NCBI RefSeq assembly: GCF_000442255.1
Contig: NZ_KE557273.1
Coordinates: 614,662 to 678,661, forward strand
DNA length: 64,000 nucleotides
Source: Salipiger mucosus DSM 16094
Lineage (GTDB): Bacteria > Pseudomonadota > Alphaproteobacteria > Rhodobacterales > Rhodobacteraceae
Direction of reading: 5' to 3'
Made by a program: the position numbers and the translations under genes. Below the pieces are notes generated by a model that saw nothing but the letters and a program-made list of their open reading frames with translations, did no database searches and had not been told where the DNA came from. This document shows positions 1 through 64,000 of the stretch, piece after piece. The first letter of the stretch is position 1, and every line of letters begins with the position of its first letter.

Positions 1-49
1 AGAGCAGGCGCTGTTCGACGGTCCTGAGGTGATCGGTCTGTGCGGGCAT
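1..49 (-). CDS. 5' end of an unidentified gene, partial
   Basis: An ATG on the minus strand (49-47) is preceded by a good Shine-Dalgarno stretch (GGAAAGGAG, about 6 bp away). It opens a frame that reads MPAQTDHLRTVEQRLL and runs off the left edge. Sixteen residues are too few to name a family. The gene diverges from the Lrp/AsnC regulator at 178. Regulators of that family often control the divergent neighbour, commonly an amino-acid enzyme or exporter, but that is inference only. Confidence 0.5.
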   Translation of the reverse strand, partial: MPAQTDHLRTVEQRLL

Positions 50-177
50 GGGCGGTCTCCTTTCCGCAGATCCTAGCGCGTCGCGCGGGTGGAAACTCAC
101 CGTCTTCGACGATATTTCCGCAGGGGCGTGCCGGATTCCGGCGCCGGACCCGGAAAATGCGCTGGAATCCACTGCCC
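50..177. promoter_or_regulatory. divergent promoter region, partial gene / Lrp regulator
   Basis: This 128-bp gap separates two divergent starts and must hold both promoters. I see no convincing -35/-10 pair. Short dyads (GGTG-N6-CACC near 90-103, and CCGGATTCCGG) are the only symmetry, so no operator is claimed. Confidence 0.3.
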
Positions 178-642
178 ATGGCCAACGATCTCGACGACAT
201 CGACACCCGCATCCTGCACGAACTGCAGCGCGACGGGCGCCTCAGCCACCAGGATCTCAGCGCGCGCGTGGGCCTTTCGCCGTCGCCCTGCGCGCGGCGC
301 ATCCGCCGGCTCGAGGCCGAGGGCTACATCACCGGCTACAGCGCCCGCATCGACGAAACGCGGCTCGGTTTCGGCTTCAGCGTCTTCGTCTCGGTGCGGC
401 TCGACCGGCAGGTGGACGATCGGCTCGGGACCTTCGAGCGCAACGTCTCGCGCTGCCCCGAGATCGTGGACTGCTGGCTGATGACCGGCAGCTTCGACTA
501 CCTGCTGCGCGTGGCCGTGCGCGACCTCGACGAGTTCGAGCGTTTCCTCACCGGGCGGCTGACGCGCTTTGACGGGGTCGCCTCGCTGGAATCCTCGATC
601 CCCATCCGCCGGGTCAAGTACCAGTCGGCCCGCCTGGACTGA
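178..642 (+). CDS. Lrp/AsnC family transcriptional regulator
   Basis: The product is a 154-residue DNA-binding regulator of the feast/famine family. These respond to amino acids, form dimers to octamers and act in the cytoplasm. The N-terminus (LDDIDTRILHELQRDGRLS) is the classic start of the winged HTH, whose recognition helix includes VGLSPSPCARRI at about 30-42. A RAM/AsnC ligand-binding domain with the usual 'DCWLMTGSFDYLLRV' core follows at about 65-150. I chose the ATG at 178 because family members begin two to five residues before LDDID; an ATG at 157 is also in frame, and neither has a strong RBS. The gene is monocistronic and divergent from the partial gene at 1-49, its most likely target. 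The ligand is unknown. Confidence 0.85.
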   Translation: MANDLDDIDTRILHELQRDGRLSHQDLSARVGLSPSPCARRIRRLEAEGYITGYSARIDETRLGFGFSVFVSVRLDRQVDDRLGTFERNVSRCPEIVDCWLMTGSFDYLLRVAVRDLDEFERFLTGRLTRFDGVASLESSIPIRRVKYQSARLD

Positions 643-800
643 CGCGCCACGTCACGTCACCGACCCGCCTTGCGCTCTTGCACGGTCAGGCTACCTGCCT
701 CCATCATCGCGGCGACGGCCCCGGCACGGGATCGGGGCGCGACGACGAACACCAGACGGGCGGCAAAGGGCGACGACAGCCCCAGGCGGAGCACGGCAAC
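643..800. other. intergenic region before the RND operon
   Basis: This 158-bp gap lies between the Lrp stop and the membrane-fusion gene. A GGAG at about 788-791 is the ribosome binding site for the ATG at 801. No clear promoter, terminator or repeat is visible; the efflux promoter presumably lies here. Confidence 0.35.
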
Positions 801-2015
801 ATGACATCATCTGACGGGCAGGACGCCCAGACAGGGCAGGGCGGCCTGCGCTTCGAGAGCGACCGGGGCGCCTCGCGCTCGATCTGGATCGCGAGCGCCC
901 TGCTGCTCGCCATCGTGCTGTGGATGGGCAGCGGCTTCGTCTTCCCCAGCGAGGAGGAGACGGCCGAGGCCTCGCAGGGCGTCGAGGTTCAGCCGCCGGC
1001 GGTGCGCGTGCGCGCCTCCACCGCCGAGGCGGTCACGCTGACCTTCGGCGCCGAGGGCCAGGCGCTGCCCGAGCGCGACACCGAGGTGCGCGCCGAGGCC
1101 TCGGGCACCGTCGTTCGCCTGCCAGCGCGCAAGGGCGAGCCGGTGGAGCAGGGCGCGGTCATCGCCGAGCTCTCCTCGCAGCAGGCCCAGGCGACGCTGG
1201 AGCAGGCCCGCGAGGAAGAGGCCCGCGCGCAGCGCGAGTTCGACAACGCGAGCCAGCTTCTCGAGCGCGGCGTCGCCACGGTCGACCGCGTGGCCCAGGC
1301 CCGCGCGACGCTGGCCGCCGCAGAGGCGCAGGTCGCCTCGGCCGAGCAGGCGCTCGAGGACCTGACCGTCGTGGCGCCCTTCGCCGGCCGCATCGAGCGG
1401 CTTCCGATCAACGAGGGCGAATACGTGGCCTCCGGCGACGAGGTCGCGCGGATCGTCGACAACGACCCGCTGACCGTCGCCATCCAGGTGCCGCAACAGG
1501 CGCTGAACCGCATCCGGACCGGGCAGGCCGCGCAGGTGCGCTTCATCACCGGGCAGACCCGCGAGGGCACGGTCACCTTCGTCGGCACCGCCGCCGCCTC
1601 CGAGACGCGCACCTTCCTGACCGAGATCGAGGTCGCCAATCCCGAGGGCGACATTCCCGCCGGCGTCTCGGCCGAGATCACCATCCCCACGGGGCAGGCC
1701 GAGGCGCATTTCGTGCGCCCCTCGGTCGTGTCGCTGAACCCCGAGGGCGAGATCGGCATCAAGACCGTCGAAGGGGATCGCGTCCGCTTCCACCCGGTCG
1801 AGATCGTCAAGGCCGAGGTCTCGGGCGTCTGGGCCACCGGGCTGCCGGAAAACGCGCAGATCATCACGGTCGGGCAGGGCTTCGTCCGCGAGGGCGAGAC
1901 CGTCCGCGCCCGGCCCGCCGAGGACGAGGACACCGGCGAGGCCGCCGAGGCGCCGGAGTCGGGCGCCGCGCAGGCAACCCTGCCGGAGGACACCGAGACG
2001 GAGGCGCAGCCGTGA
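801..2015 (+). CDS. RND efflux periplasmic adaptor (membrane fusion protein)
   Basis: This 404-residue adaptor links an inner-membrane RND pump to an outer-membrane channel. One N-terminal membrane anchor (about 27-48, IASALLLAIVLWMGSGF) is followed by the first half of a lipoyl domain (VVRLPARKGEPVEQGAVIAEL), a Gln/Glu/Ala-rich coiled-coil hairpin (about 130-190), the second lipoyl half (VVAPFAGRIERLPINEGEYV) and beta-barrel domains. The C-terminal 40 residues are an acidic Glu/Asp/Ala tail. The ATG at 801 has GGAG 9 bp upstream; in-frame codons further upstream lack the membrane anchor context. It overlaps the pump gene by 4 bp (GTGA), so the two are co-translated. No outer-membrane channel gene is present. 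Substrates cannot be told from sequence. Confidence 0.9.
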   Translation: MTSSDGQDAQTGQGGLRFESDRGASRSIWIASALLLAIVLWMGSGFVFPSEEETAEASQGVEVQPPAVRVRASTAEAVTLTFGAEGQALPERDTEVRAEASGTVVRLPARKGEPVEQGAVIAELSSQQAQATLEQAREEEARAQREFDNASQLLERGVATVDRVAQARATLAAAEAQVASAEQALEDLTVVAPFAGRIERLPINEGEYVASGDEVARIVDNDPLTVAIQVPQQALNRIRTGQAAQVRFITGQTREGTVTFVGTAAASETRTFLTEIEVANPEGDIPAGVSAEITIPTGQAEAHFVRPSVVSLNPEGEIGIKTVEGDRVRFHPVEIVKAEVSGVWATGLPENAQIITVGQGFVREGETVRARPAEDEDTGEAAEAPESGAAQATLPEDTETEAQP

Positions 2016-5000
2016 ACGCGATCATCGACGCCGCCTTCTCGCGCAGCCGCGTCGTCACCATGCTGCTGGCCATGATCCTGGCCGTCGGCGTCGCGGCCTA
2101 CATCGCGATCCCCAAGGAGGCCAACCCCGAGGTCCCGCTGCCTCTGGTCTACGTCTCGACCGGCATCGACGGCATCAGCCCCACCGACGCCGAGCGCCTG
2201 CTGATCGAGCCGATGGAGGCCGAGTTCGGCGCCATCGAGGGGCTCGACCAGATGAACGCCGAGGCGGCCGAGGGCTTTGCCAGCGTGCAGCTCGAGTTCA
2301 CCGCGGGCGACGACATCGACGAGGCGCTCGACAAGGTGCGCGAGGCCGCCGACCGGGTGCAGAGCGATCTGCCCGCCGACGCCCGCGACCTGACCGTCAC
2401 CGAGATCAACACCGCGCTCTTCCCGATCATCACCGCCGTCCTGTCGGGGCCCTTGCCCGAGCGCACCCTCAACAATCTCGCCGAGACCACGCAGGACGAG
2501 CTCGAGGCGCTGCCCGGCGTGCTCGAGGTCGAGATCGGCGGCGAGCGCGAGGAATTCCTCGAGGTGCTGATCGACCCGACGGTCTTCCAGACCTACAACC
2601 TCAGCTTCGAGACGCTCATCAACCAGCTGCAGCGCAACAACCAGCTCATCGCCGCCGGCGCGATCGAGACCGGCGGCGGGCGCATCGTGCTCAAGGTGCC
2701 GGGTCTGATCCAGGACGTCGAGGACGTGATGCAGATGCCGGTCAAGGTCGACGGCGATACCGTCGTGACCTTCGGCGACGTGGCTTCGGTGCGGCGCACC
2801 TTCGAGGACCCCACCGGCTTTGCCCGCATCGACGGCCAGCCGGCGCTGGCGCTCGAGGTCACCAAGCGCTCGGGCGCCAACATCATCGAGACGGTGGCAG
2901 CAACCCGCGCGACCATCGAGGAGCTGCGCGCCGACTGGCCCGACAGCCTGCGGGTGACCTACCTGCAGGACCAGTCCGAGCAGGTCGAGACGCTGCTCTC
3001 GGACCTCGAGTCGAACGTCATCGCGGCGATCATCCTGGTGATGATCGTGATCGTCTTCGCGCTGGGCCTGCGCTCGGCCGTGCTGGTGGGCCTCGCGATC
3101 CCCGGCGCCTTCCTCGCCGGGGTCACGGCGATCTGGGCGATGGGGTTCACCATGAACATCGTGGTGCTCTTCGCGCTGATCCTCGTCGTCGGCATGCTGG
3201 TCGACGGCGCCATCGTCACGGTCGAGCTTGCCGACCGCCGCCTGCACGAGGGCGATCCGCCCAAGGTGGCCTACGCCCATGCGGCGAAACGCATGGCCTG
3301 GCCGATCATCGCCTCGACTTTCACCACGCTCAGCGTCTTCTTCCCGCTGCTGTTCTGGACGGGCATCATCGGCGAGTTCATGAAGTACCTGCCGATCACG
3401 GTGATCCTCACCCTGACGGCCTCGCTCTTCATGGCGCTGATCTTCATTCCCGTGGCGGGCGGCATCATCGGGCGCGGCCAGCCGCAGTCGGCCCGGGCCA
3501 AGGCGGCGCTGCATGCCGCCGAACACGGCGACCCGCGCGAGGTCGGCGGCATCACCGGCGCCTATGTCCGCCTGCTGGAACGCGCGATCCTGCGGCCCTG
3601 GGCGACCGTGGTGCTGGCGCTCGCGCTGCTCACGGGGGCCTTCGCCCTCTACGGCCAGTTCGGGCGCGGCATCTCGTTCTTCCCCTCGGTCGAGCCCGAG
3701 TTCATGCAGGTGCAGATCCGCGCCCGCGACAACCTCTCGATCTACGAGCGCGACGACATCGTCCGCCGTGTCGAGGAGCGCATCCTCGGCACCGAGGGCG
3801 TCGACAGCGTCTACGCCCGTTCGACCATGAGCGCGGGGCAGGGTGACGAGGACGTCATCGGCACGCTGCAGCTCGACCTGCTGGACTGGGACAAGCGCCG
3901 CAAGGCGGCCGAGATCGGCGCCGAGATCCGCGAGGACGTCTCGGACATCGCCGGCATCGACGTGCAGGTCGAGACCGAAAGCGGCGGGCCGAACAGCGGC
4001 AAGCCGGTCGTCCTGCGGCTCTTCGACAACTCCGAGACCGACCGCCGCGCGGCGGTCGAGGCCACGCTCTCGGCGATGGACCGGCTGGGCGGCTTCACCG
4101 ACGTGGTCGACACCCGCCCGCTGCCCGGCGTCGAGGTGGCGATCAACGTCGACCGCGCCGAGGCCGCGCGCTTCGGCGCCGACGTGAGCCTTCTGGGGCA
4201 GGCGATCCAGCTTCTGACGCAGGGCATCACCGTGACCGACTACCGCCCGGCGGATGCCGACGGCGAGCTTGACGTGCGGGTGCGCTTCCCCAGCGACGAA
4301 CGCTCGCTGGCCGAGCTGGGCAACCTGCGCGTGCCCACCACCTCGGGGCTGGTGCCGATCTCGAACTTCGTCTCCTTCGAGCCGGTCGAGCGGGTCGGCG
4401 TGATCCGCCGCATCGACGAGCGCCGCACCACCACGATCGAGGCCAACGTCGCGCCCGGGGTGCTGGTCAACGACCAGATCGCCGCGCTGCGCGGGGCGCT
4501 GGAAGAGGCCGACCTGCCCGAGGATGTCACCTGGGAATTCGGCGGCGAGGCCGAGGACCAGCAGGAATCCATGACCTTCCTCGCCACCGCCTTCGGCGCG
4601 GCCATCGTGCTGATGTTCACGACGCTGGTGCTGCAGTTCAACAGCTTCTTCCAGGCCACGGTGGTCATGAGCGCCATCGTCTTCTCGGTGGCGGGCGTGC
4701 TGCTGGGGCTGGTGGTCACCGGGCGGCCCTTCGGCATCGTCATGGGCGGCGTGGGGGTGATCGCCCTCGCGGGGATCGTGGTGAACAACAACATCGTGCT
4801 GATCGACACCTACAACGACCTGCGCCGCGAGGGGGCCTCGCCGCTCGAGGCGGCGCTGCGCACCGGCGCGCAGCGCCTGCGGCCGGTGGTGCTGACCTCG
4901 GTGACGACGGCGCTGGGGCTGATGCCCATGGTGATCGGGCTCAACATCGACTTCTTCCGCCGCGAGATCCTCTACGGCGCCCCCTCGACGCAGTACTGGA

Positions 5001-5134
5001 CCGAGCTGTCCAGCGCCATCGCCGGGGGGCTCGTGGTGGCCACCGTGCTGACGCTGGTGGTCACGCCCGCGATGCTCATGCTGCGCGAGCCGCGCGACCG
5101 GCGGGCCGTGGCGGGCACCCCCGCCTCGGCCTGA
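2012..5134 (+). CDS. RND family efflux transporter permease
   Basis: This 1040-residue inner-membrane proton-driven pump has the standard length and duplicated layout of the AcrB/CzcA superfamily: TM1 at 10-32, a large periplasmic loop, a TM bundle at about 330-530, a second large loop and a TM bundle at about 860-1025. TM4 reads VVGMLVDGAIVTVE. It therefore has one Asp followed by Gly and a downstream Glu, as in the metal-type 'VDGAVV..E' motif, not the paired Asp of AcrB. The second half has the GIVVNNNIVLID motif at the TM10 position. The start is GTG at 2012, overlapping the adaptor stop. Substrate class (drug, metal or other) is open. Confidence 0.9.
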   Translation: MNAIIDAAFSRSRVVTMLLAMILAVGVAAYIAIPKEANPEVPLPLVYVSTGIDGISPTDAERLLIEPMEAEFGAIEGLDQMNAEAAEGFASVQLEFTAGDDIDEALDKVREAADRVQSDLPADARDLTVTEINTALFPIITAVLSGPLPERTLNNLAETTQDELEALPGVLEVEIGGEREEFLEVLIDPTVFQTYNLSFETLINQLQRNNQLIAAGAIETGGGRIVLKVPGLIQDVEDVMQMPVKVDGDTVVTFGDVASVRRTFEDPTGFARIDGQPALALEVTKRSGANIIETVAATRATIEELRADWPDSLRVTYLQDQSEQVETLLSDLESNVIAAIILVMIVIVFALGLRSAVLVGLAIPGAFLAGVTAIWAMGFTMNIVVLFALILVVGMLVDGAIVTVELADRRLHEGDPPKVAYAHAAKRMAWPIIASTFTTLSVFFPLLFWTGIIGEFMKYLPITVILTLTASLFMALIFIPVAGGIIGRGQPQSARAKAALHAAEHGDPREVGGITGAYVRLLERAILRPWATVVLALALLTGAFALYGQFGRGISFFPSVEPEFMQVQIRARDNLSIYERDDIVRRVEERILGTEGVDSVYARSTMSAGQGDEDVIGTLQLDLLDWDKRRKAAEIGAEIREDVSDIAGIDVQVETESGGPNSGKPVVLRLFDNSETDRRAAVEATLSAMDRLGGFTDVVDTRPLPGVEVAINVDRAEAARFGADVSLLGQAIQLLTQGITVTDYRPADADGELDVRVRFPSDERSLAELGNLRVPTTSGLVPISNFVSFEPVERVGVIRRIDERRTTTIEANVAPGVLVNDQIAALRGALEEADLPEDVTWEFGGEAEDQQESMTFLATAFGAAIVLMFTTLVLQFNSFFQATVVMSAIVFSVAGVLLGLVVTGRPFGIVMGGVGVIALAGIVVNNNIVLIDTYNDLRREGASPLEAALRTGAQRLRPVVLTSVTTALGLMPMVIGLNIDFFRREILYGAPSTQYWTELSSAIAGGLVVATVLTLVVTPAMLMLREPRDRRAVAGTPASA

Positions 5135-5142
5135 GCGCTCAG
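5131..5142. terminator. possible bidirectional hairpin between convergent genes
   Basis: CTGAGCGCTCAG is a perfect 12-bp palindrome that holds the RND stop (5132-5134) and the SDR stop (5139-5141, minus strand). It lacks a T-run, so terminator function is tentative. Confidence 0.3.
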
Positions 5143-5876
5143 AGCGTGAGGCCGCCGTTGGCGTGGATGCTCTGCCCGGTGACGTAGCCCGCGGGCGCCG
5201 AGAGCAGGAAACGCGCCAGCGCGGCGACCTCGTCGCGCTGGCCGACGCGCGCCATGGGGATGCCGGCGGTGACCTGCTCCCACTGCGCCGGGGTCAGCGA
5301 CGAGGGCGTGCCCGGCTCCTTCTCGATGAAACCCGGCACCACCGCGTTCACCGTGATCCCGCGCGGCGCGAGGTTGGCCGCGATCACGCGCACCTGCGCC
5401 TCGAGCGCCGCCTTGGCGGGGGCCGTGGGCAGGTAGCTGTGGGTCTTGGCCCTGTGCGCCCCGAAGGCGCTGACGCAGACGATGCGCCCGCGCCGGTCCT
5501 CGAGCCGCGGCGAGAGCATCGCGCAGAGCCGGTGAAAGGCCACCGGCATGGCCGCCAGCGCCGTGGCCAGCGGCTCGTGCGGGGTGTCGTCGATCTTGCC
5601 CAGCTTGGCGTAGCCCGCGGCGAAGGTCAGCCCCGTGAGCGGCCCCGCCTGCTGTCCGGCCCAGTCCTCGACCGCCGCGAAGAGGCCCGCGTCCTCGGTC
5701 CGCCCGAGGCAGGTCTCGACCTCGGCGCCCTCGACCCGGCAGGCCTCGGCCACGCCGGCGAGCCGCTCTGCGTTCGAGCCGGTGTGCAGCAGCAGCGAGA
5801 CGCCGGGCCCGGCCAGCTGCCGCGCCAGCGCGGCGCCGATGCCCGATCCCGAACCGATGATGACATGGCGTTCCAC
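5139..5876 (-). CDS. SDR family protein lacking the canonical catalytic Tyr
   Basis: This protein of about 245 residues has a Rossmann fold of the short-chain dehydrogenase/reductase family. The cofactor loop GSGSGIG sits at the N-terminus, and the C-terminal part has NAVVPGFI and GYVTGQSIHANGG, typical of classical SDRs. The active-site segment departs from YxxxK: the Lys that precedes AALE is preceded by PTAPA, so Thr occupies the Tyr position, although a Tyr lies three residues earlier (SYLPTAPAK). It may be catalytically altered. I prefer GTG at 5876, because AGGAG lies 7 bp upstream; the TTG at 5882 is too close to it. The gene lies 25 bp behind the GntR gene on the same strand, so the two form an operon. 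Substrate unknown. Confidence 0.75.
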   Translation of the reverse strand: MERHVIIGSGSGIGAALARQLAGPGVSLLLHTGSNAERLAGVAEACRVEGAEVETCLGRTEDAGLFAAVEDWAGQQAGPLTGLTFAAGYAKLGKIDDTPHEPLATALAAMPVAFHRLCAMLSPRLEDRRGRIVCVSAFGAHRAKTHSYLPTAPAKAALEAQVRVIAANLAPRGITVNAVVPGFIEKEPGTPSSLTPAQWEQVTAGIPMARVGQRDEVAALARFLLSAPAGYVTGQSIHANGGLTL

Positions 5877-5901
5877 GGGCAATCTCCTCGCGTGTCTGTG
5901 G

Positions 5902-6597
5902 TCAGGCCGAGGACAGGGTGTGAACGTGGCCGTAGGCGGCCTTGATCGCGGCGACGATGTCCTCGTTGCGGTGCAGGATATGCTCGCGCATCGCCTCGGT
6001 CGCCGCCTCCCTGTCGCGCCGCCGCACCGCCTCGAGGATCTCGAGATGCTGGCGCTGCGTCGTCTCGCGCCGGCCGTCCATGGCGATCCAGCGCACCAGG
6101 TGGATGCGGTCGTTGAGGTTCGCCATGGTCCTGCGCAGCACCTCGTTCCCGGCCAGCCGCGCCAGCCCGTCGTGAAAGCCGATGTCCAGCTCGATCAGCC
6201 GGTCGACCGAGGCATCGGGCGATTCCGCCATGCTCTCGCGCAGGAACGCGTCCAGCGCGTCGAGCCCGTCCTCGGTGGCGCGGTCGCAGGCCAGCCGCAC
6301 CAGCGAGCATTCGATCTCGGTGCGCGCCTCGAAGAGGTCGCGGATCTTGGCGGTCTCGAGGTCCGGCACGGAAAAGCCGCGCCCGCGGTCCTCCAGCAGC
6401 CCCTCGGCCACGAGCCGGTTCAGCGCCTCGCGCAGGGGCGTGCGGCTGATGCTCAACTCCCCGGCAAGCACCACCTCGTTGATCTTCTGGTTGGGCGTGA
6501 AGCCGAAGCGCAGCAACCGGTCGCGCAGCATCCGGTAGGCCCGCTGCGCCGAGGATGCGGTGCGGCCGTCGGGTCTGGCATCGCTGCGTTCGGCCAT
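5902..6597 (-). CDS. GntR family regulator, FadR/FCD subfamily (module A regulator)
   Basis: This is a 231-residue repressor or activator. The N-terminal winged HTH (about 15-80) carries the GntR signature ELSISRTPLREALNRLVAEGLL. The all-helical FCD ligand domain (about 95-220) has the metal/carboxylate-binding pattern with the D..FH motif (LDIGFHDGLARLAGN) and late His residues. The ATG at 6597 is preceded by GGAAGGAGC, a strong RBS. It diverges from the AspDH-AcnX operon across a region with a TTGTATACAA operator (6715-6724). The same operator recurs at 10206-10227 and 14851-14872, both inside module A, so this protein is the best candidate to control all three promoters. FCD regulators usually bind a carboxylate substrate or intermediate of the pathway. 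Confidence 0.87.
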   Translation of the reverse strand: MAERSDARPDGRTASSAQRAYRMLRDRLLRFGFTPNQKINEVVLAGELSISRTPLREALNRLVAEGLLEDRGRGFSVPDLETAKIRDLFEARTEIECSLVRLACDRATEDGLDALDAFLRESMAESPDASVDRLIELDIGFHDGLARLAGNEVLRRTMANLNDRIHLVRWIAMDGRRETTQRQHLEILEAVRRRDREAATEAMREHILHRNEDIVAAIKAAYGHVHTLSSA

Positions 6598-6714
6598 TTT
6601 GCGCTCCTTCCGGTCAAGACATCCGGCAACCTACCCGGTGGCGCGATTCCGCGTCAACGCGATGCTGCATCGCGGCGGCTGCAGCGCGGCAGGCGATCAC
6701 CCTTGCGCCGTTAC

Positions 6715-6736
6715 TTGTATACAAATACGAATACAG
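6715..6736. promoter_or_regulatory. predicted GntR operator, copy 1
   Basis: TTGTATACAA (6715-6724) is a perfect palindrome fitting the TNGTNNNACNA type bound by FCD-GntR proteins. The core GTATACA (6717-6723) is followed by GAATACA at 6729-6735, exactly 12 bp later. It lies 24-45 bp before the AspDH start and opposite the GntR gene, so it can autoregulate. Copies 2 and 3 have the same 12-bp geometry. Confidence 0.7.
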
Positions 6737-6760
6737 AGAAGGCATCAAGGGGGTTTGGGC

Positions 6761-7570
6761 ATGACGGCAATCGTTCTGGGCGGCTTCGGCAACGTGGGCC
6801 AGCAGATCGCGGCGCGGCTGGCCGAGACCGGCGACACCCGCATCGAGATCGTGGCCATCGCGGCGCGCGACCACGACAAGGCCCGCAAGGCGGCGGCGAA
6901 GCTGGGCCTCGACGTGCCGGTGATCGACGCGGCCGAGGCGCCGGACCACGACGCGGTGCTCGTGGAATGCGCCACCTACGAGGGCTTCCGCGACGTGGTC
7001 GAGCCCACGCTGCGCGCGGGCGGTCATGTCATCGCCATCAGCGTCGGCGCGCTGGGCGCGAACCTCGACCTGATCGACCTCACCGAGCAATCGGGCGCCA
7101 CGCTGCAGATCGCCGGCGGCACGCTGCCCGGGCTCGACATCCTGCGCGCCGCGCGCGAGGGCGAGATCCGCTCGGTGCGGCTCACCTCGCATATCCATCC
7201 CGCCTCGCTGGCCAAGGAGCCCTACATCCACGACAACGGCATCGACCTCGGCCCCGCCGACACCACGCCGGTGCCGATCTTCGAGGGCTCCGCGCGCGAG
7301 GCCGCGCGGCATTTCCCGCGCCATTTCAACGTGGCGGTGACGCTGGGGCTGGCGGGGATCGGGCTGGACGCGACCGAGGTGCGCATCCGCGCCGACGGCA
7401 CGCTGCCCGGCGCGCGCCACACGCTCGCGGTGGACTCCGACGCGGTGCAGCTCGAGATGCACTCGCAGAACTTCCCCTCGCCGCGCAACAACCGCACCAG
7501 CCGGATCGTCTCGCAAAGCATCCTCGCCGCGCTGCGCCGTCTCGACGGCGGGCTGCAGGTGGGCAGCTGA
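6761..7570 (+). CDS. aspartate dehydrogenase-like NAD(P)-dependent enzyme
   Basis: This 269-residue protein matches the usual length of the L-aspartate dehydrogenase (NadX/DUF108) family. Those enzymes interconvert aspartate and iminoaspartate with NAD(P) and ammonia. It has an N-terminal nucleotide fold with GGFGNVGQQIA (about 7-17), the family's SVGALGA segment in mid-protein, and a C-terminal half with FPRHFNVAVTLGLAGIG and NFPSPRNNRTSRI. It is the first gene of an operon with AcnX (stop and next start 2 bp apart). There is no NadA or NadB nearby, so a role in NAD synthesis is unlikely. A catabolic amino- or imino-dicarboxylate substrate fits the context better. The ATG at 6761 directly follows the operator region. 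Confidence 0.8.
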   Translation: MTAIVLGGFGNVGQQIAARLAETGDTRIEIVAIAARDHDKARKAAAKLGLDVPVIDAAEAPDHDAVLVECATYEGFRDVVEPTLRAGGHVIAISVGALGANLDLIDLTEQSGATLQIAGGTLPGLDILRAAREGEIRSVRLTSHIHPASLAKEPYIHDNGIDLGPADTTPVPIFEGSAREAARHFPRHFNVAVTLGLAGIGLDATEVRIRADGTLPGARHTLAVDSDAVQLEMHSQNFPSPRNNRTSRIVSQSILAALRRLDGGLQVGS

Positions 7571-7572
7571 CC

Positions 7573-8838
7573 ATGCACCTGAGCGAGCGCGACCGCGCCC
7601 TGCTGGACGGCGCCGAGGGCGAAGCCGCACGACAGGCCATGGCCGCGCTCGTGCAACTGGCCGAGGCCTACGACGCGCCCGACATGGTCGACATCGGCTA
7701 TGCCCATGTCCACGCGGGCATGGCGCTCTACAAGGGCGACGTCGAACTGATCGAGAGCGTCGCGGGGCAGGGCGCGCGCATGGCGGTGCCGGTCTCGACC
7801 AACATCGCGAATGCCGACATGGGCGACTGGGCCTCGACCGGCGCGCCGGACAGCCTCGGGAAGCTGCAGAAGCGCGCCGAGGCCGCCCACCGCGCCATGG
7901 GCAGCGCGACCAGCTTCACCTGCACGCCCTACTGGGCGGGGCACTGGCCGACCTGGAACATGCACATCGCCTCGATCGAGAGCGGCGTGACGGTCTTTGC
8001 CAACTCGGTGCTGGGCGCGCGGTCGAACCGCGACGGCTTCTTCGCGACCTATGCCGGGATCACCGGGCGCTACCCGCGCTTCGGTCTGCACCTCGACGAG
8101 AACCGCCGCCCGACGCATCGCGTGCAGGTCACCGCGCGCCCGCGCGGAACGGCGGATTTCACCGCTTTGGGCTATGCCGTGGGGCGGGCCGTCACCAACG
8201 GCGTGCCGCTGATCGCGGGGCTGGACCGGCGCCCCGACCTCGACGAGCTGGACGCGCTGGGCGTCGGCATGGCGACCTCGGGCGGCGTCGCGATGTTCGT
8301 GATCCCGGGCGTCACGCCGCCCTTCGGCCCCGAGGCCGACGGCGCGGGCCTGCCAGAGGCCGAGGTGGACGAGGGCGCGCTCGCCGGCATCTTCGGCGAG
8401 TTCAGCACCGGCGACGAGACCGGCTTCGACCTGGTGCACCTGGGCTGCCCGCATGCCTCCTTCGAGGAGATGAAGCACTACGCCCGCCTGCTCGAGGGCC
8501 GCCGCGTGGCCGATGGTGTCGAGGTCTGGATCACCACCAACCGCGTCGTGCGCCAGATGGCGCGCGAGGCCGGGCTGCTCGCGCCCATGCTGGCGGCGGG
8601 GGCGAAGGTGGTTTCGGACACCTGCCCGATTTCGTGCCATTTCGCCTGCACCTGCTCGCCCGACCCGGCGCTCGGGGTCGAGCCGCCGAAGATCCGCACG
8701 ATCCTCGTCGATTCCGCCAAGCAGGCGCATTACGTCCGCGACATGATCCAGTGCCCGACGTTGCTGACCACAAGCGAGCTTGCGGTCGAGTCGGCCTGCA
8801 CCGGGCGCTTCCATCCCCGGCCGCGCCGCAATGACTGA
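7573..8838 (+). CDS. aconitase X catalytic (large) subunit
   Basis: This 421-residue Fe-S lyase of the AcnX branch of the aconitase superfamily performs dehydration. Characterised members act on cis-3-hydroxy-L-proline or mevalonate 5-phosphate. Visible signatures are YAHVHAGMALYKGD near the N-terminus, VPVSTNIANAD, and the Cys-rich segment SDTCPISCHFACTC (about 353-366) expected to ligate the cluster. The small subunit is encoded separately and overlaps by 8 bp, which makes this the two-subunit type. The partner genes (AspDH, TctCBA, PrpD) match neither the hydroxyproline nor the mevalonate pathway, so the substrate may be a different hydroxy acid. Confidence 0.88.
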   Translation: MHLSERDRALLDGAEGEAARQAMAALVQLAEAYDAPDMVDIGYAHVHAGMALYKGDVELIESVAGQGARMAVPVSTNIANADMGDWASTGAPDSLGKLQKRAEAAHRAMGSATSFTCTPYWAGHWPTWNMHIASIESGVTVFANSVLGARSNRDGFFATYAGITGRYPRFGLHLDENRRPTHRVQVTARPRGTADFTALGYAVGRAVTNGVPLIAGLDRRPDLDELDALGVGMATSGGVAMFVIPGVTPPFGPEADGAGLPEAEVDEGALAGIFGEFSTGDETGFDLVHLGCPHASFEEMKHYARLLEGRRVADGVEVWITTNRVVRQMAREAGLLAPMLAAGAKVVSDTCPISCHFACTCSPDPALGVEPPKIRTILVDSAKQAHYVRDMIQCPTLLTTSELAVESACTGRFHPRPRRND

Positions 8839-9253
8839 GGGCAGCCGCTGGAGCGCGCGGGCGCTGGTCCGCGGCCTGGCCGAGGGGCCGGCCATGGTCT
8901 CGGGCACCGCACTGTCGTTCCTTGGCGATCTCGACATCCGCACCGGCCGCGTCGTGGGCGCGTCGAGCGATCTTGCCGGCCGCGTGGTCGCGGGCCGGGT
9001 GCTGGTGCTGCCCGAAACGCGCGGCTCTGCCGGGGCCTGGCGGTTTCTCTACCAGCTGAAGGTGCACGGCACGCACCCGGCGGCCTTGGTGCTGCGCACG
9101 CTTCCCGATCCCTCCGTGGTGCAGGGGGCGATCCTCTCCGAGGTGCCGGTGGTGATGCCGTCCGACGCAGGCTTCTGGGACGCCATACGCGACGGCGAGA
9201 TCCTGCGGGTGGACGGCGATGCGGCCTGCGTGGCGCAGAACTCGAACGGGTAG
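8831..9253 (+). CDS. aconitase X small (swivelling) subunit
   Basis: This 140-residue protein corresponds to the swivelling beta-barrel domain that closes the AcnX active site. The start segment ALVRGLAEGPAMVSGTALSFLGDLD and the Gly-rich GRVLVLPETRGSAGAWRFLYQL are typical; Ser/Gly of the latter contact substrate in the family. The ATG at 8831 lies inside the large-subunit gene (8-bp overlap ATGACTGA), implying translational coupling and 1:1 assembly. A later open stretch upstream in this frame is antisense to nothing useful and lacks the family N-terminus, so it was excluded. Confidence 0.85.
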   Translation: MTEGSRWSARALVRGLAEGPAMVSGTALSFLGDLDIRTGRVVGASSDLAGRVVAGRVLVLPETRGSAGAWRFLYQLKVHGTHPAALVLRTLPDPSVVQGAILSEVPVVMPSDAGFWDAIRDGEILRVDGDAACVAQNSNG

Positions 9254-9267
9254 TGCCGGCCCTCGGC

Positions 9268-10143
9268 TCAAGCCTCGAACAGCCAGGCGCCGCGTCCCAG
9301 TGCCGGGTCGAAGGGCAGGCGCCAGGCCTCGCCGACGCTCTCGGCCCCAAGCCGCGCCGCCAGCGCCGCCGGGTCGGCCACCCCGATGCGCAGCGCGACG
9401 AAGCAGGGCCGCCCGGGCTCGACCGCGACGCCGGCCAGCGCCTCGGCCTCCGGCTCGGGCAGCACCTCGACCGCGCCCTGGTCGAGCGGCACCCGGAAGC
9501 CCGGTCCGAACGGCTCGGCCGGGCGCCCCAGGAAGCGCGCGAAGCGGTCCGCCGCCTCGGCCGGATCGGGCGCCGAGACCACCACCGCCCGCAGCGCCCG
9601 CGCGGCGTTCTCGTGCGCCGTCCAGCGCGGCTGCCACATGGCCTCGGGGGCGTGATGCGTCAGGATCTGCACGCGCCCCTCGGGCATCGCCCCGGCCTGA
9701 AGCCGCGCCACCGTGAAGGCCGCCGTGGCGCTGCCGCCCTCGGTCTCGACCTCGCGCGAGAAATGCACCAGCGGGCGCATGTCGAACCCCGCCTCCGCCA
9801 GCTCGGCGTGCCGCGCCTCGGCGTCGGCCACGCCGAAGGCCGCGAGATGCAGCCCCGCACGCCGGTCGAGCGCGGCGCGGAACTCCAGCCCGATGGGCGT
9901 GTCGGCGGTGTGCACGAGGAACTCGAGATACCCCTCGGGCAGCATCACGCAGACGTTTCCGGTGCCGGTCAGCTTCGGCGCGCCGCCCTCGGGGTCGGGC
10001 ACGACTTGCGCCGAGAAGGGCGTCACCGTGAAGCCCATGCCCGTCAGCGCCGCGCGCGCCGCCTCGGGGTCGGGCACGAAATGCCCGGTGTGATCCAGGC
10101 AGACCCCGCCGGGCGCGGGACTGTTGGCGTTCGATATGCTCAT
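9268..10143 (-). CDS. VOC / glyoxalase-like domain protein
   Basis: This 291-residue protein has two vicinal-oxygen-chelate halves. The first (about 12-150) starts CLDHTGHFVPDPEAARAAL with the metal-type His; the second (about 165-285) starts RALRAVVVSAPDPAEAADRF. Such proteins bind a divalent metal and act as lyases, isomerases or dioxygenases on small acids. The ATG at 10143 has GATGAAG just upstream, and upstream in-frame residues do not resemble the family. It is transcribed away from tctC, with operator copy 2 between them, so it belongs to the module A regulon. Reaction unknown. Confidence 0.75.
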   Translation of the reverse strand: MSISNANSPAPGGVCLDHTGHFVPDPEAARAALTGMGFTVTPFSAQVVPDPEGGAPKLTGTGNVCVMLPEGYLEFLVHTADTPIGLEFRAALDRRAGLHLAAFGVADAEARHAELAEAGFDMRPLVHFSREVETEGGSATAAFTVARLQAGAMPEGRVQILTHHAPEAMWQPRWTAHENAARALRAVVVSAPDPAEAADRFARFLGRPAEPFGPGFRVPLDQGAVEVLPEPEAEALAGVAVEPGRPCFVALRIGVADPAALAARLGAESVGEAWRLPFDPALGRGAWLFEA

Positions 10144-10205
10144 TTCTTCATCACCCCAAGGCCGCGCGCAGGAGACGCGGGAAAACCGTTGCAATCCGAA
10201 ATCCA

Positions 10206-10227
10206 TTGTATAACACTTTGTATACAA
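10206..10227. promoter_or_regulatory. predicted GntR operator, copy 2
   Basis: TTGTATACAA (10218-10227) repeats the perfect palindrome of copy 1. A degenerate copy TTGTATAACA begins at 10206, again exactly 12 bp away. It lies between the divergent VOC gene (start 10143) and the transporter gene (start 10322), placing both under one regulator. Confidence 0.7.
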
Positions 10228-10321
10228 CTTGCGAGGGGCCGCCACTCACGGACGGGAATCCGGCCCCGCGCCAACAAGACAGGTCAAGAGACCGCCATTG
10301 CAACAGGAGAGGTTCTTCCCC

Positions 10322-11308
10322 ATGACGATCCGGACCGGACTACGCAGCATCCTCGCCGGCGCCACGCTGGCCGCGACCGCCGCCTTCGGCGCGGCCGCGC
10401 AGGACTATCCCACCAAGGACATCACCCACATCATGCCCTGGAGCGCGGGCGGCGGCACCGACACGGTGATGCGCACCTTCCTGCAATACGCCGAGGAGCC
10501 GCTGGGCGTGGGCATCCGCACCCAGAATGTCACCGGCGCGCAGTCGGGCGTGGGCACGCTGCGGCTGATGAAGGCGCGGCCCGACGGCTACACCATCGGC
10601 TCGCTGACCTGGGACAGCATGATCACCGTGCCCTACTTCGATCTCGTGCCCGGCTACGACACCGGCGCGCTGAGCTACCTCGCCACGGTCACGCTCTATC
10701 CCACCGTGCTCGCGGTCAACGCCGACACCGGCTGGGAAACGCTCGACGACTTCATCGCCGCGGCCAACGAGGCCCCGGGCGAGATCGCGATCTCGAACTC
10801 GGGCATCGCCGGCATCTGGCACCTGCACGCGCTCGACATGGCCGACGCGCTGGACGTCGAGCTGAACCACGTGCCCTTCCCGAACGGCTCGGCCGAACAG
10901 CGCGAGGCGCTGCTCTCGGGCGAGAACGAGGCGGCCAGCGTCAGCTATGCCACCGTGGCCTCGGCGCACGAGGCGGGCGACGTCAACATCCTCGCCGTGA
11001 TGTCCAGCGAGCGCGACGTGAACCTGCCCGACACGCCGACCTTCACCGAACTGGGCTACGACGTGGTCTGGGGCGGCATGCGCGTGCTGGCGGTCCCCGC
11101 CGAGACCTCGGACGAGATCAAGGCGACGCTGACCGAGGGCTTCAAGGCCGCCTTCGACGACCCCGAGTTCCAGGAGATCGCCGACAAGCAGGGCATGAAC
11201 GCCTTCTGGATGGGCGCCGAGGAAACGCAGGCCTACGTCGACAAGACGCAGGAGCGCGCGATCTCGATGCTTTCCAAGCTCGAGGAAGAGGGCGTCATCA
11301 CCAAGTGA
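10322..11308 (+). CDS. tctC: tripartite tricarboxylate transporter substrate-binding protein
   Basis: This 328-residue periplasmic receptor of the TTT (Bug/TctC) family captures a carboxylate for the TctAB membrane complex. A Sec signal peptide ends near AFGAAA|QDYP (residue 26). The mature N-terminus has the family motif ITHIMPWSAGGGTDTVMR, followed by the NVTGAQSGVGTLRLMKARPDGYT loop. The RBS AGGAGAGG lies about 8 bp before the ATG. It is the first gene of tctCBA and is separated from tctB by a GC hairpin. TTT systems carry citrate, other di- and tricarboxylates and some aromatic acids; the specificity here is unknown. Confidence 0.9.
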   Translation: MTIRTGLRSILAGATLAATAAFGAAAQDYPTKDITHIMPWSAGGGTDTVMRTFLQYAEEPLGVGIRTQNVTGAQSGVGTLRLMKARPDGYTIGSLTWDSMITVPYFDLVPGYDTGALSYLATVTLYPTVLAVNADTGWETLDDFIAAANEAPGEIAISNSGIAGIWHLHALDMADALDVELNHVPFPNGSAEQREALLSGENEAASVSYATVASAHEAGDVNILAVMSSERDVNLPDTPTFTELGYDVVWGGMRVLAVPAETSDEIKATLTEGFKAAFDDPEFQEIADKQGMNAFWMGAEETQAYVDKTQERAISMLSKLEEEGVITK

Positions 11309-11334
11309 CGCCGCTCTCGCGGACCCGATGATCC

Positions 11335-11363
11335 GGCCCGGCCGCGCCCGTCGCGGCCGGGCC
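11335..11363 (+). terminator. 12-bp intercistronic hairpin after tctC
   Basis: GGCCCGGCCGCG (11335-11346) pairs perfectly with CGCGGCCGGGCC (11352-11363) around a 5-nt loop. No T-run follows and tctBA continue downstream, so it more likely stabilises the receptor mRNA or attenuates read-through than terminates fully. Confidence 0.65.
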
Positions 11364-11391
11364 TCTGCGCCCCAAGGGACCCCTTCGCACG

Positions 11392-11868
11392 ATGCCTCTC
11401 ACGATGACCCGACAGGCCTTATTCGCGCTCGCGCTGATCGTCTTCGACGGCTGGTATCTCTACCAGTCCTTCGACCTGCCGCGCCCCTTCGCCACCGGCG
11501 AGCCCGGCCCGGCCTTCTTCCCCTGGATCCTCGCCGCCGTGCTGGGCCTCGCTGCCTTTGCCGTGCTGGTGCAGGAGCTGTCGGGCCGCCCCGTGCCGGG
11601 CGAGGACACCGAGGGCGCGCGCGTCACTTGGCGCACCGTCGTGCTGATCGCGCTGACCGCGGGCTTTGCCTGGGCCTTCGAGCCGCTGGGCTACTGGGTC
11701 GCCACGGCGCTCTACACCTTCGCGGTGGCCTGGCTCTTCGAGCAGGAGCGCGCGGGCGCGCTCAAGGCCACGCTGACGGGCGCGATCATCGCCGCCGGGA
11801 TCACCGGGGCGGGCTGGCTCTTCTTCGTCACGCTCTTCGAGCTGTTCCTGCCGGAAGGGAATTTCTGA
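11392..11868 (+). CDS. tctB: tripartite tricarboxylate transporter small membrane subunit
   Basis: This 158-residue protein has four predicted membrane helices (about 8-24, 43-62, 85-103 and 128-150). It opens with ALFALALIVFDGWYLYQSF and GEPGPAFFPWILAAVLGL, both typical of TctB. It partners TctA in the inner membrane. Its stop and the tctA start are 1 bp apart. It is separated from tctC by the hairpin at 11335-11363, which should lower its expression below that of the receptor. Confidence 0.88.
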   Translation: MPLTMTRQALFALALIVFDGWYLYQSFDLPRPFATGEPGPAFFPWILAAVLGLAAFAVLVQELSGRPVPGEDTEGARVTWRTVVLIALTAGFAWAFEPLGYWVATALYTFAVAWLFEQERAGALKATLTGAIIAAGITGAGWLFFVTLFELFLPEGNF

Positions 11869-11869
11869 G

Positions 11870-13357
11870 ATGCTGGGCGACCTCTTCGGCGGCTTCGCCG
11901 CGCTCGCCAACCCCGAGACCTTTCTCTACCTCGTCGGCGGCTTCGTCATGGGGCTGGTCTTCGGCGCCATCCCCGGCCTGACCGCCACGCTGGCCATCGC
12001 GCTGCTGCTGCCCTTCACCTTCGCGATGGAGCTGACCAACGCGCTGGTCATGGTCATGGCGATCTTCATGTCGGGCATCTACGCGGGCTCGGTCACCGGC
12101 ATCATCGTCAACATCCCCGGCGCGGCCTCGGGCGCGATCACGACGATGGAAGGCCACGTCATGATGAAGCGCGGCCACGGCGCCAAGGCGCTGGGGCTCG
12201 ACGCGCTGGCCTCGTCGATCGGCGGGGTCGTCGGCGCGCTGGTGCTGATGTTCGTGGCCGTGCCCATGAGCCGGCTCGCGCTGCTCTTCCAGACGCCGGA
12301 CAAGTTCGCGCTGGTGTTTCTCGCCGTGGTCACCGTGGCCATCGTCGCGCGCGGCTCGATCTGGAAGAGCATCATCGCCGTGACGCTGGGGCTCATGGTC
12401 TCGACCGTGGGCTTCGACAACATGGTCGCCAAGGCGCGCTTCGTCTTCGGCAGCGCCGACCTGATCGAGGGCGTGCAGCTGCTGCCCGCCGTCATCGGCC
12501 TCTTCGCGGTCTGCGAGCTTCTGGTGCAGGCCGGCTCGCCGCCGCGCGGCGCGCTCGACGTGCCCGAGTTCAAGGTCACCCGCCGCGACTTCGTCCCGCG
12601 CTGGTCCGAGATCCGCGAGATCGGCTTCTGGACCTACGTCAAGAGCTCGGTCATCGGCGTGCTCGTGGGGATGCTGCCGGGCGGCGGCGCCTCGATGGCC
12701 TCCTTCGTGGCCTATGCCGAGGCCAAGCGCGTCTCGAAGAAGCCGCAGGAATACGGCGACGGCAGCCACGAGGGGCTCGCGGCCGCTGAATCCGCCAACA
12801 ACGCCATGTGCGGCGGGGCGGTGGTGCCGCTGCTGACGCTGGGCATCCCCGGCGACAGCGTGACCGCGATCATCTTCGGCGTGCTGCTCATCCACGGTCT
12901 GGTGCCGGGGCCGGGCCTGCTGACCAACGAGATGGCGACCATCGCGCCAATGTTCGCGGCGCTGCTGGTGGCGGCGACCTTCGTGTTCCTGTCGGTGATC
13001 CTCTTCGGGCCCTGGTACATCTGGCTCGCGCGGCTGAACCGGGGCGTGCTCTATGCCTTCATCGCCATGATCGCCATGGTCGGCACCTATGCCTCGACCT
13101 ACTCGGTCTTCCAGATGTGGGTGGCCTTCGCCATCGGCGGCATCGCCTTCGGGCTGCGGCTGCTGGGCTACCCGCTGGTGCCGATGCTCATGGGGATCAT
13201 CCTGGGCCCCTACATGGAGCTCTACATGCGCCGGGCGCTCATCACCGCGAACGGCGACCCGACGGTCTTCTTCGAGAGCCCGATCTCGCTGGCGCTCTAC
13301 GCGCTCACCGGCGTCTTCATCTACTTCCTGAGGATCCGGGCGCGGCCGGTCGCCTGA
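11870..13357 (+). CDS. tctA: tripartite tricarboxylate transporter large permease subunit
   Basis: This 495-residue, about 12-helix permease forms the transport path, driven by a cation gradient. Family landmarks are visible: FVMGLVFGAIPGLTATLAIALLLPFTF (about 25-50), the Gly-rich MLPGGGASMASFVAYAEAKR (about 265-285) and GIPGDSVTAIIFGVLLIHGL (about 325-345). The length is normal. It ends at a GC hairpin that also covers the end of the convergent PrpD gene. With tctC and tctB it forms a complete TTT system in the AcnX/PrpD locus, which points to a polycarboxylate substrate. Confidence 0.9.
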   Translation: MLGDLFGGFAALANPETFLYLVGGFVMGLVFGAIPGLTATLAIALLLPFTFAMELTNALVMVMAIFMSGIYAGSVTGIIVNIPGAASGAITTMEGHVMMKRGHGAKALGLDALASSIGGVVGALVLMFVAVPMSRLALLFQTPDKFALVFLAVVTVAIVARGSIWKSIIAVTLGLMVSTVGFDNMVAKARFVFGSADLIEGVQLLPAVIGLFAVCELLVQAGSPPRGALDVPEFKVTRRDFVPRWSEIREIGFWTYVKSSVIGVLVGMLPGGGASMASFVAYAEAKRVSKKPQEYGDGSHEGLAAAESANNAMCGGAVVPLLTLGIPGDSVTAIIFGVLLIHGLVPGPGLLTNEMATIAPMFAALLVAATFVFLSVILFGPWYIWLARLNRGVLYAFIAMIAMVGTYASTYSVFQMWVAFAIGGIAFGLRLLGYPLVPMLMGIILGPYMELYMRRALITANGDPTVFFESPISLALYALTGVFIYFLRIRARPVA

Positions 13358-13363
13358 CCGGCC
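13344..13363. terminator. hairpin between convergent tctA and MmgE/PrpD gene
   Basis: GGCCGGTC (13344-13351) and GACCGGCC (13356-13363) form a perfect 8-bp stem with a GCCT loop across the tctA stop codon. It sits between converging genes, so it may serve both; the T-run is absent. Confidence 0.45.
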
Positions 13364-13372
13364 CGCGCGCCC

Positions 13373-14764
13373 TCACTGGGTCTCGAACCGGGCGCCGACG
13401 CGCGCGGCGTAGTCGCTGACGTCGGGCGCCTCCCAGAGGCCCTGCGCCGCCGCCTCGAGACCCGCGACCTCAGCCGCCGGCAGCACCGCGCCGGCGAGAT
13501 CGCCGAACTTCGCGCTCAGCTCCTCGGGCGTCATCGGCGCCTCGGGGTAGCCGCGCGCAATGTCCATCCGGCGGCTGTGCACCTGCCCGTCGCGCGTCGT
13601 GATCTCGAGCTTCGTTGCATAGAAGTCGGGGAACAGCGGATCGAGCTCGGGATCGCTGGTCACGCTCACCCGGCCGCAGAGGTCGCGCAGCTCCGCGTCC
13701 TCCTCGCGCCGGTCGAAGAAGATGTCGGCGATCCGCAGCCGCCGGTTGGTCAACGCGACCGGCAGCACGTATTGCGCGCAGTGGCTCTTGAGCGGGTTGT
13801 CGTCGATGCAGTGGATGCCGTCGCGGGGAAAGCGCATCACGATGCGCTCGACCTGCGCGGGGCGCAGGTCGGTCTCGGCCACGATGTCGAAGAGCGCGTC
13901 CAGCGCCGGGTGCAGGAAGGCGACGCAGGAATAGGGCTTGATCGCCATTTCCATCACCCCGTCCCAGGCGGTGCCCAGATCGGCGACCAGCTTCTCGGGC
14001 GCGGGGCTGCGGCTGAAGGCGTGAAAGACCGTGTGGCCGTGGTCGAAGACCTCCGTCGGCCCGCCGAAGCCGCGCCCGGCCAGCATCGCGGCGGTCACGC
14101 CGTTGCGCGCGGCCATGCCCATCTGGAAGGGACGGGCGTTCTCGGTCGGATCGCTCTCCCAGGCCATCAGCCCCGAGGCCTGGCAGGCGGCCAGCCCGAA
14201 GGCCCGCACCACACGCGCCCGGTCCAGCCCCAGCAGGAAGCTGGCCGCCGCCGCCGCGCCGAAGGCCCCGCAGACCGCCGAGGGGTGGAACCCCAGCGCG
14301 TACTGCTCCGAGGGCCCCAGCGCGACCGACAGGCGGTATTCCACCTCGAGCCCAAGCGCCACGGCGGCGATCATGTCGCGCCCGCTGCGCCCCTCGGCCT
14401 CGCAGAGCGCCAGCGCCACCGGGATCATCACGGCGACAGGGTGCAGGATGCCCTCCGGGTGGTGGGGCTCGACGTCGCTGGCATAGCCCATCGTGCCGTT
14501 GGCCAGCACCGCCTGCACGACCGAGGTGCGAAAGCCCTGTCCGACCACCGAGCAGACCGCTTCGCCGCCCTGGTCGCGCACGAACTCCGAGATGATCCGC
14601 CCGGTCGAGAAGGCCGGGTTCCCGGCCGAGACCAGCGCCGCGGTGCCGTCGGTCACCAGCCGCCGCGTGGTCTCCCGCACCGCCTCGGGAAGGCTCTCGG
14701 GGCGGAACGAGGCGACGAAATCGGCAAGCGCCTCGGTCATCGGGGCCTGTGCGGGCGTGGTCAT
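13373..14764 (-). CDS. MmgE/PrpD family protein
   Basis: This 463-residue protein belongs to the family of 2-methylcitrate dehydratase (PrpD), cis-aconitate decarboxylase and iminodisuccinate epimerase, all acting on polycarboxylates. Typical features are an N-terminal helical domain (LADFVASFRPESLPEAV), SDVEPHHPEGILHPVAVMIPVALAL with the conserved His residues, SAVCGAFGAAAAASFLLGL and PYSCVAFLHPALDAL. I chose the ATG at 14764 because AAGGGA precedes it and upstream codons look non-coding. It is divergent from the CoA-transferase operon with operator copy 3 between them. PrpC and PrpB are absent, so this is not a methylcitrate cycle gene. Aconitate-like chemistry alongside AcnX and a TTT transporter is the likely theme. 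Confidence 0.85.
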   Translation of the reverse strand: MTTPAQAPMTEALADFVASFRPESLPEAVRETTRRLVTDGTAALVSAGNPAFSTGRIISEFVRDQGGEAVCSVVGQGFRTSVVQAVLANGTMGYASDVEPHHPEGILHPVAVMIPVALALCEAEGRSGRDMIAAVALGLEVEYRLSVALGPSEQYALGFHPSAVCGAFGAAAAASFLLGLDRARVVRAFGLAACQASGLMAWESDPTENARPFQMGMAARNGVTAAMLAGRGFGGPTEVFDHGHTVFHAFSRSPAPEKLVADLGTAWDGVMEMAIKPYSCVAFLHPALDALFDIVAETDLRPAQVERIVMRFPRDGIHCIDDNPLKSHCAQYVLPVALTNRRLRIADIFFDRREEDAELRDLCGRVSVTSDPELDPLFPDFYATKLEITTRDGQVHSRRMDIARGYPEAPMTPEELSAKFGDLAGAVLPAAEVAGLEAAAQGLWEAPDVSDYAARVGARFETQ

Positions 14765-14850
14765 GGCGGTGTCCCTTGCTGAGGTGAAACTGGCAAAGCG
14801 CGCGCCCCGGTCGCGACCGGGCAGTCCGCGCGGCATGCAGCAACTCTTGC

Positions 14851-14872
14851 CTGTATACAGCTCGGAATACAA
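14851..14872. promoter_or_regulatory. predicted GntR operator, copy 3
   Basis: CTGTATACAG (14851-14860) is a perfect palindrome matching eight of ten positions of copies 1 and 2. The core GTATACA (14853-14859) is followed by GAATACA at 14865-14871, a 12-bp step as in copy 1. It lies in the 253-bp divergent region (14765-15017) between PrpD and the CoA-transferase. The rest of that region is AT-richer (14905-14970) and probably holds the promoters, but I cannot assign -35/-10 boxes. Confidence 0.65.
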
Positions 14873-15017
14873 GTCTGCCGTGCCCCGCCCGCCGATTGGC
14901 CCGCGGCCCGCATCTATATCATTTCCGAATTCTCGGCGGGCGTATTAGCATAGTGGCCTATATTCCCACCCGCGCGCCCCGCGTCTACTCTCGCTGCAGC
15001 ACAGCAAGGAGACGATC

Positions 15018-16220
15018 ATGGGCGCGCTCGACGGCATCAGGGTTCTGAGCTTCAATCACTTCCTCTCCGGGCCCGCGGCGGCGCAGCACCTCGGCGACCT
15101 CGGGGCCGACGTGATCGCGGTCGAACCGCTCACCGGCGCCTTCCAGCGCAACTGGGCGGTGGGCAACCGCTTCGTGGACGACACCTCGGTCAACCACATG
15201 ACGACCGGGCGCAACAAGCGCTCCATCGCCGTGGACCTCAAGGCCCCCGAGGGCATCGCCGCGGTCAAGCGCCTGATCGCCAACGCCGACGTGGTGATGG
15301 AGAACTTCCGCCCCGGCACGCTCGACAAGCTGGGCCTCTCGGAAGAGGAAATGCGCCGGGTCAACCCCGCCATCATCTACGCCACCACCACCGGCTTTGG
15401 CGCCGACGGCCCCTATGCCAAGCGTCCGGGGCAGGACATCCTGCTGCAGGCCATGTCGGGCCTCGCCGCCCACACCGGCAGCATGGAGCACGGCCCCGTC
15501 GCCGTGGGCTCGGTCCCGATCGACCACCACGCCGCGGCGCTGACCGTGACCGGCATCGTCGCCGCGCTCTTCGAGCGCCAGCGCACCGGCAAGGCCCGCC
15601 GGGTCGAGGTGAACATGCTGCAGGCCGCGATGGACCTGCAGGGCGAGTCGATCACCGCCTGGATGAACGGCGCCGAGCACGACGGCCCCCGCGGCAGCGA
15701 CGGCATGGCCAACTGGTTCAGCCCCGCGCCCTACGGCATCTACGCCACCACCGACGGCTTCGTCATGATCTCGATGTCCAAGCCGGCCGATCTCGCCCGC
15801 GCGCTCGACCTGCCCGAGTTCCTCGAGTTCTCCGAGAAGGACGGCTTCGACCGCCGGAGCGAGGTCTCGCGCAAGGTGGGCGAGGGGATGGCCGCGCTCT
15901 CGACCGACCAGGCGCTCGAGAAGCTGGCGGCGCAGGGCGTCTGGCACGAGGTCGTGCAGGACTACGACGCGCTGCCCGCGAACCCGCAGGTCCGGCACCT
16001 GCAGGCCTTCACCGAGGCGAAGACGCAGGGAGGCTCGCCCATGGTCATGCTCTCGCACCCGGTGCGCTACGACGGCGTGGCGCCCGAGGTGCGGCTGACC
16101 CCGCAGCCGCTGGGCGGCCAGACCCGCGAGGTGCTCGCCGAGGCGGGCTTTGCCGACGACGAGATCGACACGCTGCTGGCGGCCGGGACCGTCGTGCAGA
16201 CCGACAGGATGCGCGGCTGA
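15018..16220 (+). CDS. class III (CaiB/BaiF) CoA-transferase
   Basis: This 400-residue enzyme moves CoA between carboxylic acids in the cytoplasm. The start GALDGIRVLSFNHFLSGPAAAQHLGDLGADVI is diagnostic, as are NKRSIAVDLK, VVMENFRPGTLDKLGL and ATTTGFGADGPYAKRPGQD. The Asp at about 140 in the last segment is the expected nucleophile. It leads a long operon (CoA-transferase, ACAD, two MaoC, two DapA, EthD-like, perhaps LysR), so it likely activates the imported acid by CoA transfer for desaturation and hydration. The RBS is AGGAG upstream of the ATG at 15018. The CoA donor is unknown. Confidence 0.9.
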   Translation: MGALDGIRVLSFNHFLSGPAAAQHLGDLGADVIAVEPLTGAFQRNWAVGNRFVDDTSVNHMTTGRNKRSIAVDLKAPEGIAAVKRLIANADVVMENFRPGTLDKLGLSEEEMRRVNPAIIYATTTGFGADGPYAKRPGQDILLQAMSGLAAHTGSMEHGPVAVGSVPIDHHAAALTVTGIVAALFERQRTGKARRVEVNMLQAAMDLQGESITAWMNGAEHDGPRGSDGMANWFSPAPYGIYATTDGFVMISMSKPADLARALDLPEFLEFSEKDGFDRRSEVSRKVGEGMAALSTDQALEKLAAQGVWHEVVQDYDALPANPQVRHLQAFTEAKTQGGSPMVMLSHPVRYDGVAPEVRLTPQPLGGQTREVLAEAGFADDEIDTLLAAGTVVQTDRMRG

Positions 16221-16243
16221 GCCGCGGAAAGGACGACAGGCAC

Positions 16244-17404
16244 ATGGATTTCACGACCTCCGACGAGATGAAGATGGTGACCGAGGCGGTGGGCCGCTTC
16301 GTGCGCGAAAAGGTCCAGCCGCTCGAGATGGAAACCGAGGAGGCCGCCGCGGTCCCGCCCGAGAAGCTCGCGGCGGTCAAGGCCGAGGCGCAGGCGCTGG
16401 GCTTCTACGCGCTCAACATGAGCGAAGAGGTCGGCGGCGGCGGTCTCGGCGTGCTCGACATGTGCCTCGTCGAGGAACAGCTCGGCCAGACCTCCGACGC
16501 GCTGATCCGGCGCATCTTCGGGCAGGTCTACCCGATGCTCGAGCAGTTCGAGGGCCCGCTGCGCGACGAATATCTCTATCCCACCGTCAAGGGCGACAAG
16601 ATCTGCGCCATGGCCATCACCGAGCCGGGCGCCGGCTCGGACGCGGCGGCGATCAAGACCAACGCCTATCTCGACGGCGACGAATGGGTGCTGAACGGCA
16701 CCAAGCACTTCATCTCGGACGGCGACATCGCCGACTACGTCATCGTCATGGCCCTGACCGACGCCGAGAAGCGCGCCCGCGGCGGCATCACGCTGCTGAT
16801 CGTCGACAAGGACACCCCCGGCTTCACCGTCGCGCGGAACCAGAAGATGATGGGCCACCGCGGCTACGGCCACGCCGAGCTCAACTTCGACGACGTGCGC
16901 ATCCCCAAGGACAAGGTCCTGGGCGAGGTCGGGCAGGGCTTCCGCGTGATGATGGCCAATGTCGGCGGCATCCGCCTCGGCCACATCGGCGCCCGCGCTG
17001 TCGGTATGGCCTCGCGCGTGCTCGAGATGATGCGCGAACACGCCGCCACCCGGAAGCAGTTCGGCCAGCCCATCGGCGACTTCCAGATGGTGCAGCAGAT
17101 GATCGCCGACAGCGCGATGGAGATCTTCGCCACGCGCATGATGGTGCTCAACACCGCCTGGGAGGTCGACCAGGGCCTTGATCCGCGGGACAAGGTCTCG
17201 ATGGTCAAGGTGCAGGCCTCGGAAATGCTGGGCCGCGTGGCCGACCGCGGCATCCAGGTCTTCGGCGGCTACGGCTTCACCAAGGAGCTGCCGCTGGAAC
17301 GCATCTACCGCGATGCCCGCGTCACACGCATCTACGACGGCACCTCCGAGGTGCACCGCATGCTGATCGCCCGCTCGGTGATCAAGCGCGGGCTCACCCT
17401 CTGA
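16244..17404 (+). CDS. acyl-CoA dehydrogenase with Asp at the usual catalytic Glu position
   Basis: This 386-residue FAD enzyme introduces an alpha-beta double bond into an acyl-CoA. It has the ACAD signatures MAITEPGAGSDAAAIKT (FAD/substrate contact), NQKMMGHRGYGHAELNFDDVRIP, RKQFGQPIGDFQMVQQMIAD and VQVFGGYGFTKELPLERIYRDAR-like flanks. The active-site segment near the end reads IYDGTSEVHRML, with Asp where MCAD and SCAD have Glu (YEGT). This is also seen in some ACAD10/11-type enzymes. It sits 23 bp after the CoA-transferase and before the MaoC pair, so it should oxidise the CoA ester made upstream. The length is normal. Substrate unknown. Confidence 0.88.
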   Translation: MDFTTSDEMKMVTEAVGRFVREKVQPLEMETEEAAAVPPEKLAAVKAEAQALGFYALNMSEEVGGGGLGVLDMCLVEEQLGQTSDALIRRIFGQVYPMLEQFEGPLRDEYLYPTVKGDKICAMAITEPGAGSDAAAIKTNAYLDGDEWVLNGTKHFISDGDIADYVIVMALTDAEKRARGGITLLIVDKDTPGFTVARNQKMMGHRGYGHAELNFDDVRIPKDKVLGEVGQGFRVMMANVGGIRLGHIGARAVGMASRVLEMMREHAATRKQFGQPIGDFQMVQQMIADSAMEIFATRMMVLNTAWEVDQGLDPRDKVSMVKVQASEMLGRVADRGIQVFGGYGFTKELPLERIYRDARVTRIYDGTSEVHRMLIARSVIKRGLTL

Positions 17405-17410
17405 CGGCCC

Positions 17411-17470
17411 CTTTCATCTTTCCGCAAATACGCGGGGGGCGTGGGGGCTCGCCCCCACCACCAGCCCCCG
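17411..17470. repeat. Rhodobacteraceae-type GC hairpin element, copy 1
   Basis: The 94-bp gap between ACAD and MaoC holds a CTTTCCGCAAATACGCGG block, then GTGGGGGC-TC-GCCCCCAC (17441-17458). A similar 'AAATA, CGGGG, G-run/C-run dyad' block occurs at 46050-46096. Such elements are common after genes in this family of bacteria. It may reduce read-through between ACAD and the MaoC genes. Confidence 0.4.
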
Positions 17471-17498
17471 CGACCAGCCACAGGACAGCGATCCGCCC

Positions 17499-17933
17499 AT
17501 GACGACCGAACCCCACGCCCCCGCCCACCTCGAGCCGGGCCAGTCCATCACCTTCCGCAAGACCATGAGCGTGGCCGAGCAGGGCTTCTTCACCGGGATC
17601 TCGGGCAACCTCGGCGGGCTCTACGTCGACCGCGCGCAGGCGCGCGCGCAGGGCCTGTCCGACATGGCGGTCTTCGAGCTCGCCGCCGGCGCGCTCTTCA
17701 CCACCGCGCTCTCGCGCCTCGCCGGGCCCACGATGCGGATCGAGGCGATTTCCTTCCGCTTCGCCCGCGCGATCACGCTGGGCGAGACCTTCGAGGCGAC
17801 CGCCACCGTGGGCCGCACCAACGGCTCGCTCACCTGCCTGCTGACGGGCCGCATCTGCGACGAGCAGGTGGCCGAGGGCGAGGCGCGTCTCGTGCCGGTC
17901 CGCGCCGGAACGGACGAGGCCGCCGATGTATGA
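17499..17933 (+). CDS. MaoC-like hot-dog protein lacking the catalytic Asp/His
   Basis: This 144-residue protein has a MaoC/hydratase-2 hot-dog fold (EPGQSITFRKTMSVAEQGFFTGISG, then ISFRFARAITLGETFEATATVG). The hydratase motif D-x4-H is missing: the equivalent segment is SGNLGGLYVDRA, with Asn and Leu where the catalytic Asp and His belong. The next gene, overlapping by 8 bp, encodes a MaoC protein with the intact motif. The pair may therefore be a heterodimer with one structural and one catalytic subunit, like mycobacterial HadA/HadB. It would act after the acyl-CoA dehydrogenase as an enoyl-CoA hydratase. Confidence 0.75.
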   Translation: MTTEPHAPAHLEPGQSITFRKTMSVAEQGFFTGISGNLGGLYVDRAQARAQGLSDMAVFELAAGALFTTALSRLAGPTMRIEAISFRFARAITLGETFEATATVGRTNGSLTCLLTGRICDEQVAEGEARLVPVRAGTDEAADV

Positions 17934-18363
17934 CATCCGCCAGATCGACGAGCTGAACGTCGGCGACCGGGTCTCCGTCTCCAAGACCGTGACCGAGGCC
18001 GACGGCGCCATGTACATCGCCGCCACCGGCGACTTCGGCCCCGTCCACGTCGACGAGGATTTCGCCTCGGGCACCCGCTTCGAGACCCGCCTCGCGCCGG
18101 GCATCCTCGTGGCCGGCATCTGCACCTCGGTCCTCACCGCCGAGCTGGTGGGCACGCTGGGCGTGTCGATCCGCGACAGCTTCTGGTTCACCGGGGCCGT
18201 GCGCTACGGCGACACGATCACCTTCGAGATCTGGATCTCGGCCAAGGACGAAGAGAACCGCACCGTCGACTGGCAGGCCAGCGCGGTCAACGAAGAGGGC
18301 GTCGAGGTGCTCAAGGCCGACGCCACCCTGAAATTCCCCAGAAAGAAGAAGGTCACGACATGA
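17926..18363 (+). CDS. MaoC family (R)-specific enoyl-CoA hydratase
   Basis: This 145-residue hot-dog hydratase has the intact catalytic motif ATGDFGPVHVDEDFA (Asp and His at about 35 and 40). It also has RLAPGILVAGICTSVL and a C-terminal strand with conserved Gly/Thr. It adds water to the double bond made by the ACAD, giving a 3-hydroxyacyl-CoA. It overlaps the preceding degenerate MaoC gene by 8 bp and the next gene by 4 bp, so all are translated together. Confidence 0.85.
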   Translation: MYDIRQIDELNVGDRVSVSKTVTEADGAMYIAATGDFGPVHVDEDFASGTRFETRLAPGILVAGICTSVLTAELVGTLGVSIRDSFWFTGAVRYGDTITFEIWISAKDEENRTVDWQASAVNEEGVEVLKADATLKFPRKKKVTT

Positions 18364-19293
18364 GCCTCACCGGACAGGACCTGCGCGGCATCACCGTCGC
18401 CACCGTGCCTCCCCTTCGACGCCGATGGCGCCATCGACTGGGACGGCTACGCCGCCGTCCTCGACCACAGCGCGGACCCCGCGACCACCGACTGCGTCTT
18501 CGTCAACGGCCACGCGGGCGAGGCCACGGCGCTCACCGACGCCGAGAAGCTCGAGGTCATCAAGCGCACCCGCGCCCAGATCCACAAGGATCAGCCGCTG
18601 CTGGCGGGCGTGGTGCCCACCGGCATCCCCGACGCCCTGCGCCAGGCCGAGGCCGCCCGCGAGGCCGGCGCCGACGTCGCCGTGATCTTCCCGCCCGAGG
18701 CGCTGGGCGGCGGCAACGCCAATACCGACGCGGCGGTCCGGATGTACGAACGGCTCGCGCGCGAGCTGCAGATGCCGCTGTCGCACTTCCAGTTCCCCAT
18801 CGCCTCGGGCTTCGGCCTCTCGACCGAGGTCATGGCCAAGGTCGCGCAGATCCCCGAGGTCATCGCGCTCAAGGAGGGCAGCGCCACGCTGCTCGCCTAC
18901 GACGAGAACCGCCGCGCGGTGAAGGCCGCCGCGCCGGACACGGCGATCCTGCCCTCGAACTTCCACTGGTTCTTCGCCCAGGTGGCGCTGGGCGGCGACG
19001 GGATCCTGTCGGGCCTCGCCTCGCTCACGCCGGGGCTGCTCAAGGACCTCTGGGAGGCTTCCGAGGCGATGGACCTCGCCGCCATGCGCGAGGCCAACGA
19101 CCGGCTCTACCCGGTGATCCGCGCGATCTACGGCCCCGCGCCGGTGATCGACATGCACACCCGCATGAAGGACGGCCTGCAGATGCTCGGCGTGATCGAG
19201 AACTCGGCGCCGCGCCTGCCGCTGCTGCCGCAGTCGAACGAGGTGGTCGAGGGCGTGCGCCGCGCGCTGATCGCCGCCGGGATGCTGAAATGA
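18360..19293 (+). pseudogene. DapA/DHDPS-family aldolase, frameshifted near 18410
   Basis: The ATG at 18360 opens a DapA-like N-terminus (GQDLRGITVATVP). At the C-run 18411-18414 the frame must move by +1 to continue as FDADGAIDWDGYAAVL and on through a full TIM-barrel to 19293. One extra C in GTGCCTCCCCTTC explains it. If corrected, the protein is about 310 residues and keeps the Schiff-base Lys (VIALKEGS). It has GHAGE where DHDPS has G(T/S)TGE, and HFQF where the Tyr motif YNxP normally is. No in-frame stop occurs near the shift and the rest is intact, so a recent mutation or a sequencing error is equally possible. The next gene is a paralogue. Confidence 0.75.
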
Positions 19294-20213
19294 CCCCGCG
19301 CGCGGCGCACGGCGGGCTCTACGCCGCCACGATCACGCCCATGACCGAACAGGGCGCGCTCGACCACGCCGGGCTCGAGCGTCACCTCGCCGCCGTGCTG
19401 GCCGACCCCGGCCAGGCGGGGCTGCTGCTCAACGGCCACGCGGGCGAGGGCATCTTCATGTCCCGCGACGAACAGGTCGAGGTCGTGCGCATCGCCCGCC
19501 AGGTCGCGGGCACGCGGCGCATCATCGCCGCCGTCAGCGCCGAGGCCACCGCCCAGGCCGCCGCCGACGCCAAGGCGGCGGTGCAGGGCGGCGCCGACGC
19601 GGTGATGGTCTTCGCCCCCGCCTCGTGGTCCATGGGCCCCGATCCGCGCGCCATCGTCGCGCACCACCGCGGCGTGGCCGAGGCCGCCGGCGCCCCGGTC
19701 TACCTCTTCCAGGGCTCGGCGGGCGCGGGTCTTGCCTACAAGCCCGACGTGCTGAAGCAGCTGCTGGAAATCGAGACCGTCGCCGGCATCAAGGAAGGCT
19801 CGTGGGAGGTCAAATCCTACGAGACGACCCGCCGCATCGCCCGCGCGCAACGTCCCGACGTGGCGGTCATGGCCTCGGGCGACGAACATCTCTACACCTG
19901 CTTCGTGCTCGGCAGCGACGGCAGCGCCGTCAGCCTCGCCGCGCTGGTGCCCGAGCTGATCTCGGCCCTCGACACCCACGTCCTGAACCAGGAACACCCG
20001 CAGGCGCTGGCGATCCACGAGGCGCTCTTCGACCTCGCGCGGCTGGTCTACGCCGCGCCCGGGCACCTCGCCGCGGCACGCCTCAAGGCCTGCCTCGCCG
20101 CGCTGGGCCGCATAGACAGCCCCGCCTGCCGCGCGCCCACCCCGCGCATCGCGCAGGACGAACTCGAGCGCATCATGGCCGCGCTGCGCCCCTGCCTGGA
20201 GCTTTCCGCATGA
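19290..20213 (+). CDS. DapA/DHDPS-family aldolase or lyase, non-canonical
   Basis: This 307-residue TIM-barrel class I aldolase paralogue overlaps the preceding DapA gene by ATGA. Lys168 (AGIKEGSWEV) is the expected Schiff-base residue and Tyr138 (VYLFQ) the expected general base. The pyruvate-binding GTTGE motif is GHAGE here (49-53), so the usual Thr pair is lost in both neighbours and the keto-acid pocket should differ from DHDPS. There is no lysine-biosynthesis context. It probably cleaves or condenses a keto acid arising from the CoA-ester branch of module A. Confidence 0.8.
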   Translation: MTPRAAHGGLYAATITPMTEQGALDHAGLERHLAAVLADPGQAGLLLNGHAGEGIFMSRDEQVEVVRIARQVAGTRRIIAAVSAEATAQAAADAKAAVQGGADAVMVFAPASWSMGPDPRAIVAHHRGVAEAAGAPVYLFQGSAGAGLAYKPDVLKQLLEIETVAGIKEGSWEVKSYETTRRIARAQRPDVAVMASGDEHLYTCFVLGSDGSAVSLAALVPELISALDTHVLNQEHPQALAIHEALFDLARLVYAAPGHLAAARLKACLAALGRIDSPACRAPTPRIAQDELERIMAALRPCLELSA

Positions 20214-20491
20214 CCCAGACGCACATCGTCTTCGTGGACATCGACCCCGAGCACGAGGCGGCCTTCGACGAGTGGTACGAGACCCGCCACCTGCCGGACA
20301 TCCTCGCCTGTCCCGGCTGGCTCGACGCCCGGCGCGAGAAATGCATCGAGGGCGGCCCGCGCCACGTCGCGATCTACACGATCACCGGACCGGAAGCCTA
20401 TGAAACGCCGGAGTTCAATGCTATCAAGGGCTTCGGGCCGTTCACGGACAAGATCCGCAACTTCCGCCGCATCCGGCTGACGCGGAGTTGA
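20210..20491 (+). CDS. small EthD-like / dimeric alpha-beta barrel protein
   Basis: This 93-residue protein has a ferredoxin-like alpha-beta pattern: strand THIVFVDID, helix HEAAFDEWYETRHLPDIL, strand HVAIYTITG. The EWY..RHLP segment is characteristic of EthD/DUF4286-type dimeric barrels, some of which are small monooxygenases, decarboxylases or cyclases. The start overlaps the DapA stop (ATGA). Function unknown; it belongs to the CoA-transferase operon by spacing. Confidence 0.65.
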   Translation: MTQTHIVFVDIDPEHEAAFDEWYETRHLPDILACPGWLDARREKCIEGGPRHVAIYTITGPEAYETPEFNAIKGFGPFTDKIRNFRRIRLTRS

Positions 20492-20523
20492 GCGCGCCCG
20501 CCAACCGGGACCGGGGCCGCGAC

Positions 20524-21456
20524 ATGCTCAACCTCAGGCAGCTCGAAATCCTCCGCGCCGTGGTGCAGTACCGCACCACCGTCGGCGCGGCGGAACGGCT
20601 GGGGATGTCGCAGCCCTCGATCTCGAACACCATCCGCCACATCGAGAGCGTGCTGGGCTTCCCGCTCTTCGAGCGGGTCAGCAACCGCCTCACGCCCACC
20701 GAGGAGGCGCTGATCCTCCTGGAGGAGTCCGAGCCGCTCTTCCTGCTGCGCGACGCGGTGAACCAGCGCGCGGCCGACCTGCGCATGGGCCGGATCGGCC
20801 GCATCCGCATCGCCTCGACGGCCGAGCTGTCCGAGGCCGTGCTGCCCCGCGTCATCGCGGACTACGCCACCGAGTACCCCGAGATCCAGATCTCGCTCGA
20901 GACCCGTCCGCTCGACAGCGTCCTGCAGGTCGTCGAGAACGGGCTCGCCGACGTGGCCTTCATCATCGCCGGCTACGAGCGGCAGGCGCTGGAATACGAG
21001 GTCATGGACGAGCTGCGCGCCGTCTGCCTCTGCTCCGCCGACGACCCGCTCGCGCAACTCGACCAGGTCACGCCGCGCGATCTCGACGCGCGGCAGATCG
21101 TCGGTCCGCAGGTCGCCAACCGCATCGGGCTTATCATCGCCGAGAGCTTCAGCGCCTCGGGCTACGACTACCGCCCCAGCGTCGAGACCCGCTTCATGAA
21201 CGCCGCCGCGCGCATTGTGCGCGACGGCTGGGGCGTCACGCTGGTCGACGAGCTCTCGGCCTTCACCGCGCTGCGCCCCGGCCTCGTGGTGCGTCCCTAC
21301 GCGCCGGAGCTGCGCTTCTCGCTCTCCGCGGCCACCTCGCGCGCCAAGGCGACCTCGCGCCAGACGCGGCGCTTCATCGACGCTTTCGCCGAGCGCGCCG
21401 CGCTGCGCATCGCCGAGGTCAGGGCCGCGACCCAGAAGGGCGGCGGGCCGGAGTGA
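20524..21456 (+). CDS. LysR family transcriptional regulator
   Basis: This 310-residue regulator has an N-terminal HTH (LNLRQLEILRAVVQYRTTVGAAERLGMSQPSIS, about 2-35) and a C-terminal periplasmic-binding-like effector domain (about 88-295). I prefer the ATG at 20524, which places LNLRQLEI at the start as in relatives; a TTG at 20488 overlapping the preceding stop is also possible. It follows the module A operon on the same strand and converges on the HpcH aldolase gene, overlapping its end by 38 bp. Unlike most LysR genes it has no divergent partner. Target and ligand unknown. Confidence 0.85.
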   Translation: MLNLRQLEILRAVVQYRTTVGAAERLGMSQPSISNTIRHIESVLGFPLFERVSNRLTPTEEALILLEESEPLFLLRDAVNQRAADLRMGRIGRIRIASTAELSEAVLPRVIADYATEYPEIQISLETRPLDSVLQVVENGLADVAFIIAGYERQALEYEVMDELRAVCLCSADDPLAQLDQVTPRDLDARQIVGPQVANRIGLIIAESFSASGYDYRPSVETRFMNAAARIVRDGWGVTLVDELSAFTALRPGLVVRPYAPELRFSLSAATSRAKATSRQTRRFIDAFAERAALRIAEVRAATQKGGGPE

Positions 21457-22237
21457 CCTCCGCCTCCGTGGCGCGCAGCCGCTCGAGCAGCGCCGCACCC
21501 CCCTCGATCACGAGGTTCGTCTCGTTCGTGGCGACGATCACCTCCGCTCCCAGCGCAAGCCCATGGCTCTGCACCAGCTGCGGCGGCAGGCCCATCACGC
21601 CGAAGCCGCAGCCGTGGCGCTGCGCGGCCGCCGCGATGGTCTCGAAAGCCTCGCGCACCCGCGGGTGATCGAGCTGCCCGCGCAGGCCCAGCCCGTCGGC
21701 CAGGTCGTTCGAGCCGATCATCAGCATGTCGATCCCCTCGGTCGCGGCGATGCCCTCGACCGCCTCCAGCGCGGCGGCGCTCTCGATCATGGCGACGACC
21801 CTGGTGCCGCGCTCGGCCCGCTCGGTCAGTTCCGAGGCCGGCAGCAGCGCGTAGTCCAGCGCGGGCAGGGGGCCGGGCAGGGCGCGCGCCCCGCGCGGCG
21901 CGAAGCGGCAGCGCCGCGCCACCTGCGCCGCGTCCTGGGCGCTGTCGACGTGCGGCACCACCACGGCCGAGGCGCCGCAGTCCAGCACCCGCGCCACGTC
22001 GTCCGAGTGCGGCCCGGTGACCCGCCCCCAGACCGGCATCCCGGCGGCGATGCCCGCGGCGGCCGCCTGGCCGAGCTCCCCGATGCCCAGCGGGCCGTGC
22101 TCCATGTCGATCACGGCGAAATCGAATCCCGCCCCGCGCGCCAGCAAAATCGCCTCGGCGCGGCCCAGAAGGCAGAATGCAAGGCCCCACAGACGCGGGG
22201 GCGTGTTCGTGCTATGCTCAGTTTTTGATCGGTTCAC
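21419..22237 (-). CDS. HpcH/HpaI family aldolase/citrate lyase
   Basis: The product is a class II metal-dependent aldolase, probably 255-272 residues. Family motifs are LLARGAGFDFAVIDMEHGPLG, VVVPHVDSAQDAAQVARRCRF, RVVAMIESAAALEAVEGIA (metal Glu) and DMLMIGSNDLADGLG (metal Asp). These enzymes cleave 4-hydroxy-2-oxo acids to pyruvate plus an aldehyde. The start is uncertain: upstream codons run into an AT-rich region without family likeness, and I chose GTG at 22237 with AGTGAG upstream. The gene is divergent from the first TRAP operon. Confidence 0.75.
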   Translation of the reverse strand: MNRSKTEHSTNTPPRLWGLAFCLLGRAEAILLARGAGFDFAVIDMEHGPLGIGELGQAAAAGIAAGMPVWGRVTGPHSDDVARVLDCGASAVVVPHVDSAQDAAQVARRCRFAPRGARALPGPLPALDYALLPASELTERAERGTRVVAMIESAAALEAVEGIAATEGIDMLMIGSNDLADGLGLRGQLDHPRVREAFETIAAAAQRHGCGFGVMGLPPQLVQSHGLALGAEVIVATNETNLVIEGGAALLERLRATEAEVTPARRPSGSRP

Positions 22238-22464
22238 CAAGGTGTGCTCACTTTGCGGTCGTTGCGCTCGGGGGTCTGCCTTGAGGCTAGTGCACTTTTT
22301 CCGGAAATATTCGTCAAAAGTGGGGAATAAATACTTGGTATCAGTCTTCTTATAGTCTGCGTCCTTCATCCCCACAGCGTTGCCGATAACCTGATCCCGA
22401 CAGGCGCGGAGCGACCGCGGCGTGGCCGCCACCCGCCCGTGCCAAACAGCAAGGAGGTGCGCCG
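22238..22464. promoter_or_regulatory. AT-rich divergent promoter region, aldolase / TRAP operon
   Basis: This 227-bp stretch is clearly AT-richer than its surroundings, especially 22200-22370. It holds the perfect palindrome TTTCCGGAAA (22298-22307), flanked by the inverted repeat CACTTTT (22293-22299) / AAAAGTG (22316-22322). A strong RBS, AAGGAGGTG (about 22451-22459), precedes the dctQ ATG. Operator function of the dyads is inferred. Confidence 0.5.
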
Positions 22465-23028
22465 ATGCCGGATCGCACGACACGTCCCGCCGCTCGCGGT
22501 GCGTGGGAAAACAACAAGTATTTCAAGGTCCTGTCCAAGGGGCTCTGGGCGCTGCGGCGGCTGGTCGATGCCATCGCGCTGATGCTGCTGGCCTACATGG
22601 CCGTCGCCATCCTGGCGCAGGTCACGGGCCGCTACGTCTTCAATTATTCCATCGCCTGGAGCGAGGAGACCGCCACCTTCGCGCAGGTCTGGCTCACGCT
22701 GCTCGGCGCGGGGATCGCCATGCGCTACAACCAGCACGTCGGCGTCGACGTGCTGATCCGCAAGGCGCCGCGCCCGGTGCAGCAGGCCTGCTCGGCCGCC
22801 TCCTTCGCCCTCGGCGCCTGGTTCCTGGGCGTCGTCGTGGTGGGCTCGCTGTCGATGGTCGGCATCGGCCTCGTCGTCAAATCGCCCGCGCTGCGCATCC
22901 CCATGGCGATCCCCTACATGGCGCTGCCCGTGGGCTTCGGCTACTTCCTGCTCGAATTCGCGATCTCCAGCCTTCCGCGCATCCTGCGCCCCGAGGGTCC
23001 CTCCGACACCGGCGAGGCCGCGGCATGA
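22465..23028 (+). CDS. TRAP transporter small membrane subunit (DctQ-type), system 1
   Basis: This 187-residue protein has four membrane helices (about 32-55, 75-93, 110-133 and 150-170) and the DctQ signature QVTGRYVFNYSIAWSEETATFAQVWLTLLGAG. It joins DctM in the inner membrane of a Na+-coupled TRAP importer. The gene order is Q-M-P. The subunit is clearly paralogous to the DctQ at 31637 (QVGGRYVFNYSIAQAAEIATF). The RBS AAGGAGGTG is the strongest in the window. Confidence 0.9.
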   Translation: MPDRTTRPAARGAWENNKYFKVLSKGLWALRRLVDAIALMLLAYMAVAILAQVTGRYVFNYSIAWSEETATFAQVWLTLLGAGIAMRYNQHVGVDVLIRKAPRPVQQACSAASFALGAWFLGVVVVGSLSMVGIGLVVKSPALRIPMAIPYMALPVGFGYFLLEFAISSLPRILRPEGPSDTGEAAA

Positions 23029-24305
23029 TCTGGGCAGCAGGCGGTTTCCTTCTTCTCCTCGTCTCGGGCATCCCGATCGTTCTCGCGCTGGGCATCGCCG
23101 CGCTGGTCGCGATCGAGATGACCACCACGGCCCCGATCTCCATCGTGGCGCAGCGGGTCTACGGCGGCATCAACAGCTTCACGCTCATGGCGATCCCCTT
23201 CTTCGTCGCCTCCGGCCTGCTGATGGAGGCCGGCGGCATCGCCCGGCGCTTCGTCAACCTGGCCACGGCGCTCGTGGGCTGGATCACCGGCAGCCTCTAC
23301 CTCGTCTCGGTGGTCACCGGCACCGGCCTCGCGGCGATCTCGGGCTCGGGCTCGGCCGACACGGCGGCGATCAGCGCCGTCATGACGCCCGAGATGAAGC
23401 GCCGGCGCTACGACATCGACCTCGCGGCGGCGGTGATCGCGGCCTCGGGCTCGCTCGCCTCGATCATCCCGCCCTCCATCGTCATGATCGTCGTCGCCAT
23501 CACCGCGAACCAGTCCATCGGCGCGATGTTCCTCGGCGGCATGGTGCCCGGCCTGCTGGTCATGAGCGGCCTCATGCTGGGCTGCTGGATCTACGCCCGC
23601 CGCGGCGGCGAAGCCTACCGCGACCGCGAGGCCTTCACCTTCTCCCGCCTGCGCGACGGCTTCCTCGACGCGGCGCCCGGCCTGCTGGTGCCCGTGGTCA
23701 TCATCGGCGGCATCACCGGCGGCATCTTCACCGCGACCGAGGCCGCCTGCATGGCGCTCTTCACCACGCTGATCGTGACCTTCTTCGTCTACCGCGAGAT
23801 CAAGCTGCGCGATCTGCCCGCGATCATGCTGCGCGCGGTCAGCCTCTCGGCCACGGTGCTGGTCATCATCTCGACGGCCTCGGTCTTCACCTGGATCATC
23901 GCCACGCAGGGCTTCCCGGGCATGCTGCGCGACTGGCTGACCGGGCTCACCGACAACCCGGTGACCTTCCTGCTGATCGTGAACGTGCTGCTGCTCGTCG
24001 TCGGCATGTTCATGGAAAGCATCTCGGCCATCCTGATCCTGCTGCCGATCCTGCTGCCGCTGGCGCAGAGCTACGACATCGACCCGGTGCAGTTCGGCGT
24101 CATCACCGCCCTGAACCTCTCGATCGGGCTCATCACGCCGCCCTACGGCATCTGCCTCTACGTCGCCTCGACGGTGGCCGGACGGCGGATCGAGCAGGTC
24201 TCGCGCAAGGTCTGGCTGCCCTTCGGCTGCATGCTCATTGCGCTCATGCTGGTGACCTTCGTGCCGGCAATCTCCCTGTGGCTGCCCTCGGTGCTGATGG
24301 ACTGA
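23025..24305 (+). CDS. TRAP transporter large permease subunit (DctM-type), system 1
   Basis: This 426-residue, about 12-helix permease has DctM landmarks: NSFTLMAIPFFVASGLLMEAGGIA, AISGSGSADTAAISAVM, SIIPPSIVMIVVA, GGITGGIFTATEAACMAL and NLSIGLITPPYGICLYV. The ATG at 23025 overlaps the dctQ stop (ATGA). A 48-bp gap then leads to the receptor gene. The length is normal. The paralogue lies at 32154. Confidence 0.92.
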   Translation: MIWAAGGFLLLLVSGIPIVLALGIAALVAIEMTTTAPISIVAQRVYGGINSFTLMAIPFFVASGLLMEAGGIARRFVNLATALVGWITGSLYLVSVVTGTGLAAISGSGSADTAAISAVMTPEMKRRRYDIDLAAAVIAASGSLASIIPPSIVMIVVAITANQSIGAMFLGGMVPGLLVMSGLMLGCWIYARRGGEAYRDREAFTFSRLRDGFLDAAPGLLVPVVIIGGITGGIFTATEAACMALFTTLIVTFFVYREIKLRDLPAIMLRAVSLSATVLVIISTASVFTWIIATQGFPGMLRDWLTGLTDNPVTFLLIVNVLLLVVGMFMESISAILILLPILLPLAQSYDIDPVQFGVITALNLSIGLITPPYGICLYVASTVAGRRIEQVSRKVWLPFGCMLIALMLVTFVPAISLWLPSVLMD

Positions 24306-24353
24306 AGGCTCCGCATCCTCCTCCAACCAACCCCAACGAAAGAGAAAAAACTC

Positions 24354-25316
24354 ATGTCCAACAGAACCCTCACCTCCATGGCCGTGGCCGCCGCGCTGGT
24401 CGCCGCCCCGGCCTTCGCCGCCGACTACACCTTCCAGGTCGCCCACACCAACGCCGCCGACGAAGTGCAGGACATGGGCCTTCAGAAGATGAAGACCCTG
24501 CTCGAGGAAAAGACCGACGGCGCCGCCACCATCGAGATCTTCCCCGGCGGCCAGCTGGGCGACGAGGCGCAGATCATCGAAAGCGTCATGCTGGGCTCGC
24601 TCGACGTTGCGATGACCTCCAACTCGATGCTGTCGAACTACGTCGAGGACTTCCTCGTCTTCGACATGCCCTTCCTCTTCCCCTCGATCCCCGCGCTGGG
24701 CGAAAAGGTCGACGCCAACTTCGACATGATGCAGGCATCGGCCAACGAGGCCGGCTTCGAGCTGCTGGGCGTCTTCTCCTCGGGCATCCGCCACATGATG
24801 ACCTCGGAGCCGATCGAGAGCATCGAGGACCTCGAGGGCATGAAGATCCGCACCATGCAGAACCCGGTGCACGTCGAGGCCTTCCGCGCCTACGGCGCCA
24901 ACCCGACGCCGATGTCCTACTCCGAGCTCTACGGCGCGCTGCAGTCCGGCGTCGTCGACGGGGCCGAGGGTGCCTCGACCGGCTATGACGGCATGAAGTT
25001 CTACGAGGTCGCGCCCTCCTTCGCGCTGGTCGGCTGGCTCAACATGACCGCGCCGGTCTCCATGCAGAAGGCCGCCTTCGACGCGCTCCCCGAAGAGATC
25101 CAGACCGCGCTGCTCGAGGCCGGGCAGGAAGCCGCGAGCTGGCAGCGCCAGTATGTCGTCGACCAGGAACAGCCGCTGCTCGACAGCTTCGAGGAAATGG
25201 GCGTCACCATCACCCGCCCGGACACCGAACCCTTCATCGAGGCCTCGCGGCCCCTTTACGAGACCCAGCTCACCACCGAAGGTCAAAAGGCCCTCTACGA
25301 GGCCCTGACCGAGTGA
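24354..25316 (+). CDS. TRAP transporter substrate-binding protein (DctP-type), system 1
   Basis: This 320-residue periplasmic receptor has a signal peptide ending near PAFA|ADYT (residue 22). Its ligand-clamping region is DLEGMKIRTMQNPVHVEAFRAYGANPTPMSYSELY, in which the Arg salt-bridges the substrate carboxylate. GVVDGAEGASTGYDGMKFYEVAP follows. It is closely related to the receptor at 30585, so the two probably bind similar acids. It is followed by an 11-bp hairpin and then the hydantoinase gene. Confidence 0.9.
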   Translation: MSNRTLTSMAVAAALVAAPAFAADYTFQVAHTNAADEVQDMGLQKMKTLLEEKTDGAATIEIFPGGQLGDEAQIIESVMLGSLDVAMTSNSMLSNYVEDFLVFDMPFLFPSIPALGEKVDANFDMMQASANEAGFELLGVFSSGIRHMMTSEPIESIEDLEGMKIRTMQNPVHVEAFRAYGANPTPMSYSELYGALQSGVVDGAEGASTGYDGMKFYEVAPSFALVGWLNMTAPVSMQKAAFDALPEEIQTALLEAGQEAASWQRQYVVDQEQPLLDSFEEMGVTITRPDTEPFIEASRPLYETQLTTEGQKALYEALTE

Positions 25317-25322
25317 GCGACC

Positions 25323-25358
25323 GGCCCGCGGCGTTTCTGACCCTTGGCGCCGCGGGCC
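25323..25358 (+). terminator. 11-bp hairpin after TRAP receptor, system 1
   Basis: GGCCCGCGGCG (25323-25333) pairs with CGCCGCGGGCC (25348-25358) around a 14-nt loop. It starts 7 bp after the receptor stop. The lack of a T-run and the same-strand hydantoinase 33 bp on suggest partial attenuation or mRNA protection. Confidence 0.6.
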
Positions 25359-25390
25359 ACCTGACGACCAGAATTTGAAAGACACCCCAC

Positions 25391-26797
25391 ATGCTCGACA
25401 CCGCCATCCGCAACGCCGAGATCGTCACCGCCGCCGACCGCTACCGCGCGGACATCGGCATCCGTGACGGCCGCATCGTCTCCATCGCCGAGGACGTCGG
25501 TCCCGCCACGGAAGAGATCGACGCGGCGGGCCTGCTGGTGCTTCCGGGCGGCATCGACGCGCATGTGCACCTCGAGCAGCCGCAGGGCGGCGACGTGGTC
25601 ATGGCGGACGGCTTCGAGAGCGGGACGCGCTCGGCGGCGGCGGGCGGCAACACCACGGTGCTGCCCTTCGCGCTGCAGAAGAAGGGCCAGTCGCTGCGCG
25701 ATGCCGTGCAGGCCTACCACGCGGCGGCCGAGGGCAAGTGCTACACCGACACCTCGTTCCACATCATCATCACCGACCCCACGCCGCAGGTGCTGGGGCA
25801 GGAGCTGCCCGCGCTGGTGCGCGACGGCTACACCTCGTTCAAGGTCTTCATGACCTACGACGACATGGTCCTCAACGACGCCCAGCTGATCGACGTCTTC
25901 GACGTGGCGCGGCGGGAAAAGGCGATGGTCATGGTCCATGCCGAGGGCTACGACGCCATCCGCTACATGGCCCGCCGGCTGGAAGAGGCCGGCAAGACCG
26001 CGCCCTACTACCACGCCGAAAGCCGCCCCCAGAGCGTCGAGCGCGAGGCGACCCACCGCGCCATCAGCCATGCCGAGCTGACCGACGTGCCGATCTGCAT
26101 CGTGCACGTCTCGGGCCGCGACCCGATGGAGCAGATCCAATGGGCCCGCCGGCGCGGCATGAACGTCTGGGCCGAGACCTGCCCGCAGTACATCGCGCTC
26201 ACCGCCGATGACCTCAAGGGCCTGAACATGGACTTCGACGGGGCGAAATACGTCTGCTCGCCCCCGCCGCGCGATCTCGACAGCCAGGCGGCGATCTGGG
26301 AGGGGCTGCGCGACGGCACCTTCGACATCTTCTCGTCCGACCACTGTCCCTTCCGCTTCGAGGACAGCCACGGCAAGGACGTCGAGGGCGCCCGCACCTC
26401 CTTCCGCTGGGTGCCCAACGGCATTCCCGGCATCGAGGCGCGCATGCCGATCCTCTTCTCCGAGGGCGTCTCGAAGGGGCGCATCACCCTGGAACGCTTC
26501 GTGGAGCTGACCGCGACGAACCCGGCCAAGCTCTTCGGGATGTATCCGCGCAAGGGCACCATCGCCGTGGGCGCCGACGCCGACCTCACCGTCTGGGACG
26601 CGACGCGCGAGGTGACCATGTCGCAGGAGCTGCATCACCACGACTGCGACTACACCCCCTACGAGGGCATGGCGATCACCGGCTGGCCGGTGCGCACCAT
26701 CCTGCGCGGCCGCACGATCTTTGCCGAGGGCGAGATCACCGGCGCGCCGGGGCAGGGGGTCTACCTCGAACGCGGCACCAGCCGCGCCTTCGGCTGA
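25391..26797 (+). CDS. dihydropyrimidinase / hydantoinase family amidohydrolase
   Basis: This 468-residue cytoplasmic hydrolase opens cyclic diamides (dihydropyrimidines, hydantoins). It has the complete binuclear metal site: DAHVHLE (His58, His60), the Lys to be carbamylated (Lys151 in FKVFMTY, with substrate-contact Tyr156), HAE (His183), HVSG (His239) and SSDHCPF (Asp317). The length is normal. It lies downstream of TRAP system 1, so the imported acid may be, or carry, a cyclic ureide. No beta-ureidopropionase or carbamoylase gene is in the window. Confidence 0.9.
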   Translation: MLDTAIRNAEIVTAADRYRADIGIRDGRIVSIAEDVGPATEEIDAAGLLVLPGGIDAHVHLEQPQGGDVVMADGFESGTRSAAAGGNTTVLPFALQKKGQSLRDAVQAYHAAAEGKCYTDTSFHIIITDPTPQVLGQELPALVRDGYTSFKVFMTYDDMVLNDAQLIDVFDVARREKAMVMVHAEGYDAIRYMARRLEEAGKTAPYYHAESRPQSVEREATHRAISHAELTDVPICIVHVSGRDPMEQIQWARRRGMNVWAETCPQYIALTADDLKGLNMDFDGAKYVCSPPPRDLDSQAAIWEGLRDGTFDIFSSDHCPFRFEDSHGKDVEGARTSFRWVPNGIPGIEARMPILFSEGVSKGRITLERFVELTATNPAKLFGMYPRKGTIAVGADADLTVWDATREVTMSQELHHHDCDYTPYEGMAITGWPVRTILRGRTIFAEGEITGAPGQGVYLERGTSRAFG

Positions 26798-26810
26798 ACC
26801 ACGCGAACGG

Positions 26811-26836
26811 GCGCCGGGGGCTCAGCCCTCCGGCGC
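26811..26836. terminator. hairpin between convergent hydantoinase and GntR genes
   Basis: GCGCCGG (26811-26817) and CCGGCGC (26830-26836) form the stem, with further GGG/CCC pairing inside. It covers the GntR stop region and lies 14 bp after the hydantoinase stop, so it may end both transcripts. Confidence 0.45.
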
Positions 26837-27496
26837 GATCCGCGACACGAGGTCTTCCATCATCGCGGCGTTCTGCATCCGCAGGATCGCCTCGGCGGCC
26901 GAGGCATCCTGCCGCCGCAGCGCGTCGACCAGAAGGGTCATCTCCTCGGCCATGACGCGCCGCCGCCCGGTGCCGTAGCCAAAGCCCCGCCGGAAGGCGA
27001 ATATCGTGTCCCAGCCGCGCTGGAACAGGCGCAGCACCTCGCGGTTGCCACCGAACTCCACCAGCCGGGCGTTGAACTGCCGGTTGGTCTCGATGGCCTC
27101 GATATCCTCGCCCGCCTCGATGTGCCCGCGATACTCCGCCGCCAGCGCCTCGAGCTCGCGGATGCGCTCCAGCGTCAGCTTGGTCATCCCGCGCTTCACG
27201 GCAAAGATCCGCAGCTCGGTGTTCAGCTCGAAGAGGTCGGTGATGTAGGATCGGTCGAGCTGCCGCACCGTGGCGCCGCGGTTGGGCTCGATCTCGACCA
27301 GTCCCTCGCCCTCGAGCTTCCGCAGCGCCTCGCGCAGCGGCATGGTCGAGAAGCCCAGCCGCTTGGCCAGCTCCGCCGTCTTCAGCCGCGCGCCGGGCGC
27401 GATATGCCCGGCAAGGATGTCCTCGCGGATCAGGCGCGTGGCCTGGTCCACCGAGTTCTGCGCGGCATCCGGGTCGTCGGTCATGCGGCGCACCAT
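26822..27496 (-). CDS. GntR family regulator, FadR/FCD subfamily (module B)
   Basis: This 224-residue regulator has a winged HTH (AELAKRLGFSTMPLREALRKLEGEGLVEI, about 40-70) and a helical FCD-type ligand domain (about 90-215). It lacks some His of the metal-dependent form (NRQFNARLVEFGGN in place of D..FH). It is the last gene of the ACAD-MaoC-GntR operon, 3 bp after the MaoC stop. Two promoters nearby share the sequence TATCTGATCACA (29112-29123 and 29577-29588), likely its operators. It would then autoregulate through the ACAD promoter. An ATG at 27484 is an alternative start. Confidence 0.85.
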   Translation of the reverse strand: MVRRMTDDPDAAQNSVDQATRLIREDILAGHIAPGARLKTAELAKRLGFSTMPLREALRKLEGEGLVEIEPNRGATVRQLDRSYITDLFELNTELRIFAVKRGMTKLTLERIRELEALAAEYRGHIEAGEDIEAIETNRQFNARLVEFGGNREVLRLFQRGWDTIFAFRRGFGYGTGRRRVMAEEMTLLVDALRRQDASAAEAILRMQNAAMMEDLVSRIAPEG

Positions 27497-27499
27497 CCG

Positions 27500-27943
27500 T
27501 CAGGGCGCCTTTCGGATCAAGGAGATATGCTCGGAGTCGATCAGCAGCGTGCCGGCCTCGTCCATGAGCCGCACCGCCTCGGTGATGATCCCCGCCGGCC
27601 GCGACAGCGACTCGCGTTTGGCGGTGAACTCCATCTCCACGTGCACCACGGCCCCCGCGACGATGGGTCCGACAAAGCGCACCTTGTCCCAGCCCAGCGA
27701 GGCGATCGAGGTCTCCTCGTAGAGCCGCAGCTCGGTCTTGAGCCCCTCCATCAGCGACAGCCCGAAGAGCCCGTGCGCGATGATGCCGGGAAAGCCCTGC
27801 GCCTTGGCGTAGTCCTCGTCGGTGTGCAGCGGGTGGAAATCGCGGGTCAGCTTGCAGAAGGCGGCGATGTCGGGCGCCGTGATCTCGTGCGTGGGCGTGG
27901 TGAAGCGGGCGCCGACGTCGACGTCTTCGTAATAGAGGTTCAT
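27500..27943 (-). CDS. MaoC family enoyl-CoA hydratase
   Basis: This 147-residue hot-dog protein has the complete hydratase motif LTRDFHPLHTDEDYA (Asp and His about 5 residues apart), followed by GIIAHGLFGLSLMEGL. It hydrates the enoyl-CoA produced by the ACAD whose gene overlaps its start (ATGA at 27940-27943). It is placed between the ACAD and GntR genes in one operon. Confidence 0.85.
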   Translation of the reverse strand: MNLYYEDVDVGARFTTPTHEITAPDIAAFCKLTRDFHPLHTDEDYAKAQGFPGIIAHGLFGLSLMEGLKTELRLYEETSIASLGWDKVRFVGPIVAGAVVHVEMEFTAKRESLSRPAGIITEAVRLMDEAGTLLIDSEHISLIRKAP

Positions 27944-29094
27944 GCGTGCAACTTCTGCATCTGGCGCGCGATGATCATGCGCTGGATCTGGTTGGTGCCC
28001 TCGTAGATCTGCGAGAGCCGGACGTCACGATACAGCCGCTCGACCCGATACTCGCGCGAGTAGCCGTTGCCGCCGTGGATCTGCAGCGCGTTCGAGATGT
28101 GCCCCTGCGCCATGTCGGTGGTGAAGAGCTTGGCCTGCGCCGCCTCCAGCGCGATGGGGTGCCCCGCGTCGTAGAGCTTCGCCGCGTGGTGGATCAGCAG
28201 CCGCGCGGCGGCGATGTCCTTGGCCATGTCGGCCACCATGAACTGGATCGCCTGGAAGTCGTAGATCGGCTTGCCGAACTGCTTGCGGTCATGGGCATAG
28301 GAGATGGCATCCTCCATCCCGGCCTGCGCCATGCCGAGCGCCATCGACGACATCATCAGGCGCGAGAAGTTGAAGTTCTCCATCGCCATGCGGAAGGCGC
28401 CGTTCTCGGGGCCGATCAGGTTGCCCACCGGCACGCGCACCTCGTCGAAGCTGATCATGCATTCGGCCAGCCCGTGCATGCCCAGCAGCTCCTCGGACTT
28501 GCCGCGGATCACGCCGGGGCGGTCGGTCTCGACCAGGATGCACGAGATGCCCTTGTGCCCGGCCTCGGGGTCGGTCTTGGCAAAGACCATGACGGCATCG
28601 GCGACCTGTCCGAAGGTGACCCAGGCCTTGGTGCCCTTGATCACGTAGTCGCCGCCGTCGCGTCGCGCGGTGGTCTTCATCGCCGCCACGTCCGACCCGC
28701 AGTCGGGCTCGGTCACCGCGGTCGCGGGAATCAGGCTGCCGTCCAGCACGCCGGGAATCAGCTTGTGGTGCTGTTCCGAGCCGTGGTGATGCAGGAAGAG
28801 CGCCGCCTCGACCGGGATGGCAAAGGCGTTGCCGACCGCGCCCGAGCCGCGCGCGATCTCTTCCATGACGATGCAGGCGGCCATGGCGTCAAGGCCCACG
28901 CCGCCCGCCTCTTCGGGCAGGGCGACGCCGAAAAGCCCTTGTTCGGCAAGGGCAAGGTAGATCTCGCGCGGGAAGGTGTCGTCGCGGTCGATGGCGGCGG
29001 CGGCGGGCGCCACCACGTCGTCGGAGAGACGGCGCGCCGTGTCGCGCACCATCTTCTGCTCGTCGGTGTAAAGCTGATCCAATGTGATCTCCAT
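27940..29094 (-). CDS. acyl-CoA dehydrogenase
   Basis: This 384-residue FAD-dependent enzyme has canonical motifs: TAVTEPDCGSDVAAMKT, KAWVTFGQVADAV, ELLGMHGLAECMISFDEVRVP, RKQFGKPIYDFQAIQFMVAD and the catalytic Glu in QIYEGTNQIQRMI. Unlike the module A paralogue, it keeps YEGT. The ATG at 29094 lies only 17 bp from the TATCTGATCACA site, so a bound regulator would block transcription start. No clear Shine-Dalgarno is visible before it; a very short leader is possible. Confidence 0.9.
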   Translation of the reverse strand: MEITLDQLYTDEQKMVRDTARRLSDDVVAPAAAAIDRDDTFPREIYLALAEQGLFGVALPEEAGGVGLDAMAACIVMEEIARGSGAVGNAFAIPVEAALFLHHHGSEQHHKLIPGVLDGSLIPATAVTEPDCGSDVAAMKTTARRDGGDYVIKGTKAWVTFGQVADAVMVFAKTDPEAGHKGISCILVETDRPGVIRGKSEELLGMHGLAECMISFDEVRVPVGNLIGPENGAFRMAMENFNFSRLMMSSMALGMAQAGMEDAISYAHDRKQFGKPIYDFQAIQFMVADMAKDIAAARLLIHHAAKLYDAGHPIALEAAQAKLFTTDMAQGHISNALQIHGGNGYSREYRVERLYRDVRLSQIYEGTNQIQRMIIARQMQKLHA

Positions 29095-29111
29095 CAGGGG
29101 ATATGAGATAT

Positions 29112-29125
29112 TATCTGATCACACT
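29112..29125. promoter_or_regulatory. predicted GntR operator, module B copy 1
   Basis: TATCTGATCACA (29112-29123) is identical over 12 bp to copy 2 at 29577-29588. It lies just upstream of the ACAD-MaoC-GntR operon. An adjacent GATA-T-TATC dyad (29107-29115) overlaps it. Assignment to the GntR at 26822 is by proximity. Confidence 0.6.
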
Positions 29126-29149
29126 GCTACGCCCGCGCGCACCGCCGCG

Positions 29150-29515
29150 TCAACCCGCGGCCTGCCCGGCATGGAAGGCGTCCGAGGGCAGGGTGTCGAA
29201 AAAATAGACGATGACGTCCTTGGGGGTGCTACCATAGGCCGAGCACACCGCATCGGTGATCGACCGGGCCGCCGCGGCCTTGGCCGCGCCGTCGCGCGGG
29301 AAGGCGTGGATTTTTATGAAAATGCGCAAGGTTTGGGCATTTTCGCCGTATTTTCCTGCATGTGCGTAGGAATAGTGACCCACTGAATTATAATAGACGG
29401 TGACGATTTCCGGCTTGATGTCGAAGGCCTGGCAGAGACCATCGGTCATGTCGCGGCTCGCAACCTCCCGTATTTGTTCGCTCGGACCGTGGTCGGTGAC
29501 TTCGATGAAGGGCAT
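29150..29515 (-). CDS. 4-OT-superfamily tautomerase, tandem (fused) form
   Basis: This 121-residue protein begins MPFIEV, so Pro2 is available as the catalytic N-terminal base of the tautomerase superfamily. It is twice the length of 4-oxalocrotonate tautomerase and consists of two similar beta-alpha-beta units. DMTDGLCQAFDIKPEIVTVY ending YAHAG (about 22-53) aligns with SITDAVCSAYGSTPKDVIVY ending AFHAG (about 84-116). The second unit lacks an N-terminal Pro, so only one site per protein should be active. It isomerises an enol/keto or unsaturated acid. It is divergent from the DapA-TRAP operon across operator copy 2. Confidence 0.8.
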   Translation of the reverse strand: MPFIEVTDHGPSEQIREVASRDMTDGLCQAFDIKPEIVTVYYNSVGHYSYAHAGKYGENAQTLRIFIKIHAFPRDGAAKAAAARSITDAVCSAYGSTPKDVIVYFFDTLPSDAFHAGQAAG

Positions 29516-29576
29516 GCGCGTGGTTCCTTTTGATCGGGGAGTGGAGGGGGCGGGCAGGGCGCCCGTGTTGACTCAG

Positions 29577-29590
29577 TATCTGATCACATA
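29577..29590. promoter_or_regulatory. predicted GntR operator, module B copy 2
   Basis: TATCTGATCACATA is a near-perfect 14-bp palindrome; only positions 4 and 11 are mismatched around TGATCA. It shares 12 bp with copy 1. It sits in the 129-bp region between the tautomerase (minus) and the DapA-TRAP operon (plus) and could control both. Confidence 0.65.
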
Positions 29591-29644
29591 AAGGGTGTCT
29601 GCAAGAACTTTGGATCGGCGCACCGCCGAAAGGAAAGGAAGGCC

Positions 29645-30524
29645 ATGACCTTCAGAGGCAGCTACACCGTCTGCGTGACGCCCTTCGACGCCGAGGGCCG
29701 CGTCGACCTCGGGACGCTCCGCTCCTACGTCGACTGGCAGATCGAGGAAGGCGTGCACGGGCTGGTCCCGCTGGGCTCGACCGGCGAGTTCCTGTCGCTG
29801 ACCCGCGAGGAACGCGCCGCCGTCGCCGAGACCGTCATCGACCAGGCCGCCGGCCGCGTGCCGGTGGTGATCGGCACCGCCGCCGAGTGGACCGACGAGG
29901 CCGTCTCGCTCAGCCGCGAGGCCGAGTCGCTGGGCGCCGACGGCGTGATGCTGGTGCCGCCCTTCTACTCCTCGCCCACCGACGAGGAGCTGGTCGTCCA
30001 CTTCACCCGCATCGCCGAGGCGCTGGGCATCCCGGTGATGCTCTACAACAAACCCCTTCACGGCCAACGTCGACCTCACCGCGCCGCTCGTCGCGCGGCT
30101 CTCCGAGGTCGACAACATTTCCTACATCAAGGACACGTCCAAGAACGTGCACCGCGTGACCGAACTGCTCGAGGCCTGCAACGGCCGGATGACGGTCTTC
30201 GCGGGCTACTACCCCTGGGAAAGCTACCTCGCCGGGGCCGAGGGCTACAGCTCGGTCATGGCCAACATCGCGCCGGCGCTCTCGGCGCGCTGCTTCGAGC
30301 GCACCGTCGCCGGCTCCCCCGAGGGCCGCGAGCTTTACGCCAGGAGCCTGCCGCTCATCAACGCGCTGGCCGGCGATCTCTACGTCTCGGCCACCAAGGC
30401 CGCGATGGCGATGGTCGGCCGCCCGGCGGGCGACCCGCGCCCGCCGCGGCTGCCCCTGCCGGACGACAAACGCGCCGGGATGCACCGCATCCTGGGCGAT
30501 CTGGGGCTGCTGGCGGAGGCCTGA
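29645..30524 (+). pseudogene. DapA/DHDPS-family aldolase, frameshifted near 30052
   Basis: The ATG at 29645 starts a canonical DapA-type protein (YTVCVTPFDAEGRVDLGTLRSYV; LGSTGEFLSL keeps the keto-acid motif). At 30048-30056 the run AACAAACCCC carries one base too many. Removing it restores YNNPFTANVDLT and continues through SYIKDTSK (Schiff-base Lys) to 30524, about 292 residues in all. The sequence on both sides is well conserved in style and stop-free, so recent inactivation or a base-calling insertion is likely. It would be the first gene of the TRAP system 2 operon. Confidence 0.78.
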
Positions 30525-30584
30525 GCCCGGCCGCGCGCCGGGACGAACGATCCGCCCCAACAGAGAGAGAAAAGGATACCAACC

Positions 30585-31562
30585 ATGAAACTCACGAACC
30601 TGGCCCTCTGCCTTGCCATGGGCGCCACCGCCGTGGCGGCCCCCGCCTTCGCGCAGGACATCACCCTCAAGGCCAGCCACAACGCCAACGCCGACGAGCC
30701 CTACGGCGTCGGCATGCGCAAGATGGCCGAGATCCTCGAGGAGAAGACCGACGGCGAAGCCACCATCGAGGTCTACGACAACGCCACCCTCGGCGACGAG
30801 ATGGAGAGCATCCAGGGCACGCAGATCGGCACCGTCGACATCGCCGTGACCGCGAACTCGACGCTCTCGAACTTCGTGCCGGACCTGTCGGTCTTCTCGC
30901 TGCCCTTCCTCTTCGAGGACGCCGAGCAGATGGACCGCGCCCTCAGCGATCCCGAGGTGATCGATGCCATCCAGTCGGCGCTCGACGCGCAGGGCTTCCA
31001 CCTGCTGTCGATCTTCTCGGCCGGCACCCGCCACATCATGACCAAGACCCCCATCGAGACGATGGAGGACATGGCGGGCCTCAAGATCCGCACCATGCAG
31101 AACCCGGCCCACGTCGACACCTTCGCCGCCTTCGGCGCGAACCCGACGCCGCTGGCCTACACCGAGCTCTACGGCGCGCTCGAGACCGGCGTGGTCGACG
31201 GCGCCGAGGCGGCCAACACCAACTTCTACTCGCAGAAGTTCTACGAGGTCGCGCCCGACTGGGCCGTGATCGGCTGGCTCGAGCTCGTGGCCCCCGTCAT
31301 CATGGGCAAGGCCGCCTACGAGGCGCTCCCCGAGGACGTGCAGGCCGCCGTGGACGAGGCCGGCATGGAAGCGGGCAAGATCCAGCGCAAGGCCTACCTC
31401 GACAGCGACAACGCGCGCTTCGAGGACCTCGAGGAAGTGGGTGTCACGATGACCCGCCCCGACGATGCGCCCTTCCGCGAGGCGGCCGAGGCCGTCCAGC
31501 AGAAGTATCTCGAAACCGACGCCCAGAAGCAGATCTTCGAGCTTCTGAAATCCGTCGAGTGA
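30585..31562 (+). CDS. TRAP transporter substrate-binding protein (DctP-type), system 2
   Basis: This 325-residue periplasmic receptor has a signal peptide ending near PAFA|QDIT (residue 23). The carboxylate-binding stretch is LKIRTMQNPAHVDTFAAFGANPTPLAYTELY, followed by GVVDGAEAANTNFYSQKFYEVAP. It is a close paralogue of the system 1 receptor. Here the order is P-Q-M rather than Q-M-P. The RBS is AGAGAGAAAAGG, and a strong hairpin follows the stop. Confidence 0.9.
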   Translation: MKLTNLALCLAMGATAVAAPAFAQDITLKASHNANADEPYGVGMRKMAEILEEKTDGEATIEVYDNATLGDEMESIQGTQIGTVDIAVTANSTLSNFVPDLSVFSLPFLFEDAEQMDRALSDPEVIDAIQSALDAQGFHLLSIFSAGTRHIMTKTPIETMEDMAGLKIRTMQNPAHVDTFAAFGANPTPLAYTELYGALETGVVDGAEAANTNFYSQKFYEVAPDWAVIGWLELVAPVIMGKAAYEALPEDVQAAVDEAGMEAGKIQRKAYLDSDNARFEDLEEVGVTMTRPDDAPFREAAEAVQQKYLETDAQKQIFELLKSVE

Positions 31563-31583
31563 TCGGGCCGGCGGCCTGATCCC

Positions 31584-31610
31584 GCCCGGCCGCGCCCACC
31601 GCGGCCGGGC
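31584..31610 (+). terminator. 11-bp intercistronic hairpin after TRAP receptor, system 2
   Basis: GCCCGGCCGCG (31584-31594) pairs with CGCGGCCGGGC (31600-31610) around a CCCAC loop. The stem is the same sequence as the hairpin after tctC (11335-11363). The membrane genes continue 26 bp later, so it probably sets receptor:permease stoichiometry. Confidence 0.65.
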
Positions 31611-31636
31611 CCCCTGTTTCCCGAAGGAAAGCGCGC

Positions 31637-32152
31637 ATGGCCCGTCTTCTCGAACGTCTCTGCCTTGCCCTGCGCCGCGTCGTCTCGGGCGTGGTGATCC
31701 TGCTCTTCTCGGTGATGATGATCGCCGTGCTGGTGCAGGTGGGCGGACGCTACGTCTTCAACTACTCCATCGCCCAGGCCGCCGAGATCGCGACCTTCTG
31801 CCAGGTCTGGCTGGTGCTGCTGGGCGCAGGCGTCGCCGTCGCGCGCGGCCAGCATGTCGCCATCGACATGGTGCCCGCCTCGCTGCCGCGCCCCGCCGCC
31901 CGCGTCGCGCTGGTGGCCATCGCGGCGGTCTGCATCGCCTTTCTCGGCGTGCTCGCCTGGGGCAGCCAGCCGCTGCTGCGCATGGGCGAATTCCAGACCT
32001 CGCCCGCGATGCGCGTGCCGATGAAATACATCTACCTCTGCCTGCCCGTGGGCGCCGGATACATGGTGCTCGAACTGCTCCTGTCGGTGCTCCAGCGCTG
32101 GGACGATCCCTTCCCGCCGCCGCAGGCCGAAGACACCGAAGAGGCCATCTGA
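31637..32152 (+). CDS. TRAP transporter small membrane subunit (DctQ-type), system 2
   Basis: This 171-residue, four-helix inner-membrane subunit carries the family segment QVGGRYVFNYSIAQAAEIATFCQVWLVLLGAGVAV. It is shorter at the N-terminus than its paralogue at 22465 but otherwise similar. It sits after the receptor hairpin and 1 bp before the DctM gene. Confidence 0.9.
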   Translation: MARLLERLCLALRRVVSGVVILLFSVMMIAVLVQVGGRYVFNYSIAQAAEIATFCQVWLVLLGAGVAVARGQHVAIDMVPASLPRPAARVALVAIAAVCIAFLGVLAWGSQPLLRMGEFQTSPAMRVPMKYIYLCLPVGAGYMVLELLLSVLQRWDDPFPPPQAEDTEEAI

Positions 32153-32153
32153 C

Positions 32154-33440
32154 ATGCTCGTCATCGCATCCGCCTTCGTCCTCCTGCTGGTCCTCGGCGT
32201 GCCGGTGGTCTTCGTCCTCGGCGCCTCCGCGGTCATCGCGCTGGTGACCACGACCGACGTGCCGGTCGCCATCGTCAGCCAGAGGGTCTTCGCCGGGCTC
32301 AATTCCTTCACCCTCATGGCGATCCCCTTCTTCGTCTTCGCGGGCGTCGTCATGGACGCCGGCGGCATCTCGCGCCGGATCGTCGAGTTCGCCTCGGCGG
32401 TGATCGGCTGGATGGTCGGCAGCCTCTACCAGGTCTCCTGCGTGGCGGCCGCGGGCCTCGCCGCGATCTCGGGCTCGGGCTCGGCCGACACCGCCGCGAT
32501 CTCGGCGATCATGCAGCCGCAGCTGCGCCGCCGGGGCTACGACGTGGACTTCGGCGCGGCGCTCATCGCCTGCGCGGGCTCCATCGCGCAGGTGATCCCG
32601 CCCAGCCTGACCATGGTGATCCTCGCCATCGTCTCGAACGTCTCGATCGGCGCGCTCTTCATCTCGGGGGTGCTGCCGGGCCTGATGTGCATCATGATGC
32701 TCATGGTCGTGGCCTACTTCCAGGCCCGCAAGGGCGGCGCCGTCTACCGCGAGACCGAGCCCTTCACCATGGCCCGCGTGGCCCGCACCGGCCGCGCCGC
32801 GCTGCCCGCCGCGGGCATGCCGGTGCTGATCCTCGGCGGCATCCTCGGCGGCGTCTTCACGCCCACCGAGGCGGCGGCGGTCTCGGGCTTCTACGGCCTG
32901 CTCGTGGGGCTCTTCGTCTACCGCGACCTCGACATCCGCCGGCTGCCCGACCTGATCCTGCGCACCGCCTCGCTCTCGGCGGCGGTCATGCTCATCATCG
33001 GCACCGCCAGCGTCTTCTCCTGGCTCATCGCCAACGCCAACGTGCCGCGGATCCTCGGCGAATGGATCACCAGCGTCTCCAGCTCGCAGGTCGTCTTCCT
33101 GCTGATCGCGAACCTGCTCTTCCTCTTCGTGGGCATGTTCCTCGAGACCATCGCGGCGATCCTCATCATCGTGCCCATGCTCGCGCCGATCGCGCTGCAG
33201 ATGGGGGTGGAGCCGGTGCACTTCTCGCTGCTGGTGATCCTCAACTGCGCCATCGGCACCGTGACGCCGCCCTACGGCGTATCGCTCTTCGTGGCCTCCA
33301 GCGTCGCGGGCCGGCCGGTCATGTCGGTCGCGCGCCGGCTGATGCTGCCGCTTGCCGGGCTTTTCATCATGCTCGCGGCCGTGACCTTCATCCCCGACCT
33401 GTCGCTCTTCCTGCCGCGGCTGTTCGGACTTATCGACTGA
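32154..33440 (+). CDS. TRAP transporter large permease subunit (DctM-type), system 2
   Basis: This 428-residue, about 12-helix permease carries NSFTLMAIPFFVFAGVVMDAGGIS, AISGSGSADTAAISAIM, QVIPPSLTMVILA, GGVFTPTEAAAVSGF and GTVTPPYGVSLFV. It is a paralogue of the system 1 permease. It completes the DapA-P-Q-M operon and is followed within 30 bp by the DUF3830 gene, probably in the same transcript. Confidence 0.92.
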   Translation: MLVIASAFVLLLVLGVPVVFVLGASAVIALVTTTDVPVAIVSQRVFAGLNSFTLMAIPFFVFAGVVMDAGGISRRIVEFASAVIGWMVGSLYQVSCVAAAGLAAISGSGSADTAAISAIMQPQLRRRGYDVDFGAALIACAGSIAQVIPPSLTMVILAIVSNVSIGALFISGVLPGLMCIMMLMVVAYFQARKGGAVYRETEPFTMARVARTGRAALPAAGMPVLILGGILGGVFTPTEAAAVSGFYGLLVGLFVYRDLDIRRLPDLILRTASLSAAVMLIIGTASVFSWLIANANVPRILGEWITSVSSSQVVFLLIANLLFLFVGMFLETIAAILIIVPMLAPIALQMGVEPVHFSLLVILNCAIGTVTPPYGVSLFVASSVAGRPVMSVARRLMLPLAGLFIMLAAVTFIPDLSLFLPRLFGLID

Positions 33441-33469
33441 CCTCACCCAAGGATCCAAAGGAAAGACCC

Positions 33470-33883
33470 ATGTCCAAGCTCAAGGTGACCATCGCCGGCA
33501 TCGAATTCGACGCGAAGTTCGAAGAGGCCGACGCCCCCAAGACCGTCGCCGCCTTCCGCGCGCAGATGCCCTACAAGAGCCAGGTCGTCCACGTCCGCTG
33601 GAGCGGCGAGGGCGTCTGGATTCCCCTCGGCGACACCGAGTTCGGCGTCGACTACGAGAACCACACCAGCTACCCGGCGCCGGGCCAGATCATCCTCTAC
33701 CCGGGCGGCATCTCGGAGACCGAGATCCTGCTCGCCTACGGCGGGGTTCACTTCGCCTCCAAGATGGGCCAGCTTGCCGGCAACCATTTCATCACCCTGA
33801 CCTCGAACCTGGACAAGCTCTCCGAGATCGGCCCCAAGATCCTGTGGGACGGGGCGCAGGAGATCCTCTTCGAGGACGTCTGA
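33470..33883 (+). CDS. DUF3830 family (cyclophilin-like) protein
   Basis: This 137-residue beta-rich protein has the DUF3830 pattern: KVTIAGIEFDAKFEEADAPKTVAAF, then SGEGVWIPLGD, ENHTSYPAPGQIILYPGG and EILLAYGGVHFASKMGQLAGNHF. The fold is cyclophilin-like and the biochemical role of the family is not established. Members are found with uptake systems and hydantoinase or racemase genes, as here. The ATG at 33470 has AAAGGAAAG upstream. It lies 9 bp before the acyl-CoA ligase. Confidence 0.8.
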   Translation: MSKLKVTIAGIEFDAKFEEADAPKTVAAFRAQMPYKSQVVHVRWSGEGVWIPLGDTEFGVDYENHTSYPAPGQIILYPGGISETEILLAYGGVHFASKMGQLAGNHFITLTSNLDKLSEIGPKILWDGAQEILFEDV

Positions 33884-33892
33884 GGACAGCCC

Positions 33893-35374
33893 ATGCCCGA
33901 CACGCCCGTCACCTTCGGCGCCCGCCTGCGCCAGCTTGCCGCCGAACGGGGCGGGCAGGAGGCCGTGCGCTTCCTCCCTGCGACGGGCGAGGCGGACTCG
34001 ATCAGCTGGGCCGCGCTCGACGCGCAGGTCGACCGCTATGCGCGCGGCCTCGCGGCGCAGGGCGTGGGGCAGGGCGACGTTGTGGGCTTCGCGCTCGGCA
34101 ACGTGCCGGCGCACCTCGCGCTGGCGCTCGCCGTCTGGCGGCTGGGCGCCACGACCCTCGTGCTCGACCCGGGCATCCGCCCGGAGACCGCCGAGGCGTT
34201 GAAGGAGCGCAGCGGCGCCCGGCTGGTGATCGGCCCGGCGCCGGGGCTCGGGGACATCGACATCGCCGCCTTCGAGGCGCAGGCCGCCACGCTGCCCGAG
34301 ACCCCGGTGCCCGATGCCACGTCGCGCCCGGGCAAGATCGCGCTCTCGGGCGGCTCCACCGGCCTGCCCAAGATGATGGCCGACGATCTGCCCTACACCC
34401 GCGTTCCCGGCGCCAGCTGGGGCCGCGTGGCGCCGCGCCTCGGTTTCCGCTGCGACCAGACGCAGCTCGTCTGCGGGGCGATGTCGCACAACGCCCCCTT
34501 CACCTGGGCGCAGAACGGTCTCTTCGAGGGCAACCGCATCGTGCTCATGGAGCGCTTCGACGCCGCCCGCGCCCTGCGCGTGATCGACGACGAGGAGGTC
34601 GGCTTCGCCATGCTCGTGCCCACCATGATGGTGCGCATGCTCGATGTGCTGCCCGAAAGCGGCGCGCGCCTCGACAGCCTGCACGCGCTCTACCACACCG
34701 GCGCCCCCTGCGCGGCCTGGCTGAAACAGGCCTGGATCGAGGTGCTGGGCCCCGAGCGCGTCACCGAGATGTATGGCTCGGGCGAGAACACCGGCCAGAC
34801 CACGATCACCGGGGCCGAGTGGCTGACCCACCGCGGCTCCGTCGGGCGCGGCTTCGAGACCGAGATCCGCATCTACGACCCCGAGGGCCGGCTGCTTCCG
34901 CCCGGCGAGGCGGGCGAGATCTACATGCGTCCCGCCGACACCAAGGCCCGCGCGCGTTACCTCGGCGCGGGGGCACCGCAGCCGCAACGCGACGCCGAGG
35001 GCTTCCAGAGCATCGGCGATGTCGGCTGGCTCGACGCCGAGGGTTACCTCTACCTCGGCGGGCGGCGCGACGACGTCATCAATACCGGCGGCGTGAAGCT
35101 GCACCCCGAGACGGTCGAGGCGGTGCTGCTGCGCCACCCCGCGGTTCAGGATGCCGTGGTGCTGGGCATCCCCGACCGCGACTGGGGCGAGACCGTGCTG
35201 GCCTGCGTCGTGCTGAATGGCGGGGCCAAGGCCACCCCCCAGACCCTGCGCGCCTTCTGCGCCGAGCACCTCGCCCCCGCCGAGGTCCCCAAGCGCATCG
35301 AGATCCGCGACAGCCTGCCGCGCGACGGCTTCGGCAAGATCCGCCGCAAGGCGCTCAAGGCCGAGTTCGCCTGA
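33893..35374 (+). CDS. AMP-dependent acid-CoA ligase
   Basis: This 493-residue class I adenylate-forming enzyme activates an acid with ATP and then forms the CoA thioester. The phosphate-binding loop SGGSTGLPK lies at 152-160. The A5-type segment EMYGSGENTG, the ATP-ribose Asp region IGDVGWLDAEGYLYLGGRRDDVI and the C-terminal catalytic Lys (RDGFGKIRRK) are all present. The SGGSTG loop resembles BaiB-type ligases. It is the last gene of the system 2 operon. It would therefore activate the TRAP-imported acid and feed the ACAD and MaoC enzymes encoded 5 kb upstream. Confidence 0.88.
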   Translation: MPDTPVTFGARLRQLAAERGGQEAVRFLPATGEADSISWAALDAQVDRYARGLAAQGVGQGDVVGFALGNVPAHLALALAVWRLGATTLVLDPGIRPETAEALKERSGARLVIGPAPGLGDIDIAAFEAQAATLPETPVPDATSRPGKIALSGGSTGLPKMMADDLPYTRVPGASWGRVAPRLGFRCDQTQLVCGAMSHNAPFTWAQNGLFEGNRIVLMERFDAARALRVIDDEEVGFAMLVPTMMVRMLDVLPESGARLDSLHALYHTGAPCAAWLKQAWIEVLGPERVTEMYGSGENTGQTTITGAEWLTHRGSVGRGFETEIRIYDPEGRLLPPGEAGEIYMRPADTKARARYLGAGAPQPQRDAEGFQSIGDVGWLDAEGYLYLGGRRDDVINTGGVKLHPETVEAVLLRHPAVQDAVVLGIPDRDWGETVLACVVLNGGAKATPQTLRAFCAEHLAPAEVPKRIEIRDSLPRDGFGKIRRKALKAEFA

Positions 35375-35401
35375 GCCCGATCGAGCGACAGGGCAGGGGC
35401 C

Positions 35402-36121
35402 TCAGCCCCGCCCGCCCAGCCAGGCGTCCAGGTCGCGCTGCGCCGCCTCCAGCGTCTCGACGTTGATCGTCCGCGTCACCAGCGCCCGGTTCAGCGCCCG
35501 CACCCGCTTGTTGAGGCTCACCGCCTCGTCCTCGGGGTCCACCGTCACGCCCAGCTTGTCGTAGAGCGACAGCAGCCGGTTCTGCACCGTGCGCAGCGAC
35601 ATGCCGCGCCGCTCGGCGATCAGCTTGTCCGGCAGCCCCAGCGCGAGATCCAGCAGCACGCCGAATTCGCTGTCGTCCAGCCGGTTGCGCGGCGCCGCGC
35701 CCTGCTTCTGCAGCCGGTGGATCTCGCGGTCGACCATGATCTGCCCCTCGACCAGCACCGCGCGCAGCGCCAGCCGCAACCGGTCCCGCGAGGCGGTCTT
35801 GAGCACGTAGCCATAGGCACTGTCCTCGGGCACGATCCGCGCGATCCCCCGCAGGTAGGCCTCGTCGGCGTAGTTCGACCAGAACAGGATCCGGCTCTGC
35901 GGCCGCTCGGCCCAGATCGTGCGCGCTGCCTCGATGCCGTTGCGGCGGTCCATCTGCAGGTCCATCACGACCGCCTCGATCCCGCCCTGCCGCGCCTCCT
36001 CCTCGCCCTCGGCACCGTCCGAGGCATGGAAGATCTCGGTCACCTCGGGCAGCGCCTCGGCCAGGGTGTCCTGCAGGTAGGAGGCGTGGAACTGGTCGTC
36101 CTCGACCACCAGCACCCTCAT
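35402..36121 (-). CDS. NarL/FixJ-type response regulator
   Basis: This 239-residue protein has a receiver domain at 1-120: acidic pair Asp8/Asp9, phospho-acceptor Asp54 in VVMDLQM, and Lys108 in VLKTAS. A LuxR-type HTH follows at about 148-195 (GLPDKLIAERRGMSLRTVQNRLLSLYDKLGV), and a 40-residue tail extends beyond the usual end. The kinase gene overlaps its start (ATGA at 36118-36121). Together they form a two-component system divergent from the sugar ABC operon. The tandem CCCGCA-N7-TGCGGG sites at 37368-37407 are candidate binding sites. Confidence 0.9.
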   Translation of the reverse strand: MRVLVVEDDQFHASYLQDTLAEALPEVTEIFHASDGAEGEEEARQGGIEAVVMDLQMDRRNGIEAARTIWAERPQSRILFWSNYADEAYLRGIARIVPEDSAYGYVLKTASRDRLRLALRAVLVEGQIMVDREIHRLQKQGAAPRNRLDDSEFGVLLDLALGLPDKLIAERRGMSLRTVQNRLLSLYDKLGVTVDPEDEAVSLNKRVRALNRALVTRTINVETLEAAQRDLDAWLGGRG

Positions 36122-37296
36122 GGCCGTCCCTCCAGCGTGACCCGCAGCGCGCAGCCGTGGTCGCTCGAGATATCCAGCCCGGCCGAGATCAGCCGCGCCC
36201 GCGTGCGGATATGCGCAAGCCCCGACTGCCGGTGCAGCGCGGCGGGCAGCCCGTCGCCGTCGTCGCGCACCGTCATCGACAGCCCCGAGGGCGCCAGCGG
36301 TTCGATCCGCACCTCGATGCGCCGTGCGCCCGAGTGCCGCGCCGCGTTGTTGATCGCCTCCTGCGCAATGCGGAACAGCGCCGTGCGCTCGGTCGCCTCC
36401 AGCCGGTCGGGGGCGCCGTCGGTGGCGTCCGTCACCTCGACCTCGATCGGCTGCCCGCCCACCGCGCGCTCCAGGTGCACCCGCACCGCGTGGGCAAATC
36501 CGAAGAGCTCCAGCAGCGTCGGCACGGCGGTGTCGATGATCCGCCGCAGGTCGTCGATGCTCTGCGAGATGCGCCGCGACAGCTCCTCGCGCCCCGGCGG
36601 CGTCTCGCCCTCGACCTCGCGCAGCAGCCGCGTCAGGTCCGCGAGCGTCTGGTCGTGCAGGTCCATGCCGATGCGCTGGCGCTCCTGCTCCAGCGTCTGG
36701 GTCAGCTCCAGCGCCCCGCGCCGCAGCCCTTCCTCGCGCGCCTGCGCCTCCTCGCCCACCTGCGCCGCGCGCTGCGCCTGCTCGGCGGTGTGCAGCGCGT
36801 GGAAGTAGGGCGAGAGCACGTCGGCGATGTGCTGCGCCCGCGTGACCGTGTCCGCGTCGTAAAGCCCCGCCGTCGAATGCGAAATGTTGAGCGTGCCGAT
36901 GGGCTGGCCCATGACCTTCATCAGCACGTGCACCCGCGAGCGCAGGCGGTGGTTGAAGATCGGCTCCGAGCAGGCGCCCTCGTAGGTCTGGCGCGGGTCC
37001 TGCATCGCGTCGTGGCACAGCATGTAATCGCATTTGCCGGTAATGAGGTCCCGGATCGGCGAGGCATCGACCCGCGTGCGCGCCCGCGACCAGCGCGTGC
37101 GGATGCCCACCTCGTAGCTCGCCAGCCACCCGGGCCGGTCGTTGAGGCACAGGTCCGCGTGGGTGAAGGGGATCACCTCGCCGATCTCGCCCGCCACGGC
37201 GGCCAGCGCCGAGGCGATGTCGGCGCGCTCCACCAGGTGCGCCGAGATGCGCAGGAAGACGTCCCCCTCGGCCTGGGCCGGCAGCGTCGTTGTCAT
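36118..37296 (-). CDS. cytosolic GAF-domain histidine kinase, NarL-system type
   Basis: This 392-residue kinase has no membrane segment. A GAF-like sensor lies at about 15-165 (CNTerminal to ADIASALAAVAGEIGEV; conserved GTLNISHS). A coiled linker (175-205), a HisKA_3 dimerisation domain with phospho-acceptor His214 (IGMDLHDQTLADL), and a HATPase_c domain (AQEAINNAARHSGA; VRDDGDGLP) follow. It phosphorylates the co-encoded NarL-type regulator. The RBS GGAGGGAGGAG precedes the ATG at 37296. The GAF domain contains three Cys and several His, so a ligand, metal or redox signal inside the cell is possible. Such a soluble sensor beside a sugar importer is unusual. Confidence 0.88.
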   Translation of the reverse strand: MTTTLPAQAEGDVFLRISAHLVERADIASALAAVAGEIGEVIPFTHADLCLNDRPGWLASYEVGIRTRWSRARTRVDASPIRDLITGKCDYMLCHDAMQDPRQTYEGACSEPIFNHRLRSRVHVLMKVMGQPIGTLNISHSTAGLYDADTVTRAQHIADVLSPYFHALHTAEQAQRAAQVGEEAQAREEGLRRGALELTQTLEQERQRIGMDLHDQTLADLTRLLREVEGETPPGREELSRRISQSIDDLRRIIDTAVPTLLELFGFAHAVRVHLERAVGGQPIEVEVTDATDGAPDRLEATERTALFRIAQEAINNAARHSGARRIEVRIEPLAPSGLSMTVRDDGDGLPAALHRQSGLAHIRTRARLISAGLDISSDHGCALRVTLEGRP

Positions 37297-37324
37297 GGTC
37301 TCCTCCCTCCGCGCGATGCGCGTT

Positions 37325-37407
37325 CCCGCAAGTCTCGCAAGCCTTGCGCCGAAAGGAAACCGCATCGCCCGCAAATTGCTTGCGGGAACCCGCAACATCT
37401 CTGCGGG
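37325..37407. promoter_or_regulatory. tandem inverted repeats in the divergent TCS/ABC promoter
   Basis: Two 19-bp dyads of the form CCCGCA-N7-TGCGGG lie at 37368-37386 and 37389-37407, with starts 21 bp apart (two helical turns). The first extends to CCCGCAA-N5-TTGCGGG. A half-site CCCGCAA lies at 37325-37331, 43 bp before the first dyad. The 217-bp region separates the kinase (minus) from the ABC receptor (plus), so the response regulator is the probable binder. Confidence 0.65.
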
Positions 37408-37513
37408 ATGCAGCCTTTACAGAACGCCGGTCCGGTCACATCATTTCCGCGTCGCGACCCGGCAAAGGGGGCGGCGGAGTGCGCATGGGAGATGCGCGAT
37501 AGGGAGGAATACC

Positions 37514-38539
37514 ATGACGATTTCCAAGTTGCTGCTGGGTGCGGCCAGCCTTGCCATGATCGCCGGAGCGGCCTCGGCCGAGTCCCACATGGCCGAGACC
37601 TCGGACAAGCGGATCGCGCTGTCCAACAACTACGCGGGCAATTCCTGGCGCCAGGCCATGCTGCAGACCTTCGAGGAGACCGCCGAGGAGGCCGTCGCCA
37701 ACGGCGTCGTCGCCGCCGCCGACGCCTACACCACCTCCGAGAACCAGGCGACCGAGCAGGCCGCGCAGATCCAGAACATGATCCTGCAGGGCTACGACGC
37801 CATCGTGCTGAACGCCGCCTCGCCGACCGCGCTCAACGGCGCGGTGAAGGAGGCCTGCGACGCCGGCCTCACCGTGGTCAGCTTCGACGGCATCGTGACC
37901 GAACCCTGCGCCTGGCGCATCGCCGTCGACTTCGCCGCCATGGGCCGCGAAGAGGTCGACTACCTCGCCTCGCGCCTGCCCGAGGGCGGCAACCTGCTCG
38001 AGATCCGCGGCCTCGCCGGGGTCTTCGTCGACGACGAGATCTCCAAGGGCATCCACGCCGGCGTCGAAGAGCACGACCAGTTCGAGATCGTGGGCTCGGT
38101 CCACGGCGACTGGGCGCAGGACGTGGCGCAGAAGGCCGTCGCGGGCATCCTGCCCTCGCTCCCCGAGGTGGTGGGCGTCGTGACCCAGGGCGGCGACGGC
38201 TACGGCGCCGCGCAGGCCTTCGAGGCCGCGGGCCGCGACACGCCGCTGATCGTGCTCGGCAACCGCCAGGACGAGCTGCAGTGGTGGGCCGAGCAGCGCG
38301 ACGAGAACGGCTACGAGACGCTGTCGCTCTCCATCGCGCCGGGCGTCGCCTCGCTGGCCTTCTGGGTCGCGCAGCAGGTGCTCGCGGGCGAGGACGTGCC
38401 CAAGGACCTGACCGTGCCCTTCCTCAAGATCACGCAGGACACCCTCGACGCGGCGCTGGAAAGCACCCCCGAGGGGTCGGTCGCGAACGTGGTCTACACG
38501 CTCGAGGACGCGCAGGAGGTCATCGCCGAGGCGAAGTGA
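37514..38539 (+). CDS. sugar-type ABC transporter substrate-binding protein
   Basis: This 341-residue receptor of the RbsB/Peripla_BP_4 type has a signal peptide ending near GAASA|ESHM (residue 22). Mature landmarks are IALSNNYAGNSWRQAM, QIQNMILQGYDAIVLNAASPTALNGAV, and VVSFDGIV. It delivers a sugar or polyol to the ABC importer. The RBS AGGGAGGAAT is strong. It is the first gene of the operon SBP-ATPase-permease-permease-lactonase and is followed by an 11-bp hairpin. Confidence 0.9.
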   Translation: MTISKLLLGAASLAMIAGAASAESHMAETSDKRIALSNNYAGNSWRQAMLQTFEETAEEAVANGVVAAADAYTTSENQATEQAAQIQNMILQGYDAIVLNAASPTALNGAVKEACDAGLTVVSFDGIVTEPCAWRIAVDFAAMGREEVDYLASRLPEGGNLLEIRGLAGVFVDDEISKGIHAGVEEHDQFEIVGSVHGDWAQDVAQKAVAGILPSLPEVVGVVTQGGDGYGAAQAFEAAGRDTPLIVLGNRQDELQWWAEQRDENGYETLSLSIAPGVASLAFWVAQQVLAGEDVPKDLTVPFLKITQDTLDAALESTPEGSVANVVYTLEDAQEVIAEAK

Positions 38540-38546
38540 CCCCGAG

Positions 38547-38574
38547 GCGGGCCGCGCCCTCTCGCGCGGCCCGC
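38547..38574 (+). terminator. 11-bp intercistronic hairpin after the ABC receptor
   Basis: GCGGGCCGCGC (38547-38557) pairs perfectly with GCGCGGCCCGC (38564-38574) around a 6-nt loop. It lies 8 bp after the receptor stop and 27 bp before the ATPase start. A short ATT follows, not a T-run. Confidence 0.65.
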
Positions 38575-38600
38575 GCCATTCTACCTGACATGGAGTGCTC

Positions 38601-40025
38601 ATGACCGATCATGAGAGCGCCCCCATCGTGGCGCTGACCGAGGCTGCCAAGCATTTCGGCCCGGTCCGCGCGCTCGACGGGGTCAGCCTGTCCGTCGCGC
38701 CCGGCGACTGCATCGGGCTGGTGGGCCACAACGGCGCGGGCAAGTCCACGCTGGTCAACCTCGTGAACGGCGGGCTCGCGCCCAGCTCGGGCGAGATCCG
38801 CTTCGATACCGGCGGCACCGCGCTCGGGGCAGGCGTGCGCTCGGTCTTCCAGGAGCTCTCGCTCTGCCCCAACCTCACCGTGGCCGAGAACCTGCGCATC
38901 TCGCACAGCGCGCTCAAGGGCCCCGGCTGGCGCCGCCCCGCGCGCGCCGAGATCCGGCAGAGCCTCGACACCGTCTTTCCCGACCACGGCATCGACCCCG
39001 ACGCCGAGGTCGACACGCTCTCGATCGCCGAACGGCAGATGGTCGAGATTGCCATCGGTTTCGCCCCGCGCGGGACCGAGGCGAGGCTGGTGATCCTCGA
39101 CGAGCCCACCTCGTCGCTGGACGCCGGCATCGCCGAACAGCTGCTGGCCCACGTCCGGCGCTTCTGCGCGGGCGGCGGCGCGGTGATCTTCATCTCGCAC
39201 ATGCTGGGCGAGATCTTCGACGTCGCCACCCGCATCGTCGTGCTCAAGGACGGCAAGGTCGTGGCCGAGCGCCCCGCCGACGGCTTCACCCGGCAGGGGC
39301 TGGTCGATGCCATGGGCCATGTCACCGCCGAGGAGGGCGAGACCTCCGAGACCGCCCGCAGCTTCGGCGCCGAGATCGTCCGCTCGCCCGAGGGCCTCTC
39401 GGCCCGCGAGGGCGAGGTCGTGGGCCTCTCGGGGCTCGCCGGGCACGGGCAGGCGGCGGCGCTGGCGCGGCTCTACCTGTCGCGCACCTCCTCGTGGCAT
39501 GCCCGCAAGGCGCCCGAGGTGGTCTTCGTCGCCGGCGACCGCACCCGCGACGGGATCCTCCCGCTCTGGTCGATCCTGCGCAACGTCTCGATCTCGATCC
39601 TGCAGCAGGGCGCCCGCTGGGGCCTCGTCGACCGCGCGGCCGAAGAGGCCACCGCCGCCGAATGGAAAAAGCGCATCGGCATCCGCACCGACGACGTGAC
39701 CAACCCGATCCTCTCGCTCTCGGGCGGCAACCAGCAGAAGGTGCTCTTCGCCCGCGCGCTCGCCAGCTCCGCGCCGGTCATCATCATGGACGACCCCATG
39801 CGCGGCGTCGACGTCGGCACCAAGCAGGACGTCTACGCCATGATCCGCGCCGAGGCGGCACGCGGCCGCACCTTCCTGTGGTACTCGACCGAGACCGAAG
39901 AGGTCTGCCAGTGCGACCGCGTCTTCGTCTTCCGCAACCACGAGATCAGCGCCGAACTCACCGGCGCCGACATCACCGAGGAACGCATCCTCGAGGCATC
40001 CTTCGAAATGCAGGAGGCGTCATGA
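38601..40025 (+). CDS. sugar ABC transporter ATPase with two nucleotide-binding domains
   Basis: This 474-residue RbsA/MglA-type ATPase has two halves. The first has a full Walker A (GHNGAGKST, 42-50) and Walker B (LVILDEPTSSLD), but its signature is degenerate (LSIAERQMVEIA). The second lacks a Walker A Lys-Ser/Thr (GLAGHGQ) but has the full signature LSGGNQQK and Walker B-like VIIMDDPMRGVD. This asymmetry is normal for sugar importers of the family. The ATG at 38601 (GGAG 6 bp before it) is preferred over GTG at 38595. It overlaps the permease gene by ATGA. Confidence 0.9.
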   Translation: MTDHESAPIVALTEAAKHFGPVRALDGVSLSVAPGDCIGLVGHNGAGKSTLVNLVNGGLAPSSGEIRFDTGGTALGAGVRSVFQELSLCPNLTVAENLRISHSALKGPGWRRPARAEIRQSLDTVFPDHGIDPDAEVDTLSIAERQMVEIAIGFAPRGTEARLVILDEPTSSLDAGIAEQLLAHVRRFCAGGGAVIFISHMLGEIFDVATRIVVLKDGKVVAERPADGFTRQGLVDAMGHVTAEEGETSETARSFGAEIVRSPEGLSAREGEVVGLSGLAGHGQAAALARLYLSRTSSWHARKAPEVVFVAGDRTRDGILPLWSILRNVSISILQQGARWGLVDRAAEEATAAEWKKRIGIRTDDVTNPILSLSGGNQQKVLFARALASSAPVIIMDDPMRGVDVGTKQDVYAMIRAEAARGRTFLWYSTETEEVCQCDRVFVFRNHEISAELTGADITEERILEASFEMQEAS

Positions 40026-40951
40026 GCCTGCTCGCCCGCTACCGCATCATCCTGCCGGCGGTCTCGCTCGCCGTGCTGCTGGCCGCGACCTTCTGGATGC
40101 AGCCCCGCGCCATGAGCTATTTCGGCCTGAACCTGCTGTTCAACCTGGCCGTGCCCATCGCGCTGGCGACCATCGCGCAGATGATGATCATCATGGTCAA
40201 CGACATCGACCTCTCGGTCGGCGCCTTCGTGAGCCTCGTCGCCTGCATCACCGCGACCTTCCTCAACGACGCGCCGGTGCTCGGGCTGGCCATGCTGCTG
40301 GCGCTGATCGTGACCTATGCCGTCATGGGGGCGGTGATCCACGCGCTCGACCTTCCGGCCATCGTCGTGACGCTGGGCATGTCCTTCGTCTGGGGCGGCA
40401 TCGCGCTCTTCATCCTGCCCAGCCCCGGCGGCAGCAGCCCCGGCTGGCTGCGCACGCTGATGACGGTCAAGCCGCCGCTCGCGCCCATGGCCGTCGTCGC
40501 CTCGGTGGTGATCGCCGTGGTGACGCATTTCCTCGTCATCCGCTCGGGGCTCGGCACCGTGCTGCGCGGGGTGGGGGGCAACGCCCGCTCGGTCCAGCGC
40601 GCCGGCTGGCCGGTCATCCGGCTCAAGGCGCTGGCCTACGGGCTCGCCGGGCTCTTCGGCGTGCTGGCGGGCATGGCGCTCGTCGGGCTCACCACCTCGG
40701 CCGATGCCAACATCGCGCTGCGCTACACGCTGCTGTCCATCGCCGGGGTGATCCTCGGCGGGGGCGAGTTCACCGGGGGCAAGGTCAGCCCCACCGGCGC
40801 CGTCATCGGCGCACTGACGCTGACGCTGGCCTCCTCCTTCCTGAGTTTCCTGCGCCTGTCGCCGGACTGGCAGATCGGCGCCCAGGGCGCGATCCTGATC
40901 CTCGTGCTGACCGCGCGGCTGGTGTTCCGTCAAAAGAGGGCCGAGGCATGA
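40022..40951 (+). CDS. sugar ABC transporter permease 1
   Basis: This 309-residue inner-membrane permease of the RbsC family has about 8-10 helices. The conserved VNDIDLSVGAFVSLVACITA segment (about 60-80) is followed by LPAIVVTLGMSFVWGGIALF, and VLRGVGGNARSVQRAG is the cytoplasmic coupling loop to the ATPase. It pairs with the second permease, which overlaps by ATGA, to form a heterodimeric channel. Confidence 0.9.
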   Translation: MSLLARYRIILPAVSLAVLLAATFWMQPRAMSYFGLNLLFNLAVPIALATIAQMMIIMVNDIDLSVGAFVSLVACITATFLNDAPVLGLAMLLALIVTYAVMGAVIHALDLPAIVVTLGMSFVWGGIALFILPSPGGSSPGWLRTLMTVKPPLAPMAVVASVVIAVVTHFLVIRSGLGTVLRGVGGNARSVQRAGWPVIRLKALAYGLAGLFGVLAGMALVGLTTSADANIALRYTLLSIAGVILGGGEFTGGKVSPTGAVIGALTLTLASSFLSFLRLSPDWQIGAQGAILILVLTARLVFRQKRAEA

Positions 40952-41889
40952 CCAACCCCTTCGCCAAACCCTGGATCTGGTCCTGGGTCGCCGCCGCGCT
41001 GGCCTTCGCGCTGACGCTGGGGCTGACCTCCGGCCGCGGCGCGGGCGAGCTGGCCTATGCCGCGCTCAGCTTCGGGGCCTTCGCCGCCATCGTCGGGCTG
41101 GGGCAGATGCTGGTCATCACGCTCGGCCCCGGCAACGTGGACCTGTCGATCCCCGCCACCATGACGCTCTCGGCCACGCTCGCGCTCAAGGCCATGGGCT
41201 CGGACGAGGGCACGGCGCTGCTGGGCCTCGTCGTGGCGCTGGGCGCGGGCCTTGGCGCGGGCCTCGCCAACTACGCGCTCATCTTCCTGCTGCGCCTGCC
41301 GCCCATCATCGCCACGCTCGCCGCCTCGCTGGTCTACCAGTCGTTCGCGATCTGGTCGAACCGGGGCCTGCGCATCAAGCCGCCCGAGGGGCTGGCCGAT
41401 TTCGCCACCGGCCGCTTCCTCGGCCTGCCCAACGTCGCATGGGTCGGCCTCGCGCTCGCCATCGTGGTCTGGGTCGTGCTCGAACGCTCGGTCTGGGGCC
41501 GCTGGCTGCTGGCCACGGGGCAGCAGATGCGCGTCGCCCGCCTCGCCGGTGTCCCGGTCGAGCTGGTGCGCGCCAGCACCTACGTCACCGTCGCCGTCTT
41601 CGCCGCGCTCTCGGGCTACCTGCTCGCCAGCTTCTCCGGCGGCGCCGCGCTCAACATGGGCACCGAGTACCTGCTCATGTCCATCGCCGTGGTCGTCATC
41701 GGCGGCACCTCCATCGCGGGGGGCTACTCCAACGTGCCCGGCGTCTGGGGCGCGGCGCTCTTCATGTTCCTCGTGGTCTCGATGCTCAACAGCTACGGGG
41801 CGGGCGCGGGCGTGCGCAACGTGCTCACCGGGGCCATCATCATCGCCATCGTCATCGCCGCCAGCACGAAGAAAAGGGGTCGCGCATGA
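40948..41889 (+). CDS. sugar ABC transporter permease 2
   Basis: This 313-residue RbsC-like permease has the segment LGPGNVDLSIPATMTLSATLAL (about 55-75), LPPIIATLAASLVYQSFAI and the coupling loop LLATGQQMRVARLAGVPVELVRA. The last helices read MSIAVVVIGGTSIAGGYSNVPGVWGAAL. It is paired with permease 1 and overlaps both neighbours by 4 bp. The two permeases are clearly diverged from each other, suggesting an asymmetric channel. Confidence 0.9.
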   Translation: MTNPFAKPWIWSWVAAALAFALTLGLTSGRGAGELAYAALSFGAFAAIVGLGQMLVITLGPGNVDLSIPATMTLSATLALKAMGSDEGTALLGLVVALGAGLGAGLANYALIFLLRLPPIIATLAASLVYQSFAIWSNRGLRIKPPEGLADFATGRFLGLPNVAWVGLALAIVVWVVLERSVWGRWLLATGQQMRVARLAGVPVELVRASTYVTVAVFAALSGYLLASFSGGAALNMGTEYLLMSIAVVVIGGTSIAGGYSNVPGVWGAALFMFLVVSMLNSYGAGAGVRNVLTGAIIIAIVIAASTKKRGRA

Positions 41890-42812
41890 TCACCCTGCCG
41901 CCGCATCTCGACATCCACGACGACCGCTTCTCGGCGCTGGTCCACCCCATGTCGACCCTCGACATGATCGCCGAGGGCTTCACCTGGACCGAGGGGCCGG
42001 TCTGGTTCGGCGACCGCGACTGCCTGCTCTTCTCCGACATCCCCAGCCAGCGCATCCTGCGCTGGTCCGAGACCGAGGGCCTCTCGACCTACCGCGCGGG
42101 CAGCGAATTCAACAACGGCAACACCCGCGACCGCGAGGGGCGACTCGTCGGCTGCCGCCACGGCATGCGCGACGTGGTCCGCACCGAGCATGACGGCTCG
42201 CTCACCGTGCTGGCGGACAGCCACGAGGGCAGGCGCCTCAACTCGCCCAACGACGTGGTGGTCAGCTCGGACGGCGCGGTCTGGTTCACCGACCCGACCT
42301 ACGGCATCATCTCGAACTTCGAGGGTTACCGCAGCACGCCCGAGCAATCGGCGCACCACGTCTTCCGCCTCTCCCCCGAGGGCGAGCTGCGCGCCGTGGT
42401 CTCGGACTTCACCCAGCCCAACGGCCTGTGCTTCTCGCCCGACGAGCGGCGGCTCTACATCGCCGAAAGCGGGTCGAGCCACGACGACAGCGTGCCCTCG
42501 GTCATCCGGCAGTTCGACGTCGAGGGCGGCCGCCTCACCGACGCCGGCGTCTTCGCCACGATCGACCGCGGGTTGCCCGACGGGATGCGCTGCGACGTGA
42601 TGGGCAACCTCTGGTCCTCGGCCGCCGACGGGGTGCACTGCTTTGCCCCCGACGGCACGCTGCTGGGCAAGATCCTCGTGCCGCAGGTGGTCTCGAACCT
42701 CTGCTTCGGCGGCCCCGACGGGCAGCGCATGTTCATCACCGCCACCCGCGCGGTCTACCGCGTCTTCGTCGACGTGAAGGGCGCCGAACCCTGGACGCGC
42801 GGCCGGGGCTAG
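41886..42812 (+). CDS. SMP-30/gluconolactonase family lactonase
   Basis: This 308-residue six-bladed beta-propeller of the SMP-30/LRE family binds one divalent metal and opens sugar lactones. Visible features are the entry FTWTEGPVWFGDRDCLLFSDIP with the metal Glu, LNSPNDVVVSSDGAVWFTDPTYGI with the Asn ligand, and GLPDGMRCDVMGNLWSS with the metal Asp. It is the last gene of the ABC operon (ATGA overlap). The imported sugar may thus be oxidised to a lactone; no matching sugar dehydrogenase is in the operon. Confidence 0.88.
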   Translation: MITLPPHLDIHDDRFSALVHPMSTLDMIAEGFTWTEGPVWFGDRDCLLFSDIPSQRILRWSETEGLSTYRAGSEFNNGNTRDREGRLVGCRHGMRDVVRTEHDGSLTVLADSHEGRRLNSPNDVVVSSDGAVWFTDPTYGIISNFEGYRSTPEQSAHHVFRLSPEGELRAVVSDFTQPNGLCFSPDERRLYIAESGSSHDDSVPSVIRQFDVEGGRLTDAGVFATIDRGLPDGMRCDVMGNLWSSAADGVHCFAPDGTLLGKILVPQVVSNLCFGGPDGQRMFITATRAVYRVFVDVKGAEPWTRGRG

Positions 42813-42833
42813 GGCCCCGCCGCCGCCCGCGCC

Positions 42834-42853
42834 CCGGGGGCTCAGGCCCCCGG
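42834..42853. terminator. hairpin between convergent lactonase and amidase genes
   Basis: CCGGGGGC (42834-42841) and GCCCCCGG (42846-42853) form an 8-bp stem with a TCAG loop containing the amidase stop. It lies between convergent operons and likely serves as a shared terminator. Confidence 0.45.
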
Positions 42854-44179
42854 CGCCGCGTCGAGCGCCTCCGCCACCGACAGCAGCATCTCCTCGCCGC
42901 CGGCATCGCCCACCAGCTGCATGCCCACCGGCAGGCCCCCGTCCGGCCCGGCCGGAAAGGCCAGCCCCGGCAGACCCGCCGCGTTGACCCAGCCGGTATA
43001 GACCGCGTGCCCGCGCGGGCCGACCTCGGCCCCGTCGATGCGCGCCGGAAAGACCTCGGCCGCGGGCCAGGGCGGGGCGGCCGCCGTGGGCATCAGCACC
43101 GCGTCGACCCCCCAGAGCCCGCGCACCGCCTCGCGCAGCGCGAAGACCCGCGTCAGCGCCTCGTAGAGCGTCACCGCGCTCACCTCCGCGCCGCGCTTCG
43201 CCATGTCGCGGTATTTCTCCGCCGCCGCCTCCAGCACCGGCGGATCGCGCCAGGCAAGGTGCGCCAGCCCGATCTCGGCCATCTGGCTCCAGACCTCGTT
43301 CAGCGGCCCGAGGTCCAGCGGCAGCGCGCCCTCCTGCACCGCGTGCCCGAGGCCCCGCAGCCGTTCCACCGTCGCGGCAAAGGCCGCGCGGATGCCCGCG
43401 TCGCAGGGCGCGTCGCCGATCACCGGCACCGCGAGGATGCGCAGCGGCCCCCCGGGCGCCCGCCGGGTCCGGCCCGACAGCACCGCGTGGAACAGCGACA
43501 GGTCCCGCGCCGAGCGCGTGATCGGCCCCACCGTCTCGAAATCCAGCAGCACCTGCGGCAGCCCGCCGCCGCGCCGCACCGTGCCGATGCCGGGCTTCAG
43601 CCCCCAGAGGCCGGTATAGCCCGCCGGCCGCCGGATCGAGCCGCCGCCGTCGGTCCCCAGCCCCGCCACCGCCATGCCGGCGGCCACCGCGGCCACGACG
43701 CCGCCCGAGGAGCCGCCCGGCGTCAGCGCCGGGTCGACCGGGTTGCGCGTCACGCCATAGGTCATGTTCGCGGTATAGCCCTCGACCGCGAACTCCGGCG
43801 TGTTGCCCTTGCCCAGCACGATGGCCCCCGCCGCGCGCAGTGCCGCCACCGGCAGCTCGTCGTGCTCCGGCACCCGCCGGCCCAGCTCGGCATTGCCCCA
43901 GGCGGCGGGCAGCCCCGCCGAGACCAGGTTGTCCTTCACGATCACCGGAACCCCGTCCAGCGGCCCGGCGGGCGCGCCCCCGGCCCAGCGGTCCCGCGCG
44001 GCCCGCGCCTGCTCCAGCGCGTCCTCCGCACGGGCGGAAAAGGCGTTCAACTCGGGCTCCAGCCGCTCGATCCGCGCCAGGTGCGCCTCCACCGCCGCCA
44101 CCGGGTCGCTCCGCCCGGCGCGGTAGTCCGCCAGCAGCGCGGTGGCGTCGGGGCTCTCTGCCAGGTCGCGCGGGCTCAT
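42842..44179 (-). CDS. amidase signature family hydrolase
   Basis: This 445-residue amidase has the complete Ser-cisSer-Lys triad: Lys82 (GVPVIVKDN), Ser157 (TPGGSSGG) and nucleophile Ser181 (GTDGGGSIRRPA). It hydrolyses a carboxamide to an acid plus ammonia in the cytoplasm. The start overlaps the DctM stop (ATGA at 44176-44179), making it the last gene of a P-Q-M-amidase operon; the TRAP-imported compound is the likely substrate. A maleate isomerase-like gene is 3 kb upstream on the same strand, so a maleamate-like amide is one possibility. Confidence 0.88.
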   Translation of the reverse strand: MSPRDLAESPDATALLADYRAGRSDPVAAVEAHLARIERLEPELNAFSARAEDALEQARAARDRWAGGAPAGPLDGVPVIVKDNLVSAGLPAAWGNAELGRRVPEHDELPVAALRAAGAIVLGKGNTPEFAVEGYTANMTYGVTRNPVDPALTPGGSSGGVVAAVAAGMAVAGLGTDGGGSIRRPAGYTGLWGLKPGIGTVRRGGGLPQVLLDFETVGPITRSARDLSLFHAVLSGRTRRAPGGPLRILAVPVIGDAPCDAGIRAAFAATVERLRGLGHAVQEGALPLDLGPLNEVWSQMAEIGLAHLAWRDPPVLEAAAEKYRDMAKRGAEVSAVTLYEALTRVFALREAVRGLWGVDAVLMPTAAAPPWPAAEVFPARIDGAEVGPRGHAVYTGWVNAAGLPGLAFPAGPDGGLPVGMQLVGDAGGEEMLLSVAEALDAAPGA

Positions 44180-45477
44180 CGTCCGATCGCTCCGGGCAGC
44201 CATGTCGCCAGCGCGGGCCACAGGATCAGCGCCGAGGTGAAGAGCAGCATCAGCACCGCGTAGGGCACCGCGCCCGCGATCACATCGGTAAAGGGCCCCC
44301 GGTCGCTGCGCACCCCGTGCACCACGTAGAGGTTCATCCCCACCGGCGGCGTGATCATCCCCAGCTCGCACATGAGCACCACGAAGATGCCGAACCAGAC
44401 CGGGTCGATCCCCGCGCTCACCACGATGGGCACCACGATCGGGATCGTCAGCACCTGCATCGAGAGCACGTCCATGAACATCCCCAGCACGAGGTAGAAG
44501 ACCATCAGCGCGAACAGAAGCTCCACCGGCGTCAGCCCCAGCCCGTCGACCCAGGCCGACATCACCCCGGTGATCCCGCCAAGCGCCAGCGTCACGTTCA
44601 GCGTGAAGGCCGCCACGATGATGAGCAGGATCATCCCCGTGGTCTTGGCGGTCTTGCGGAAGCACAGGTCGAGAAAGGCCATGTTCAGCCGGCCCTCGTA
44701 CCAGACGAACCCCAGCGCCACCATCACGGCCAGCGCCGCGCTCTCGGTCGGCGTCGCGATCCCGAGGTAGATCGACCCCATCACGATCAGGAAGACCGTC
44801 GCGGCGGGCACGAGGTGCTTCAGCGCGCGCAGCTTCACGTCCATCGGCACATGCGCGTCCTCGAAGGCCCCGCCCGGCGCCAGGATGTCCTGCGCGGCGA
44901 TGAAGACCATGAAAGGCAGCGTCAGCAGGAGGCCGGGCACGATCCCCGCGATGAAGAGCTGCCCCACCGAGACGCTCGCCAGCGAGCCGTAGACCAGCAG
45001 GTTCACCGACGGCGGGATCAGGATCCCCAGCGTGCCGCCGGCGGCCAGCGAGCCGAGCGAGCGGGCTGGCCGGTAGCGGCGTTCGGTCAGCGCGGGCAGG
45101 GCGACCGTGCCCACCGTGGCGGCCGTCGCCACCGACGAGCCCGAGGTCGCCGCGAAGAGCGAACAGCAGCCGATGTTGGTGTGCAGCAGCCCGCCGGGCA
45201 GCCGCCCCAGCCACAGCGCCAGCGCGCCGTACATCCGGTCCGCCAGCCCCGAGCGCAGCAGCAGCTCGCCCAGCAGGATGAAGAGCGGGATGGCCGTCAG
45301 CACCGGCTCGTTCGAGGTGCCCCAGAGCACCGGCCCCATGCTCTTCAGCAGCACCGGCCCGTAGAGGATCATGCCCCCCGCGACGCCCATGGCGACCATC
45401 ACGGTGGCGACCGGCAGCCCGGCCAGCAGAAGCCCCATCATCACGATGAAGCCGACGAAGACGTCGATGATACCCAT
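44176..45477 (-). CDS. TRAP transporter large permease subunit (DctM-type), system 3
   Basis: This 433-residue, about 12-helix permease has IPLFILLGELLLRSGLADRMYGAL, SLFAATSGSSVATAATVGTVALP, GILIPPSVNLLVYGSLA, GIATPTESAALAV and LGMITPPVGMNLYVVHG. It resembles the FcbT3/DctM group and is not close to systems 1 and 2. The start is 2 bp after the DctQ stop. Confidence 0.92.
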   Translation of the reverse strand: MGIIDVFVGFIVMMGLLLAGLPVATVMVAMGVAGGMILYGPVLLKSMGPVLWGTSNEPVLTAIPLFILLGELLLRSGLADRMYGALALWLGRLPGGLLHTNIGCCSLFAATSGSSVATAATVGTVALPALTERRYRPARSLGSLAAGGTLGILIPPSVNLLVYGSLASVSVGQLFIAGIVPGLLLTLPFMVFIAAQDILAPGGAFEDAHVPMDVKLRALKHLVPAATVFLIVMGSIYLGIATPTESAALAVMVALGFVWYEGRLNMAFLDLCFRKTAKTTGMILLIIVAAFTLNVTLALGGITGVMSAWVDGLGLTPVELLFALMVFYLVLGMFMDVLSMQVLTIPIVVPIVVSAGIDPVWFGIFVVLMCELGMITPPVGMNLYVVHGVRSDRGPFTDVIAGAVPYAVLMLLFTSALILWPALATWLPGAIGR

Positions 45478-45479
45478 GT

Positions 45480-46034
45480 TCAGCGTTCCTTCAGCTGGTC
45501 GAGCTCTTCCGAGAGCTCGTCCTCGGCGGACTTGGGATTGAATTCCTCGGCCAGCCGCCGGTGCCGTCCGGTCACGAACAGCCGCGTCGCGCGGCCCGCC
45601 ATGACGAAGGAGCACAGCGCGAAGACCGCCAGCCCCGCGTACCAGGCCGACTGCGGCCAGATCAGCGGCGTGCGCCAGGGCGTCGCGGCGGTCGAGCCAT
45701 AGGCCAGCGTGTCCGAGATCACGAACCAGCCCACGTAGAGGAAGAAGAGCCCCAGCACCCCCAGCGAGATCACCGAGAGCCAGTCGACCAGCGCCTGCAG
45801 CTTCACCGGGAAGCGCGCGTGCAGCACGTCGATGCGGATATGCGCGCGGTCGATCATCGCGACGATGAAGGCCAGCGAGGCCCCCAGCGCCAGCACGTAG
45901 CCCCCGAGCTCGTCGGCGCCCTGCAGCGAGGTGTTGAAAAGCTTCCGAAGCGCCGTCTCCAGCGCGACGAAAGCGGAAAGGAACAGCATCGCCCATCCGA
46001 AGAGGCGGCTGATCCAGGTGGCGAGGCGGTCCAT
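45480..46034 (-). CDS. TRAP transporter small membrane subunit (DctQ-type), system 3
   Basis: This 184-residue protein has four membrane helices (about 10-28, 46-62, 84-104 and 128-147) and a charged C-terminal tail (RRLAEEFNPKSAEDELSEELDQL). The family segment SLQGADELGGYVLALGASLAFIVAMIDRAHIRIDVL is visible. It is separated from its receptor gene by a 107-bp gap with two hairpins. Confidence 0.88.
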   Translation of the reverse strand: MDRLATWISRLFGWAMLFLSAFVALETALRKLFNTSLQGADELGGYVLALGASLAFIVAMIDRAHIRIDVLHARFPVKLQALVDWLSVISLGVLGLFFLYVGWFVISDTLAYGSTAATPWRTPLIWPQSAWYAGLAVFALCSFVMAGRATRLFVTGRHRRLAEEFNPKSAEDELSEELDQLKER

Positions 46035-46071
46035 GTCCCGTTCCTTCTTCTGGCTGGAAATATCCCGGGGT

Positions 46072-46134
46072 GCGGGGCAGCGCCCCGCCGGCCCGAAGGG
46101 CCGTCCGCGCGCGCCGCCAAGGGCGCGCGCGGAC
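46072..46134 (-). terminator. two hairpins after TRAP receptor, system 3
   Basis: Reading on the minus strand, the first hairpin is a perfect 13-bp stem (46122-46134 with 46103-46115, 6-nt loop), 7 bp after the receptor stop. The second is GCGGGGC-AGC-GCCCCGC (46072-46088) within a 46050-46096 block resembling the element at 17411-17470. DctQ starts downstream, so this probably lowers expression of the membrane genes. Confidence 0.6.
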
Positions 46135-46141
46135 CGTCAGG

Positions 46142-47173
46142 TCACATGTTCATGTCGCTGCCGACGGTCTCGAGCCAGGCCTCCGAGCAGCCCGGGTTGA
46201 CCGCGTCGCAGACCTCCTTCCACGCCGGGAACGAGACGTTGGGCACGGCGGTGCCGACCAGCTCCTTGTCCTCGGCGGTGGGCTCGACCAGCGTCAGGTC
46301 GTACATCGTGCCGGTCTCGCAGGGCTCGGTGCCGGTGTTGCAGTTCACTGCGTCCACGAAGAGCTCTTCCGAGTAGTCCCAGATCCGCCCCACGAGGCTG
46401 TCGAAGGCGCCCTGCAGCTTCTCCTGCTCCTCGGGCGACATGGCGTTCCAGGTGTCGAGGTTGATGCCGTAGCCGTTCATCGCCAGCTGGAAGGCGATCG
46501 GCAGGGTGAAGCTGCTGACCTCGGGCCAGCCGGCCGAGTTGGCCGAGGAGGGGCCGGTGATCGCGCAGTCCACCACGCCGCGCGCCAGCGACTGCTGCAC
46601 CTCCGGGAAGCCGATCGGCACCGGCGTGCCGCCGACGAGGCTCACGAACTCGGCGAGGTTCTGGTCGTAGACCCGCACCTTCAGCCCCTCGAGGTCCGCC
46701 AGCGAGCCGATCTCGGGCTCGCAGAACAGCACCTGCGGGCCGAAGGGCCAGACGCCCAGCAGCTTGGTATTGAACTTCGCCTGCAGCTGCTCGTCGACCA
46801 CGGGCGCAAAGGCCTCGACGGTCTCGCGGCCGGTCTCGTAGTCGGGGTTCAGCCCCACGAGGTCGAGGCCCAGGATCGTCGGCTCGTCGCGCGACACCTG
46901 GCTCAGGCGCAGCGAGACGATGTCGAAGAGTCCGTCCTTGAGGATGCGCAGCTGCTCGGTGTCCTTGATGCCGGTCACGTCGACGGGCTGGTAGTCGGCC
47001 GTGTAGCCCTCGAGGCCGGTTTCCTCGGCGAAGTTCTCGAAGAAGGGCTGCTCCACGTTCTCCTGGATGAGGCCGGTGGCGACGGGCTGGCCCATCACGC
47101 GCAGGCTTTCGGCGCCGGCAGGCACGGCGAGGACGGCCAGCGCCGCGGCGCCGGTTGCGATCTTGTGGATCAT
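46142..47173 (-). CDS. TRAP transporter substrate-binding protein (DctP-type), system 3
   Basis: This 343-residue periplasmic receptor has a signal peptide ending near PAGA|ESLR (residue 21). The binding-region pattern is SLADLEGLKVRVYDQNLAEFVSLVGGTPVPIGFPEVQQSLARGVVDCAITG-like (Arg in KVRV). Two Cys-x8-Cys-style pairs (VNCNTGTEPC; CDAVNPGC) near the C-terminus suggest disulfides. It differs clearly from systems 1, 2 and 4. It is the first gene of the P-Q-M-amidase operon and follows the maleate isomerase-like gene by 39 bp, so all five may form one transcript. Confidence 0.88.
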   Translation of the reverse strand: MIHKIATGAAALAVLAVPAGAESLRVMGQPVATGLIQENVEQPFFENFAEETGLEGYTADYQPVDVTGIKDTEQLRILKDGLFDIVSLRLSQVSRDEPTILGLDLVGLNPDYETGRETVEAFAPVVDEQLQAKFNTKLLGVWPFGPQVLFCEPEIGSLADLEGLKVRVYDQNLAEFVSLVGGTPVPIGFPEVQQSLARGVVDCAITGPSSANSAGWPEVSSFTLPIAFQLAMNGYGINLDTWNAMSPEEQEKLQGAFDSLVGRIWDYSEELFVDAVNCNTGTEPCETGTMYDLTLVEPTAEDKELVGTAVPNVSFPAWKEVCDAVNPGCSEAWLETVGSDMNM

Positions 47174-47212
47174 GTCTTGGTCTCCTTGGGTCGGTGTCTG
47201 TCGTTACTGTGG

Positions 47213-47980
47213 TCAGGTCGGACTTGTTACGGCCGGAACCGCGAGGCGCCCGAAGACGCTCCCCCAGCCGGTCACGCGGGCGGGGTCGAGCCCCGTTTCC
47301 CGCAGGCAATGCGCCGCCGTGACGGCGACGGAATCGAGCACCGGGATCCCGGTCTCGGTCTCGATGCGTTCCGCGACGGGGGCGCCGCGGAAATTCGTGC
47401 AGACGACGGCGATGGCGTCGGGCTTCGCCTCGGCCACCTGCTCGATCATCGCGCCCACCTGCGCGGGCGGGTAGGTGGCGAAGCTGTAGTTGCCCTTGTC
47501 GTCCAGCCGCGCGCTCGCGGTGACCTCGATGCCCTGCGCGGCGTAGGTCTCGATCATCCGCCGCTCGATGTCGGCGATGTAGGGCGTTACCAGCCCCAGC
47601 CGCCGCACCTGCATCGCCCGGAAGAGCGCGTCGTAGGCCAGCACGGTCGAGGTCGCGGGCACGCCCGTCCGCTCGGTGATCGCGGCGCAGAGCGCGCGGT
47701 CCTTCTCCAGCCCCAGCCAGCTCGCCGAGGTGCCGTTCCAGCAGATCAGCGCGGGCTCGGCCTCGGCCAGACGCTCGGCGGCCTCCAGGATCGGCTCCGG
47801 CGTGAACTGCGATTGCGAGGCCTCCGACATCGAGATCTCGACCACCCGGAAGCGCCCGAAATGCGCGCTCGCCGCCTCGCCGAAGGGCGCCAGCATGGCC
47901 GAGGTGTAAGGCTCGAGCACGGTGTTGGACGAGGGCGTCAGCATGCCGATGCGGCGGCCGTCGACGGGGGCGTAGGTCAT
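47213..47980 (-). CDS. maleate isomerase / Asp-Glu racemase superfamily enzyme
   Basis: This 255-residue protein opens with GMLTPSSNTVLEPYT, the maleate isomerase-like motif (Asn19-Thr20 region). It carries both Cys of the superfamily, Cys80 (LICWNGTSAS) and Cys194 (VVCTNFRGA), matching the two-Cys arrangement of maleate cis-trans isomerase rather than the single Cys of arylmalonate decarboxylase. It would isomerise a cis-dicarboxylate or racemise an alpha-substituted acid. I chose the ATG at 47980 because the family N-terminus begins there. It is divergent from the LysR gene and leads the TRAP-amidase operon. Confidence 0.82.
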   Translation of the reverse strand: MTYAPVDGRRIGMLTPSSNTVLEPYTSAMLAPFGEAASAHFGRFRVVEISMSEASQSQFTPEPILEAAERLAEAEPALICWNGTSASWLGLEKDRALCAAITERTGVPATSTVLAYDALFRAMQVRRLGLVTPYIADIERRMIETYAAQGIEVTASARLDDKGNYSFATYPPAQVGAMIEQVAEAKPDAIAVVCTNFRGAPVAERIETETGIPVLDSVAVTAAHCLRETGLDPARVTGWGSVFGRLAVPAVTSPT

Positions 47981-48003
47981 GGTCTCGGTCGGTCCCTCTG
48001 CTT

Positions 48004-48080
48004 GGGTTTCACAAACCCTAGCGAGGCGTTGAATTGCCATCCATGGCAAAATGAGTAATGCTGCGTTCTCGAATCGAGAA
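48004..48080. promoter_or_regulatory. three palindromes in the LysR/isomerase divergent promoter
   Basis: Three perfect dyads occur in 77 bp: GGGTTT-CAC-AAACCC (48004-48018), TTGCCAT-CC-ATGGCAA (48034-48049) and TTCTCGA-A-TCGAGAA (48066-48080). The second fits a LysR T-N11-A box. Spacing between centres is about 30 bp (three turns), as for LysR recall and activation sites. Confidence 0.6.
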
Positions 48081-48101
48081 TGCAAAACAGGGCGATCCTG
48101 C

Positions 48102-49049
48102 ATGAATTTTCACCTCGTTCCGCGCCCTCTGCTCTATGTCGAGGCGGTTGCCGAACACGGATCGGTCCAGGCCGCCTCGCGGGCGCTGGGAATCGCCGCA
48201 TCGGCCATCGACCGGCACATCAAGTCGCTGGAAGAGGCGAATCGCGCGCCCCTGTTCGAGCGCCTCCCGCGCGGCATGCGCCCCACCGCGGCGGGCGAGG
48301 CGATGGTCGTCATGACCCGCCGCTGGCGCTCGGACGCCGAGCGGCTCGAGACCGACCTGCAGGAGATGCGCGGGCAGGAGCGCGGCAGCGTGCGCCTCGC
48401 CGCGATGGACAGCCTCGCCAACGGCGTGCTCTCGGACCTGCACGCCTGGCTCCGGGACGAGCATCCGCACATCCGCCTGACGCTCGACATCCTCGCGCCG
48501 ACCGAGGCCGCGCGCGAACTCGACGAGGGCACGGTCGAGGTCGCCATGGCCTTCAACATGCCGCGCCTGCGGCACCAGCACGTCGTCTGGACCGAGAAGC
48601 TGCGCTTCGGCTGCATCGTCGCGCCCGGCCATCCGCTGGCCGACAGCGCCGAGACCTCGCTCGCCCGCGTCAGCGGGCATCCCCTCGTGTCGCAAAGCGC
48701 GATCCTGCCCACGCGGCAGTATCTCGACAACCGCTACGCCTGGTTCTTCGCCGAGAACGCGCCTGTCCTCGCCTCGAACTCGCTGCAACTTCTGAAGGGC
48801 GCCCTGCGGCAGGGCGAGGTCGCGATGATCACCTCCGAGCTCGACGTGCTGCCCGAGCTTGCGCGCGGCGAACTGCTGTTCCTGCCGCTCAAGGACAAGG
48901 GCCTCGCATCGCCCACGATCTCGGTGGTGATCGACGCGCGCCGCCCGCTCTCGCGGGCCGCGCGGCTGGTGTCGGAATGTCTCGTCTCGCGCACGCAGAC
49001 CCTGCTGGCCGAGGCGCGCGGCACGCCGCTCAGCCCAGCTGGCAGCTGA
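48102..49049 (+). CDS. LysR family transcriptional regulator
   Basis: This 315-residue regulator has an N-terminal HTH (LLYVEAVAEHGSVQAASRALGIAASAIDRHIKSLE, about 8-42) and an effector domain from about 92. The HTH entry 'FHLVPRPLLYVEAV' and 'LFERLPRGMRPTAAGE' fit the family. The ATG at 48102 is preferred over upstream codons that lie within the operator palindromes. It diverges from the maleate isomerase-like operon, its likely target. Its 3' end overlaps the convergent FAH gene by 20 bp. Confidence 0.88.
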   Translation: MNFHLVPRPLLYVEAVAEHGSVQAASRALGIAASAIDRHIKSLEEANRAPLFERLPRGMRPTAAGEAMVVMTRRWRSDAERLETDLQEMRGQERGSVRLAAMDSLANGVLSDLHAWLRDEHPHIRLTLDILAPTEAARELDEGTVEVAMAFNMPRLRHQHVVWTEKLRFGCIVAPGHPLADSAETSLARVSGHPLVSQSAILPTRQYLDNRYAWFFAENAPVLASNSLQLLKGALRQGEVAMITSELDVLPELARGELLFLPLKDKGLASPTISVVIDARRPLSRAARLVSECLVSRTQTLLAEARGTPLSPAGS

Positions 49050-49749
49050 CCTCGCCGAAGCCCTCGACGCGCCCCGAGACGGCGGTCCCGGCGGGGAAAT
49101 ACTCGAGGCCGGACAGCGAGCCGGTGATGATCACCTGTCCCTCGCGCAGCCCGCCGCAGTGATCGCCGACATTGGCGCAGAAGACGCCAAGGTTCGACAG
49201 CGCCGAGCCGCCGGGCACCGTGGCCGCGGCCTCGATCACCTGCACCTCGCCGCAGCGCAGGGCGGCCTCGACGGTGCCGAAGTCGCTGCCGTCCCAGCCC
49301 TCCAGCACCGGACCCAGGATCAGCCCCGCGTTGATCTGCATGTCGGCCAGCTTCAGCATGGGGATCTCGTCCGCGCCCTCGAGCCGCGTGTCCACCAGCT
49401 CGATCACCACGCGCGGGCGGAACACCCGCGCCGGGTCCGCCATCGGGTCGGCGCCGGGCGGCGCGATCACCTCGAAGCCGATCTCCAGCTCCACGCCCAT
49501 CCGGTCGCGCACCGCGACCCGCGCGCCCGAGGGCCGCGTCAGGTCGGCGCGGATCGGCGCGATCACCGGCGGCGCGTCGCCCTTGTCCGCGACCTTGAAG
49601 CCCGCGACATCGCCCAGCCGCGCCTGCACCCGCTGCTGGATGTCCAGCGCCTCGCCGTGGTCCGGCACCGGCAGCGCCGAGGCCTCCGCCCGCGTGCCGC
49701 TCTCGTGGGCGCCGATCAGCGCCTCCGCGACGGTGTCGATCGTGGTCAT
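49030..49749 (-). CDS. FAH / 2-keto-4-pentenoate hydratase family enzyme
   Basis: This 239-residue protein of the MhpD/fumarylacetoacetase C-terminal fold has the metal-binding cluster RMGVELEIGFEV (acidic pair) and VVIELVDTR, and the substrate region ADMQINAGLILGP and GGSALSNLGVFCANVG. It hydrates a 2-hydroxy-dienoate or decarboxylates an oxo-acid. It converges on the LysR gene and lies 35 bp after the RTX gene end, on the same strand. It may belong functionally with the isomerase and amidase of module D. Confidence 0.82.
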   Translation of the reverse strand: MTTIDTVAEALIGAHESGTRAEASALPVPDHGEALDIQQRVQARLGDVAGFKVADKGDAPPVIAPIRADLTRPSGARVAVRDRMGVELEIGFEVIAPPGADPMADPARVFRPRVVIELVDTRLEGADEIPMLKLADMQINAGLILGPVLEGWDGSDFGTVEAALRCGEVQVIEAAATVPGGSALSNLGVFCANVGDHCGGLREGQVIITGSLSGLEYFPAGTAVSGRVEGFGEVSCQLG

Positions 49750-49784
49750 GTCCTGGTCCCTTCCTGCCCCGCGGCGCGGCCCGG

Positions 49785-51764
49785 TCAGATCAGGAAATCG
49801 TCCGCCGACAGGTCCATCACGCCCGACAGCTCGATCTCGAAATCCGCCGCGCCGTCGCCGTCGAAATCGGCCTGCACGATGGTGTTGCCTGCCTCGTGGC
49901 GATACCCCAGCTGGCCGGCCGCGTCCAACGCCGCGTCGCCGACCCAGTCGAAGGCCTGCTTGAAGCCGCGGGTCGTGTCGGCATCCAGCCGCGAGATCTC
50001 GATCCGGTCCTCTCCCGCGACGAAGTCGGTGATGACATCGCGGTTGCCGGCCCCCGGCCGCGACTCCTCGGCCTGGAAATAGATGAAGCGATCGCGCCGC
50101 CCGACATCGTCGCCGCCCGTCATCACGTCGGCGCCCAGGTTACCGTAAAGCGCGTCCGCTCCCGTGCCGCCGAGCAGACGGTCGTCGCCCGCCCGCCCGT
50201 AAAGCCGGTCCGAGACGCCGCCTCCCTGCAGCACGTTCACCCCCGCATCGCCGCGCAGGTTGTCGGCAAAGGCCCCGCCCACGAGGTTCTCGATCCCCGC
50301 GTAGGTGTCGCCCGCCGCGGCGCCCGCCGCGAAGAACCGCGCGAAGTCCGCGCCGCTGACGTCGGCCTGCAGGTCGACCAGCACGCGGCCCTCGGCCCGC
50401 AGGTGCAGCAGCGTGTCCACGCCCTCGCGCCCGTCGAAGCGCTGCCCGCCCGCGCGGTCGACCATCCGGTCGCCCGCCTCCGTGCCCAGCACCTCTGCCG
50501 CGTAGAAGCGCATGCGGATGTCGTTCTCCGAGCCGAAGCCGAAGCCGCGCTCCCAGACCGCGACGAGACGTCCGTCGTCCAGCTGCTCGATGTCCGAGTC
50601 CATGTTGACCGTGATCCGGTCCAGGTCGCCCGCAAGGCGCGCGACGTCGTCCACCGGTTGCCCGTCCGGGTCGAAGCGCAGCAGCCGCGTCTGCGGGAAC
50701 TCCGGCCCCCAGCCGCCGGACACGTCGTAGGCGTAGCGCAGCAGCCAGCCGCCGTCGTCCAGTGCCGTGACCCCGGGATCGCCGATCCGGGGGCCGCTCC
50801 CGTCCTGCAGCGCGCTCCAGGTCTCGCCCGCCGTGCGGCCCTGCGCGTCGAAGCGCTGCACGAAGACCCCGTCGGTGAAATCGCCGGGCGAGTCCGGGCT
50901 CTCGTAGCTCAGGCCGCCCGACAGCAGCCAGCCGCCGCCGGGCAGGGCCTCGATCGCCGGCGAGACATGATCGTAGGCCGACCACGGGCGCCCGTCCGGC
51001 GTGGCCGGAAGGTCCAGCGCCTGCTGCGGGCCGCGCGGCTCGCCCTCGGCCGAGAACCGGCGGGTCATGATGCCCTCTTCGAGATAGTCGCTCTCCGGCG
51101 TCAGCTCCCGCGTGCCCCATGCGGCCAGGAAATCGCCGTCGGCCAGCACCTCGACGTCGCCCTGTAGCAGGAAAGCTCCGCCCGCTGGCTGGCTCAGCAC
51201 GAACTGCCCGCCCTCGGGCGTGCCGTCCGCCGCGAGCAGTCGCGCCTGGATGCCCTCGGCGCGTTCGGTGCCGACGCCGTTGTCGTACCAGGTGACAATC
51301 ATGCGCCCGTCGTCGAAGACGTCCAGCGCTGTGGCGCCGCTGTTTGCCGATCCGACGGCGTTGATCTCGAAAGCCGCGCCGCGCGGGTCGCCCGCGCCGT
51401 CGAAGAGACGGCCGCGCACGTAGGTCACCGGGGGATGGGGGTCCACCTCCGGGTCCCAACCGCTGGGATCGTACTCGCGCCAGCCCACGACGAAGCCGCC
51501 GTCGGGCCGGGCCTCGACCACCGGCGTCAGCTGCACCGAGACGGGGTTTTGATCGACCAGCCGCACTTCCGTCAGCGGGCTGCCTTCGGCATCGTAGAGC
51601 CGGTAGCGCAGGTTGCTGAGATCATCGGCGCCGCCGGGGCCGACCCAGACGACCACCACGTCGCCCGAGGGCAGGATCGCCACCTCCGGGTTTTCATGGC
51701 TCTCGTCGGATCTGTCGGGAGTATTGACGACGAAGGAGTCTCCGTCCGGGAGGGGGCTTGCCAT
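49785..51764 (-). CDS. RTX (hemolysin-type calcium-binding) secreted protein
   Basis: This 659-residue acidic protein lacks an N-terminal signal peptide. The first 450 residues hold repeated 'DGR.. V.W' blades (VVVVWVGPGG, FVVGWREYD, MIVTWYDNG, FLAAWGTRE, LVAVWERG), suggesting a beta-propeller-like fold. RTX nonapeptides follow at about 505-555 (AGDDRLLGGTGADALYGNLGADVMTGGDD region). The last 90 residues resemble the serralysin C-terminal secretion domain (VITDFVAGEDRIEIS, then a hydrophobic end). It is therefore exported by a type I system, and Ca2+ folds it outside the cell. No ABC exporter, adaptor or enzyme active site is seen. Function unknown. Confidence 0.82.
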   Translation of the reverse strand: MASPLPDGDSFVVNTPDRSDESHENPEVAILPSGDVVVVWVGPGGADDLSNLRYRLYDAEGSPLTEVRLVDQNPVSVQLTPVVEARPDGGFVVGWREYDPSGWDPEVDPHPPVTYVRGRLFDGAGDPRGAAFEINAVGSANSGATALDVFDDGRMIVTWYDNGVGTERAEGIQARLLAADGTPEGGQFVLSQPAGGAFLLQGDVEVLADGDFLAAWGTRELTPESDYLEEGIMTRRFSAEGEPRGPQQALDLPATPDGRPWSAYDHVSPAIEALPGGGWLLSGGLSYESPDSPGDFTDGVFVQRFDAQGRTAGETWSALQDGSGPRIGDPGVTALDDGGWLLRYAYDVSGGWGPEFPQTRLLRFDPDGQPVDDVARLAGDLDRITVNMDSDIEQLDDGRLVAVWERGFGFGSENDIRMRFYAAEVLGTEAGDRMVDRAGGQRFDGREGVDTLLHLRAEGRVLVDLQADVSGADFARFFAAGAAAGDTYAGIENLVGGAFADNLRGDAGVNVLQGGGVSDRLYGRAGDDRLLGGTGADALYGNLGADVMTGGDDVGRRDRFIYFQAEESRPGAGNRDVITDFVAGEDRIEISRLDADTTRGFKQAFDWVGDAALDAAGQLGYRHEAGNTIVQADFDGDGAADFEIELSGVMDLSADDFLI

Positions 51765-51890
51765 GACAACCGGCCTTTCACTCTGGATAACGCCCCAGCC
51801 TCGTGGCGCGGGGGCGCGCGTGTCAATGGCGCGGGCGGGGAGGTGGTCTCAACAGGCTGTAATATATAGGAAAAAAACTTGGAAGGCGGT

Positions 51891-51916
51891 GCCCCGGCCC
51901 GTCCTTGGGCCGGGGC
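51891..51916 (-). terminator. hairpin downstream of the HMG-CoA reductase gene
   Basis: GCCCCGGCCC (51891-51900) and GGGCCGGGGC (51907-51916) form a perfect 10-bp stem with a 6-nt loop, 10 bp after the reductase stop on the minus strand. A run of seven T (minus strand of 51871-51877) lies 13 nt beyond. The 161-bp gap also contains an AT-rich patch (51858-51880) that may carry the RTX promoter. Confidence 0.5.
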
Positions 51917-51925
51917 CGGGGGGCG

Positions 51926-53197
51926 TCAGCCCCCGCGCAGCTTCTCCAGCGCCTTGCGGCCCTCGGCCTCGGTCACCCGGCCGCCCGCGCGCAGCGCGGC
52001 GGCGACCTGCTCGACCTCGTCGCCGGTGGCGCCCACGGTGATCGCCACGTTCTGCGCGTGCAGCGCCATGTGGCCCTTCTGGATGCCGTCGGTCGCCAGC
52101 GCCCGCAGCGCGCCGAAGTTCTGCGCCAGCCCGACCGCGGCGGTGATTCGCGCCAGCGCCTCGGCGCTGTCGGTGCCCAGGATCTTCAGGCAGAGCTGCG
52201 CCACCGGGTGAATGCGCGTCGCGCCCCCCACGATGCCCAGCGACAGCGGCACCTCGATGGTCCCGGCGAGGTCGCCCTCGGCGGTGCGCTCCCAGTGGGT
52301 GAGGGGGCCGTACTGCCCGCCCTGCGCGGCAAAGGCATGGGCGCCGGCCTCGATGGCCCGGGTGTCGTTGCCGGTCGCCAGCACCACGGCCGAGATGCCG
52401 TTCATGATGCCCTTGTTGTGCGTCGCCGCCCGGTAGGGATCGGCCTCGGCGAACTCGGCGCCCAGCAGCATGGCCTCGACCACCTCCGCGCCGCCGATCT
52501 CGGCGGCCGGCCAGACCGCGCGGGCGCGCGCCAGCCGCCGGTCCGCGAGGTTCGACAGGATGCGCAGCAGCGGCCGCGCGCCGGTCCACTCGGCCAGCAC
52601 CGGGGCCACGGTCTCGGCCATGGTGTTGACCGCGTTGGCCCCCATGGCGTCGCGCGTGTCGACGACGAGGTGCACCACCACCATGTCGCCCGCCCGCGTG
52701 TTCAGCAGCCGCACCTCCAGGTCGCGCAGCCCGCCGCCCAGCTCGGTGAGCTGCGGGTCCACCTCGTCGCACATGGCGCGGATCTCCTCGGCGCGGCCGA
52801 GGATCTCCAGCCGCGCGCGCTGCGGATCGCTCAGCCCGCAAAGCTGCACCTGCGCGATGGTCAGCGAGCCGGCATAGGAGGTGTGGAAGCCCCCCGTCGC
52901 CCGGCAGCGCTTGGCCGAGTTGCAGACCGCCGCGATGACCGAGCTTTCCTCGGTCGCCATCGGCACCAGCATCTCGCGGCCGTCGACCATCATGTTGGTC
53001 GCAAGGCCCAGCGGCACCGGCATGACGCCGATGGCATTCTCGATCATCCGCTCGACGAGCTCGCCCTCGACGGGGCCGAGGTGCTCCATCAGCGACAGGG
53101 CCTCTGCGTTGCCGCCAAGCCGTTCGGCGAGCACGCCAAGGCGCTCCTGCCGGCTCGCGGTGGCGAATCCCGGCAGACGGGACGTGGTGTCGGTCAT
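51926..53197 (-). CDS. mvaA: class II (degradative) HMG-CoA reductase
   Basis: This 423-residue enzyme is the length of the Pseudomonas mevalonii class II enzyme, which oxidises mevalonate plus CoA to HMG-CoA with two NAD+. The catalytic set is complete: Glu83 (MATEESSV), Lys262 (ATHNKGIMNG), Asp278 (ATGNDTR) and His376 (IQKGHMALH). ENAIGVMPVPLGLATN and DAMGANAVNTMAE are class signatures. No mevalonate kinase or other isoprenoid genes are near. A TRAP importer is upstream on the same strand, so a catabolic role on imported mevalonate is most likely. HMG-CoA lyase is not in the window. It lies 31 bp after the frameshifted SDR. Confidence 0.92.
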   Translation of the reverse strand: MTDTTSRLPGFATASRQERLGVLAERLGGNAEALSLMEHLGPVEGELVERMIENAIGVMPVPLGLATNMMVDGREMLVPMATEESSVIAAVCNSAKRCRATGGFHTSYAGSLTIAQVQLCGLSDPQRARLEILGRAEEIRAMCDEVDPQLTELGGGLRDLEVRLLNTRAGDMVVVHLVVDTRDAMGANAVNTMAETVAPVLAEWTGARPLLRILSNLADRRLARARAVWPAAEIGGAEVVEAMLLGAEFAEADPYRAATHNKGIMNGISAVVLATGNDTRAIEAGAHAFAAQGGQYGPLTHWERTAEGDLAGTIEVPLSLGIVGGATRIHPVAQLCLKILGTDSAEALARITAAVGLAQNFGALRALATDGIQKGHMALHAQNVAITVGATGDEVEQVAAALRAGGRVTEAEGRKALEKLRGG

Positions 53198-53228
53198 GGT
53201 CTCCTCCCAGATACCGATGCGCGGGGGC

Positions 53229-53994
53229 TCAGCCCCGCATGAGATAACCGCCGTCCACCGGAATCATCGTCCCGGTGACGAAACGCGCGGCGGGCGAGGC
53301 GAGAAACAGCGCCGTGCCGGCCATTTCCTCCGGCTTGGCCCAGCGGCCCAGCGGGGTCCGCGCGGTGACGCGCTCGTCCAGATGCGGCATGTCCTCGCGC
53401 GCCTGCCGCGTCAGCGGCGTGTCCACCCAGCCGGGCAGGATGCAGTTCGCGAGGACCCCGTCCTTGGCCCAGGACACCGCGAGGCTGCGGGTCAGTTGCA
53501 CGACCCCGCCCTTGGCGGCGGCATAGGCGGCGCTGGATTCGTTGGCGGAGCACCGACAGCATCGAGCCCACCGTGATGATGCGCCCGTCGCCGCGCTGCT
53601 TCAGCAGGGGGTAGAGTGCCTTGCAGGCGGTGAAGGTGCCCTTGAGGCTGGCGTCCACGACCGTGTCCCAGTCCTCCATCGTCAGGTCTTCCGGCGGCAT
53701 GCGCCGGTTGGTGCCGGCGGCGCAGACCAGTACGTCCGCGCCGCCCAGCGTATCCTTGGCGGCCGTTGCCAGCCGCCTGCAGTCGCTTTCGGAGGCCGTG
53801 TCGCCGGCGATGAAATGCGCCGGTCCCGCGTCCTTCAGCCGTTGCACCGCCTCGCTGCCCCGCGTCTCGGACCGCCCCGAGACGAGCACGCTCGCGCCCG
53901 CCTCGAGAAAGCCCCGCGCGATGGCCAGGCCGATGCCGCTGGTCCCGCCGGTGATGACGACACGGCGGCCGCCCAGATCGAACATCGCGTGCAT
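53229..53994 (-). pseudogene. SDR family oxidoreductase, frameshifted near 53547
   Basis: The ATG at 53994 (AGGAGG 7 bp upstream) begins a classical SDR (RVVITGGTSGIGLAIARGFL; ADVLVCAAGTNR; GRIITVGSMLSVL). Near 53547 one extra base (minus strand CTCCGCC where CTCGCC is expected) shifts the frame. The continuation ANESSAAYAAAKGGVVQL holds the YxxxK site, and the protein ends after the typical PVDGGYLMRG at 53229, about 254 residues in all. No other lesion is visible, so a sequencing insertion is possible. It lies between TRAP system 4 and the HMG-CoA reductase and would oxidise a hydroxy acid of that pathway. Confidence 0.78.
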
Positions 53995-54006
53995 GGCATT
54001 TCCTCC

Positions 54007-55350
54007 TCAGTTGCCGATGGCTTTCGGCAGCCAGAGTACCAGCGCCGGGAACAGGATGCATAGCATGAGCCCGGTCACCTGGATCAGCACGAAGGGGATG
54101 ATGCCCTTGTAGATGTCCCTGATCCCCAGTTCCGGCGGCGCGATGCCGCGCAGGTAGAACAGCGCGTAGCCGAAGGGTGGCGTCAGGAACGAGGTCTGCA
54201 GGTTCACCGCGACCAGCACCGCGAACCAGGTCAGCGTGATCCCCGAGTTGCCCAGCCCGAAGTCGAGATTGGCGATGATCGGCGCGAAGAGCGGCAGCAC
54301 CACGTAGGAGATCTCGATCCACTCCAGGAAGAAGCCCAGCACGAAGATCAGCAGCATGATCAGCGCCAGCGTCTGGTAGGGCCCCGAGGCGATGGCCAGC
54401 ACCGCGTCCTCGATCATGTAGTCCCCGCCCACGCGCTTGAAGATCGCGCTGAAGACCGTGGCGCCGATGGCCACCGTCAGGATCATCGCCGTGGTCAGCG
54501 CCGTTTCCTGCACGCATTCGACCAGGTTCTTCCAGGTCAGCTCGCGCATCACGGCCGCGAGGACCGTGGCCCCCAGCGCGCCGATGGCCGCGGCCTCGGT
54601 CGGCGTGGCGACGCCCGCCACGATCGAACCCAGCACGCCCAGGATCAGCAGCACCGGCGCCACGAGGTGTTTCGCCAGCGTGACGATGAGCTCGCCGGTC
54701 GAGGCGCTCTCGGGCTTCTCCGAGGGCGGCGCCTTGTTCGGGTCCATCCAGGTCGTGATCAGGATGTAGGCGGCATAGAGCCCGCCCAGCAGAACGCCGG
54801 GGATGACCGCGCCCATGAAGAGATCGCCGATGGAGATCGACAGGATGTCGCCCACCAGCACCAGCATGATCGACGGCGGGATCAGGATGCCCAGCGTGCC
54901 CGCCGAGCAGATCGTGCCCGCGGCCAGCGACATCGAGTAGTTCTGCTTGATCATCACCGGAAGCGCCATGAGACCCAGCATCACCACCGAGGCGCCGATG
55001 ATCCCGGTCGAGGCCGCCATGACGACGCCCACGATGGTCACCGACAGCGCCAGCCCGCCCGGCCGCTGCGCGAACATGCGCTCCAGCGATAGCAGCAGGT
55101 TCTTGGCGATGTTGGATTTCTCCAGCATCAGGCCCATGAACACGAAGAGCGGTACCGCCAGCATCAGCCAGTTGGTCAGCGTGCCGGTGAAGATCCGCGA
55201 CGACACGGTGTTGAGGAACACCATCGGCACGTCGCCGATGAAGGTGAACAGGATGCCGACGCCCGCCAGCACCAGCGCCACCGGGTAGCCCGAGAAGATG
55301 CCCGCGATCAGCACCGCGACCATCGACAGGGGAAGGACGTATTCACCCAT
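54007..55350 (-). CDS. TRAP transporter large permease subunit (DctM-type), system 4
   Basis: This 447-residue, about 12-helix permease of the DctM/FcbT3 type carries FSGYPVALVLAGVGILFTFIG, LMLAVPLFVFMGLMLEKSNIA, TGIIGASVVMLGLMALPVM, GILIPPSIMLVLVGD, GVATPTEAAAIGALGA and LTPPFGYALFYLRG. The last is typical of the TakP/mannitol-chloroaromatic subgroup. The ATG at 55350 overlaps the DctQ stop by 8 bp. Confidence 0.92.
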   Translation of the reverse strand: MGEYVLPLSMVAVLIAGIFSGYPVALVLAGVGILFTFIGDVPMVFLNTVSSRIFTGTLTNWLMLAVPLFVFMGLMLEKSNIAKNLLLSLERMFAQRPGGLALSVTIVGVVMAASTGIIGASVVMLGLMALPVMIKQNYSMSLAAGTICSAGTLGILIPPSIMLVLVGDILSISIGDLFMGAVIPGVLLGGLYAAYILITTWMDPNKAPPSEKPESASTGELIVTLAKHLVAPVLLILGVLGSIVAGVATPTEAAAIGALGATVLAAVMRELTWKNLVECVQETALTTAMILTVAIGATVFSAIFKRVGGDYMIEDAVLAIASGPYQTLALIMLLIFVLGFFLEWIEISYVVLPLFAPIIANLDFGLGNSGITLTWFAVLVAVNLQTSFLTPPFGYALFYLRGIAPPELGIRDIYKGIIPFVLIQVTGLMLCILFPALVLWLPKAIGN

Positions 55351-55921
55351 GCGTCTCCTCCTTCGGTGACAGGATTCGGCCAATATTCACGAGGATGCGC
55401 CCGATCCCGGTGACCCCGAGGATCACGAAGCCGATGGGCAGGAAGGCCTTGGCCAGGTAGCGGTCCGTCAGCCCGCCGTAGTCCGACTGTTCACCCGTGC
55501 TGAACGAGAACTGCACGAAGCTCAGGCTGAGCCAGCCGATGATGATGCAGAAGGGCAGCAGGAACAGAACGTCGCCCAGCAGGTCGATGAGGGCCTGCTT
55601 GCGGGGGCTGAGGCTGCCGTAAACCAGGTCGACCCGCACATGCTGATTGCGTGCGAGCGCGTAGGACATGCCGAGCATGACGATGATGGCGAGCAGGTGC
55701 CACTGCAGCTCTGCGAGCCCGGTGAGCGTGAGCTCGGTGCCGAAGAGCGGCAGGTCCGTCTGCCAGGTGGCGATCTGCCCCACCTTGAACAGCGAGCCCA
55801 CCACGGCCACCAGAACCAGCACGATCATCGGCAGCAGCAGCCAGGCCGCGGCACGGCCTGGCCATGCGCCCGCCTTCACGAGCGCATGGCCGACCCGCTC
55901 CAGAGAGGAACGCGTTTCCAT
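55343..55921 (-). CDS. TRAP transporter small membrane subunit (DctQ-type), system 4
   Basis: This 192-residue, four-helix protein has a long first periplasmic stretch (GQIATWQTDLPLFGTELTLTGLAELQWHLLAIIVMLGMSYAL), typical of the DctQ partners of TakP-type receptors. ARNQHVRVDLVYGSLSPRKQALIDLLG follows. Its start lies 8 bp after the receptor stop, with no hairpin between, unlike the other systems here. Confidence 0.88.
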   Translation of the reverse strand: METRSSLERVGHALVKAGAWPGRAAAWLLLPMIVLVLVAVVGSLFKVGQIATWQTDLPLFGTELTLTGLAELQWHLLAIIVMLGMSYALARNQHVRVDLVYGSLSPRKQALIDLLGDVLFLLPFCIIIGWLSLSFVQFSFSTGEQSDYGGLTDRYLAKAFLPIGFVILGVTGIGRILVNIGRILSPKEETHG

Positions 55922-55929
55922 TATGGATC

Positions 55930-56973
55930 TCAGTCAGCCGAGGGGGCCGCGGGGATCTGCTGCAGGTCGTCCCAGACGCGGGCCTTGTCCATGTAGGCCT
56001 GGATCGACTCATAGGCCTCGGCCACGATCTCGTCGTTGGCGGCGGCCTCTTCCAGGACCTCCTTGGAGGCCTCGCGCAGCGCGTTCAGCACCTCGTCGGG
56101 GAAGCGCTTGGTTTCCACGCCCTGGCTGCGGAACTCCTCGATGATCTCGCCCTGCGGCTCGGGAGCCGCGGCCAGCGACCAGGTGACGGTGGCCTTGCAG
56201 GCCGCGAGAACCTGATCCTGCACCTCTTCGCCGAAGCCTTCCCAGACGTCCATGTTGACGATCAGGGTGTTCCAGCTTGCCGGCTGGTGCCAGCCCGGGA
56301 AGTAGTAGTACTTGGCGATCTCGGGAAAGCCGAGCGACTTGTCGACGACCGGAAGCGAGAACTCGGTCGCGTCGATGCGGCCACGCTCCAGCGCGACGTA
56401 AAGCTCGCCGCCCGGGATCAGCTGGGTCGATGCGCCCAGCTTGTTCAGCACCTGGCCGCCCATGCCGGAAATCCGCATCCGAAGGCCCTGCAGGTCCTCG
56501 ACCGAGTTGATCTCGGTGTTGAACCAGCCGCCCGGCTCGGGGGCGGTGACGTGGCAGGGCAGCATCTTCACGTTCAGCGGCGTGTAGGCCTTCTGAACGA
56601 TCTCCATGCCGCCGCCTTCCCACATCCAGCCGGTGAACAGGTCCGGGCCGGGGCCGAAGGGCATCGCGCCGGCAAGGCCGGCGACGGGGATGGTGCCGCC
56701 CCAGTAGCCCATGAAGTCCCAGCCCGCCGGGATCGCGCCCGAGCTGACCTGGTTCAGCACTTCGAGGGCCGGCACGAGGTCGCCCGCGCCATGCACGCGC
56801 AGCTCGACTTCGCCGCCGGTCGCGGTGGCGATGTTCTCGGCCAGGACCTCGGCGCCTTCACCAAGGAACGGCATGTTCTTGGGGAACGTGCTGGCCACGT
56901 CCAGCGTCTCGGCGTGCACGAAGCCGGCCGACGCCGCGATGGCGGCCGCGGATAGGGTCGCTGTGAATTTCAA
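55930..56973 (-). CDS. TRAP transporter substrate-binding protein (TakP-like), system 4
   Basis: This 347-residue periplasmic receptor starts at TTG 56973 with GGGAGGA upstream; the signal peptide ends near GFVHA|ETLD (residue 21). The segments EPGGWFNTEI, DLQGLRMRISGMGGQVLNKLGAS and IDATEFSLPVVDKSLGFPEIAKYYYFPGWHQPA place it in the alpha-keto acid/TakP group, whose members bind acids in a metal-assisted dimer. Its operon (receptor, DctQ, DctM, SDR, HMG-CoA reductase) suggests mevalonate or a similar branched hydroxy acid as ligand. It is divergent from the GntR gene. Confidence 0.88.
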   Translation of the reverse strand: MKFTATLSAAAIAASAGFVHAETLDVASTFPKNMPFLGEGAEVLAENIATATGGEVELRVHGAGDLVPALEVLNQVSSGAIPAGWDFMGYWGGTIPVAGLAGAMPFGPGPDLFTGWMWEGGGMEIVQKAYTPLNVKMLPCHVTAPEPGGWFNTEINSVEDLQGLRMRISGMGGQVLNKLGASTQLIPGGELYVALERGRIDATEFSLPVVDKSLGFPEIAKYYYFPGWHQPASWNTLIVNMDVWEGFGEEVQDQVLAACKATVTWSLAAAPEPQGEIIEEFRSQGVETKRFPDEVLNALREASKEVLEEAAANDEIVAEAYESIQAYMDKARVWDDLQQIPAAPSAD

Positions 56974-57143
56974 AGGATATCCTCCCGTTTTGACGCAACG
57001 GGGGCGCGGCCCCCGTGCGGTCCTCCTCGTTGGGTCACCCGGCTCCTTTCCGGGTGGCGATCCCTGGCCCTGGCGGCGCTTGGCTTGACTTTCGGTCGCC
57101 TGCCGCGCAAGCTGCGATCGCAGATCAAAGATAACGAAAGACG
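56974..57143. promoter_or_regulatory. divergent promoter region, TRAP system 4 / GntR
   Basis: This 170-bp gap contains CTGCGATCGCAG (57112-57123), a perfect 12-bp palindrome 20 bp before the GntR start, and a TTGACT -35-like box at 57085-57090. No consensus -10 follows. A GGGGC-GC-GGCCCC dyad lies at about 57001-57013. The palindrome is a candidate operator for the GntR. Confidence 0.45.
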
Positions 57144-57854
57144 ATGACGATGCAAGGTGTTTCTGATCACCCGTCCGGCGGCGCCAAGACGCCGCTGCGG
57201 CGTGACAGCCTGCAGCAGCAGATCTACGAAAGACTGCGTAACGGGCTGGTTTCAGGAGCCTTTCTTCCGGGGGAGACGGTGTCGAGCAGGGGGCTCGCAC
57301 AGTCGCTCGCGGTCAGCGCGATGCCCGTGCGCGAGGCGCTGACGCGCCTCACCGCCGAGGGCGCCCTGGAGCTGACGAGCAGCCGCACCCTTCGCGTGCG
57401 CGTGCTGACGCCCGCCGACTTCGACGAGGTCACGACGATTCGCGTCGAACTCGAGGGCATGGCAGCCGAGCGCGCCGCGGGACAGGTCACCGAGGAGGAT
57501 GTGGCGCGCGTGCGCGCGCTGCATGGTGACCTGACCGCCGCGGCTGAAACCGCCGACGCCGACCGCTACCTCGCCGCCAACGCGGCCTTTCATTCCGGCA
57601 TCTACGCCGCCGCGCGCTGGCCGCTGCTGCTCAGCATGATCCAGCGGCTCTGGCTGACCGTGGGCCCCTCGATCCGGGCCAGCGTGCCCGACCACCTGCA
57701 CATGGCGACCTCGATGCGCTTCCACGACGCGGCCGTCGAGGCCATCGGTGCCCGCGACGCCGAGGCCCTGCGCGCCGCCATCGTCGGCGATATCGAGACT
57801 GCCGCAAAGGACATCCGCGCCTTCCTGGCCGAGGAGGCCGGGGCGACGGACTGA
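57144..57854 (+). CDS. GntR family regulator, FadR/FCD subfamily (module E)
   Basis: This 236-residue regulator has a winged HTH (SSRGLAQSLAVSAMPVREALTRLTAEGALEL, about 47-78) and an FCD domain (about 95-225) with AANAAFHSGIYAAAR and two late His in RASVPDHLHMATSMRFHDAAVEAI, a plausible metal-binding set. It lies between the divergent mevalonate-type TRAP operon and the downstream SDR-BKACE operon, which starts 28 bp after it, so it could regulate both. The second Met (57150) is an alternative start. Confidence 0.85.
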   Translation: MTMQGVSDHPSGGAKTPLRRDSLQQQIYERLRNGLVSGAFLPGETVSSRGLAQSLAVSAMPVREALTRLTAEGALELTSSRTLRVRVLTPADFDEVTTIRVELEGMAAERAAGQVTEEDVARVRALHGDLTAAAETADADRYLAANAAFHSGIYAAARWPLLLSMIQRLWLTVGPSIRASVPDHLHMATSMRFHDAAVEAIGARDAEALRAAIVGDIETAAKDIRAFLAEEAGATD

Positions 57855-57882
57855 CACGACCACTAGGGAGGACATTCGAACC

Positions 57883-58662
57883 ATGAGCATTCTCGCGTCC
57901 CTGACGCCGCCCGAGGGCCTGCGCGTGCTGGTCACCGCCGGCGCCGGCGGCATCGGCCACGCCATCGCCCGCGGCTTCGCCGAGACCGGCGCCCGCGTGC
58001 ATATCTCCGACGTCGACGCCTCGGCGGTCGAGGCGGTCACCGACGAGCGCATCACCGGCAGCGTCGCCAACGCCGCCGATGACGCGGAGACCGAGGCGCT
58101 CTTCGCCGAGGCCGTCGACTCGATGGGCGGGCTCGACGTGGTCATCGCCAACGCGGGCGTCGCCGGCCCCACCGCCGGGGTGGGCGAGATCTCCACCGCC
58201 GAGTGGGACCAGTGCCTCGAGATCAACCTGCGCGGCGCCTACCTCGCCGCCCGCTTCGGCGCGCCCGAGCTGGTCAGGAGCAAGGGAAGCTTCATCGCCC
58301 TCTCGTCTGTCGCCGGCCGTCTGCCCTATGCCTACCGCACGCCCTACGCCGCCTCGAAGTGGGGCGTCGTCGGTCTCGCCAAGAGCCTCGCCGCCGAGCT
58401 CGGCCCCGAGGGCGTCCGCTCCAACGCGATCCTGCCCGGCATCGTGAAGGGCCCGCGCATCGACAAGGTCATCTCGGCCCGCGCCGAGCAGCTGGGCATC
58501 TCCTTCGAGGAGATGCGCGAGCAGTACCTCGCCAAGGTCTCGCTCCGCCGGATGGTCACCCCCGAGGACATCGCCGCCATGTGCCTCTTCCTCGCCAGCC
58601 CCGGCGGCGGCAACGTCTCGGGCCAGGCGCTCAGCGTCTGCGGCAACGTGGAGACCCTGTGA
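57883..58662 (+). CDS. SDR family NAD(P)-dependent oxidoreductase
   Basis: This 259-residue classical SDR has the cofactor loop VTAGAGGIGHAIA (about 17-29), VVIANAGVAGP, catalytic Ser/Tyr/Lys (FIALSSVAGRLPYAYRTPYAASK) and NAILPGIVKGPRI. It reduces or oxidises a hydroxy/keto group. The RBS AGGGAGGAC lies 8-10 bp before the ATG at 57883. The stop overlaps the next start by 1 bp (TGATG). It is part of the SDR-dehydrogenase-BKACE-SDR operon. Confidence 0.88.
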   Translation: MSILASLTPPEGLRVLVTAGAGGIGHAIARGFAETGARVHISDVDASAVEAVTDERITGSVANAADDAETEALFAEAVDSMGGLDVVIANAGVAGPTAGVGEISTAEWDQCLEINLRGAYLAARFGAPELVRSKGSFIALSSVAGRLPYAYRTPYAASKWGVVGLAKSLAAELGPEGVRSNAILPGIVKGPRIDKVISARAEQLGISFEEMREQYLAKVSLRRMVTPEDIAAMCLFLASPGGGNVSGQALSVCGNVETL

Positions 58663-59615
58663 TGTCCGACGCGCCGAAAATCGCCATCGTCGGCAGCGGC
58701 CTCATCGGCTGCGCCTGGGCCGTTTCTTTCGCGCGAGGTTCCTGTACGGTTTCCCTGTACGACCGGGACAGTTCGACCGTCGCGCAGGCCCCGGAGCGGG
58801 TCCGCACCATCGCCACCGACATGGAGGCCGCGGGCCTTCTGGGCGATGCCACCGCCGAAGAGATCTGCGCCCGCGTGAGCGTCGCCGACAGCCTCGAGCA
58901 GGCGCTTTCGGGCGTCTCTCACGTACAGGAAAACGTACCGGAAAAGCTCGAGATCAAGCAGGCGGTCTTCGCCGAGCTCGACAAGCTCGCCCCCGCCGAC
59001 GCGGTGCTCGCCAGCTCGACCTCGGCCCTGCTGCCCTCGGCCTTCACCGAGCACCTTTCGGGCCGGGCGCGCTGCGTCGTGGCGCACCCCATCAACCCGC
59101 CCAGCCTGATCCCCGCGGTCGAGGTCGTCCCGGCCCCCTGGACCGACCCGGATGTCGTGGAGCGTACCGCGCAACTCATGGAAAGGATTGGACAAAAGCC
59201 GATCCGCATGAAGCGCGAGATCGACGGCTTCATCATGAACCGCCTGCAGGGCGCGCTGTTGCAGGAGGCGTTCCGCCTCGTCGACCAGGGCATCTGCGGC
59301 CCCGAGGACGTGGACATCGGAATCCGCGACGGTCTCGCACCCCGCTGGGCGCTCGTCGGACCCTTCGAGACCATCGACCTCAACGCCCCGGGCGGCGTGC
59401 GCGACTACGTCGAACGGTACGGCGGCATGTACGAACGCATGGCCCCCAGCCAGCGCGACCCCGCCGACTGGCGCGGCCCGGTGCTCGACACCATCGACAC
59501 CGCCCGCCGCGCGACCGTCCCGCTCGAGGACATCCCCAAGGCCCAGGCCCGGCGCGACCGGCGCCTCGTTGCGCTCATGCAACACCTTGGAAACGCAGAC
59601 AAAAAAGACAGATGA
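58662..59615 (+). CDS. 3-hydroxyacyl/3-hydroxyacid dehydrogenase, lambda-crystallin (L-gulonate 3-dehydrogenase) type
   Basis: This 317-residue NAD-dependent beta-hydroxyacid dehydrogenase has an N-terminal Rossmann fold (IAIVGSGLIGCAWA, about 7-20) and ENVPEKLEIKQAVFAEL. The catalytic His142 lies in HPINPPSLIPAVEVVP. The C-terminal domain carries MKREIDGFIMNRLQGALLQEAFRLVDQGI and LAPRWALVGPFETIDLNAPGG. These stretches match the CRYL1/L-gulonate 3-dehydrogenase and carnitine dehydrogenase branch, which act on free 3-hydroxy acids rather than CoA esters. The next gene encodes a beta-keto acid cleavage enzyme, so this enzyme probably makes its beta-keto substrate. Confidence 0.85.
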   Translation: MSDAPKIAIVGSGLIGCAWAVSFARGSCTVSLYDRDSSTVAQAPERVRTIATDMEAAGLLGDATAEEICARVSVADSLEQALSGVSHVQENVPEKLEIKQAVFAELDKLAPADAVLASSTSALLPSAFTEHLSGRARCVVAHPINPPSLIPAVEVVPAPWTDPDVVERTAQLMERIGQKPIRMKREIDGFIMNRLQGALLQEAFRLVDQGICGPEDVDIGIRDGLAPRWALVGPFETIDLNAPGGVRDYVERYGGMYERMAPSQRDPADWRGPVLDTIDTARRATVPLEDIPKAQARRDRRLVALMQHLGNADKKDR

Positions 59616-59638
59616 CACGCCCCGGGAGGAGACCCGAC

Positions 59639-60574
59639 ATGCCCAGAACAAGCCGCAAGATCATCATCAGCTGCGCCGTCACCGGCGCGATCCACACGCC
59701 CTCGATGTCCAAGCACCTGCCGGTGACGCCGCGCGAGATCATCGACGACAGCCTCGCCGCCGCCGAGGCCGGCGCGACCATCCTGCACCTGCACGCCCGC
59801 GATCCCGAGACCGGCAAGCCCACGCAGGACCCCGACGCCTTCCGCGCCTTCCTGCCGCAGCTCAAGCAGAGCACCGGCGCGGTGCTGAACCTCACCACCG
59901 GCGGTTCGCCGCACATGTCGGTCGAGGAACGCATGCGCCCGGCGGCCGAGCTGAAGCCCGAGGTGGCCTCGCTCAACATGGGCTCGATGAACTTCGGCCT
60001 CTACCCGATGCTCAATCGTTTCAAGGAGTTCGAGCACGATTGGGAGCGCCAGCACCTCGAGAACAGCCGCGACCTGGTGTTCAAGAACACCTTCCGCGAC
60101 ATCGAGCACATCCTCACGACGGGCAATGCCAACGGCACCCGCTTCGAGTTCGAGTGCTACGACACCTCGCACCTCTACAACCTCGCGCATTTCGTCGATC
60201 GCGGGCTGGTGAAGCCGCCCTTCCTCGTTCAGACGGTCTTCGGCCTGCTGGGGGGCATCGGCGCCCACCCCGAGGACGTGGCCCACATGAAGCGCACCGC
60301 CGACCGCCTCTTCGGCGACGACTACGTCTGGTCGGTGCTGGGCGCGGGCCGCAACCAGATGCCGGTCGCCGCACAGGCGGCGGCGCAGGGCGGCAACGTG
60401 CGGGTCGGGCTCGAGGATTCGCTCTGGATCTCGCCCGGCAAGCTGGCCGAGAGCAACGCCGACCAGGTGCGCAAGGCGCGCGAGCTGCTGCAGGGGCTCA
60501 GCCTCGAGGTGGCCACGCCCGACGAGGCGCGCGAGATGCTGGACCTGAAGGGAGCCGAGAATGTCGCATTCTGA
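59639..60574 (+). CDS. BKACE family beta-keto acid cleavage enzyme
   Basis: This 311-residue TIM-barrel enzyme (DUF849) condenses a beta-keto acid with acetyl-CoA, giving acetoacetate and a new acyl-CoA. Zinc His residues sit in LHLHARDP (His50, His52). The N-terminal SCAVTGAIHTPSM is the start seen in dehydrocarnitine-type members. FGLLGGIGAHPEDVAHMKRTADRLFGDDYVWSVLGAGRNQMP carries the substrate-specific positions. The RBS CGGGAGGAG precedes the ATG at 59639. Directly after a 3-hydroxyacid dehydrogenase, it completes a two-step route hydroxy acid, beta-keto acid, acyl-CoA. No betaine or carnitine transporter is in the window. Confidence 0.88.
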   Translation: MPRTSRKIIISCAVTGAIHTPSMSKHLPVTPREIIDDSLAAAEAGATILHLHARDPETGKPTQDPDAFRAFLPQLKQSTGAVLNLTTGGSPHMSVEERMRPAAELKPEVASLNMGSMNFGLYPMLNRFKEFEHDWERQHLENSRDLVFKNTFRDIEHILTTGNANGTRFEFECYDTSHLYNLAHFVDRGLVKPPFLVQTVFGLLGGIGAHPEDVAHMKRTADRLFGDDYVWSVLGAGRNQMPVAAQAAAQGGNVRVGLEDSLWISPGKLAESNADQVRKARELLQGLSLEVATPDEAREMLDLKGAENVAF

Positions 60575-61307
60575 GACCGGCCCCGTCGTCGTCACCGGCG
60601 GCAGCCGCGGCATCGGCGCCGCCACCGTCGAGACGCTGGCAGCCGCCGGCCGGCCGGTGGTGTTTTCCTACGCCTCGAGCGACGCCGCCGCGCAGGAGGT
60701 CTGCGACCGCGCCGCGGCGGCCGGCGGGCAGGCCGTGGCGGTCAAGGGCGACGCTGCCGACGAGGCCGCCGTCGAGAAACTCTTCGCCACCTGCATCGAG
60801 CGTTTCGGCACGCCCACCGGCGTCTTCACCAACGCGGGCATCACCGGGCCGGTCAGCAACCTCGCGGACCTCGACGTGGCCGACCTACGCCGCGTGCTCG
60901 AGGTCAACGTGACGGGCACCTTCCTGGCCGCGCGCGCCGCCGTGCGCGCCATGGGCAAGTCGGGCGGGTCGATCGTGCTGATGTCGAGCCGCGCCGCCAA
61001 GCTGGGCAGCGGCGGCGAGTGGATCCACTACGCCGCCAGCAAGGGCGCGATCGACACGCTCTGCACCGGCCTCGCGCAGGAGGTCGGGCCGCAGAACATC
61101 CGCGTCAACGCGGTGGCGCCGGGTCTCATCGCGACCGAGATCCACGCCGCGGCGGGCCGGGAGCACCGGCTCGAGACGGCGGACAAGACCGTGCCGCTGG
61201 GCCGCGTCGGCACCGTGGAGGAGGTTGCCAAGGGCGTGCTCTGGCTGCTCTCGGACGACAGCGCCTACGTCACCGGCACGATCATCGACATCGGCGGCGG
61301 CCGCTGA
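60561..61307 (+). CDS. SDR family oxidoreductase (FabG-like)
   Basis: This 248-residue classical SDR has VVTGGSRGIGAATVE (about 9-23), GVFTNAGITGP, catalytic SIVLMSSRAAKLGSGGEWIHYAASKGAID (Ser, Tyr, Lys) and NAVAPGLIATEIH, ending YVTGTIIDIGGGR. It resembles 3-oxoacyl reductases. The start overlaps the BKACE gene by 14 bp, so translation is coupled and it belongs to the same pathway, perhaps oxidising or reducing the other stereoisomer. It ends at two GC hairpins. Confidence 0.88.
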   Translation: MSHSETGPVVVTGGSRGIGAATVETLAAAGRPVVFSYASSDAAAQEVCDRAAAAGGQAVAVKGDAADEAAVEKLFATCIERFGTPTGVFTNAGITGPVSNLADLDVADLRRVLEVNVTGTFLAARAAVRAMGKSGGSIVLMSSRAAKLGSGGEWIHYAASKGAIDTLCTGLAQEVGPQNIRVNAVAPGLIATEIHAAAGREHRLETADKTVPLGRVGTVEEVAKGVLWLLSDDSAYVTGTIIDIGGGR

Positions 61308-61311
61308 CGGC

Positions 61312-61365
61312 GGCGCGGCGAGGGCCGCGCCGACATCGAGCAGGGCAGGGGCCGCGCGCGGCCCC
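61312..61365. terminator. two hairpins between the convergent SDR and CocE genes
   Basis: GGCGCGGC-GAGG-GCCGCGCC (61312-61331) lies 5 bp after the SDR stop. GGGGCCGCGCGCGGCCCC (61348-61365) is a perfect 18-bp palindrome just after the CocE stop on the other strand. Each is placed to end one of the converging transcripts; T-runs are absent. Confidence 0.5.
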
Positions 61366-61367
61366 GC

Positions 61368-63383
61368 TCAGACCAGGTTGCGGGGGATGGTGACGTCCCA
61401 CTCCTGGTCGCGGACCTCGCGGTCCCCCTCCCAGGCCTGCATGCGGGCGGTGATGCGGAAGTTCGTCGTATCGCCGGTGAGCCGGGTCGTCGTGACGGTC
61501 TTCACCGACCAGTCGTCGCGCGCCATCTCGTGCACCCAGGTCACCTCGCCCTCGGCCGAGGTCGGATCGTCGGGCAGCACCGAGTAGCGCTCGAACCCCT
61601 CGGACGAATGGTAGAAATCCTGCGCCTTGATGCGCACGCCGCCCTCGTGGTCGCGCACCTCGACGGTGAGCCGCCCGGTGTCGCGATCCTCGCCCACGGT
61701 CCACTCCGCCTGCGGCGGCACCGAGACGGCAAGCTCCAGCGGTTCGGCCGCGCGGGGCGTGCCGAGATCGCGCACGGGTGTCTCCGTGCGGGCGCGCACC
61801 GGCAGGTCCAGTTCCGAGGATCCGGGCAGCACGGTCATGGTCACCGGCTCGGGCGTCGGCCAGGCGATGGGGAAATACCCGGTCGAGAGCGACAGCCGGA
61901 TGCGGTGCCCGGCCCGGAAGGTCTGCGCGACGTGCTTGAAGGGCACCTCGACGGTATAGACCTTGCCCGGCTCCAGCGGCGCCGGGTCCTCGTGGCCGTC
62001 GCGGTGCGTCAGGTTCAGCAGCCCGTAGCTCACCCGCGTCGCGGCACCGTCCGGCGCCACGTCCACCAGGCGCGCGGCGACCTGCGCGACGGGGCGGTCG
62101 ACCTTGACCGTCAGCGTCAGCCGCGCATCACCCGCGATCTCGAGGTCGGCCTCGAGCGGGGCGGTGTCGAAGGTCAGGCTGCCCGCGTCCTCGCGGCGCT
62201 GATCGCCCGGCTGGTCGCCCACATGCGCGTAGGAGCACCACTTGCCCGCGTGCTGGCCCACCCAGAGCGGCGAGCGGATTTCGAGCGCGGCATCATCGGC
62301 CGCCTTCGTGCCGCCAAGCTGCCCGTCCGCCCCCAGCGCATAGGCCGTGCGCGTGATGTTGGGCGAGGGCCACGCGGGCTCGGTGATCCAGCGGCCGTCG
62401 CGGCGTTCGTAGAAACCGCGCGGCTCGGCATGGTCCTGCATGAAGAGCCGCAGCGGCGGCTCGTCCGCGATGCCGGTGTCCTGCCCCTTGAGCCACTGGT
62501 CCCACCAGCGCGTCTCCTCGGTCAGCCAGTCGACGGCGGGGCCGGGCTCGCCCAGGTGCGGATACTTGTGCGACCAGGGGCCCACGATGCCCTTGACCGG
62601 CGAGCTCAGGTTCTCGACCAGCCGGAAGACCGAGCGGCAGTAGCCGTCGGCCCAGCCGCTGACGGCATAGACCGGCACCTCGATGTCGGCGAAATTCTCG
62701 CAGACCGAGCCGTGCTCCCAGAAGGCGTCGCGCGTCTGGTGGCGCAGCCATTTCTCCAGCCAGAGCCCGGAGCCGTCGAGCCGTTCCTCCCAGAGCGCGC
62801 GCCAGCGCTCGCCCACGTGCGCGGGATCGGGCGGCAGGGTGTTGATGCCGAACATGACCGAGGCCCAGGACAGCTGGTCGCAGAGCAGCGTGCCGCCCAT
62901 GTAGTGGATGTCGTCGGCGTAGCGGTCGTCGGTCGAGCAGATGGTCACCACGGCCTTGAGCGCGGGCGGCCGAAGCGCCGCGATCTGCAGACCGTTGAAG
63001 CCGCCCCAGGAGATGCCGACGATGCCAACGCCGCCGTCGCACCAGGCCTGCTCGGCGATCCAGGCGATCGCGTCGCAGCCGTCCTGAAGCTCGATCTCGG
63101 TATACTCGTCCTCCATGACGCCGTCGGACTCGCCCGTGCCGCGCAGGTCGACGCGCACGTAGGCATAGTCGCGCGCCGCCAGCCAGGGCGCGCGGGCGTG
63201 GTCGCGTTCGAGCGTCTTGTCGTTCTTGCGATAGGGGATGTACTCGAGGATCGCCGGAACCGGCCGCGTCTCGGCGTCCTCCGGCATCCAGATCCGCGCC
63301 GCGAGGCGGGTGCCGTCGGGCATCGGGATTTCGACGTGCTCGAGTTCCCGCACCGGGCGGGGCAGTTCGGTCTCGATCTTCAT
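61368..63383 (-). CDS. CocE/NonD family hydrolase (cocaine esterase / X-Pro dipeptidyl-peptidase type)
   Basis: This 671-residue serine hydrolase has an N-terminal alpha/beta domain with DLRGTGESDG (about 79-88), nucleophile Ser125 in GIVGISWGGFN, Tyr51 (IPYRKN) for the oxyanion hole, the likely acid Asp in SGWADGYC and His in GPWSHKYP. A C-terminal jelly-roll domain (LEADLEIAGDARLTLTVKVD) follows. It cleaves esters or amides such as acylated alkaloids or peptides; no signal peptide is seen, so it is cytosolic. The ATG at 63383 begins the conserved region; upstream codons do not fit. It converges on the SDR operon. Substrate unknown. Confidence 0.85.
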   Translation of the reverse strand: MKIETELPRPVRELEHVEIPMPDGTRLAARIWMPEDAETRPVPAILEYIPYRKNDKTLERDHARAPWLAARDYAYVRVDLRGTGESDGVMEDEYTEIELQDGCDAIAWIAEQAWCDGGVGIVGISWGGFNGLQIAALRPPALKAVVTICSTDDRYADDIHYMGGTLLCDQLSWASVMFGINTLPPDPAHVGERWRALWEERLDGSGLWLEKWLRHQTRDAFWEHGSVCENFADIEVPVYAVSGWADGYCRSVFRLVENLSSPVKGIVGPWSHKYPHLGEPGPAVDWLTEETRWWDQWLKGQDTGIADEPPLRLFMQDHAEPRGFYERRDGRWITEPAWPSPNITRTAYALGADGQLGGTKAADDAALEIRSPLWVGQHAGKWCSYAHVGDQPGDQRREDAGSLTFDTAPLEADLEIAGDARLTLTVKVDRPVAQVAARLVDVAPDGAATRVSYGLLNLTHRDGHEDPAPLEPGKVYTVEVPFKHVAQTFRAGHRIRLSLSTGYFPIAWPTPEPVTMTVLPGSSELDLPVRARTETPVRDLGTPRAAEPLELAVSVPPQAEWTVGEDRDTGRLTVEVRDHEGGVRIKAQDFYHSSEGFERYSVLPDDPTSAEGEVTWVHEMARDDWSVKTVTTTRLTGDTTNFRITARMQAWEGDREVRDQEWDVTIPRNLV

Positions 63384-63462
63384 GGATTCGCTCGGTCCGG
63401 GGTAGGGGCGGTTGGCGCAGGGTATTGGGCGCCGGACCATGAAAGTCCAGCGCCCGTTGCCG

Positions 63463-64000
63463 CTACTCGACGATATCCGAGAACTCGTAGTTCAGCTTCT
63501 TCATCACCTGCTCGTAGTTCCACAGCAGCTTGGACTGCTTGCTGGCCCCCATCCAGACCGAGGCCACCGCGAAGCTGTAGGCGTCCTGTTCGGGCAGGTC
63601 CGAGAGCATCGAGCCGCGCGTCACGTAAGAGGTGATCCGCGTGCCCTCGACCTGCTCGGCGGCGACCTCGATCTCCGCCCGGGACGGCGCGCGGGCGACC
63701 TTGGCGTCGCGGAAGAAGACCCGGTAGAAGAACTCGGCCGCCACGTTCTCGGGGCCCTCGCCGCTGGGCATGTCGGGTTTCCGGCCGAGGCCGACGTCGA
63801 TGGTCACCTGCTGGTGGCTGACGCCGTCGACCATCTCGAAGAGGTCGCAGTGCGACTGCGCGATGCGGGTGTTGATCTCGAGCAGCCAGATCTTGTCCTG
63901 CACCTCGTCCCAGTAATACTCGATGTTGAAACCCGCGTTGTCATAGCCGATGTGCGCCATGATCGTGCGGGTGATCTCGTACATCTTGTCCTGCACCTTC
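63463..64000 (-). CDS. C-terminal part of an ATP-grasp enzyme, partial
   Basis: The frame ends at 63463 and continues past the right edge on the minus strand; 179 codons are visible. The segment NAGFNIEYYWDEV followed by IWLLEINTRIAQSHCDLFEMVDGV is the ATP-grasp Mg-ATP site (Glu and Asn of the E-I-N motif), as in carboxylases and carboxylate-amine ligases. After it comes a divergent C-terminal domain (EFFYRVFFRDAKVARAPSRAEIEVA). A GTG at 63996 could be read as a start but would cut the domain, so I treat it as internal. It is 79 bp upstream of the CocE gene on the same strand, so an operon is possible. Product unknown. Confidence 0.7.
   Translation of the reverse strand, partial: KVQDKMYEITRTIMAHIGYDNAGFNIEYYWDEVQDKIWLLEINTRIAQSHCDLFEMVDGVSHQQVTIDVGLGRKPDMPSGEGPENVAAEFFYRVFFRDAKVARAPSRAEIEVAAEQVEGTRITSYVTRGSMLSDLPEQDAYSFAVASVWMGASKQSKLLWNYEQVMKKLNYEFSDIVE

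Follow-up and report, generated by a model that had tools for sequence, protein, structure and literature searches.

Among described regulators, Atu1419 of Agrobacterium fabrum, an FCD-type GntR protein of the VanR group, represses its own and neighbouring genes. It was co-crystallised with ATGTATACAT, in which Arg45 reads an essential G, and it forms a tetramer able to loop palindromes 190 bp apart (PMC7797058). The accessible part of that report mentions no 12-bp companion box, and the target genes given there are other ones. Weaker boxes lying 7-12 nt off the palindrome centre, on one or both sides, were described for 13 FadR-type groups by Suvorova et al. in 2015, and a GT-to-AC distance of 2 nt is one of the two spacings given there for the GntR family (PMC4494728). 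NanR of Escherichia coli is a repressor that binds adjacent repeats cooperatively as three dimers and is released by a ligand; its operator is made of GGTATA direct repeats, and its cooperativity needs a 32-residue N-terminal extension (PMC8012715). Literature searches with GntR and TGTATACA returned PMC7797058 alone, and searches on extra boxes returned PMC4494728 alone. No paper was returned for GntR with TTGTATACAA, for any two of AcnX, aspartate dehydrogenase and GntR, or for any four of GntR, aspartate racemase, acetolactate synthase, D-amino acid dehydrogenase, TRAP transporter and Rhodobacteraceae.

The window, by which we mean the whole 64-kb stretch of DNA analysed here, encodes a GntR-family regulator of 231 aa (5902..6597, minus strand; Pfam GntR and FCD above cut-off). 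Like Atu1419, for which recognition of ATGTATACAT is described, it is an FCD-GntR protein. The best solved match of its DNA-binding domain was 6z74 (Atu1419), which ranked sixth of eight by E-value when the whole protein was used, and its R52, T53, and R56 align with R45, T46, and R49 of Atu1419 if the numbering of the chain and of the paper agree. Unlike the palindrome pairs looped by Atu1419, each of the three intergenic regions of the window contains one exact core, and looping between the window sites was rejected as they lie 3.5 and 4.6 kb apart. Whereas the NanR operator consists of direct repeats, the sites described below are phased palindromes, and the window GntR, in which the GntR domain match begins at residue 17, does not have a long N-terminal extension. 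Compared with the variable boxes of Suvorova et al., the distance between unit centres here is exactly 12 bp, and relatives have a further unit at +24.

Results

A composite site between divergent genes of the window

An earlier note on this DNA had described palindromes at three divergent promoters, and direct reading of the window confirmed TTGTATACAA at 6715-6724 and 10218-10227 and CTGTATACAG at 14851-14860. The window contains the core TGTATACA at three places, whereas 100 dinucleotide shuffles contained none; each copy lies between divergent genes of the cluster, namely GntR/AspDH (site A), VOC/TctC (site B), and PrpD/CoA-transferase (site C), with one exact core per intergenic region. 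The shorter string GTATAC had four matches in the window, the fourth (63100) being outside the cluster. The second box was likewise found where the earlier note had placed it, exactly 12 bp from the palindrome at all three sites: GAATAC at 6729, GTATAA at 10208 (TTATAC on the other strand), and GAATAC at 14865. When the composite was defined as TGTATACA-N7-ATACA and up to two mismatches were allowed, the window yielded six rows, which are the three sites on both strands, and 100 shuffles yielded none. The GT-to-AC spacing in TGTATACA is 2 nt, and the element is an AT-rich palindrome with a GT...AC core upstream of the regulator's own gene and of the candidate target genes.

Site A (6715..6736, plus strand), seen in the sequence and in pattern searches of window and genome, combines the TTGTATACAA palindrome with an ATACA box at 12 bp and ends about 25 bp ahead of the AspDH start codon, so that a bound protein would cover the promoter/start region. 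Site B (10206..10227, minus strand), found by pattern search, is kept between VOC and TctC in genome G215. Site C (14851..14872, plus strand), also found by pattern search, consists of the CTGTATACAG palindrome and its box. When the three intergenic regions were scanned with a sigma-70 consensus, no promoter-like match was obtained; sites A-C lie at putative promoters.

Downstream of the GntR gene, in an operon-like arrangement, lies a Pfam-assigned SDR oxidoreductase (5139..5882, minus strand), 71% identical to the GntR neighbour in G215. On the other side of site A are genes for an aspartate-dehydrogenase-like protein (AspDH; 6761..7570, plus strand; Pfam Asp_DH_C, below NCBIfam cut-offs) and for the large (7573..8838, plus strand; Pfam AcnX) and swivel (8831..9253, plus strand; Pfam AcnX_swivel_put) subunits of aconitase X. 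Site B separates a glyoxalase-like VOC protein (9268..10143, minus strand; Pfam Glyoxalase_3) from a transporter comprising the solute-binding protein TctC (10322..11308), TctB (11392..11868), and TctA (11870..13357), all on the plus strand and matched by the Pfam families of the same names. Site C separates an MmgE/PrpD family protein (13373..14764, minus strand; Pfam MmgE_PrpD_N and MmgE_PrpD_C) from a class III CoA-transferase (15018..16220, plus strand; Pfam CoA_transf_3), the first gene of an operon. The nearest solved structure was cis-3-hydroxyproline dehydratase for AcnX, and IRG1/cis-aconitate decarboxylase and IDS-epimerase for PrpD. No NCBIfam model reached its cut-off for any of the ten window proteins from the GntR regulator to the CoA-transferase.

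A fourth composite precedes a gene for a ThDP enzyme

Pattern searches were extended to the genome (5.69 Mb, 30 contigs), in which TGTATACA was found at 10 places. Only four composites with at most one mismatch were present and every one was perfect: the three window sites and G000:C15:13360. None of the remaining six cores had at least 4/5 box letters at 12 bp, and at two mismatches the genome gave a few unrelated single matches, about as many as a reversed control pattern. The fourth composite, which the earlier note had missed in drawing the extent of the regulon, lies on another contig than the window, upstream of the gene for a 564-aa thiamine-diphosphate (ThDP) enzyme that adjoins an Asp/Glu-racemase-family gene. 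No GntR homologue was found in the surrounding 17 kb, and the window GntR was the only match at E≤1e-30 in its own genome (9 of 55 candidates scored). In G215 and two Salipiger bermudensis genomes, a ThDP enzyme 87-89% identical to this one is encoded close to the GntR orthologue; so is, in S. thiooxidans, one of 56% identity, and in every case a core precedes the gene. The ThDP gene is the gene that most often adjoins this type of GntR. The nearest solved relatives of the enzyme were BbmA and glyoxylate carboligase, and none of the 25 NCBIfam models shown for it reached the cut-off. Because this held for the window proteins as well, naming a pathway substrate was dropped.

Conservation of the cluster and membership of the regulon

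The cluster is rare, with two matches to the AcnX large subunit in 295 genomes of the family at E≤1e-120, the window genome included. The earlier note would have been contradicted if orthologous clusters had lacked the motif; the motif was present in both clusters found. The cluster in G215 comprises SDR, GntR, PrpD, AspDH, AcnX, VOC, and TctCBA, and the composite (up to one mismatch) gave five rows at four places in G215, all within this cluster: before ThDP, before GntR, in the PrpD/AspDH gap, and in the VOC/TctC gap. On the metagenome contig L057 a composite lies between AspDH and PrpD. Membership of AspDH-AcnX, VOC, and TctCBA in the predicted regulon is thus supported by sites kept in G215. 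Membership of PrpD is also supported: although its position in the window differs from that in G215 and L057, its start adjoins a putative operator in all three, the PrpD proteins of G215 and L057 being 51% identical to that of the window, a figure that does not by itself give strict orthology. 

The CoA-transferase operon fared differently. At E≤1e-120, its orthologues among the 295 genomes were confined, besides the window genome, to G067 (86%) and G039 (77%), and neither had TGTATACA with up to one mismatch within 1.5 kb upstream (0/2). The leaders of both genes align to the window leader (14914..15017, plus strand), G067 giving the clearest match; beyond the aligned block, where the alignment is unreliable, the core lies in a gap. 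Moreover, no CoA-transferase homologue was found in the 20-kb G215 cluster. With no site at either orthologue and a separate leader in common with the window, there is no support for placing this operon in the regulon; as judged from two orthologues only, it probably stands outside, and site C is probably an operator of PrpD. Of the regulon that had been proposed, the single operator architecture, which is co-conserved with this GntR, was retained, as were AspDH-AcnX, VOC, TctCBA, and PrpD as members, and the CoA-transferase operon was removed.

The 12-bp step and a third unit in relatives

The spacing was examined at five orthologue loci (L045, L054, L055, L056, and L057) with GntRs 65-72% identical to that of the window, where cores were picked regardless of any box. 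L058, whose GntR is 27% identical and whose 20.7 kb contain no core, was left out of the orthologues, and L006, a duplicate of part of L045, was left out before counting. All seven exact cores at these loci had at least 4/5 ATACA letters at step 12, compared with a mean of 0.23 and a maximum of 2 in 2000 single-base shuffles of the flanks. When own and orthologue sites were combined (four own ones chosen by the composite and seven unselected), step 12 was found in 11/11, of which nine were perfect; among the other steps between 6 and 32, none occurred in more than 2/11. The distal half of the second unit was weak in window and orthologues (G in 7/11). A weaker box near the palindrome is thus kept across orthologues, as in the definition of additional half-sites available from PMC4494728.

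More distant relatives, with GntRs 37-46% identical, were represented by 28 loci read of 34 (36 matches minus the window genome and G215); those outside the 28 were G087, G064, G186, G213, G043, and G138, of which G186, G213, and G087 enter the ThDP count below. The exact core was present in 25/28 loci. Of these 25, 17 had the box at step 12, against 0.95 on average and at most 5 when flanks were shuffled in the same way, and 12 had a complete TG-N4-CA unit at +24, against 0.09 on average and at most 2. No complete third unit was found at the three window sites or the seven orthologue sites, so that two units per site are present here and three in the 37-46% relatives. The third unit suggests that dimers may bind in phase.

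Composite, ThDP gene, and GntR across 295 genomes

The co-occurrence scan proposed in the earlier note gave a positive result: the exact composite was found in 11/295 genomes, 7/36 with a GntR match (E≤1e-30) and 4/259 without (p=5e-5). The association remained without the window genome (p=3e-4) and without G237 as well (p=1e-3), all of these Fisher values ignoring the kinship of the genomes. The matches in G237, two perfect octamers at the 12-bp step, are not beside a homologue of the window GntR. The exact composite was absent from 29/36 GntR-positive genomes, mostly because the second box is degenerate, as judged from the loci read.

A survey of the ThDP gene covered 30 loci read of 50 matches. 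When a GntR gene was present in the locus, the core was found in 20/20, exact in 19 and with a single mismatch in the other, at 29-91 bp upstream of the ThDP match, although only 13/20 had at least 4/5 box letters; when GntR was absent from the locus, the core was found in 0/9 (p=1e-7, kinship ignored). The thirtieth locus is that of the window genome, with core and box and with the GntR on another contig. Seventeen of the 20 GntR-linked sites are intergenic sites already among the 25 of the relatives, so what this survey contributes is the negative cases, not a further twenty sites. G087, one of the nine, has its GntR match on a different contig and no core at the ThDP gene, evidence against control in trans in that genome. 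Among 28 genomes with both genes, GntR and ThDP were divergent neighbours within 600 bp in 24, and a racemase-family gene was present in 10/13 larger loci compared.

The core was also found beside other regulators. On contig C9 of the window genome, an FCD-GntR gene whose product is 31% identical to the window GntR has two TGTATACA cores 52 bp apart upstream, both without the box, and the core alone is therefore not diagnostic. Moreover, G259 (no GntR match at E≤1e-30) has a composite beside a different GntR-type gene. From these two cases, the composite belongs to a group wider than the orthologues of the window GntR.

Discussion

The sites are present in the window, are nearly exclusive in the genome, keep a 12-bp step, and are co-conserved with the GntR. 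From this conservation we infer binding by the window GntR, and it is very probable that the three window sites and the C15 site are operators of the FCD-GntR at 5902-6597, which would act through repression, a second unit, and release by a ligand. In the proposed mechanism, the conserved SRTPxREAL recognition helix would let a GntR dimer read the TGTATACA palindrome, and the weaker unit centred 12 bp away, which most likely takes a second dimer or else an extra subunit, would strengthen binding. Bound GntR would block GntR-SDR, AspDH-AcnX, VOC, TctCBA, PrpD, and the distant ThDP enzyme, and a ligand derived from the substrate would release it; repression with ligand release is the most likely mode of control.

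Some parts of this model can be drawn otherwise. If the regulon were as first drawn, with the CoA-transferase operon included, site C would act both ways; it does lie between two divergent genes, and one site in a divergon often acts on the genes to either side, according to the available part of PMC4494728. We consider this unlikely, as both orthologues, few as they are, lack TGTATACA upstream and have a leader in common with the window, and as the 20-kb G215 cluster is without a CoA-transferase homologue. It is a good deal less probable that another FCD-GntR of the genome reads the sites. The C9 protein would be a candidate, given the two cores just upstream of its gene, yet those cores have no 12-bp box, the protein is only 31% identical to the window GntR, and the composites in G215, Salipiger, and L057 adjoin orthologues of the window GntR, with part of the genome's GntRs compared. 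An origin of the palindromes by chance, or as AT-rich promoter elements, seems extremely improbable: TGTATACA is -10-like and sits in intergenic DNA, but no composites appeared in 100 shuffles, the 12-bp step is kept across genomes, and no sigma-70-like pair was found in the three intergenic regions.

The function of the second unit is less clear-cut. A single dimer at the palindrome, with the second box a half-site contacted by an additional subunit or by a dimer in an alternative register, is a real possibility, consistent with the weak distal half of the second unit in window and orthologues (G in 7/11) and with the term half-sites used for such boxes in the 2015 survey (PMC4494728, as far as available). 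However, the +24 unit of relatives has both halves, with TG-N4-CA complete in 12/25 (shuffle maximum 2), and G237 has two perfect octamers at the 12-bp step, though not beside a homologue of the window GntR. Because the third unit of relatives has both halves, we lean towards one dimer on each of the two units.

Boxes that accompany GntR palindromes have already been published (PMC4494728, in the part available), and the kind of gene regulation proposed is an ordinary one. The present analysis adds a predicted regulon, which gains one member in trans and loses one that had been proposed, and a 12/24-bp phasing in a group linked to a ThDP enzyme. More tentatively, a clade of FCD-GntR repressors may read units phased at 12 bp, namely a perfect TGTATACA, then a weaker one at +12 and, in the 37-46% relatives, TG-N4-CA at +24, with a dimer on each unit. 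Its ancestral job might be an undescribed pathway of a ThDP enzyme and an Asp/Glu-racemase-family protein; here the regulator and the ThDP gene would have parted while the operator stayed, with four promoters controlled in trans.

The analysis offers a concrete predicted regulon for an uncharacterised catabolic set composed of an AspDH-like protein, aconitase X, PrpD, a Tct transporter, and a ThDP enzyme, and the inducer, once found, would make it easier to identify the pathway. The site at the ThDP gene would be an example of an operator that marks a regulon member separated from its regulator, and the 12/24-bp array may serve as a direct test bed for the role of extra GntR boxes.

Another FCD-GntR regulator is encoded on contig C9 of the same genome, and its product was found to be 31% identical to P0001, the FCD-GntR regulator of the window (5902-6597, minus strand). 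Directly upstream of this other gene, two TGTATACA cores were observed with a spacing of 52 bp (fetched locus L071, positions 4112 and 4164); the ATACA box placed exactly 12 bp on in the composite sites was absent at both.

Composite sites were also seen in other genomes. In genome G237, perfect TGTATACA octamers were paired at a step of exactly 12 bp in three places (L085:1501, L086:1501, and L087:1501), and no P0001 homologue was found in the loci read; a fourth, imperfect pair fell within an open frame in L083. In G259, the composite (L084:1501) adjoined a different GntR-type gene, whose product was 30% identical to the C9 GntR, and an ABC-transporter-like frame lay on the opposite side. 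G088, a genome of the window's own genus, carried a single near-composite with one mismatch (G088:C1:678698); no GntR match at E<=1e-30 was found in that genome. In G151, a composite (L076:1501) was located upstream of a frame which, judged by eye, resembled the thiamine-diphosphate (ThDP) enzyme; this frame scored under the cut-off used for ThDP matches. The distance from the composite to the GntR of G151 is about 3 kb.

The leader of the CoA-transferase operon (window 14914-15017) was kept in both G067 and G039, and the G067 version reads TTAGCATAGT..CCTATATTCC. This leader is perhaps a site for another regulator. A LysR-like gene is present at ~20527-21456 of the window.

In Salipiger thiooxidans (L054:1179-12230), a D-aminopeptidase gene, scoring above its NCBIfam cut-off, lies by the GntR orthologue and the ThDP gene. 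The same stretch also holds a run of five or six co-directed genes. This neighbourhood hints at a D-amino-acid substrate.
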